Source of the DNA: a virus | Length of the DNA stretch: 25,731 nucleotides | Strand: one strand, 5' to 3' | Virus record (IMG/VR): IMGVR_UViG_3300027793_000262 | Location: 1-25,731 of that record | Part shown: in pieces, positions 1-25,731 of the stretch | Position numbering within the stretch: the stretch's first letter is position 1 | How the letters are laid out: the number at the start of each line of letters is the position of its first letter | Notes under the pieces: model-generated | The model's input: the letters and a program-made list of their open reading frames with translations, nothing else | The model's database searches: none | What the model was told of the DNA's origin: nothing | Program-made: the position numbers and the translations under genes

Positions 1-1642
1 CCTTTGCTTGGTATCCCTTAAATGTAGGACCCAAAGATGTGGTTGTAGCATCTCGTCCAAAGATAAACTTATATGCTACATATTCTTGCGCTGTCTCAGG
101 TTGAGATGTTGTTACCTCAACTGCTGGTACCGTAGGACTGTATGTTATGATATCATACTCAGTACCGTTTCTATCTATAACATCTAGAGTAAGAGAGCCG
201 TAATTAAAATCTCCACGTCCGAGAAGACGCTTAAAGTTCTTGGGCTCTAGTGTGCCATATCTAATATAGCCAGTTGTAATAGAACCAGTAGTTGCAAGTA
301 CGGAAGTTGATTGAATAGCAATACCATTACTACCAGATGTAGTAAATGCTATCTGCTCTGAGTTACCTACAAAATTTACGGTAGTAGCATAGCCAGTAGC
401 ACCATCTAGGTAGGTATCTTTAGCGTATGCAAATCTTAATGTTTCTATTTCGTTACTTAAATCAATTCTATATAGTCCAGCATAACCATTGATAGAACCA
501 GTTACATAAACAAATCTATCTCTAAATGCAAAATCTAATCCTGTATTGGCTGCTTCAATAATTAATGGACCGTAAGTTAAATCACCATTAGTATCTGATA
601 TAGTAGCAACACGGACACCTTTATTTGTGCCAATTAATAGATAACCTAAATAAGATTCAATCTTACGTGGATACTCACCGTTAGGTAATTGGGCTGCAAT
701 AATACCTTGTGTAAGAGTTGGCATAACGCCAGCAGTACTTAAAGTAAACTTATAAATAGCACCGCTAGTGCCAGCATAACCAGCAACATAAATAGCAGAA
801 CCGCCCTCTGATATGGATGTCCAGGTCCAGTCAGCATTGGGATGGGTGTAGGAAGCAGCACCCAAGGCATGGTCAGTGCCTTTTGCATTAGTTAATTCAT
901 ATACAGATGGACCAACGCAGGCAACAAGGCGTTGTTTAACCCAACCCAATATAACCTTTTCACTACCAGTAGCGTAATAACGAGAGTATCCAGCAGCAGG
1001 TGTAGAAATAGGGCCTGTGTAAATATGGTCGTTGTCTGCTATAAAGAGATTAATACCATCTGTTGCAATATCTAGGATTGCAGTATCTAAAGGTGTACCT
1101 ATGCCAGTTACGTGTGTGTATTCAACAGCAGTACCATTGGGAGTATAATTTTTAATAGTCGTACTTGCTGGAATCCAGCCAAGCAATTTATCTGTAGAAC
1201 CATCTACAATAGATAAAGATTTATATATACCGCTAGTTACACCGCTAAGGTTGGCTGTCTCTTTAAGTAGAGTTACTTGTCCCTTAGTCCAAACATCTAC
1301 ATTGTCACTATCTGTAAATCTATGTGCAACTGTCTCACCAGCAGATGGGTCATAGAACTTAATACCTGCTCCGCCATGAAAAGAAGATTGAGAACGAATC
1401 CACCAACCAGTAAGTGATTGCTCGCCTGGTTCTGAACCATTATCAAATTGGTCCTTACGAAATGGTGCTGTCTGTCGACGGTAAGGTCGAGCATCTGATA
1501 TAGCATAGAAAAATGGTAAGCCACCAACAGCAATGTCATACGCCTCTGCATTGTTCTGCCATGTAGCAGAAGACGATACAATACCTAAGTCAACCGCAAT
1601 CGCTCTACTAGAACGACCTTCGGTAATATCACGACCAGCCAC
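1..1642 (-). CDS. beta-propeller-like tail protein, possible tail nozzle (partial, C-terminus off window)
   Basis: An open frame runs from a GTG at 1642 to the left edge without a stop (about 547 codons), so the C-terminus lies outside the window. The GTG was chosen because AAGGAG sits a few bases upstream, inside the end of the glycosyltransferase gene. The product starts (M/V)AGRDITEGRSSRAIAVD and is rich in short beta-strand units with recurring Gly-Tyr/Ile-Tyr patterns (for example FIADNDHIYTG, AIYVAGYAGTSG, YLLIGTNKGVRVA), as expected of a beta-propeller. An early segment with WWIRSQSSFHGGAG is of a kind I associate with minor tail proteins of actinobacterial phages. Tail nozzle proteins of T7 (gp12) and P22 (gp10) are propeller-containing, so a nozzle role fits a short-tailed virion. 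A receptor-binding tail protein is the alternative. No signal peptide or membrane segment is seen. Confidence 0.6.
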   Translation of the reverse strand, partial: MAGRDITEGRSSRAIAVDLGIVSSSATWQNNAEAYDIAVGGLPFFYAISDARPYRRQTAPFRKDQFDNGSEPGEQSLTGWWIRSQSSFHGGAGIKFYDPSAGETVAHRFTDSDNVDVWTKGQVTLLKETANLSGVTSGIYKSLSIVDGSTDKLLGWIPASTTIKNYTPNGTAVEYTHVTGIGTPLDTAILDIATDGINLFIADNDHIYTGPISTPAAGYSRYYATGSEKVILGWVKQRLVACVGPSVYELTNAKGTDHALGAASYTHPNADWTWTSISEGGSAIYVAGYAGTSGAIYKFTLSTAGVMPTLTQGIIAAQLPNGEYPRKIESYLGYLLIGTNKGVRVATISDTNGDLTYGPLIIEAANTGLDFAFRDRFVYVTGSINGYAGLYRIDLSNEIETLRFAYAKDTYLDGATGYATTVNFVGNSEQIAFTTSGSNGIAIQSTSVLATTGSITTGYIRYGTLEPKNFKRLLGRGDFNYGSLTLDVIDRNGTEYDIITYSPTVPAVEVTTSQPETAQEYVAYKFIFGRDATTTSLGPTFKGYQAK

Positions 1643-1650
1643 GTTACTCC

Positions 1651-2355
1651 TTAATTACTCGATTGGTTTTTTGAGTTCCAATATAAAGCGTATAAATCCA
1701 TATCCCATGCAGTTGTTTTCATGTGCTTTGCAATAGCGCCTGTATGTGCATACAATGGGATTTCTGCTGCAGAACATTTGCGGAAGAACGATATGTCTTC
1801 GCCGATGAATTCTTCGCCAACACTGTTGTCCTCAGCAAACATGAAATGTTTGTCGCCATACATAGCACGAAGTTTTTCTACTACACTTTTATGTATAAGC
1901 ACTAGTCCCATCCCAGCACAGTCAATTTTAATTACAGAATCTTTAGGTAGTGGGTGATGATACTTGACTGTATGCTTATCAACATTATCAAATATTACTG
2001 GCATTGGTATAGGCAAAGAGCCATCTGAATCTTTAGCAATAAAGTATATGCCAGAGACCATAGGTTTATCTTTAGAATCTGCCGTATCATATAGTTTATT
2101 CCAGATGTCTGCCGTTAATACAACATCTGAATCAACCCACAATAACCAGTCAGTTTTAATGTTATCGTACCATGTGTCTAGAAGAACCTGACGCTGTCTA
2201 GCAATCTGGTTTCCTTTAACCCTAATGCTATTGTTTATTAATTTTTGACTGCTAAGTCCATAGAATATTGCGGACATCAAACCTTCAGTAAATGCACCAT
2301 CAGTTATTCCGTTGTCACACCAACCAATTGATACTGTTTCATTTTTTTTAATCAT
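1651..2355 (-). CDS. GT-A-fold glycosyltransferase, copy 1
   Basis: 234 residues. The start is supported by AAAGGGGAC just upstream of the ATG. A DxD metal/nucleotide-sugar motif lies in WLLWVDSDVVL (Asp75-Ser-Asp77). It is followed by a conserved CAGMGLVLIHKS segment (about 147-157) and FIGEDISFF (about 183-191) with IPLYAHTG (about 199-206), where the acidic pair and the His suit catalytic and metal-binding roles. This order is typical of small GT-A glycosyltransferases. It is clearly paralogous to the gene at 7739-8479, sharing GNQIARQRQ, WLLWVDSDVV, AGMG, GEDI.FF and IPLYAHTGA. It sits between adhesin genes and the terminal tail gene, so its substrate may be Thr/Ser-rich virion proteins or a host surface glycan. 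The sugar donor and acceptor cannot be read from the sequence. Confidence 0.8.
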   Translation of the reverse strand: MIKKNETVSIGWCDNGITDGAFTEGLMSAIFYGLSSQKLINNSIRVKGNQIARQRQVLLDTWYDNIKTDWLLWVDSDVVLTADIWNKLYDTADSKDKPMVSGIYFIAKDSDGSLPIPMPVIFDNVDKHTVKYHHPLPKDSVIKIDCAGMGLVLIHKSVVEKLRAMYGDKHFMFAEDNSVGEEFIGEDISFFRKCSAAEIPLYAHTGAIAKHMKTTAWDMDLYALYWNSKNQSSN

Positions 2356-2421
2356 ATAGTCCCCTTTATGTTTAATTAGTTGAGCCGTTTAAACACATGC
2401 TCAGGTGTAATCATTACTCTA

Positions 2422-2835
2422 TTACGAAAAGTGTATTGGACAAGTGCCAGTAGTTCTATCCATTGCAATCCACTCTTTGTTGTATTCAGACCATTTCCAC
2501 CAAGTAGTTTCATTTGCTTCTGGTTCTGGAATTGGTGACTCCCATGAGTAAGTTGTATAATTTAACTTCCAAGAAGGATATGGTTGCGGTGCAATAAATG
2601 CATCAAAATCTGCATCATAAATATAACCAACACCAGCAAAGTTTTTTCTAAATGGGGTGCCACCATCTTTATGGACTCCACCTATTGTATTGTATGAAGT
2701 TCTTTTACAGGTTTGACCTCTAAAGTTTCCATACCAAATTTCTGGACTAACGCCCTCAATCAGTTCATTTTCATCAACCCCAGTAATAACTTCTGTTACT
2801 ACATTATTTTTATCTAAAAAAGCGTAGTGTGCCAT
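2422..2835 (-). CDS. small tail-associated protein of the MAHxAxLDxNNxV type
   Basis: 137 residues from the ATG at 2835, which overlaps the stop of the upstream fibre gene as TAATG. An upstream in-frame TTG would add only three residues and is less likely. The N-terminus MAHYAFLDKNNVVTEVITG and the later KRTSYNT, FRKNFAGVGYIYD and PQPYPSW segments match a family I recognise from cyanophage and pelagiphage tail regions. There the protein accompanies tail fibres, and its precise role (small structural or fibre-associated) is not established. Tryptophans are abundant in the C-terminal third. The TAATG junction implies translation coupled to the glycine-rich fibre upstream, consistent with the two products being needed together. 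Confidence 0.6.
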   Translation of the reverse strand: MAHYAFLDKNNVVTEVITGVDENELIEGVSPEIWYGNFRGQTCKRTSYNTIGGVHKDGGTPFRKNFAGVGYIYDADFDAFIAPQPYPSWKLNYTTYSWESPIPEPEANETTWWKWSEYNKEWIAMDRTTGTCPIHFS

Positions 2836-4433
2836 TATGACCAACTCACATTCCCACTGCCAGCAGTGATTCGTCTGTATGAATAAGGACCTGTAAATGC
2901 AGTTGAATCAGCAGTAAGTCCTGCACCAACGGTTAAAGTTCCAGAAGATGTTAACCAACGAAGAATAACTATGCCCGAACCACCTGCCCCGCTGCCATTG
3001 TATGGAGGGTTGGAAGAAGAACCTCCACCTCCTCCGCCAGTATTTGTACCACCTGCACCTCCAGCGCCGCTACCAGTCTTTGCACCAGCACCGCCGCCGC
3101 CGTTGCCACCAGTACCAGCAGTGCCAGAACCGCTATCAGTATTACCACCACCGCCACCTGCGTAAAAGACAGATGAACCAGTAATGTCATTTGATAAGCC
3201 AACTCCACCATTACCACCATTGCCTGGATTACAAGTTTGTGAAGAATTACCACCAACTCCACCAGCACCGCCACCGCCGCCTGTCAAAGTACAAGTTGCT
3301 GCGCCATCCCAGCCAATACCACCGTTATTACCTTGACCAGCAGGACTTGCTGAACCTGGTTGACTTCCAGGGTTTGGTACTGTCGAACCAGCACCGCCAC
3401 CAGAACCGCCATTGCGACCGTTAACACTATTACATCCACCACCGCCACCGCCAGTGGAAGTGATTGAAGCAAATACTGAGTTACCGCCATCGTTACCTGC
3501 AGCACCTGTTGTATTTACGCTTGCTCCACCTGCACCAACGGTTACTGTGTAGTTTGTACCTGTTGCAACAGTAAAAGCAGTGCCACCAATGGTTGTGCGA
3601 TAACCACCAGCACCGCCACCGCCACCTTGATAGTTGCCACCACCAGCACCGCCACCAGCAACTACAAGATAATCAATGCTAAAAAAAGCAGGTACTGTCA
3701 CAGAGTTAGTTGCAGAACTTTCTGGACCCACCCCGTTTGCGTTTGTTGCTTTAACTTTAAATGTATAATTTCCTGCTGTTAATCCAGTAAATGTATGTGT
3801 AGTAGAACTTGTTGTTGCTGCATTTTGAGAAGTACCAGCAGTTGTTCCATTTAAATATGGTGTAACTGTAATAGAAGAAAGATTCTTTCCACCATTATTT
3901 CCCAAAGTCCAAGTAACAGTTACATCACTTGTAACACTTGATGCTGTTGCTGTTCCAATAGTCGGTGCTTGCGGTAATGTTGTTGGGGTTACTGGACTAG
4001 CGTTGGCTGTATTAGTTGAAGTTCCACTACCATTTTGTGCATTACCATACACAGTATAAGCGGTACCAGGTGTTAATCCTGTAATTGTTACAGTATTTCC
4101 TACTGTTGTAAAACCATTATGCCCACCCGTTGTGGTGTATGCATTGTACTGAGATACTGTTCCACCAGTGCCTGCTGGTACAAAAACAACATCTAGAGTT
4201 CCAGCGGTTGAGGAATAAGCAATAGATGTTGATGAGTCTGTTACACCACTAATTGTTGGCGCATCAGGTGGAAAGCCCTCAGTTTTTGCTACTTTCCAAG
4301 TAGTGCCATTGTAAATTTCTAATGCTTCTATTTGTCCATTGTAGTAAGTATCGCCAATAACTGGATTAGATGGGCGACCAGCAGTATTACCTGATGGTAT
4401 TCCACCTTTTTGAGGAAATTGATTAAATGCCAT
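2835..4433 (-). CDS. tail fibre/adhesin with two FN3-like domains and a glycine-rich tip
   Basis: 532 residues. Residues 1-52 form an N-terminal segment (MAFNQFPQKGGIPSGNTAG, then VIGDTYYNG...LEIYNGTTWK) like many fibre anchors. Residues about 56-150 and 153-249 look like fibronectin type III domains, with PDAPT and PQAPT linkers, GLTPGTAYTVYG, and GLTAGNYTFKVKATN. Residues about 252-492 are extremely glycine-rich (runs of GGGGGAGG), opening with SIDYLVVAGGG and closing with GGSGIVILRW, boundaries that recur in glycine-rich phage adhesins. The glycine-rich block could form a polyglycine II-type receptor-binding tip like that of Salmonella phage S16 gp38, though that comparison is inferred. 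The ATG overlaps the preceding stop as TAATG. It probably contacts the host cell surface. Confidence 0.75.
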   Translation of the reverse strand: MAFNQFPQKGGIPSGNTAGRPSNPVIGDTYYNGQIEALEIYNGTTWKVAKTEGFPPDAPTISGVTDSSTSIAYSSTAGTLDVVFVPAGTGGTVSQYNAYTTTGGHNGFTTVGNTVTITGLTPGTAYTVYGNAQNGSGTSTNTANASPVTPTTLPQAPTIGTATASSVTSDVTVTWTLGNNGGKNLSSITVTPYLNGTTAGTSQNAATTSSTTHTFTGLTAGNYTFKVKATNANGVGPESSATNSVTVPAFFSIDYLVVAGGGAGGGNYQGGGGGAGGYRTTIGGTAFTVATGTNYTVTVGAGGASVNTTGAAGNDGGNSVFASITSTGGGGGGCNSVNGRNGGSGGGAGSTVPNPGSQPGSASPAGQGNNGGIGWDGAATCTLTGGGGGAGGVGGNSSQTCNPGNGGNGGVGLSNDITGSSVFYAGGGGGNTDSGSGTAGTGGNGGGGAGAKTGSGAGGAGGTNTGGGGGGSSSNPPYNGSGAGGSGIVILRWLTSSGTLTVGAGLTADSTAFTGPYSYRRITAGSGNVSWS

Positions 4434-4747
4434 TATGAAATCTCCACTCCACTGATGTGAATAGACACAGCAGTTGTAGATGCAAAGCCACTAATAGTCT
4501 TAGGTGTTGCATTAGCAGGGATGACCTGCTTCATGTCAAAGCCAACTACAGAGTTAGCAGGGATAGATACTGTAGGTACAATTACTATACCGTCAATAGC
4601 GACAGTTGCAGACGAAGCACTAGTAGCAGCATTAGCCAACACAATGTTGGTAACAACTGCAGTAGTAGTTGTATTCGGTGCGGTATAGAGAGTTGTACTA
4701 GAAGTTGCCGCTGCTGTTCTAGCAAGGGCCTTAGTTGTTGTAGCCAT
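4433..4747 (-). CDS. small beta-rich virion protein of the fibre cluster
   Basis: 104 residues, with AAAGGTAG upstream of the ATG and a TAATG overlap with the next gene. The sequence is rich in Thr, Ala and Val and alternates in a way that suggests a single beta-sandwich (TTLYTAPNTTTTAVVTNIVL, VAIDGIVIVP, SIPANSVVGFDMKQVIPA, ISGFASTTAVSIHISGVEI). Short proteins of this pattern often occur beside phage fibres and have been interpreted as decoration or fibre-adaptor proteins. Nothing here is catalytic and there is no signal peptide. Its place between two fibre genes supports a structural or adaptor role, but the exact function is unknown. Confidence 0.55.
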   Translation of the reverse strand: MATTTKALARTAAATSSTTLYTAPNTTTTAVVTNIVLANAATSASSATVAIDGIVIVPTVSIPANSVVGFDMKQVIPANATPKTISGFASTTAVSIHISGVEIS

Positions 4748-4762
4748 TAGTTACTACCTTTC

Positions 4763-6526
4763 TTAGTACGCACCCATGATGTTCATGAGTGTTATATCTA
4801 CTTCTTTCGAATTAGAATCTAGGGATGTATATGCATTAGATACGAGTTTGGTAAAGCCTTCAATTGTTGTAACTGTTGAACCTGTTGGAATAATTGTGCT
4901 ACCAAGTGTTGGTGCAGAGTAAGAACTTGCTGCGTTAATAGCAGTCCAGGAACTACCAGACCATACTGACATAACGCCAGCGGTTGAATTAAAGTATAAA
5001 GCACCAACAAGCAATGTGTTACCATCATTATCCAGAGTTGGAGCAATTGTCTTCGAGCCTAAGTATCTATCGTCAAAGTTATCATAAGTTGTTGCAGCAC
5101 TAGTAGCAGAGGTCTCTGCGCTGCTAGCAGAAGTAGCAGCAGATGCTGCACTTGTTGATGCTGCTGTTGCAGAGGCTGAAGCCGATGTAGCACTGGTTGC
5201 TGCTGCGGTAGCCGATGTCGCTGCTGATGCTGCAGATGTGGCTGCTGCTGATGCACTCGATGCAGATGCTGTAGCAGATGTTGCCGAAGCGGTTGCAGAT
5301 GTAGCAGAGGCAGTAGCACTAGTTGCTGAAGATGTAGCAGATGTAGCAGCCGAAGTTGCACTAGTTGATGCAGAAGCAGCACTTGTTGCTGCAGCGCTAA
5401 CGCTAGCAGCCATTGTGCTTGCAGATGTTGCAGCACTAGAAGCAGATGTTGCTGCTGAGTTTGCAGAAGTTAAGGCGTCTGATGCGTAGGTAGCAATAGA
5501 TGCTACAGATGCTGCGGCACTTGTTGCAGAAGCCGCTGCACTTGTTGCGCTTGTCGCTGCGCTAGATGCTGAAGTTGCTGCAGCAGTTGCACTGGTAGCG
5601 GCAGAGGTAGCAGAAGTAGCGGCATTAGTTGCACTAGTAGCAGCACTGCTTGCTGAGGTAGCAGCAGCAGTTGCTGATGTAGCAGATGCTGTTGCGCTAG
5701 TAGCGGATGCTGTCGCTGAAGTAGCAGAACTTGTGGCTGAGGTAGCAGCGCTAGATGCGCTTGTAGCGGCACTAGAGGCTGATGTTGCAGCACTTGCTGC
5801 TGATGTACTTGCTGCTGTGGCTGAGCCAAGGATTGAGTCTACATAGTCCTTAGGGGCAGCAGATGATGCTGACATACCTGCAGATGAAAGACCAGTAATA
5901 ACTGGAGTTCCAGATATAGTAGGACTTGTTAACGTTTTATTTGTAAGAGTTTGTGTCGCATCAAGAATTGTTACTGTTCCAGAAGTGTTAGGGAAAGTAA
6001 TTGTTCTGTCTGCGGTTGGGTCTACAACAGTAAGGGTTGTCTCGAAAGCATCATCTGTAGAACCCTCAAATGTAATACTTGTAGCAACTCCAGGTGTTCC
6101 TGTAATAGTTGGAGAAACCAAAGTCTTGTTAGATAGAGTTTGGGTATCAGTAGTTCCCACTACGGAACTTGTTGATGCAATTCCATGAACTCCACTAGAT
6201 AATTCGATATGTGTATTTGCCTCACGAAGGTCACGACCAACAACCATGTGGCGGACAGTAGCACCAGCGGAGTGAGAGGAACCTGTTCCGTCGTTTTCAA
6301 CACCACGAGTAATTGTAAGAGTATTACCAGCAACCGCCGTAATATCTACAATTTCTTCAAGAGCGGTATCTGGGTCAATTACTACTGTAAATGTTTCTCC
6401 AGCGGATACGGTGATACCACCTAGAAGTTGTGTTGCTGATACAACAGTTGCTGATGTACCAGATGAGGTTAATGAACCTGAGAGTGTCGTTTGTTGAGAA
6501 CGAGAGGAGTATTTGCGTGTTGTCAT
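4763..6526 (-). CDS. tail fibre with about 35 Ala/Ser/Thr heptad repeats
   Basis: 587 residues. The N-terminal part (1-230) has short beta elements and the recurring fibre motif TL(T/S)NKTL (DTQTLSNKTLVSPTITGTP and DATQTLTNKTLTSPTISGTP). Residues about 234-478 consist almost wholly of Ala, Ser and Thr in a seven-residue period (ATSASSA, ATSATAS and close variants), about 35 heptads. This resembles the repetitive shaft of lambda Stf-type side fibres and should form a long thin trimeric or helical shaft. The C-terminal part begins YDNFDDRYLGSKTIAPTLD and continues with GALYFNSTAGVMSVWSGSSW, a widespread fibre tip/adaptor sequence. The repetitive DNA invites recombination and length variation. 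High Ser/Thr content makes it a possible glycosylation target of the nearby glycosyltransferases, which is only an inference. Confidence 0.8.
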   Translation of the reverse strand: MTTRKYSSRSQQTTLSGSLTSSGTSATVVSATQLLGGITVSAGETFTVVIDPDTALEEIVDITAVAGNTLTITRGVENDGTGSSHSAGATVRHMVVGRDLREANTHIELSSGVHGIASTSSVVGTTDTQTLSNKTLVSPTITGTPGVATSITFEGSTDDAFETTLTVVDPTADRTITFPNTSGTVTILDATQTLTNKTLTSPTISGTPVITGLSSAGMSASSAAPKDYVDSILGSATAASTSAASAATSASSAATSASSAATSATSSATSATASATSATASATSATAAATSASSAATSATNAATSATSAATSATAAATSASSAATSATSAAASATSAAASVASIATYASDALTSANSAATSASSAATSASTMAASVSAAATSAASASTSATSAATSATSSATSATASATSATASATSATASASSASAAATSAASAATSATAAATSATSASASATAASTSAASAATSASSAETSATSAATTYDNFDDRYLGSKTIAPTLDNDGNTLLVGALYFNSTAGVMSVWSGSSWTAINAASSYSAPTLGSTIIPTGSTVTTIEGFTKLVSNAYTSLDSNSKEVDITLMNIMGAY

Positions 6527-6534
6527 TTAGTTCC

Positions 6535-7458
6535 CTATCGGCTGTAGTGGACGCGGATTGGATATTGATTTTGCTGGCGAGACGTTTCTTCTTTCAAGCG
6601 TTGTGTATACAAAGCATACAGTTGCTTGGTAGCAGTATTCGACGCACCAAATGGACGCTTGCTATCTGTCTCGTCTGCCTGTGGGCTGATTTGAGCAGCG
6701 CGAGCAGGGTCTAGATATGTTAGCAAACGATATGCGGCCCCAAGGATTATAACATCCTTACATGATTCTGGTAAACCAGTTTGTGTAACAAAGTCTTGTG
6801 AGTTAGAAGTAAAGGCTTCTGCGTCTGTAGCATAGATTACTTTAACTTTTCTTCCAGGTGTAATATAATCACCAATAGTAATTGTTTGTGCATTAGCGGC
6901 AAAAGCAGTAGAGTCTGCTTTAGAATCCCAAGACCATTTACGGACTGGAATCCATTCTTCAGATGGACCAACAGATTGCCACATAATACTTAGGACATTT
7001 GAAATAACATATCCATCATAAATATTATAGGTGGTAACTGGGGCTTCATAGGTAAATGTCATACTTTTAACGGCAAACATCGAAGAGCCAGTAGAACGAA
7101 TTGTATCGTTAATTGCTTTCTTAACTGAGTTGCGTGGGAATACTGGAGAGATAGTTACCTTTGAATCAGCCGCCGCAGTAGATGCAGTTGTGCCTAGATA
7201 GCCACGACCATATGGAGATATAGTAGCCGTATTTGAAACACGGTCAAACGTATCAACCCACATTAATTCTTCACCAATTTCAATTATACCTTTACCAAGG
7301 TTTTCAGAAGAACCTAGGCTAAGAACTGTTGGAGAGTTTGATGTAGATACGGTGGATGTTACAGCAGTTCTAAGATATGTGCTTCGCTCTTGTTGATATG
7401 TATAACCAGCAAGGTTAATTAGAACTTCATCAATAAGATTAGATAATGTAGTTGTCAA
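6535..7458 (-). CDS. probable head-tail connector/adaptor protein
   Basis: 307 residues from a TTG at 7458. No ATG or GTG is available before the conserved N-terminus LSNLIDEVLINLAGYTYQ, and AAGGAG lies nine bases upstream. The TTG overlaps the preceding TGA as TTGA. Middle segments (IEIGEELMWVDTFD, YGRGYLGTTA, VKKAINDTIRS, EWIPVRKWSWD) are beta-rich and the C-terminal third is helical (CKDVIILGAAYRLLTYLDPA, then LYALYTQRLKEE). A beta-rich body followed by a helical end fits adaptor or completion proteins that join the portal to the tail, and the position downstream of capsid and before the fibres agrees. I do not recognise a named family with certainty, and a baseplate or tail-tube role remains possible. 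Confidence 0.5.
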   Translation of the reverse strand: MTTTLSNLIDEVLINLAGYTYQQERSTYLRTAVTSTVSTSNSPTVLSLGSSENLGKGIIEIGEELMWVDTFDRVSNTATISPYGRGYLGTTASTAAADSKVTISPVFPRNSVKKAINDTIRSTGSSMFAVKSMTFTYEAPVTTYNIYDGYVISNVLSIMWQSVGPSEEWIPVRKWSWDSKADSTAFAANAQTITIGDYITPGRKVKVIYATDAEAFTSNSQDFVTQTGLPESCKDVIILGAAYRLLTYLDPARAAQISPQADETDSKRPFGASNTATKQLYALYTQRLKEETSRQQNQYPIRVHYSR

Positions 7459-7730
7459 GAGGCTATGCTCCTTAATGCGTCAATTGCTGATTTGCCAGTA
7501 GTTCCAGCAAGTTCATTACAGATACCATTTAAATCTTTATAAGCAGAAGGTGCTCTACCAGCACTTGCCTTTTTATTCAAGGCTCCAATTATTCCAAGTC
7601 CTGATGTACTAGCCCACTTATTAGCAGCACCTTGTTCATCAAGAAACGCTGTCCTTGCTGGGTAGTTACCACCATTGGCTAGGCGATTCAGTTCAGCGCA
7701 TAGAGTGCTACCTGCGGTACCTGTTGGCAT
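7455..7730 (-). CDS. small conserved phage protein, function unknown
   Basis: 91 residues, with AGGA upstream of the ATG. It is Ala/Gly/Asn-rich with MPTGTAGSTLCAELNRLANG at the N-terminus and GLGIIGALNKKA in the centre, a helical profile without membrane segments. Similar short proteins (LANGG..YP...) are familiar from marine and freshwater phage tail regions, but none has an assigned function that I know. It is translationally coupled to the connector-like gene by a TTGA overlap, so it is probably needed with it, perhaps as a small virion component. Its C-terminal end (SAIDALRSIAS) is complete. Confidence 0.5.
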   Translation of the reverse strand: MPTGTAGSTLCAELNRLANGGNYPARTAFLDEQGAANKWASTSGLGIIGALNKKASAGRAPSAYKDLNGICNELAGTTGKSAIDALRSIAS

Positions 7731-7738
7731 TGTTTATC

Positions 7739-8479
7739 CTATCTAGGTGTAATGATTTTCTTATCAGGGGTGATAAGTTTTGACTTAGGCTCTTCCTTAG
7801 GTTTACCAAAGAATGCGTTGTAATAATGTTCATCAAATGAGAACCGCTTCATATGTGGGGCTAATGCACCAGTATGAGCATATAGTGGAATCTCTGCTTT
7901 ATCGCATAGGGCAAAGAAAAATATATCTTCACCTATAAACTTAGTTCCTCTACCCATTTCCATAAATACTTGTCCATCTTGAGATGCTTCACGAACCTTT
8001 GGTACGATACTGCGGTGCATTAATACAAATCCCATACCCGCCGCATCAACCTTAATTAATTGATTTACTGGCATTGGGTGAACTCTGGTTAATCCAAACC
8101 CACCCTCATCTCCAACTATAAAGTTAAAGATTGTAGGCATCGGAATCATTAAAGGTTCTTCTGGATTATCTGTAGTAAAATATATTCCAGTAATAATTGG
8201 ACGCTTTTCAGCATCCTTGTTATCCCATAATAATTTAAACTTTTCTGGACTAATTACTACATCTGAGTCTACCCATAGTAGCCATTCGTAATCAGTCTTA
8301 TCATACCAGTAATCAATTACTGTCTGTCGTTGTCTGGCAATTTGGTTGCCTTGACTTCTTAAAGATGTAGCAAATTCTACGCCAGACTTTAACATAACAT
8401 CTGTTACGCCTTGCATAAACTTGCCATCTACCATTCCATTATCGCACCATACCAGTGCAATAGAATCTTTTTTGCTCAT
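7739..8479 (-). CDS. GT-A-fold glycosyltransferase, copy 2
   Basis: 246 residues, with AGGGGAC directly upstream of the ATG. It carries the same ordered motifs as the gene at 1651-2355: WCDNGMVDGKF near the N-terminus, GNQIARQRQ (44-52), the DxD motif in WLLWVDSDVVI (Asp71-Ser-Asp73), AAGMGFVLMHRS (about 147-157), FIGEDIFFF (about 181-189) and IPLYAHTGALAPHMK (about 197-211). The two proteins are the same length up to a C-terminal extension here (KPKEEPKSKLITPDKKIITPR) that is lysine-rich and probably disordered. They are diverged paralogues, not a recent duplication. The pair brackets the connector and fibre genes. The likely reaction is transfer of a sugar from a nucleotide donor to a virion or cell-surface acceptor, and the acceptor is unknown. 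Confidence 0.8.
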   Translation of the reverse strand: MSKKDSIALVWCDNGMVDGKFMQGVTDVMLKSGVEFATSLRSQGNQIARQRQTVIDYWYDKTDYEWLLWVDSDVVISPEKFKLLWDNKDAEKRPIITGIYFTTDNPEEPLMIPMPTIFNFIVGDEGGFGLTRVHPMPVNQLIKVDAAGMGFVLMHRSIVPKVREASQDGQVFMEMGRGTKFIGEDIFFFALCDKAEIPLYAHTGALAPHMKRFSFDEHYYNAFFGKPKEEPKSKLITPDKKIITPR

Positions 8480-8493
8480 AGTCCCCTGTGTCC

Positions 8494-8730
8494 CTATCTG
8501 TACTTTGCTGCTTTTTTTGCTATTGATTTAGGTTGTTTAACAAACTGTTTACCTTTAGCATTACCTGCAGCCTTTGCTTTATTAGTAGCGGCTTTCTCAG
8601 CAGGGCTTAGTGCTGCCCATGCTTTCTCAGGTAAATATCTTTTCTTACCCTTAGATGGTTTACCATCAGAGGTTGTCCACTTTTGCTTAGTCCAGTCTTT
8701 TAAAGACTTTTGAGATTTGGCTAATGCCAT
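8494..8730 (-). CDS. small lysine-rich protein resembling DUF5872-type domains
   Basis: 78 residues, very basic. GGAGGTTATAGATAATG places a strong ribosome-binding site inside the end of the upstream gene, and the start overlaps the previous stop as TAATG. The order LKDWTKQKW, KPSKGKKRYLPEKAW, LSPAEKAATNKAK, KGKQFVKQPKSIAKK resembles a small domain (I think DUF5872) seen in phages and in large eukaryotic viruses. The domain name is from memory. Its charge suggests nucleic-acid binding or packaging of a minor virion component together with DNA. It belongs to a run of tiny overlapping basic genes that ends at the glycosyltransferase. Confidence 0.6.
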   Translation of the reverse strand: MALAKSQKSLKDWTKQKWTTSDGKPSKGKKRYLPEKAWAALSPAEKAATNKAKAAGNAKGKQFVKQPKSIAKKAAKYR

Positions 8731-8918
8731 TATCTATAACCTCCGCCAGCCTTCTTGTATTGAACAGCAAGTAATTGTGCTTTACGGGCTGACCATTCTC
8801 CAGGGTCTCCACCCTTAGAACCAGCCTTAATCTTCTTAAACAACTTAGCCCTCATCTCAGGCTTAGTGTAATTGTTAGCAGCATTAACTTTAGACTTAGT
8901 TTTTTTCTTTGCTACCAT
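8730..8918 (-). CDS. small basic conserved phage protein (KKKTxSKVNAAxNYTKP family)
   Basis: 62 residues starting MVAKKKTKSKVNAANNYTKP and ending WSARKAQLLAVQYKKAGGGY. This pattern is one I recognise from small proteins of cyanophages and other aquatic phages, where no function has been shown. It overlaps the upstream gene by seven bases (ATGGTAG) and the downstream gene as TAATG. The ribosome-binding site is weak, so translation probably depends on coupling. High Lys content and the lack of hydrophobic segments suggest a cytoplasmic or virion nucleic-acid-associated protein. Confidence 0.6.
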   Translation of the reverse strand: MVAKKKTKSKVNAANNYTKPEMRAKLFKKIKAGSKGGDPGEWSARKAQLLAVQYKKAGGGYR

Positions 8919-9187
8919 TTTACTTTATCCGCCCAATATGCTGCAGACATTTTACCTTTAGCAATATTCTTTCTATGACGTGCTTTAAAAGATTTTTGTC
9001 TTGCTGTAGGTTGCCTGTCTCCAGTAACACCTTGCTGACCAAATCGAATTGTCTTTACTTGACTTCCCTCTTTGGCTACAACTACGTGTGATTTAGTAGG
9101 ATGTTTAGGAGTACGCTTTGGTTTATTAAAACCAGACACTCCTGCTCTAGCGAGCCTTGAGTCCTTTTTGTTTTCCATGCTCCCCAT
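8912..9187 (-). CDS. small basic conserved phage protein (RAGVxGFNKPKRTPxHP family)
   Basis: 91 residues. The first ATG at 9187 has AGGAAAG upstream. A second ATG three codons later has a badly spaced GGGGAG, so the first was kept. Conserved blocks are RLARAGVSGFNKPKRTPKHP, KSHVVVAKEGSQVKTIRFG, and a C-terminal ARQKSFKARHRKNIAKGKMS followed by AAYWADKVKW. I recognise this arrangement from small proteins of cyanophages and other environmental phages. The gene overlaps the 51-residue gene upstream by 41 bases in another frame. The strongly basic make-up fits DNA or RNA contact. Function is not known. Confidence 0.65.
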   Translation of the reverse strand: MGSMENKKDSRLARAGVSGFNKPKRTPKHPTKSHVVVAKEGSQVKTIRFGQQGVTGDRQPTARQKSFKARHRKNIAKGKMSAAYWADKVKW

Positions 9188-9302
9188 ACTTTCCTAAGAT
9201 TGACCTAATGGTTCCGTTCTTGTTCAACCGAACCACTAGACCATTCTTAATTTGAACTGGATTAAAACCATCGTGGCGCTTATGACTACCACTAGATGAC
9301 AT
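9147..9302 (-). CDS. 51-residue basic protein in an overlapping frame
   Basis: Reading from the ATG at 9302 gives MSSSGSHKRHDGFNPVQIKN, then GLVVRLNKNGTIRSILGKYG, then EHGKQKGLKAR and a TAG at 9149-9147. The ATG overlaps the TAA of the 40-residue gene upstream as TAATG, the same junction used by its neighbours, and without this gene the stretch from 9188 to 9301 would be empty in a region that otherwise has no gaps. The last 14 codons overlap the start of the 91-residue gene. The GLVVRLNKNG-I--ILGKY core looks like a short beta-hairpin motif. The ribosome-binding site is weak, so coupling is probable. It is too short for firm family assignment. Confidence 0.55.
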   Translation of the reverse strand: MSSSGSHKRHDGFNPVQIKNGLVVRLNKNGTIRSILGKYGEHGKQKGLKAR

Positions 9303-9424
9303 TACTTCTTTTTACCCATTTTCTTCATAACCATTTTCTTAGAAGCAGCCTTCTTCGCCGCTTTCTTGGCCATAGCCTTACCTTTTGGAGTGTAAGGGAA
9401 TTCCATTTTTCCTACTTTTGGCAT
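9302..9424 (-). CDS. 40-residue lysine-rich protein (MPKVGxxxFPYTxKG family)
   Basis: The ATG at 9424 gives MPKVGKMEFPYTPKGKAMAK followed by a Lys/Ala/Met tail ending GKKK. Very short proteins with the start MPKVG...FPYT.KG and a lysine-rich tail are familiar from cyanophages and other environmental phages, so I accept it despite its length. The start overlaps the preceding stop as TAATG and its own TAA overlaps the next ATG in the same way. AGGA lies about nine bases upstream. With roughly 15 Lys in 40 residues it should bind nucleic acid, perhaps as a DNA-condensing virion peptide, but this is an inference. Confidence 0.65.
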   Translation of the reverse strand: MPKVGKMEFPYTPKGKAMAKKAAKKAASKKMVMKKMGKKK

Positions 9425-9735
9425 TATACTTGTCCTATCTCTTTCATTACGGCTGCGGCTTTGGGTGTGATATCTTTCGTTTTAGGCATAGTGTCCGCAT
9501 TATACGCTTTGCCTAAAATCTCTGATGCTTTATGCGCATCTTCTACATGACGCATAGTTGTCCCTGCTGGTTGTATACCTTGTGCTCTTGCATCTCGATA
9601 AGCCTGAAGTTCTGCATTCCATTTTTTATCTGGAATATCTCTTTTAGCATCTCCTGCATTTACTTGTAAATTCATTACCTTGCATCCGAAACATCCTTCA
9701 ACTTCTGTTGGATGGTCTTGCCAGTGATATGCCAT
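9424..9735 (-). CDS. small conserved phage protein with a CxxC motif, function unknown
   Basis: 103 residues, with AAGGGACG upstream of the ATG. The N-terminal MAYHWQDHPTEVEGCFGCKV contains Cys15 and Cys18 with nearby His residues, which could make a partial metal site, although only two Cys are present. The segment GDAKRDIPDKKWNAELQAYR (about 28-47) followed by ARAQGIQPAGTTMRHVEDAH reads as a conserved helical core that I have seen in environmental actinophage-like genomes. It sits between the capsid pair and the basic micro-genes and ends in a TAATG junction. No function is assigned. Confidence 0.55.
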   Translation of the reverse strand: MAYHWQDHPTEVEGCFGCKVMNLQVNAGDAKRDIPDKKWNAELQAYRDARAQGIQPAGTTMRHVEDAHKASEILGKAYNADTMPKTKDITPKAAAVMKEIGQV

Positions 9736-9744
9736 ACTCGTCCC

Positions 9745-10014
9745 TTACGCTGCTGTGAAATTAGCCTCAGTTATTCCTAAGCCAGATGATATTAGTGCAG
9801 CCTTAGTAGTATCATCTACTATATGTTCGTGGCCACCAAGATAAAATTCATCATAGGTTGCTATGTCTTCGTCTAGTGGGAATCTTACTTTAGAATAGGT
9901 AGCACCGCTTTTGGCAATACTAACACCCTTATTAAGTTTATAGAAGTAAAATAGTCTATGCTTACCGATAGGTGCTTCTTGTACAACTGGTGTTGTAAAT
10001 GTGTAGTCTGCCAT
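9745..10014 (-). CDS. small conserved protein downstream of the capsid gene
   Basis: 89 residues from the ATG at 10014, chosen because AAGGAG lies six bases upstream. A longer in-frame reading from 10074 would run through the intergenic hairpin and is rejected. The sequence MADYTFTTPVVQEAPIGKHR, LFYFYKLNKGVSIAK and YDEFYLGGHEHIVDDTTKAA suggests a small beta-rich fold. Genes at this position, directly after the major capsid gene, are often decoration, head-completion or adaptor proteins, but there is no diagnostic motif here. It is separated from the capsid gene by 60 bases that hold a stem-loop. Confidence 0.5.
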   Translation of the reverse strand: MADYTFTTPVVQEAPIGKHRLFYFYKLNKGVSIAKSGATYSKVRFPLDEDIATYDEFYLGGHEHIVDDTTKAALISSGLGITEANFTAA

Positions 10015-10040
10015 TGTTCTCCTTAATGAACTTACTGTAA

Positions 10041-10060
10041 GGCTAGAGTTTCCCCTAGCC
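10041..10060 (-). other. stem-loop between capsid gene and next gene
   Basis: GGCTAG and CTAGCC pair as six base pairs around an eight-base loop in the 60-base gap after the capsid stop. There is no T-run on the minus strand after it, so it is more likely to stabilise the capsid message or mark a processing point than to end transcription. Confidence 0.45.
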
Positions 10061-10074
10061 CTACCGTCAATCAA

Positions 10075-11022
10075 CTAAGCGATTGATGAACCTGATTCGA
10101 TTCGGAATAGTGCCTCTTCGCGGTAGCGAGCAAAGCCTAGTACGCCGTACCAACCCATTGGGCGGTGACGCATCAAGCGGTCAACTACTGGTCCGATAAC
10201 TACATGTGGCTCTTCGGCAACTGCCTCAGCCAATGCCTGTTGTCCAGCGATGATTGTGCGGTACACCTTTGCAGATGAAGAACCGTCAGTTGCTGTGTAC
10301 AGACGTGGAGACTCTACGAAGTATGCACCTTCGTATGTTCCGATTTCTCCTGCCCAAATGCGGTCTTGTGAAGAACCGTATTGGTTAGGAAGCAACCATC
10401 CTGCTGAACCTGTCTCAGCACGTAGGTCATGGGATACCTCTGGGTGTAATCCAGCCCAGTATAGTGAACCCTTGCGACCATTAGCCTTGTTAGCACGTAA
10501 CTTAGCAACAGCCCTACGGATGTTTGCTGAAGATAGTGTTGCGGCTGCTGTGATAGTTGCAGTTGATGTTGCTGTTGAACCTGAGTAGATTACGTTTGAA
10601 CCGCCACGCAATGTTGTCATTGCTACAGCGTCGATAGAATCTGCTAGGTTGTAAGCGATAATGTTTGCGATTGCAGGGTCAACATCTGCAAGAGAGAATA
10701 ACTCTAATGCACGTGTTACCAACACTGAGTTACCGTACTCTGCAAGAGTAATGGTTACTGATGTTGGCGTTGACATTGCTACTGCATCTGGGTCAGTTGT
10801 TTCTGTTAGAGCAGTTGTTGCTGCTGAAAGGTCAACATAACGTTGTAGAACAACGGTTGAGCCAGGGATTGCTTGACGGGCTGGGCGCTTATCTGCGACT
10901 GAACGAATTAGTGGTTCAGAGCGGAGAGCGAATTCTAGAAGACGGTCATACGCCTTCTGTACTAGACCAGCACCACCAGCGGTTCCTCCGAGATTGTCAG
11001 AGGCTGTTGATACATATGCCAT
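10075..11022 (-). CDS. major capsid protein, HK97 fold (N4 gp56-like)
   Basis: 315 residues, preceded by GGAGGTGA, the strongest ribosome-binding site in the window and fitting the most abundant virion protein. The N-terminal arm (1-30) leads to ALRSEPLIRSVADKRPARQA (about 33-52), then PGSTVVLQRYVDLSAATTAL and TPTSVTITLAEYGNSVLVTR, characteristic of N4 gp56-like capsid proteins with the E-loop and spine-helix region. Later AGLHPEVSHDLRAETG, GEIGTYEGAYFVESPRLY and MGWYGVLGFARYREEALFRI match the A-domain and C-terminal part of that family. It lies directly after the scaffold gene, and with the protease, portal and terminase completes the head module. No delta-domain extension at the N-terminus is evident, so scaffolding is probably by the separate upstream protein. 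Confidence 0.88.
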   Translation of the reverse strand: MAYVSTASDNLGGTAGGAGLVQKAYDRLLEFALRSEPLIRSVADKRPARQAIPGSTVVLQRYVDLSAATTALTETTDPDAVAMSTPTSVTITLAEYGNSVLVTRALELFSLADVDPAIANIIAYNLADSIDAVAMTTLRGGSNVIYSGSTATSTATITAAATLSSANIRRAVAKLRANKANGRKGSLYWAGLHPEVSHDLRAETGSAGWLLPNQYGSSQDRIWAGEIGTYEGAYFVESPRLYTATDGSSSAKVYRTIIAGQQALAEAVAEEPHVVIGPVVDRLMRHRPMGWYGVLGFARYREEALFRIESGSSIA

Positions 11023-11045
11023 TCGTCACCTCCAGTGACTAGAAA

Positions 11046-11531
11046 CTATGATGATTGTTGTGAACGAAGAACATCTAACAATGCATCCATAGAATCTGCA
11101 TTGTCAATTCTTGAGTTAAGTTCTTCCATTCTGTCTGGAGTAAACGCACCTTGTGTTAGAACATCCTGTTGCCTTAGGGCAGCACGGTCTTGTTCTGGCA
11201 TGTTGGCTTCATCTTGCTGTACTTTAATTCCGAATAAATCTGCATTATCATCGAGCCAGTTAGAAACTGTCTCCTCGTTAACATCATCGATATCCTTAAG
11301 AATTAAGCGTGCAGCCTTAGCGTTTACGCCTTTCTTTTCCAGGACTTCTTTGACGGTTCGCTCACGCTGCACTTTGGATAATCCTTCAAGTTGCTCAGTG
11401 AGTTCCTTAATACGCTTCTCATCGGCTCTCTTTGCTTTCCGTAACTTCTTAATCAAGTCACTTCCATCACCAGAGAAACCTTGGTCAGTATCTAGGTCTT
11501 CGTCTTCATCTTCCCAGTAATTGTTGCTCAT
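11046..11531 (-). CDS. capsid scaffolding protein
   Basis: 161 residues from the ATG at 11531. An upstream GTG would place the Shine-Dalgarno sequence too close. The N-terminus is strongly acidic (NYWEDEDEDLDTDQGFSGDG). It is followed by a charged coiled-coil stretch (about 26-66: LIKKLRKAKRADEKRIKELT, EQLEGLSKVQRERTVKEVL), a helical middle (KAARLILKDIDDVNEETVSN), and a C-terminal part PDRMEELNSRIDNADSMDAL. An acidic start, a coiled coil, and a position immediately upstream of the major capsid gene are the usual signs of a scaffold. It should line the inside of the prohead and be removed during maturation, plausibly by the HslV-like protease of the same module. A promoter and a small hairpin lie in the leader upstream. 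Confidence 0.8.
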   Translation of the reverse strand: MSNNYWEDEDEDLDTDQGFSGDGSDLIKKLRKAKRADEKRIKELTEQLEGLSKVQRERTVKEVLEKKGVNAKAARLILKDIDDVNEETVSNWLDDNADLFGIKVQQDEANMPEQDRAALRQQDVLTQGAFTPDRMEELNSRIDNADSMDALLDVLRSQQSS

Positions 11532-11559
11532 AGCAACTACCACCCTTCTATTCGTTGTT

Positions 11560-11651
11560 AGTCGCAGGCCGCAGTTCAGTTCGGGGAAACTGGCTGGCTC
11601 CTACTGTCGGTCTTATACGCTGCATTGGGCCGATAGGTCAATGTCAGGATT
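11560..11651 (-). promoter_or_regulatory. leader with promoter for the scaffold-capsid genes
   Basis: This is the largest gap inside the late module. On the minus strand it contains TTGACC (11641-11636), an 18-base spacer, then TATAAG (11617-11612), a good sigma70-type promoter reading into the scaffold gene. Further down the same leader CAGTT and AACTG (11592-11588 and 11581-11577) can pair around a C-rich loop. The arrangement would let the scaffold and capsid be made at a higher level than the surrounding genes. No T-run follows the hairpin, so it is not an intrinsic terminator. Confidence 0.55.
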
Positions 11652-13253
11652 CTAGTATTGTCCGCCTGTTGTGCTAAGTAGCGACGTTTTTGTAGTTCCA
11701 GACTTACCAGAGAATGATGCAATTTCTCTCTCAGTAAGTGCTTTACGTTTACGTTGCGCTGAGGCTAGAGTATTAAATACTTCTTGTTCTGCCTCTGCTT
11801 GGTTATATCCAGGAAGTGTTGTTCCGTAGATTTCGCTTAACTTCTGTGCGGTAGGTAGGATATCTGCAATTGTTGCATATCCCTTTTGTGCTTCGGCTTG
11901 TGTGATTCCTTGTGCTGCTAGTTGTTCTGCTACAGAAACACCAGTCTCAAGTCCTTGTACTCTTGCGGCTACGCCAATTTCGGCTGCTGCAATCTGACGT
12001 TGAATCTTAGGTAATTGCTGATTAGGGTCAAGAACATAGGCAACCATGTCGGCTGAGCCAATTCCATAATAATCTTTAAGTGTTCTAGCAATTGCAGGGT
12101 CAGCATTCTGAACTCTCTGAACTGCCATAGATACACGAGTTGACAACTCTGATGGAGATACATCGTTCTCGATAAACTGCCTTACATATGCATCATTGTC
12201 AAATTGAGTTAGACCATATGCACGGAGTGTTTGACGATAAGCATCTTCGTTAGCAAGATATTCCGCAGGAGTAAGAACACTTAAGTTCTTTTTAATACGT
12301 GCAGCATTTGCTGCAAATCGTTGCTGATACTCTGGGGTATTCTGAAGTTCTAATGTAATTGTGTCTTCTGAATATCCTTGACGAGCAAGGTCAAGAACCT
12401 TGGCTCCAAGAGTAGCAAGACCATACTTAGCAAATCTATCCGCTACAATTTTTCCTACAGACTCACGTTGGGCCGCCACACGTTCTGCTTCCGCTGCGGC
12501 CTTTGCTGCATCTTCTGCTGCCTTCTGTTGTGCTGCAGCATTTGCTAGTGCCGCTGCGTTTGCTGCATTTGCATTTGCCGCAGCCAATGCTGCTGCATTT
12601 GCTGAATTTGCGTTAGCCGCCGCTGCTGCTGCGGCATCTGCCGCTGCTTGTGCTGCTGCAAGTTGAGCAAGAAGTGCAGCCTTTTCTGCTTCAGATGCTG
12701 CTAAAAGTTCTGCTTTAATTCTTTCAAGTTCTGCTGCACGTGCTGCTGCTTCTGCATCTGCTTTAGCCTTGGCCTCTGCTGCTGCTTTTTCTGCTGCTGC
12801 TAGTGCATCTGCTGCAGCCTTTGCTGCCGCATCTGCAGCCGCTTTATTGGCAGCATCTCTTGCTGCTGCTTCTGCTGCTAGACGTGCTGTATTTTGAGAG
12901 TCAGTGGTAAAACCAGAAGGTAACGCAGAACCTGTTGAACCAGATACTGGGGTAACTCCAGCAGCCTTGGAAATTGTTTCAAGTTTTGCTGCGCTTACTC
13001 CTGATGTAGGAGAAAAGGGATTTGTTCCACCAGTTACTCCACCAGCATAAGTGCTAGTTGCAGTTTTGGTAGCAGTATTAACAACTGGAATATTAATCTT
13101 TTGGTTAACGCTAATTTTATTTAGGTTAGTAATCTGTGGGTTAGCGGCTGCAATAGCAGCAACGCTTACTCCCGCTTTTGCTGCAATACCAGATATTGTT
13201 TGACCTGATTGTACTTTAGTTGTGCTAGCAATAGGTACTTTAGGAGCAGCCAT
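11652..13253 (-). CDS. LysM-containing, alanine-rich coiled-coil virion protein (probable internal/ejection protein)
   Basis: 533 residues. Residues about 12-57 form a LysM domain (TKVQSGQTISGIAAKAGVSV...ANPQI...INIPV), a peptidoglycan or glycan-binding module. Residues about 120-265 are an almost pure Ala/Glu/Lys/Asp helix (AAAKAAADALAAAEKAAAEA and similar) that should be a very long coiled coil. The remaining C-terminal half (from about 270) is helical, with SEDTITLELQNTPEYQQRFA, ADPAIARTLKDYYGIGSADM and GYATIADILPTAQKLSEIYG. The gene lies between portal-proximal large proteins and the scaffold, where podoviruses place internal ejection proteins. LysM could anchor the ejected protein to the cell wall. 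No lysozyme or transglycosylase signature was seen. Translation probably couples to the preceding gene, since only a weak GGCG precedes the ATG. Confidence 0.65.
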   Translation of the reverse strand: MAAPKVPIASTTKVQSGQTISGIAAKAGVSVAAIAAANPQITNLNKISVNQKINIPVVNTATKTATSTYAGGVTGGTNPFSPTSGVSAAKLETISKAAGVTPVSGSTGSALPSGFTTDSQNTARLAAEAAARDAANKAAADAAAKAAADALAAAEKAAAEAKAKADAEAAARAAELERIKAELLAASEAEKAALLAQLAAAQAAADAAAAAAANANSANAAALAAANANAANAAALANAAAQQKAAEDAAKAAAEAERVAAQRESVGKIVADRFAKYGLATLGAKVLDLARQGYSEDTITLELQNTPEYQQRFAANAARIKKNLSVLTPAEYLANEDAYRQTLRAYGLTQFDNDAYVRQFIENDVSPSELSTRVSMAVQRVQNADPAIARTLKDYYGIGSADMVAYVLDPNQQLPKIQRQIAAAEIGVAARVQGLETGVSVAEQLAAQGITQAEAQKGYATIADILPTAQKLSEIYGTTLPGYNQAEAEQEVFNTLASAQRKRKALTEREIASFSGKSGTTKTSLLSTTGGQY

Positions 13254-13255
13254 GT

Positions 13256-14071
13256 TTACGCCAATCCAAGGTCACGAAGGACCTTTAATGATAATGAGTC
13301 TACAGTTTTTCTAGCATTGTCTGTCTTTTCCCAACGAGGGTCTTGACGAAGTTCAGTCTCAAATTGCCAGATTGGTTTAACTGAAGGCTTACCATCAGTG
13401 CCAATATACTGTAATGCTCTACGAAGGGTAGGGTCATTAAACGAAATAGTATCTGGGTCAATCTCTAAAATGTTAGACATAGAAGATTTATAGGCTGAAG
13501 CCAATGCCTCAACACTTGTTCCTTTATTAATCTGGTCAGAATAACCAGGGAATGCGCTAGCAGAATCTCTGCGGATTAATGCTTGAATGTCATCAGTTGT
13601 TGTAGTACCAGCAAAGATACCCTGAGACCATGCGTCCAAACTTCTCTGTGAGTAGGACATGCCAAAAGCATCAGCATACTCTTTAAGACTTTGTACACTA
13701 CCTAATGTAGAGCCACCAATTGGCTTTCCTTTAGCAGCAATAAGAGCATTAAGGTCTAGTTGTGTATCACTAAGTCCTTTAAGATATGCGTTCTCTAGGG
13801 TAGCATCATCTACAACTACACCTTTTGCAGCAAGTCTTTTCTTCTGCTCTAACTTATATGATTCAAGTTCTTGAGCATATACACCTGGCTGAGATGCTTT
13901 CTTCTTTTGGCGTGTCTGCGCATTAGAAGTAAGATTCTTGTAGTAACTAGTTTTGTAATACTCTAACTCTGCGTCAGTTGTATTGCCAGCCTTCCATAGG
14001 TCAAATACCTTTTTAAGTTCTGGAAACTGTTTAATTAAATCAGCGGTAATACCAAATGCTGTCTCTGCCAT
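13256..14071 (-). CDS. probable internal virion protein
   Basis: 271 residues, with GGAGGC upstream of the ATG. It is helical and charged, with no membrane segment: ITADLIKQFPELKKVFDLWK near the start, a basic stretch ARKK-like TRQKKKASQPGVYAQELESY, a middle DAFGMSYSQRSLDAWSQGIF, and RRALQYIGTDGKPSVKPIWQ before the end. The DAFGMSYSQRSLDAW segment and following helices resemble the helical repeats seen in ejection-type proteins, but I cannot name a family. It is sandwiched between two other probable internal proteins with gaps of one or two bases, so a shared complex inside the head is likely. Confidence 0.5.
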   Translation of the reverse strand: MAETAFGITADLIKQFPELKKVFDLWKAGNTTDAELEYYKTSYYKNLTSNAQTRQKKKASQPGVYAQELESYKLEQKKRLAAKGVVVDDATLENAYLKGLSDTQLDLNALIAAKGKPIGGSTLGSVQSLKEYADAFGMSYSQRSLDAWSQGIFAGTTTTDDIQALIRRDSASAFPGYSDQINKGTSVEALASAYKSSMSNILEIDPDTISFNDPTLRRALQYIGTDGKPSVKPIWQFETELRQDPRWEKTDNARKTVDSLSLKVLRDLGLA

Positions 14072-14072
14072 A

Positions 14073-14777
14073 TTAGCCTCCTAATCCTGATAGGAAGTCG
14101 GCAAAGTCAAGACTCTGCTTCTCCGCTAAATCTTGTGGGGCTTTTTCTTCTACACTCTTCTTAATTAAGGCTTGGGCTTTTTCTTTAGTATATCCAGGCT
14201 TGGTTTCTGTAACAGTTTTACCGCCAACTTTTTTGGTGGTTGTAATTGTTCCAGCATCAATCATTCCCTGAATAGCAGTATAGAATTCTTTGTTCTCACT
14301 CTCAGTAGCCTTACGGCCAAGAACGCTTTTAAGTGTATCATCAATCAAAGATTGAATTTCTTCTGGTTGGAATAGATACTTCTGTACAGATACCTTAGGC
14401 TTATTGCTATCACCAACACCCTGGTTCTTAGCATACCATTGTAGGTATTGCTCAGGAGTTATTTGACGAGCACCTTTAGATTTCTGATACCAGTCACCTG
14501 CACCATCAACTGCTAACTCATAGATTGCTGCAGCCTTAAGTGGGTCAACACTACCATAACCATACTTCTGAAGAGTTCTAATCCAGTTAGCCTCAACCGC
14601 TGGGTCAGTATAATAACTAGACTTCAAGTCGGTAACCGATGCCGTAGAGGACTCTATAGTAAGTTTTTGTCCAGTCTTCTTCATCGTAATGGTCTTTGTT
14701 TTACCTGGACCAACGTAGACTTTTCCAGCAGTAGAACCTGTGCTGCCACCTTTTAATTTATCTAATGCGTCACTCAC
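14073..14777 (-). CDS. probable internal virion protein
   Basis: 234 residues from a GTG at 14777, with AAAGG upstream overlapping the end of the giant gene. The N-terminal 45 residues are low-complexity and basic (GGSTGSTAGKVYVGPGKTKT). Then come helical segments NWIRTLQKYGYGSVDPLKAA and FQPEEIQSLIDDTLKSVLGR, and a lysine-rich TTTKKVGGKTVTETKPGYTK beta-hairpin-like insertion. The end is SLDFADFLSGLGG. No enzyme motif or membrane helix is visible. Its position in the block after the giant virion protein suggests a packaged or ejected component. Function is not recognised. Confidence 0.5.
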   Translation of the reverse strand: MSDALDKLKGGSTGSTAGKVYVGPGKTKTITMKKTGQKLTIESSTASVTDLKSSYYTDPAVEANWIRTLQKYGYGSVDPLKAAAIYELAVDGAGDWYQKSKGARQITPEQYLQWYAKNQGVGDSNKPKVSVQKYLFQPEEIQSLIDDTLKSVLGRKATESENKEFYTAIQGMIDAGTITTTKKVGGKTVTETKPGYTKEKAQALIKKSVEEKAPQDLAEKQSLDFADFLSGLGG

Positions 14778-14778
14778 A

Positions 14779-17700
14779 CTACAAGCCTTTCGTCAAGTCA
14801 TCATTTTCAAGAATACGATTGTATACTCTACTGAATGATATATATTCATCTAGTAATCCACCAGTAAATGTGTCCCACATTTCCTTGATGTCTTGATTTT
14901 CTACTGCATTAATAGACTTGCTACCTCTAGTTGCAAGAATACTACGGACATAATCTCTACCTTCTAGATAGTCAGACATGCCCTGAAGGTCTGCTCTACC
15001 TGAAACCCTAGGGTCAGATATAATTTCTTTAGCAAACTTTAGGAAGTTGTATACCTTTTGAGTATCAATCTTACCACGAATCTCGGCCCATTCTGGGTTC
15101 TCTTGGCTAAGTTCATCAATGAATTGACGTTTACGGTCAGCCAAATCCTCGGCAGCCTTAACATTTAGGCTAGGTAATCCTCTTCCAATACGCTCAGCCT
15201 CAAGGATATCCATACCTTTATTGTAGGTAATCCAACCTTTTTCTGCCTGAGTAGAAGCAATTGCATCATATGGGTCCTGTGATTCACGGAACTTCTTTGT
15301 GCTTCCAGGAGCAACTGGTGTACCACGTTGACTTTGATATACGCTAGGTGAAAATTCACCAGCATTAGCATCGCCTACAATGAACCAACCATACTCTGGA
15401 TTCTTAGCAATCAAGTCAGATAGTTCACGAGAACGTTTCTCTGCCTCAATTGTAGCAGCAATACCAGTATTGTTCTTAGATAGACTTGTAGAGAATATAA
15501 AGTATTCTTCTCCATATGTATCATAGAACTTCTGAGATGCATTCTCAGGGTCTTCTTCACGAAGTCTGTGCCACTCATCAATATAGAACTGATAAGGAGA
15601 ACGAGTATTTGTAGCAAAAGGTAGGGTTAGTTTAGCCGCTGCTTCTAAAGCAAGGATTTGTTTAACCTTATTATCAATTTCTTTTGCTGTAGGTGTAGTC
15701 TCACGAAGTCCATTATCATATTTATGGTTTTCTTCCATAGCAATAAGAACAGTTAGATTACGACGTGTCGCATCATTGTTATCAAATAGAGACCAGATAC
15801 GCTTAGCACCTGAGTTCTGAACTAACAAGTCTTTTGTAAATTCACCTGGTGTTGTACCAGTTGGACCATAAGGTAGGATTTCTTTTACTAAAGCAAGTCG
15901 TTCTGCATCTGGAACAGCCTTAATAAAAAATGAAGTTCCGATTTGAACGAACCATCCAGCACCTGGATTCCACCATTGGTTACCCTGGAATAGTAGGTCA
16001 AGGCTTGTTTTAGGAATAGCCATTGGTCTTTCAACCTTACCAAATGACATACGCTTAACCCATTCACCAGGAATGTTAATGTATGTTCTACCATCTCGTT
16101 CTTCAGTAATGCCAAGACGCTCAGGTGAGTTATAAACTATATCCATCTTACGGAAAACAGTTGGGTCATTAACTACAATACGGCTCCACTTTTCAGCCAC
16201 ATCACCAAATGCTCCAAAGAATGGGAATGCATAACGCATTGTGTATGCTGCATCTATACGCTCTGATGTGTCATAGACTGTACGGCGGAGTTCTGCTCTA
16301 GCCCATTGGCGAGCATTGTTCTCTAATTTGCGTATATACTCTGGCGGAATTGTATCACCAGGATATGTATCTATAGCATTGCGTACAAGTGAATCCATAC
16401 GTTTACGATAGAAGTCTACGAATAATGGTTGACGAACTAGGTTTGTCTCAGGGATTTCACCAAAGTATTTGTAGAACTTATCACGGATTCCAGAAGCATA
16501 TCGTATTGCTTGGTGTGTTCCATTAGCAGCACCTACCTGAGCAGCGTTAACTGCTGGGTAGTTTAGTGTATCTGTGCCAAAAGTCTTCTTAATATCATCA
16601 TATGTAACCTTGCGAGTCTTGGCTATCTCTTTAAGACTTGAAGCCCATGAAGGAAATAGTTCATCTATGTTATCCATGTTTGCTTCTGCAATAGCACGGG
16701 CATCTCTACCCATAGCAAGGACACGCATAATCTTACGACCCTCATCGGTCTTCAGTAAGAAGTATTCAGCCTCATTAATAACCTGTTCTCTTGGCTTGTT
16801 CTGCAAAAGAATCTGGGTAATCTTAGAGTTACGCACCTGTCGGTTTACAACTCGCTCATATGCTTGCGCCCAGTTAGGGTCATCGCCACGAATGACTACG
16901 AAATCTCCAGTTGTCTCGAATACATTGTTTAATTTGTTACGAGTATTGGAAAGATGGTCATCTACAATACGAGCAGACTCAGCAATAAACTTTTTCTTAA
17001 TAAACTCAGCCTGTTCAGGTCCAGCACCTAGGGCATCTTGGTATGTTATACCATCGATTGTTCTAAGGCCTAAACCAAACTTATCTTTTACCTCTGTTTT
17101 ACCAGCAAGCATGTTATCAATATCAACGATTTGAGCATCGATTAGGTCTGGGTCATCAGCCAAATCTCTCATGGCATCTAGTTCGTCTCTATGTGCCTGG
17201 AGTTTGACATCGTCACTCCATTGATACATATCTTCAAGGGACGCATCTTTAAACCTATTGTTAAACATCTTGCGGCTTGACTCTCGTAAGCCAGCAACAA
17301 GGGCTAACGGACCAGTTGTTGTTATGATACGAAGGAATCCTTCACTAACGTTACGAACTGGGTAACCAATACGTGCAAGAACCTCAAACTTGATAAGAGA
17401 ATCTAGGCCATCAATTAAATCTACAGCGCCAGCCCTAGTCTTATAGTATACGCCTACCTTTTCGGAACGGCGTGCTCTAGATAATCTGTTTAATGCGTTG
17501 TACATTGTATCGATATCAAGAACTGGCAGTTGTTTTACCAACTGAGTTTCATTCAAAGGTAGTGGGATGATGTACTTAAGGTCTTCAGAGCCAAGGACTG
17601 GGGTAGTTTTTGCACCAACTGGTACAACTCTACCATCATCTAGTGTCTTTGTTGCTCCAGTGTAGGCACGCTCACGGATAATGTTATGTGCCTTAGAACG

Positions 17701-19461
17701 TCCACCAGCAAATAGACCCCATGCTGCACGAACATCTGACTCATCAAATCCAAATTGCTTTGCTACAGTATTAAATAGTTCTTGTTCAATCTTCTGGAAA
17801 GCATTAGCACGCTCAGCAGCATTTGTTGCTGCAGTGTATTCATTGAATAGTTCTTGCTTGCGTTGAACCGTGAATTGAGCCTTCTTTAAATCATCTTCTA
17901 AACTTTTAATTTCATTCTTAAGAAGTTTAACCTCGTCTGGAGCAAGAGTCTGAGTATTAAGTCTGTTCTTTGCTATGTTAATCTGGGTAGCGTAGGCTTC
18001 TTCTTGACGACCAGCAATACCACGAACACGGCTAAGCATGTTATCTACGGTTTGAACTGATTGATTGTCAGTAAAGTCAATCCATCCACGAGGACGTTTG
18101 TAGAAAAATCCTGTTAAAACTCGAACTGGTGCGCCAGCAGCGCCTGCTCTAAGGTCAATAAATTTTTGTCCTAGACCATAACCAAATGTCTTTTTATCTC
18201 CACCAAGTGCTTGGCGAACTGCAGACATTTTATTAAATTGTGGTATACGTGTTGGGTCAAGGATTGCTTCTGCACTTAACTTCATGTGAAGTTGACGAAG
18301 TTCATCCTCATAAAGCGCTGCATTTTCTACAGCCTTCTCTAAATCAGGACCCTTGTTGACAAGGTCCATAGTAAGTTGACCAGTTGCCTTGTCTAATCCT
18401 GCACCAAAAAACTTTGCGGAAGTAACCTCATCTTGCAAGTTACCAATCTTAACAGCAATATCACGGCTAGAAGCCATAAGTCTTGTGCCAGCATCAGCAT
18501 CACCCATAGCCATCTTAACAATGTCTGCTTTAGTAGAATGACGTAACGCTACATCTTCAATTTTGTTAGCATCTGCTAGGATATCTGCAAAAGAAGCAGG
18601 GTTTGCTGACTCGCGGATAGCCTTGACTCGGAATAAATCCGTAGCATCCATGCCATCAGTCTTAGTAATAAAGTCATTAAATGTTGCTTTTACTTTATTA
18701 GCCCTGAATCCAGTCTTTTCCCCAGTGAGGATAGCATTAAGTTCGTTAAGTCCCTTTACGGAATAGTTAATGGCCTTATAGCCCTTTACTATTTTACCAC
18801 CAACGATAGTTGGGTCGAGAACAAATCGGGATACTACGTCAGTACCAAATGATGTGTATCGACCTACAAGTTGTTCTCTAAATGCTTTTTCTGCTTGTTG
18901 CTTATCAAAGATATTAAAATCATTCGCGGCAAAAAGAATGTGGTCCTGTAGGAACTTATCTGCACCAGACAGTTTTCCAAAACTTACAGTCTTTGCTATA
19001 CCAGAAAATACGTTTTCAATTTCATCTAATGGTCTTCCTAAAATTGTACGCTGGATTGAACGACCAGTAGAAATATCACGAGACTTATCCCAAGCCTCTT
19101 TAATATTATTGAAAGAAAAATCATCCTTGTAGATAGGATTGTTTTTCTCTGGTAGTGTAAGTCCAAATGAAACTGTCTGAGTTGTAAAGTTGTAGGCTTT
19201 TTCTAAACCAATGAATACTTTACCCCAGAATCCTGGTTCTTCTTTAGGAGTATTAGGGGTCTTTGTATTATAAGACGCAACCGCTTCAGCCCTACTTTTA
19301 GGTGGAGTAGACTTACCCATATCCAATGGCAGAGCCATAGATGAGTTAACATTCCATCCAGCATAATAAGTATTGAACGCACCCATTGTGTCAAAGGCAG
19401 AAGGATTTTTAGATTTCTGCAAATCTTGATACGCTTTTTGCGCGGCTTCTCTTTCGCTCAT
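14779..19461 (-). CDS. giant (1560-residue) virion protein, probably internal and ejected
   Basis: This is the largest gene in the window. The ATG overlaps the preceding stop as ATGA. It has a helical, charged sequence throughout, with a coiled-coil stretch near residues 500-570 (LLKNEIKSLEDDLKKAQFTV). An aromatic segment around residue 1080 (YTMRYAFPFFGAFGDVAEKW) is reminiscent of a motif found in large polyvalent phage proteins that are packaged in virions. There is a second hydrophobic stretch near 1170-1190 (NPGAGWFVQIGTSFFIKA). No polymerase, restriction-modification or hydrolase signature was recognised. Giant proteins placed between portal and scaffold in short-tailed phages are usually core or ejection proteins that form a channel across the envelope, and the lack of any tape-measure gene supports that reading. 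Both hydrophobic segments are candidates for membrane insertion. Confidence 0.55.
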   Translation of the reverse strand: MSEREAAQKAYQDLQKSKNPSAFDTMGAFNTYYAGWNVNSSMALPLDMGKSTPPKSRAEAVASYNTKTPNTPKEEPGFWGKVFIGLEKAYNFTTQTVSFGLTLPEKNNPIYKDDFSFNNIKEAWDKSRDISTGRSIQRTILGRPLDEIENVFSGIAKTVSFGKLSGADKFLQDHILFAANDFNIFDKQQAEKAFREQLVGRYTSFGTDVVSRFVLDPTIVGGKIVKGYKAINYSVKGLNELNAILTGEKTGFRANKVKATFNDFITKTDGMDATDLFRVKAIRESANPASFADILADANKIEDVALRHSTKADIVKMAMGDADAGTRLMASSRDIAVKIGNLQDEVTSAKFFGAGLDKATGQLTMDLVNKGPDLEKAVENAALYEDELRQLHMKLSAEAILDPTRIPQFNKMSAVRQALGGDKKTFGYGLGQKFIDLRAGAAGAPVRVLTGFFYKRPRGWIDFTDNQSVQTVDNMLSRVRGIAGRQEEAYATQINIAKNRLNTQTLAPDEVKLLKNEIKSLEDDLKKAQFTVQRKQELFNEYTAATNAAERANAFQKIEQELFNTVAKQFGFDESDVRAAWGLFAGGRSKAHNIIRERAYTGATKTLDDGRVVPVGAKTTPVLGSEDLKYIIPLPLNETQLVKQLPVLDIDTMYNALNRLSRARRSEKVGVYYKTRAGAVDLIDGLDSLIKFEVLARIGYPVRNVSEGFLRIITTTGPLALVAGLRESSRKMFNNRFKDASLEDMYQWSDDVKLQAHRDELDAMRDLADDPDLIDAQIVDIDNMLAGKTEVKDKFGLGLRTIDGITYQDALGAGPEQAEFIKKKFIAESARIVDDHLSNTRNKLNNVFETTGDFVVIRGDDPNWAQAYERVVNRQVRNSKITQILLQNKPREQVINEAEYFLLKTDEGRKIMRVLAMGRDARAIAEANMDNIDELFPSWASSLKEIAKTRKVTYDDIKKTFGTDTLNYPAVNAAQVGAANGTHQAIRYASGIRDKFYKYFGEIPETNLVRQPLFVDFYRKRMDSLVRNAIDTYPGDTIPPEYIRKLENNARQWARAELRRTVYDTSERIDAAYTMRYAFPFFGAFGDVAEKWSRIVVNDPTVFRKMDIVYNSPERLGITEERDGRTYINIPGEWVKRMSFGKVERPMAIPKTSLDLLFQGNQWWNPGAGWFVQIGTSFFIKAVPDAERLALVKEILPYGPTGTTPGEFTKDLLVQNSGAKRIWSLFDNNDATRRNLTVLIAMEENHKYDNGLRETTPTAKEIDNKVKQILALEAAAKLTLPFATNTRSPYQFYIDEWHRLREEDPENASQKFYDTYGEEYFIFSTSLSKNNTGIAATIEAEKRSRELSDLIAKNPEYGWFIVGDANAGEFSPSVYQSQRGTPVAPGSTKKFRESQDPYDAIASTQAEKGWITYNKGMDILEAERIGRGLPSLNVKAAEDLADRKRQFIDELSQENPEWAEIRGKIDTQKVYNFLKFAKEIISDPRVSGRADLQGMSDYLEGRDYVRSILATRGSKSINAVENQDIKEMWDTFTGGLLDEYISFSRVYNRILENDDLTKGL

Positions 19462-19913
19462 AGCAGATTAGCCCTTAAAATTCTCACATAATTACGGAAT
19501 GCTTGTGATGAATTTGGGCTTTGTGCTGCGACCTCCAGGGCTGGTAAGTAGGATAATAGTCTTTGTTTATCAGAATCTGTATCTGTACTAGTTGGCAACA
19601 TTAAAGCCTCTGTTCCAGCACCAGCACCAAGTGCTGCGCCGTCAGTTACTGGCACATCTGGTTGCTCTGATGGAGCACTAAGAGGTGTCACTTGTGGCAT
19701 AGAGTCAATTGGATTCATCAAAGGAGCAGAAACATTGCCAGCCATTGGTGCTGCTTGTTGCTGTTGCATCATTGCCTGACCTTGTCCATAACCCAAACCT
19801 GAATAATATTTTGCGGATTGTGTACCGCTTTGTCCGTTTCCGCCAGTTGCAGATACATTAGCAGGATTATTTTGTGGAGCCGTTGGGCGGTAGCCGCCTC
19901 TGTTCTCTGCCAT
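19458..19913 (-). CDS. small Gln/Pro/Gly-rich protein of the head module
   Basis: 151 residues, with GTAGGAGGAAATA before the ATG giving a strong start. The N-terminal two thirds are low-complexity and probably disordered (AENRGGYRPTAPQNN, YSGLGYGQGQAMMQQQQ, PLMNPIDSMPQVTPLSAPSE). The C-terminal 45 residues form a helix-rich end (LLSYLPALEVAAQSPNSSQA, FRNYVRILRANLL). It lies between the protease and the giant virion protein and overlaps the latter by four bases. A disordered linker with a helical tail could tether the giant protein to the portal or prohead, but this is only suggested by context. Confidence 0.5.
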   Translation of the reverse strand: MAENRGGYRPTAPQNNPANVSATGGNGQSGTQSAKYYSGLGYGQGQAMMQQQQAAPMAGNVSAPLMNPIDSMPQVTPLSAPSEQPDVPVTDGAALGAGAGTEALMLPTSTDTDSDKQRLLSYLPALEVAAQSPNSSQAFRNYVRILRANLL

Positions 19914-19922
19914 TATTTCCTC

Positions 19923-20492
19923 CTACTTAGAATATTGTATTTTAGTAACTATTGGTCCACCTGTATAGATGTCCCATTTAGTTGATATACTTATCGCTTT
20001 TTTAATAATTTTTTCTGCTTGTATTGCAGTTTCAACCCTGTCAACTCTAAGTGCTTCCATAACACCAATAGCGATGTCCCCACCGCTACCAGAGTAATAG
20101 ATACCGCGAACATCACGGTCCCAAGAGTAATCCTCAAAAATAGGATAAATGATTCCGCGAATGCTAATAAGAAATTGTGAATCATGCGCCGCTGCATCGC
20201 CGTCTTCTTTCATGTCGTAACCTGCATCGATAAACAGTTTACGCATGGCAGGTATAAATTTCTTGGTTACAAATAAATCTAGATTTTCGCCTGCTCCTGG
20301 TCTCGGTGCTTTCCATCCATATTGTAATAGATTTGAGCCTCGACCTGCGCCAGAGCCTGCAATTAATATTCCGTTGTTCTCAACAATCTTTGGCGTAGCC
20401 ATATCGATTGGACGACCAGAATCATCTGAAGAGCGTGAGTCGCATCCAATGACAGACCATCCGTCGCCTTGAATAGCAGCAAGTGTTGTCAT
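19923..20492 (-). CDS. HslV/proteasome-like Ntn protease, probable prohead maturation protease
   Basis: 189 residues starting MTTLAAIQGDGWSVIGCDSR after a GGAGGGG site. Removing Met1 would expose Thr2. Aligning Thr2 with HslV Thr1 puts Asp18 exactly on the conserved Asp17, and Lys35 one residue from the conserved Lys33. The second half keeps the family landmark GSGGDIAIGVMEAL (GSGG 135-138), which matches the GSGG.yA....AL segment of HslV, and then IIKKAISISTKWDIYTGG, equivalent to HslV's A..IA.DICIYTN. The length is that of HslV (about 175). No partner ATPase (HslU/Mpa-like) is present in the window. Its place between portal and scaffold/capsid is where prohead proteases normally lie, so cleavage of the scaffold and capsid during maturation is the likely role. 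Confidence 0.8.
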   Translation of the reverse strand: MTTLAAIQGDGWSVIGCDSRSSDDSGRPIDMATPKIVENNGILIAGSGAGRGSNLLQYGWKAPRPGAGENLDLFVTKKFIPAMRKLFIDAGYDMKEDGDAAAHDSQFLISIRGIIYPIFEDYSWDRDVRGIYYSGSGGDIAIGVMEALRVDRVETAIQAEKIIKKAISISTKWDIYTGGPIVTKIQYSK

Positions 20493-20507
20493 TGTCCCCT
20501 CCCACCA

Positions 20508-22274
20508 CTATCGTCTACGAATTGTTCTTACGCTTGCGTTTGCCTGTCCTCCACCAGTTAGACTTGACAATAAACTTTGTACGTCAGGTGGTGCTGCTGG
20601 TGGCATTTCCATTGGAGATGGACCTCCTACTGGAGAGGAGGGAGCAGGGGACGGTTGCTCAACCTGAGGTGCTACTCCAGCAGGAGGAACTTGTTCTTTA
20701 GGTGCGAATGTTTGTTCAATCGCATCTTCGATAGCCTGTCCCTTTTGTCGTGATTTAATCACTGCGGCAATTTTAGTTACAACTTCAGATGGGTCTTGTC
20801 CTTGTGTTGCCATCTGTGGGATTGCCTGAGTGTATGCTTGGAGTGAAGCAAGAAGCGCATTGCGCATATCTTCAACTTCAATCTTCTCTTGCTCTGCGCT
20901 AACATTAACATTAAATGGAAGTTCACGCATTGCCATATCCTTGGAGATAAGTTTACCACCAAGAGCCTGAAGCATAAATATAAGACCTTGTGCTGGGTTC
21001 AGACCTGCAAGCATACCATATCTAACATCAGCGGAGTAATCTCCCTTGATGTCCTTGCTTGGTTTGTATTCTAATGCGTATGGAGAACCAGCATCTACAC
21101 CGCGAATTGTCTTTTGTACATCAAAAATTGTTTCGTCTAGTTCAAAACACAGACGGATTACATCTCGAAGAGCCGTCGCAAATATTGCTTGCGCACTCTT
21201 GACCTGAGTATCAAATGCTCCCATAAGTGCCTGGACGCCTTGACCCGTAACGATAGACGCATTAACGTTACCTGTTCGTCCTTCTGGGTATCGAGCACCA
21301 ATTCGGAGTTCTTGATTGAGCAAGTTTTGTTCTGTGAACGCTCCTTGCGGAATGTTAAGTTCAACTCTTCGTACTCCTGCAGGGCTGTTTGTTCGGATAA
21401 CTGAATCTCCGCCAAGTTGTAGTTCTTGTACATCCATTGGTACGACGATAGGAGACTGAACAGATTTTTCAGCCGCTTCCATAGCAAGCATAGCAAAACG
21501 ATTGCGAAGCAACTGGATACCAATAACATCATCAAACTGTCCACGCATCTCTCCATCGATAGTAGGTCGCTTAGCAATAACGACCATCATCTTACCAACT
21601 GGGTTTTTAGCACGAGAAAGAACTAGGTTCTCACGGCTTGGTACATATACTAAAGATTGGTCTTTATCGTAGTAACGAACAATTTCAACTATGGTGTTGG
21701 TGTCTTTTTTGAAACCTGAGCGACCAAGTAATTCAACTTCGTATTCAGGGAATTGAGCAGCCAACTCTCCAAGAGTTAGTGAGTATACCTTAGCAAAAGA
21801 TATGCATCGTCCGTAGCGGTCAAACTCAGGATAAGCCATCCGAGGGTTTTCTACGCGGATACGAGGCATCTTTTCTTCGTCATCCATTTCAATAATGAAT
21901 GGGACGAAACCATAGGTTACATAATAGTCAGCACCTGTATACATGCTAACTTGCAAATCTGAGTGATTAAAATAGTTTGATGCAATACGTGTACGATTGT
22001 CAGCAAACTTACGAGCACGGTCATTAACCTGTGAGGCGCTAGAGCAGTTAATTGCAGGTAGCGGAGCCATAACCTCAGAAAGGTCACGGGCTACGATGTC
22101 AATAAAGTTTGCTACTACGTTTGAGTCTACGCCCTCAGGGAAGAAGTCTGGGTATACTTCAGCAATCTTGCCTTGGCGCACAGAAAGAATATCACCAGCA
22201 CGAGCATCACGCTCTGATGCACGGTACTTCAGAGAAGAAACTCGTGCAGCAATCTGTTCAATATTAAGTGCCAT
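20508..22274 (-). CDS. portal protein
   Basis: 588 residues, ATG with AGGAT upstream. The N-terminal part has YRASERDARAGDILSVRQGK and GVDSNVVANFIDIVARDLSE, typical of the portal clip/wing start. The central region holds YYVTYGFVPFIIEMDDEEKM with a beta-rich body, GQFDDVIGIQLLRNRFAMLA and the stem/crown helices VQALMGAFDTQVKSAQAIFA. The C-terminal 90 residues are proline/alanine-rich (PPAGVAPQVEQPSPAPSSPV) and should be disordered, with a basic end (RTIRRR). The gene directly follows the terminase with a seven-base gap and precedes the protease, the canonical head-gene order. It should form the dodecameric DNA entry channel at one capsid vertex. Confidence 0.82.
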   Translation of the reverse strand: MALNIEQIAARVSSLKYRASERDARAGDILSVRQGKIAEVYPDFFPEGVDSNVVANFIDIVARDLSEVMAPLPAINCSSASQVNDRARKFADNRTRIASNYFNHSDLQVSMYTGADYYVTYGFVPFIIEMDDEEKMPRIRVENPRMAYPEFDRYGRCISFAKVYSLTLGELAAQFPEYEVELLGRSGFKKDTNTIVEIVRYYDKDQSLVYVPSRENLVLSRAKNPVGKMMVVIAKRPTIDGEMRGQFDDVIGIQLLRNRFAMLAMEAAEKSVQSPIVVPMDVQELQLGGDSVIRTNSPAGVRRVELNIPQGAFTEQNLLNQELRIGARYPEGRTGNVNASIVTGQGVQALMGAFDTQVKSAQAIFATALRDVIRLCFELDETIFDVQKTIRGVDAGSPYALEYKPSKDIKGDYSADVRYGMLAGLNPAQGLIFMLQALGGKLISKDMAMRELPFNVNVSAEQEKIEVEDMRNALLASLQAYTQAIPQMATQGQDPSEVVTKIAAVIKSRQKGQAIEDAIEQTFAPKEQVPPAGVAPQVEQPSPAPSSPVGGPSPMEMPPAAPPDVQSLLSSLTGGGQANASVRTIRRR

Positions 22275-22281
22275 TTATATC

Positions 22282-24150
22282 CTAACCATAAGTTTCAGAC
22301 CATTGCTCTGCAAAGGCCTCGTCTAAATTCACGGAGTATCTCATGTCCTTTTGTTTACGAGTAGCCCATCGATTAGTTGAGTACTTAGTAGCAAAAGAAC
22401 TTTGTTGCATTAATTCACGGACTCGGATGATAGCAAACCAAAGTGCCATCACGCAGTCAGTTGGGTTTTTAGTATCTGGCTTCCAAGTGATTAGTTGTTG
22501 TACCAGAGATTTCAAACCTTCAGAACCTTCATTAGATGGAAGTTCTATCAAGTTGTTATCTTGAAATCTACCGTCCCTTAGACTGCCGAATAAGGCAGAC
22601 ATAGAGGCCACACCGAATGATGTGTCCCATTTATTCTTTCCAGTATAGTGAGGATTTAACTTACATCCATACTGGGCTAAATACTGAACTAGGTCAGTGT
22701 CCATCTGATACGCCTTTTGGTGGGCGTTGATTTCAACTCTAAACTCTTGTGGCTTATATCGTTCAACCCATTCCTCAATAAGAGCACGCTCTTTCTGTGG
22801 GCTTGGGTCAACCATATTGACACAATCTAAAACATAAACTTTTCCGTCACCCTTGTTGTAAGTTACGGCTACGAATGCCGACCTACCTGTTACAGCAGGG
22901 TCAAAACCTATAACTGTGTAAGTACCTTCAACATGCTTTGGGTGGCCTGGCGTTCCAGACTTGAGGGGTCCACGCTTGCGCATTCCGTTGCTACTTCCTG
23001 CGACGCAGGTTGGTGGGAAGATGGAGTCTTCAACGACATCTTCTTGTTGGTAGACCATTGCCCAGATTGACGGAGCAACCTCAGACCTGCGAGTAAAGAG
23101 CGAGGGTCCATCCCACTTTGGGTAAAATCCTTGCTCATTAGGTTGGTCCTTCTCACCTTCGGCTCTATCCGTCCAAGGCCAAAGTGTCTTCCAGTTTTCT
23201 GGCTTCTCATCAAACTCAAGTACGGCTGGTTGAGAGAAGTATGTGAATGGAGATTTGCCACCTGTCCATTGGTCGCCATCTCGTATCATCTTATATAAAT
23301 CTATAGGGGCGACACGGGTTCCTACTATAAGTAGTTTTCCGTGCCGTCCCAAACGGGTGATGACTTCTTTTTGAAGCCATTCAATTTGCTTTTCCCACTC
23401 ATGAGAGTTTGAGTTCATCACCACATCGTCTAGGATAATCAGGTCGGCGCGAGCACCATAAATCTGCGACCCGAATCCTAATGCTTGAACCGTAGGGTCC
23501 TTCTCGCCGCTGTCACGACCAGAGCCTAGGTAAATCATATCAGCAGACCAAGTCTGCGAGTCAGCCTTATATCCACCGTTAGGGCCAAAGCCCATCTGAA
23601 GTTTAGTCCAGTTAGGGTGGCTCATCCTTGTTTTGATGGCTGAAAGGAATTTGCGTGCCATGCCTTGAGTCTTAGAGACTACAATGATTCTGACGTTAGG
23701 GTCAGTGGCTATACGGTAGGTCACATAGTTAATCGTGATGACCGTAGATTTGGCGTGCTCAGGTGGTACGTTAATAAGAATACGGTTGCTGGCCGCAGGC
23801 TCATAGGTCATAGCAGGATGGAGCCAACGGGGTTCCCGACCTTCAATAAGGTCCACCCAGTCTTTATGGTGGTCGAACAACTTAGTGTCTAGGAATTGCT
23901 CGGAGAACTCCTCAAACGAGATATCCTTCAGATTGGCCATGTTAGCCTTGACACCTTTACCAGCAAGTCTTGCTTTATCAGCCTCAGCCTTGAAGTCAGG
24001 GTCAACAAGTGACCATTGGCGGAAGGTGACATCGTTACGACCCACCGCAGCCATAGCGTCGGTGATGGTCGTGCCTTGAGATAAGAGTTCTAAAACTTGC
24101 TTTTGTGCGGCATCCTTAGGGATGTTCTGCTTGCCTGGTTTGCGTCCCAC
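22282..24150 (-). CDS. terL: terminase large subunit with N-terminal helix-turn-helix
   Basis: 622 residues from a GTG at 24150 with AGGAG five bases upstream. An in-frame ATG 57 bases further up lacks such a site. Residues about 17-61 (QVLELLSQGTTITDAMAAVG ... ARLAGK) look like a helix-turn-helix of the type found in small terminase subunits. The ATPase follows: Walker A-like PPEHAKST (about 129-136), Walker B LIILDD (about 237-242), coupling motif GTRVAP (about 277-282). The RNase H-like nuclease has FDPAVTG (Asp at about 417), VEINAHQK (Glu at about 473) and PTDCVMALWF (Asp at about 565), the usual acidic triad. It cuts and pumps DNA through the portal. No separate small subunit is visible nearby, and the N-terminal domain may supply DNA recognition. 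Confidence 0.9.
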   Translation of the reverse strand: MGRKPGKQNIPKDAAQKQVLELLSQGTTITDAMAAVGRNDVTFRQWSLVDPDFKAEADKARLAGKGVKANMANLKDISFEEFSEQFLDTKLFDHHKDWVDLIEGREPRWLHPAMTYEPAASNRILINVPPEHAKSTVITINYVTYRIATDPNVRIIVVSKTQGMARKFLSAIKTRMSHPNWTKLQMGFGPNGGYKADSQTWSADMIYLGSGRDSGEKDPTVQALGFGSQIYGARADLIILDDVVMNSNSHEWEKQIEWLQKEVITRLGRHGKLLIVGTRVAPIDLYKMIRDGDQWTGGKSPFTYFSQPAVLEFDEKPENWKTLWPWTDRAEGEKDQPNEQGFYPKWDGPSLFTRRSEVAPSIWAMVYQQEDVVEDSIFPPTCVAGSSNGMRKRGPLKSGTPGHPKHVEGTYTVIGFDPAVTGRSAFVAVTYNKGDGKVYVLDCVNMVDPSPQKERALIEEWVERYKPQEFRVEINAHQKAYQMDTDLVQYLAQYGCKLNPHYTGKNKWDTSFGVASMSALFGSLRDGRFQDNNLIELPSNEGSEGLKSLVQQLITWKPDTKNPTDCVMALWFAIIRVRELMQQSSFATKYSTNRWATRKQKDMRYSVNLDEAFAEQWSETYG

Positions 24151-24207
24151 TACTACTCCTAAAAACGGTGTTTTAACGGTAAGGTTTAACGGACAGACCT
24201 CACCCAT

Positions 24208-24236
24208 TATATATATTATATATAATATATTATATA
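24208..24236. repeat. AT-only self-complementary tract
   Basis: A run of A and T only, alternating in a way that makes it largely self-complementary, directly upstream of the terminase leader. It could melt easily or form a cruciform and would suit a promoter -10 zone or an origin, but no -35 element is placed correctly. Confidence 0.5.
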
Positions 24237-24243
24237 GGAGGAG

Positions 24244-24269
24244 CGGAGTCTTAAACGGAGCGACTCCGT
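24244..24269. repeat. inverted repeat CGGAGTC/GACTCCG with nested hairpin
   Basis: CGGAGTC at 24244-24250 pairs with GACTCCG at 24262-24268. A shorter, mutually exclusive hairpin ACGGAG-CGA-CTCCGT occupies 24255-24269. The GC-rich arms stand out in an AT-rich setting, as expected of an operator or of a structured leader in the leftward transcript. There is no T-run long enough for an intrinsic terminator. Confidence 0.5.
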
Positions 24270-24464
24270 CTATATATGGAATTTATATTACATATATAGA
24301 TAACCTGTTCATTTAGTAAAACCGAACAACTAGGGTGAGAATATTTTATAAAATGTCCGATTTATACCTATATGTACCTATATAGGGGGGCTATATAACA
24401 GAAAATTTATACGGGATACTATATACCTCCCCCCATGCGAACCTTAATAACCCTACCCTCAAAA

Positions 24465-24504
24465 TATCGACATATCGACATATAGATATATCGACATATT
24501 ATAG
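24465..24504. repeat. iteron-like TATCGACA tandem repeat
   Basis: Five consecutive 8-base units begin at 24465: TATCGACA, TATCGACA, TATAGATA, TATCGACA, TATTATAG. Three are exact and two are degenerate. Phased short repeats in an AT-rich, gene-free region are typical of replication-initiator or repressor binding sites. Confidence 0.6.
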
Positions 24505-24582
24505 GGGGTAAGTGTTATGTCCGATTAGTGTATTTTGGGTAGAATATAACTATTTGACCCTATTGTCTTAAATATGTAGTTC

Positions 24583-24611
24583 TTGACTATCTGCCCTATT
24601 AGTTCTATATG
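24583..24611 (+). promoter_or_regulatory. weak rightward promoter candidate P0
   Basis: TTGACT (24583-24588), 17-base spacer, TATATG (24606-24611). The -35 is the same as in the stronger promoters downstream but the -10 is poorer, and there is no CRP-type box at the distance used by P1 and P2. Confidence 0.35.
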
Positions 24612-24659
24612 TCCGTATTGTCGCCCTACCTATATTACCCGTCAGTAATCGAACATATG

Positions 24660-24683
24660 TTCTATGACCTATATCACATAGAA
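24660..24683. promoter_or_regulatory. GlxR/CRP-like box A upstream of P1
   Basis: TATGA-CCTATA-TCACA (24663-24678) fits the actinobacterial GlxR consensus TGTGANNTANNTCACA with one mismatch and the central TA. It is embedded in a 7-bp inverted repeat TTCTATG/CATAGAA (24660-24683). The box centre lies 18.5 bases before the P1 -35 hexamer. Confidence 0.6.
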
Positions 24684-24688
24684 TAGAC

Positions 24689-24717
24689 TTGACTTCTTAG
24701 GGGTCGTGTGGTATAAT
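24689..24717 (+). promoter_or_regulatory. rightward promoter P1
   Basis: TTGACT (24689-24694), 17-base spacer, perfect TATAAT (24712-24717). It is the best sigma70-type promoter in the window. The surrounding GACTTGACTTCTTAG is repeated exactly 70 bases downstream in P2. Confidence 0.75.
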
Positions 24718-24732
24718 GCGCCCTAGTTTAGA

Positions 24733-24748
24733 TGTGATGTATCTCACA
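24733..24748. promoter_or_regulatory. GlxR/CRP-like box B upstream of P2
   Basis: TGTGATGTATCTCACA is a perfect match to TGTGANNTANNTCACA. Its centre lies 18.5 bases before the P2 -35, the same distance as box A to P1. It also sits just downstream of the expected P1 start, where a bound regulator could block P1. Confidence 0.7.
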
Positions 24749-24758
24749 CCGACACGAC

Positions 24759-24787
24759 TTGACTTCTTAGAATAGGCGTGGTAAGAT
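24759..24787 (+). promoter_or_regulatory. rightward promoter P2
   Basis: TTGACT (24759-24764), 17-base spacer, TAAGAT (24782-24787). Shares 15 identical bases with P1 around the -35. Confidence 0.65.
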
Positions 24788-24841
24788 ACGCAGTATCACA
24801 ATTAAATAAGGTTAGGCAGTTCGGATAGGTAGCCTAAATAA

Positions 24842-24859
24842 GTGTGAACTAAATCACAC
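24842..24859. promoter_or_regulatory. GlxR/CRP-like box C upstream of P3
   Basis: TGTGAACTAAATCACA (24843-24858) is a perfect match to TGTGANNTANNTCACA, and flanking G and C extend the inverted repeat to GTGTGA/TCACAC. Its centre is 29.5 bases before the P3 -35, one helical turn (11 bases) further than in P1 and P2. Confidence 0.7.
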
Positions 24860-24879
24860 CGAATATATGGCGTGTCGAG

Positions 24880-24908
24880 TTGCTAAACTAGATTAAGTGT
24901 GAGATAAT
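24880..24908 (+). promoter_or_regulatory. rightward promoter P3
   Basis: TTGCTA (24880-24885), 17-base spacer, GATAAT (24903-24908). It is the closest of the three to the first rightward gene and is followed by the second direct repeat. Confidence 0.55.
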
Positions 24909-24932
24909 TACGCAGTAATAACAATTAAATAA

Positions 24933-25030
24933 GGTTAAGTAGTCAAGTAGTGGTTAGGCTTGATTAGATTACTAGTAGCAGTAGGTCGCCTATGGTATCA
25001 CGACCCTAATCACTACTTGATTACTTAACC
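24933..25030 (+). other. 26-bp stem-loop in the leader of the first rightward gene
   Basis: The arms 24933-24958 and 25005-25030 are complementary over all 26 positions if the two G-T oppositions (24942/25021 and 24953/25010) are read as G-U pairs of the rightward RNA. The loop is 46 bases and can fold further (GTCG 24985-24988 with CGAC 25001-25004). The stem ends seven bases before the GAAAGGA ribosome-binding site. It could be an RNase III-like processing site, an antitermination (put-like) element, or a translational control structure. There is no T-run after it, so it is not a standard terminator. Confidence 0.75.
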
Positions 25031-25050
25031 CCTAGTGAAAGGATAGAGTA

Positions 25051-25380
25051 ATGCCGTATAACCCTTACGGGGTTAGCGGTAGTATTATCACACCCCCTAG
25101 AGATGTTAGGGTATCTAAGGCTTGGCATGGTAGCCGTAGCCGTAGGTTCTCCGAAGTCGTGGTGCGTGATAAGTCGGGCAACATAATCGCAGTAGTCGAA
25201 GATAGTCCTGCGGTTAAGTTAGCGAAGCGTAGTCGCAAGTCTGCGCAAGTCGCTACCCCTGCTACCCCTAAGCCACTAACCGAAGCAGAATTGCGGGCTA
25301 TTGCGTTAGAAGAACGCAGACTACAATTCGAGCATGAGCAAGCGCAGAATTATCGTAGATTAGTCGGTGAGTATAACTAG
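25051..25380 (+). CDS. first rightward (early) gene, basic protein of unknown function
   Basis: 109 residues from an ATG with GAAAGGA seven bases upstream. The N-terminal MPYNPYGVSGSIITPPRDVR leads to a compact middle (FSEVVVRDKSGNIIAVVEDS) that suggests a small beta-hairpin. A basic linker (KLAKRSRKSAQVATPATPKP) follows, then a charged C-terminal helix (LTEAELRAIALEERRLQFEH). No family is recognised. It is transcribed from the tandem P1-P3 promoters through a long structured leader, so it is probably an early product, and the basic linker would suit nucleic-acid or host-protein binding. Codon use includes many TAG/CTA-rich triplets like the surrounding non-coding DNA. Confidence 0.65.
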   Translation: MPYNPYGVSGSIITPPRDVRVSKAWHGSRSRRFSEVVVRDKSGNIIAVVEDSPAVKLAKRSRKSAQVATPATPKPLTEAELRAIALEERRLQFEHEQAQNYRRLVGEYN

Positions 25381-25389
25381 TAGCCGATA

Positions 25390-25440
25390 GTCGTAGCCGA
25401 TAGGTTCGGGTTCTCTAGGGTTCGATACCCTACTACGACA
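25390..25440 (+). ncRNA. tRNA-like three-arm fold lacking full D and anticodon arms
   Basis: GTCGTAG (25390-25396) pairs perfectly with CTACGAC (25433-25439) like an acceptor stem, followed by an unpaired A. TAGGG (25416-25420) and CCCTA (25428-25432) enclose the canonical seven-base T-loop TTCGATA, directly abutting the acceptor strand as in a tRNA. Between them CCGA/TCGG (25397-25409) makes one short hairpin. A full tRNA needs about 25 more bases, so this is either a tRNA remnant, an attachment-site-like tRNA 3' end, a tRNA mimic, or chance. Confidence 0.4.
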
Positions 25441-25448
25441 CGCCATAG

Positions 25449-25488
25449 GTCAAGGGTGCTTGACTTGTAGCCGTAGGTATGATATACT
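25449..25488 (+). promoter_or_regulatory. rightward promoter P4 with overlapping inverted repeat
   Basis: TTGACT (25460-25465), 17-base spacer, TATACT (25483-25488), reading towards the micropeptide gene. GTCAAG (25449-25454) and CTTGAC (25459-25464) form a 6-bp inverted repeat that covers the -35, as a repressor site would. No CRP-type box is present here. Confidence 0.65.
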
Positions 25489-25512
25489 TACGCCATAACG
25501 AAAGGATAAGAT

Positions 25513-25614
25513 ATGTTGCTAGAGATACTAGTGGCAGTTCAGACCTTAGCGATTATCGCTCTAGTTGCTAGAGTGAATAGATTACAAGGTCGCCTAGAGT
25601 ATAGGGGTCGATAG
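25513..25614 (+). CDS. 33-residue membrane micropeptide
   Basis: ATG with GAAAGGA six bases upstream, the same ribosome-binding site as the previous gene. The product is MLLEILVAVQTLAIIALVAR followed by VNRLQGRLEYRGR: one hydrophobic helix of about 18 residues, then a short basic tail, so it should be a single-pass inner-membrane peptide with the positive end in the cytoplasm. It has its own promoter (P4), and its TAG overlaps the next start as TAGTG. It could be a small membrane-active early protein. A holin is less likely in an early operon. No family is known to me. Confidence 0.6.
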   Translation: MLLEILVAVQTLAIIALVARVNRLQGRLEYRGR

Positions 25615-25731
25615 TGGACGACCTATACGAATTAGTTAATGAAGAATTGGCTAGACAAGCGCAGGATATTCTCGCACTTGACCCTAATTCTTTCATAGAT
25701 TACGATACTGCTATGGCGGATATGATAGAAC
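25614..25731 (+). CDS. small acidic protein, partial (C-terminus off window)
   Basis: A GTG at 25614 overlaps the previous stop as TAGTG, with AGGGG eight bases upstream. The frame stays open to the right edge for 39 codons: (M/V)DDLYELVNEELARQAQDIL, then ALDPNSFIDYDTAMADMIE. It is acidic and helical without membrane segments. Short acidic helical openings of this kind are common in phage early genes, but function cannot be inferred from the fragment. Confidence 0.55.
   Translation, partial: MDDLYELVNEELARQAQDILALDPNSFIDYDTAMADMIE

Follow-up and report, generated by a model that had tools for sequence, protein, structure and literature searches.

Organisation of the rightward early leader

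The DNA analysed here, referred to as the window, is an IMG/VR virus record of 25.7 kb (25,731 nucleotides) from a freshwater contig. Its terminase, portal, head and other virion-type genes are read leftward, and a long hairpin at positions 24933–25030 is part of the leader of the genes read rightward. By terminase, the closest named phage records are OX376640 and OX376641 (about 75% identical), which are the cultured 'Ca. Planktophila' phages E7 and F5 (PMC10202952). Judging from this terminase kinship, the host likely lies within 'Ca. Nanopelagicales', which are among the most abundant freshwater bacteria and for which two such phages are in culture (PMC10202952). Neither the leader DNA nor the first rightward gene, ORF1, has a match among named phage records.

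Three promoter-like sites stand in tandem on the + strand ahead of the hairpin. The first (TTGACT-17-TATAAT, 24689–24717) and the second (TTGACT-17-TAAGAT, 24759–24787) are kept in relatives. The third (TTGCTA-17-GATAAT, 24880–24908) reads TTGACT-17-TAGAAT in several relatives; transcription from it would begin about 20 nt ahead of the hairpin. Perfect CRP/GlxR-like palindromes of the form TGTGA-N6-TCACA lie upstream of the second site (24733–24748) and of the third (24843–24858), and both are retained in many relatives. The initial transcribed sequences that follow the second and third promoters (24787–24820 and 24909–24943) are 89% identical (ACGCAGTA...CAATTAAATAAGGTTA). The motif GACACGCC, present at 25437–25444 and as its reverse complement at 24869–24876, recurs in many relatives, its sites being found near early promoters and at the 3′ end of tRNA-like elements. 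By inspection, a conserved motif, ACAATTAAATAAGG, directly 5′ of the hairpin (24921–24934, + strand) appears as ACAAGTAAATARRG and similar sequences in diverged relatives. The motif ACAANTAAATARRG is present at the foot of most hairpins of the family described below.

ORF1 (25051–25380, + strand; 109 aa, pI 10.1) starts with an ATG at 25051 and is preceded by a Shine-Dalgarno-like GAAAGGA at 25037–25043, which lies outside the hairpin. Directly 3′ of ORF1 is a tRNA-like three-way junction (25390–25440, + strand), followed by a further promoter-like site (TTGACT-17-TATACT, 25460–25488, + strand) that is found at the same place in the relative L134.

A long hairpin that is not due to chance

A preliminary description, made from the letters of the window, had proposed two fully pairing 26-base arms whose deviations from Watson-Crick pairing are all G-U. 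The arms are exact: 24933–24958 and 25005–25030 form 26 uninterrupted pairs around a 46-nt loop, with 92% Watson-Crick complementarity, and the remaining two positions are G-U on the + strand, with the 5′ arm supplying the G and the 3′ arm the U. Folding the + strand of 24933–25030, a check which that description had called for, gave −46.1 kcal/mol (z = −8.5), and 0 of 200 shuffled sequences folded as low. The − strand, in which both G-U positions become A.C mismatches, gave −37.8 kcal/mol. With loops of up to 100 nt, the longest uninterrupted stem elsewhere in the window is 17 bp, and four random 25.7-kb sequences matched in dinucleotide composition reach 15–16 bp. Given these stem lengths and the z-score of the fold, the hairpin is confirmed and chance is excluded as its origin. 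The stem ends at 25030 and the GAAAGGA begins at 25037, so that the spacing of seven bases given earlier is right within one base.

Scanning the same genome for a second copy of the hairpin returned none with a convincing score, and neither an intrinsic terminator nor a tRNA gene was found at the hairpin locus (ARAGORN called no tRNA). The stem is followed by CCTAGTGAAAGG, and a terminator-type U tract is absent 3′ of it. A search of the window against Rfam 15 gave no match at the gathering threshold, only sub-threshold miRNA and mascRNA scores. The miRNA models concerned, mir-26 (E 0.0056) and mir-251 (E 1.9), are animal families scoring far below their gathering scores, and the likeness to these precursors is one of a long stem only and not of kinship.

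Compensatory change in relatives

We fetched near relatives with ORF1s 67–98% identical to that of the window and found more by loop patterns. Relatives that carry the window's loop, here type A, have much of the stem rewritten with the pairing kept, which is the compensatory change that the preliminary description had suggested looking for: among 11 distinct hairpins 12 pairs are compensatory, 98.1% of cells are paired and covariation is 0.270, compared to 0.138 when shuffled and at most 0.058 with slid partners. One A.C or C.A mismatch position recurs in this set. A second group, type B (L020, L034 and L088 among others), shares this architecture but differs in its loop letters; compensatory change affects 15 of its 35 pairs. 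L119 and L123 matched the type B pattern and were left out; they fold without a long stem.

Diverged hairpins were sought upstream of terminase relatives and by scanning for the core, and their outer-stem sequences are unrelated. We trained a covariance model, R1, on six type A cores and searched 42 sources with it. Outside its training set it matched L128, L129, L097, L086, L079, L081 and L102 (E = 6e-14 to 2e-5), with one strong match per genome where the element is present. Type B members gave no R1 match in the 42 sources, and types A and B are linked here by architecture, position and following gene, not by R1. By eye, L077 falls between the two, with type B-like letters and a UCG loop. 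The genomes of L101 and L118 (the latter type B) likewise gave no R1 match, nor did the cultured relatives E7 and F5, so that the element is not essential to the wider group. In the diverged set (16 distinct members) 16 of 21 pairs are compensatory and covariation is 0.595, compared to 0.238 when shuffled and at most 0.136 when slid; 96.1% of cells are paired, a figure that is outweighed by the slid control because the alignment was fitted to R1.

Pair columns with at least one G-U number 17 compared to 4 with A.C (one-sided binomial p = 0.004), in a count that covers P1 of type A and the core alignment, includes some near-relative columns twice and omits type B, which carries a few fixed A.C positions. 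Symmetry of the DNA alone predicts equal numbers of G-U and A.C, so the excess of G-U makes the sense RNA the likely selected molecule. The earlier hint of selection on RNA rather than DNA thus gains support, from the strong compensatory change as well as from this bias. Dyads and palindromes are common in the region, and a DNA-level element kept for its dyad symmetry (a cruciform, an operator or the hairpin of a replication origin) might be considered. We regard it as very improbable, given the excess of G-U over A.C columns, a core that is asymmetric and non-self-complementary with one-sided bulges, and a + strand that folds 8 kcal/mol better than the − strand. The compensatory pattern shows that in a group of freshwater actinobacteriophages the leader specifies a structured RNA, read rightward near the 5′ end of the putative first early transcript and kept by compensatory mutation.

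A nested hairpin with a conserved core

From the aligned relatives, the element is a nested hairpin in which a sequence-free closing stem surrounds a conserved core. On this evidence the loop is no spacer: it houses the most conserved part of the element, which the preliminary description had missed. Both arms of the outer stem P1 (24933–24958 and 25005–25030) show compensatory change. Inside P1, C24959 faces C25004 in a conserved C.C mismatch, followed by P1b, in which 24960–24962 pair with 25001–25003 (also compensatory). J1 (24963–24966; AUUA here, AYUM in the family) faces a single A at 25000. The 5′ strand of P2, GAUUAC (24967–24972), pairs with 24995–24999, leaving one bulged U here, and is compensatory in diverged members. 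J2, UAGUAGCA (24973–24980), is a nearly invariant one-sided bulge of 8 nt. It leads into the P3 hairpin GUAGG-UCG-CCUAU (24981–24993) and a conserved G at 24994, after which the returning strand (24995–25004) supplies the 3′ strand of P2, A25000, the 3′ strand of P1b and the mismatched C25004.

Across the family P3 has five pairs and a UCG loop (UAG in L102), P2 five or six pairs and P1b three. J2 varies to UAGAAGAA in L097 and to UAGUAACA in L102. The C.C mismatch is retained in the window, its near relatives, L126, L128, L129, L097, L086 and L079, and gives way to a pair in L081 and L102. Beyond the core the stem is free in sequence. In the window and some near relatives the minimum-energy fold instead pairs J1 with J2 (ACUA/UAGU), an alternative that is lost or clearly weaker in L079, L081, L102, L097 and L129. 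We therefore adopted P2, with its compensatory changes, as the common structure.

Position relative to promoter and gene

In the window, 24 nt separate the end of the third promoter-like site from the stem. In most relatives the distance from the −10 box to the stem is about 11–24 nt (counted by eye, with predicted start sites). It rises to about 60 nt in L126, L128 and L129, where an extra structured element of about 50 nt lies in between (L126:4204–4237, L129:4312–4353, and in L128). This upstream element consists of a variable stem enclosing a conserved core, AACCCC...GGGAGCGTCC. The stem lies 20 nt before the start codon in the window, compared to about 75–100 nt in diverged members (by eye), and the latter carry a TTGACA-type promoter-like site between hairpin and ORF1. 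In L086, L102, L077, L126 and L128, a CAAGT at the hairpin's foot has its complement in an ACTTG overlapping the −35 box of the following promoter; in these leaders the stem could extend into that promoter.

The variable distance from hairpin to gene and the intervening promoter-like site argue against translational gating, one of the roles first proposed. That role does not fit the window either, where the ribosome-binding site is unpaired. Instead, the position suggests that the hairpin acts on the young transcript or on RNA polymerase and not on translation of the next gene. Since the distance to the promoter is steadier than that to the gene, the core is probably read by a host factor that works at the beginning of the transcript.

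The separate promoter-like sites given to the RNA and to ORF1 in diverged members also bring to mind a trans-acting non-coding RNA, perhaps in a ribonucleoprotein with ORF1, for which co-transcription in the window's clade would be secondary. A closing stem round a conserved core is typical of free-standing RNAs, but the hairpin has no terminator or U tract after it and, in the window's clade, reads straight into ORF1. We consider such a separate RNA rather improbable.

ORF1 and the two core types

At all loci checked the RNA is followed by ORF1, which in L121 is strongly diverged and was recognised by eye; the cultured phages that lack the RNA lack ORF1 as well. In relatives it is likewise small and basic (99–123 aa, pI 10.1–11.4). 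A leader RNA followed by the gene for a small basic protein is the gene order of nutL and N in phage lambda, and the hairpin may be the binding site of the ORF1 protein, either in an antitermination pair like that of lambda N or as an autoregulatory site. The likeness to lambda extends to a linear motif followed by a hairpin and then the gene; the differences are the size of the hairpin (about 70–100 nt, with internal loops) and the incongruence between core types and ORF1 types. ORF1s 69–72% identical to that of the window carry the type B core, whereas ORF1s only about 30% identical carry type A. On the ORF1 tree, type A is the core of the deep clades, and type B must have arisen two or more times. 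This mismatch makes ORF1 unlikely as a specific reader of the core, although some other role of ORF1 is possible. Pfam yielded no match to ORF1 above cut-off and PHROG none at all, its predicted structure is of low confidence (mean pLDDT 63) and has no Foldseek match, and no RNA-binding fold was recognised. Overall, we hold binding by ORF1 to be unlikely, though not negligible. The same core with very different ORF1s, and a different core with similar ones, again point to a host factor as the probable reader.

A tRNA-like element 3′ of ORF1 and possible processing of the early message

The junction at 25390–25440 has a 7-bp acceptor-like stem, a 4-bp hairpin and a 5-bp arm with the 7-nt loop UUCGAUA, and resembles the acceptor stem and T arm of a tRNA. 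Its family form is a 7-bp acceptor-like stem, a short hairpin and a 4–5-bp arm closed by a 7-nt loop starting UUC. The Rfam mascRNA model scored 22.6 bits on the element, under its threshold of 42.5. When 25 selected loci (274 kb) were scanned with a descriptor, 18 proved to have the element, far above the chance rate, with one per locus except for two in the locus of the cultured phage E7. The scan gave two additional matches, one of them probably due to chance, and the control gave 1 match in 1.37 Mb. Besides the window, the element is present in L034, L079, L081, L086, L088, L101, L102, L095, L126, L129, L020, L022, L121, L077, L130 and L131, either immediately after ORF1 or between other early genes.

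Together with this element, the leader stem could bracket the ORF1 message as an RNase III processing site or an mRNA-stability signal. Ribosomal RNA operons are punctuated by processing signals of this kind, and in the window a 26-bp perfect helix stands 5′ of ORF1, with a tRNA-like junction 3′ of ORF1 that is conserved in many relatives. The helix also resembles RNase III sites of the T7 type, long perfect helices between a promoter and an early gene. Here, in contrast, only the window's clade and type B have the long helix, and it is the core that is conserved. P1 has 11 bp in L126 and L128 and is shorter or interrupted in many diverged members, and an uninterrupted helix of about 20 bp or more, as an RNase III site would require, is not conserved among the relatives. 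The letters of the internal loops are conserved though RNase III would have no need of them. As to stability, the predicted unpaired 5′ tail of about 20 nt would give no protection of the end. The RNase III-type processing proposed in the preliminary description may thus hold for the 26-bp stem of the window, but not as the conserved function, because the long stem is clade-specific and diverged members keep the core with a short or interrupted P1. We give processing or stabilisation a low probability as the role of the element.

A promoter-proximal RNA that may act on host RNA polymerase

Among the explanations considered, the one that best fits the comparisons is a promoter-proximal RNA acting on host RNA polymerase in the manner of put, an assignment we hold tentatively and with less than even confidence. 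Action on the polymerase would be the simplest mechanism involving a host factor. The nascent hairpin would bind host RNA polymerase during elongation, or a Nus-type factor, and so enable the enzyme to run through pauses or terminators of the early region, in the way of the put RNA of phage HK022 (putL, putR). In the window's clade the closing stem would have grown to 26 bp and is perhaps cut by RNase III, as an add-on and not as the ancestral role.

The put RNA of HK022 acts in cis, has conserved unpaired letters and works without a dedicated phage protein (PMC9378689). The leader element resembles it in its conserved unpaired letters and in lying just downstream of an early promoter-like site, and to this extent the earlier suggestion of put-like antitermination may hold. 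HK022 put binds the zinc-binding domain of the RNA polymerase β′ subunit and suppresses termination; it comprises about 70 nt in two tandem stem-loops and occurs after both early promoters, whereas the leader element is one nested hairpin of 98 nt that occurs no more than once per genome. Neither a tandem pair of stem-loops nor a second copy turned up when looked for, and we therefore do not class the element as put. On a replication primer structure, another role in the preliminary description, the analysis brought up no evidence.

Other observations weigh against action on the polymerase. In the relative G001 the rightward early genes span only about 6 kb and have several promoter-like sites of their own, and we found no convincing internal terminator in that region; the need for antitermination is thus not evident there. 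In addition, the element always accompanies ORF1, which would equally fit a role tied to ORF1, and in L126, L128 and L129 another structured element separates promoter and hairpin.

Should the put-like reading of the 5′ element hold together with that of the tRNA-like element as a minimal tRNA-mimic 3′ processing signal, the first early gene would be bracketed by two undescribed RNAs. We put this combination forward as speculative and of low probability; if true, it would amount to a compact RNA-based module for early expression in phages of very abundant freshwater bacteria. Deep covariation and a conserved core, in a structured RNA outside every Rfam family, point to early control at the RNA level, and the small size of the core makes it amenable to binding, probing and structural work. 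Searches of open-access literature returned no fitting description of such a leader RNA or of tRNA-like punctuation in such phages. Scanning 84,980 bacterial and archaeal species genomes for the core pattern gave two matches, in Anaerolineae and Sphingomonadaceae MAGs, which is about what chance gives.

Other features of the window

Two paralogous glycosyltransferase-like genes (1651–2355 and 7739–8479, both − strand), both assigned to PHROG 34859, occur in this one phage. A gene for an HslV-family peptidase-like protein (19923–20492, − strand) adjoins the portal gene. Upstream of the terminase gene lies a stem-loop, CGGAGTC-TTAAACGGAGC-GACTCCG (24244–24268), with TATATA repeats on its flanks. 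It is possibly a packaging or terminator site, and similar hairpins are found in L090, L129, L130 and L131.
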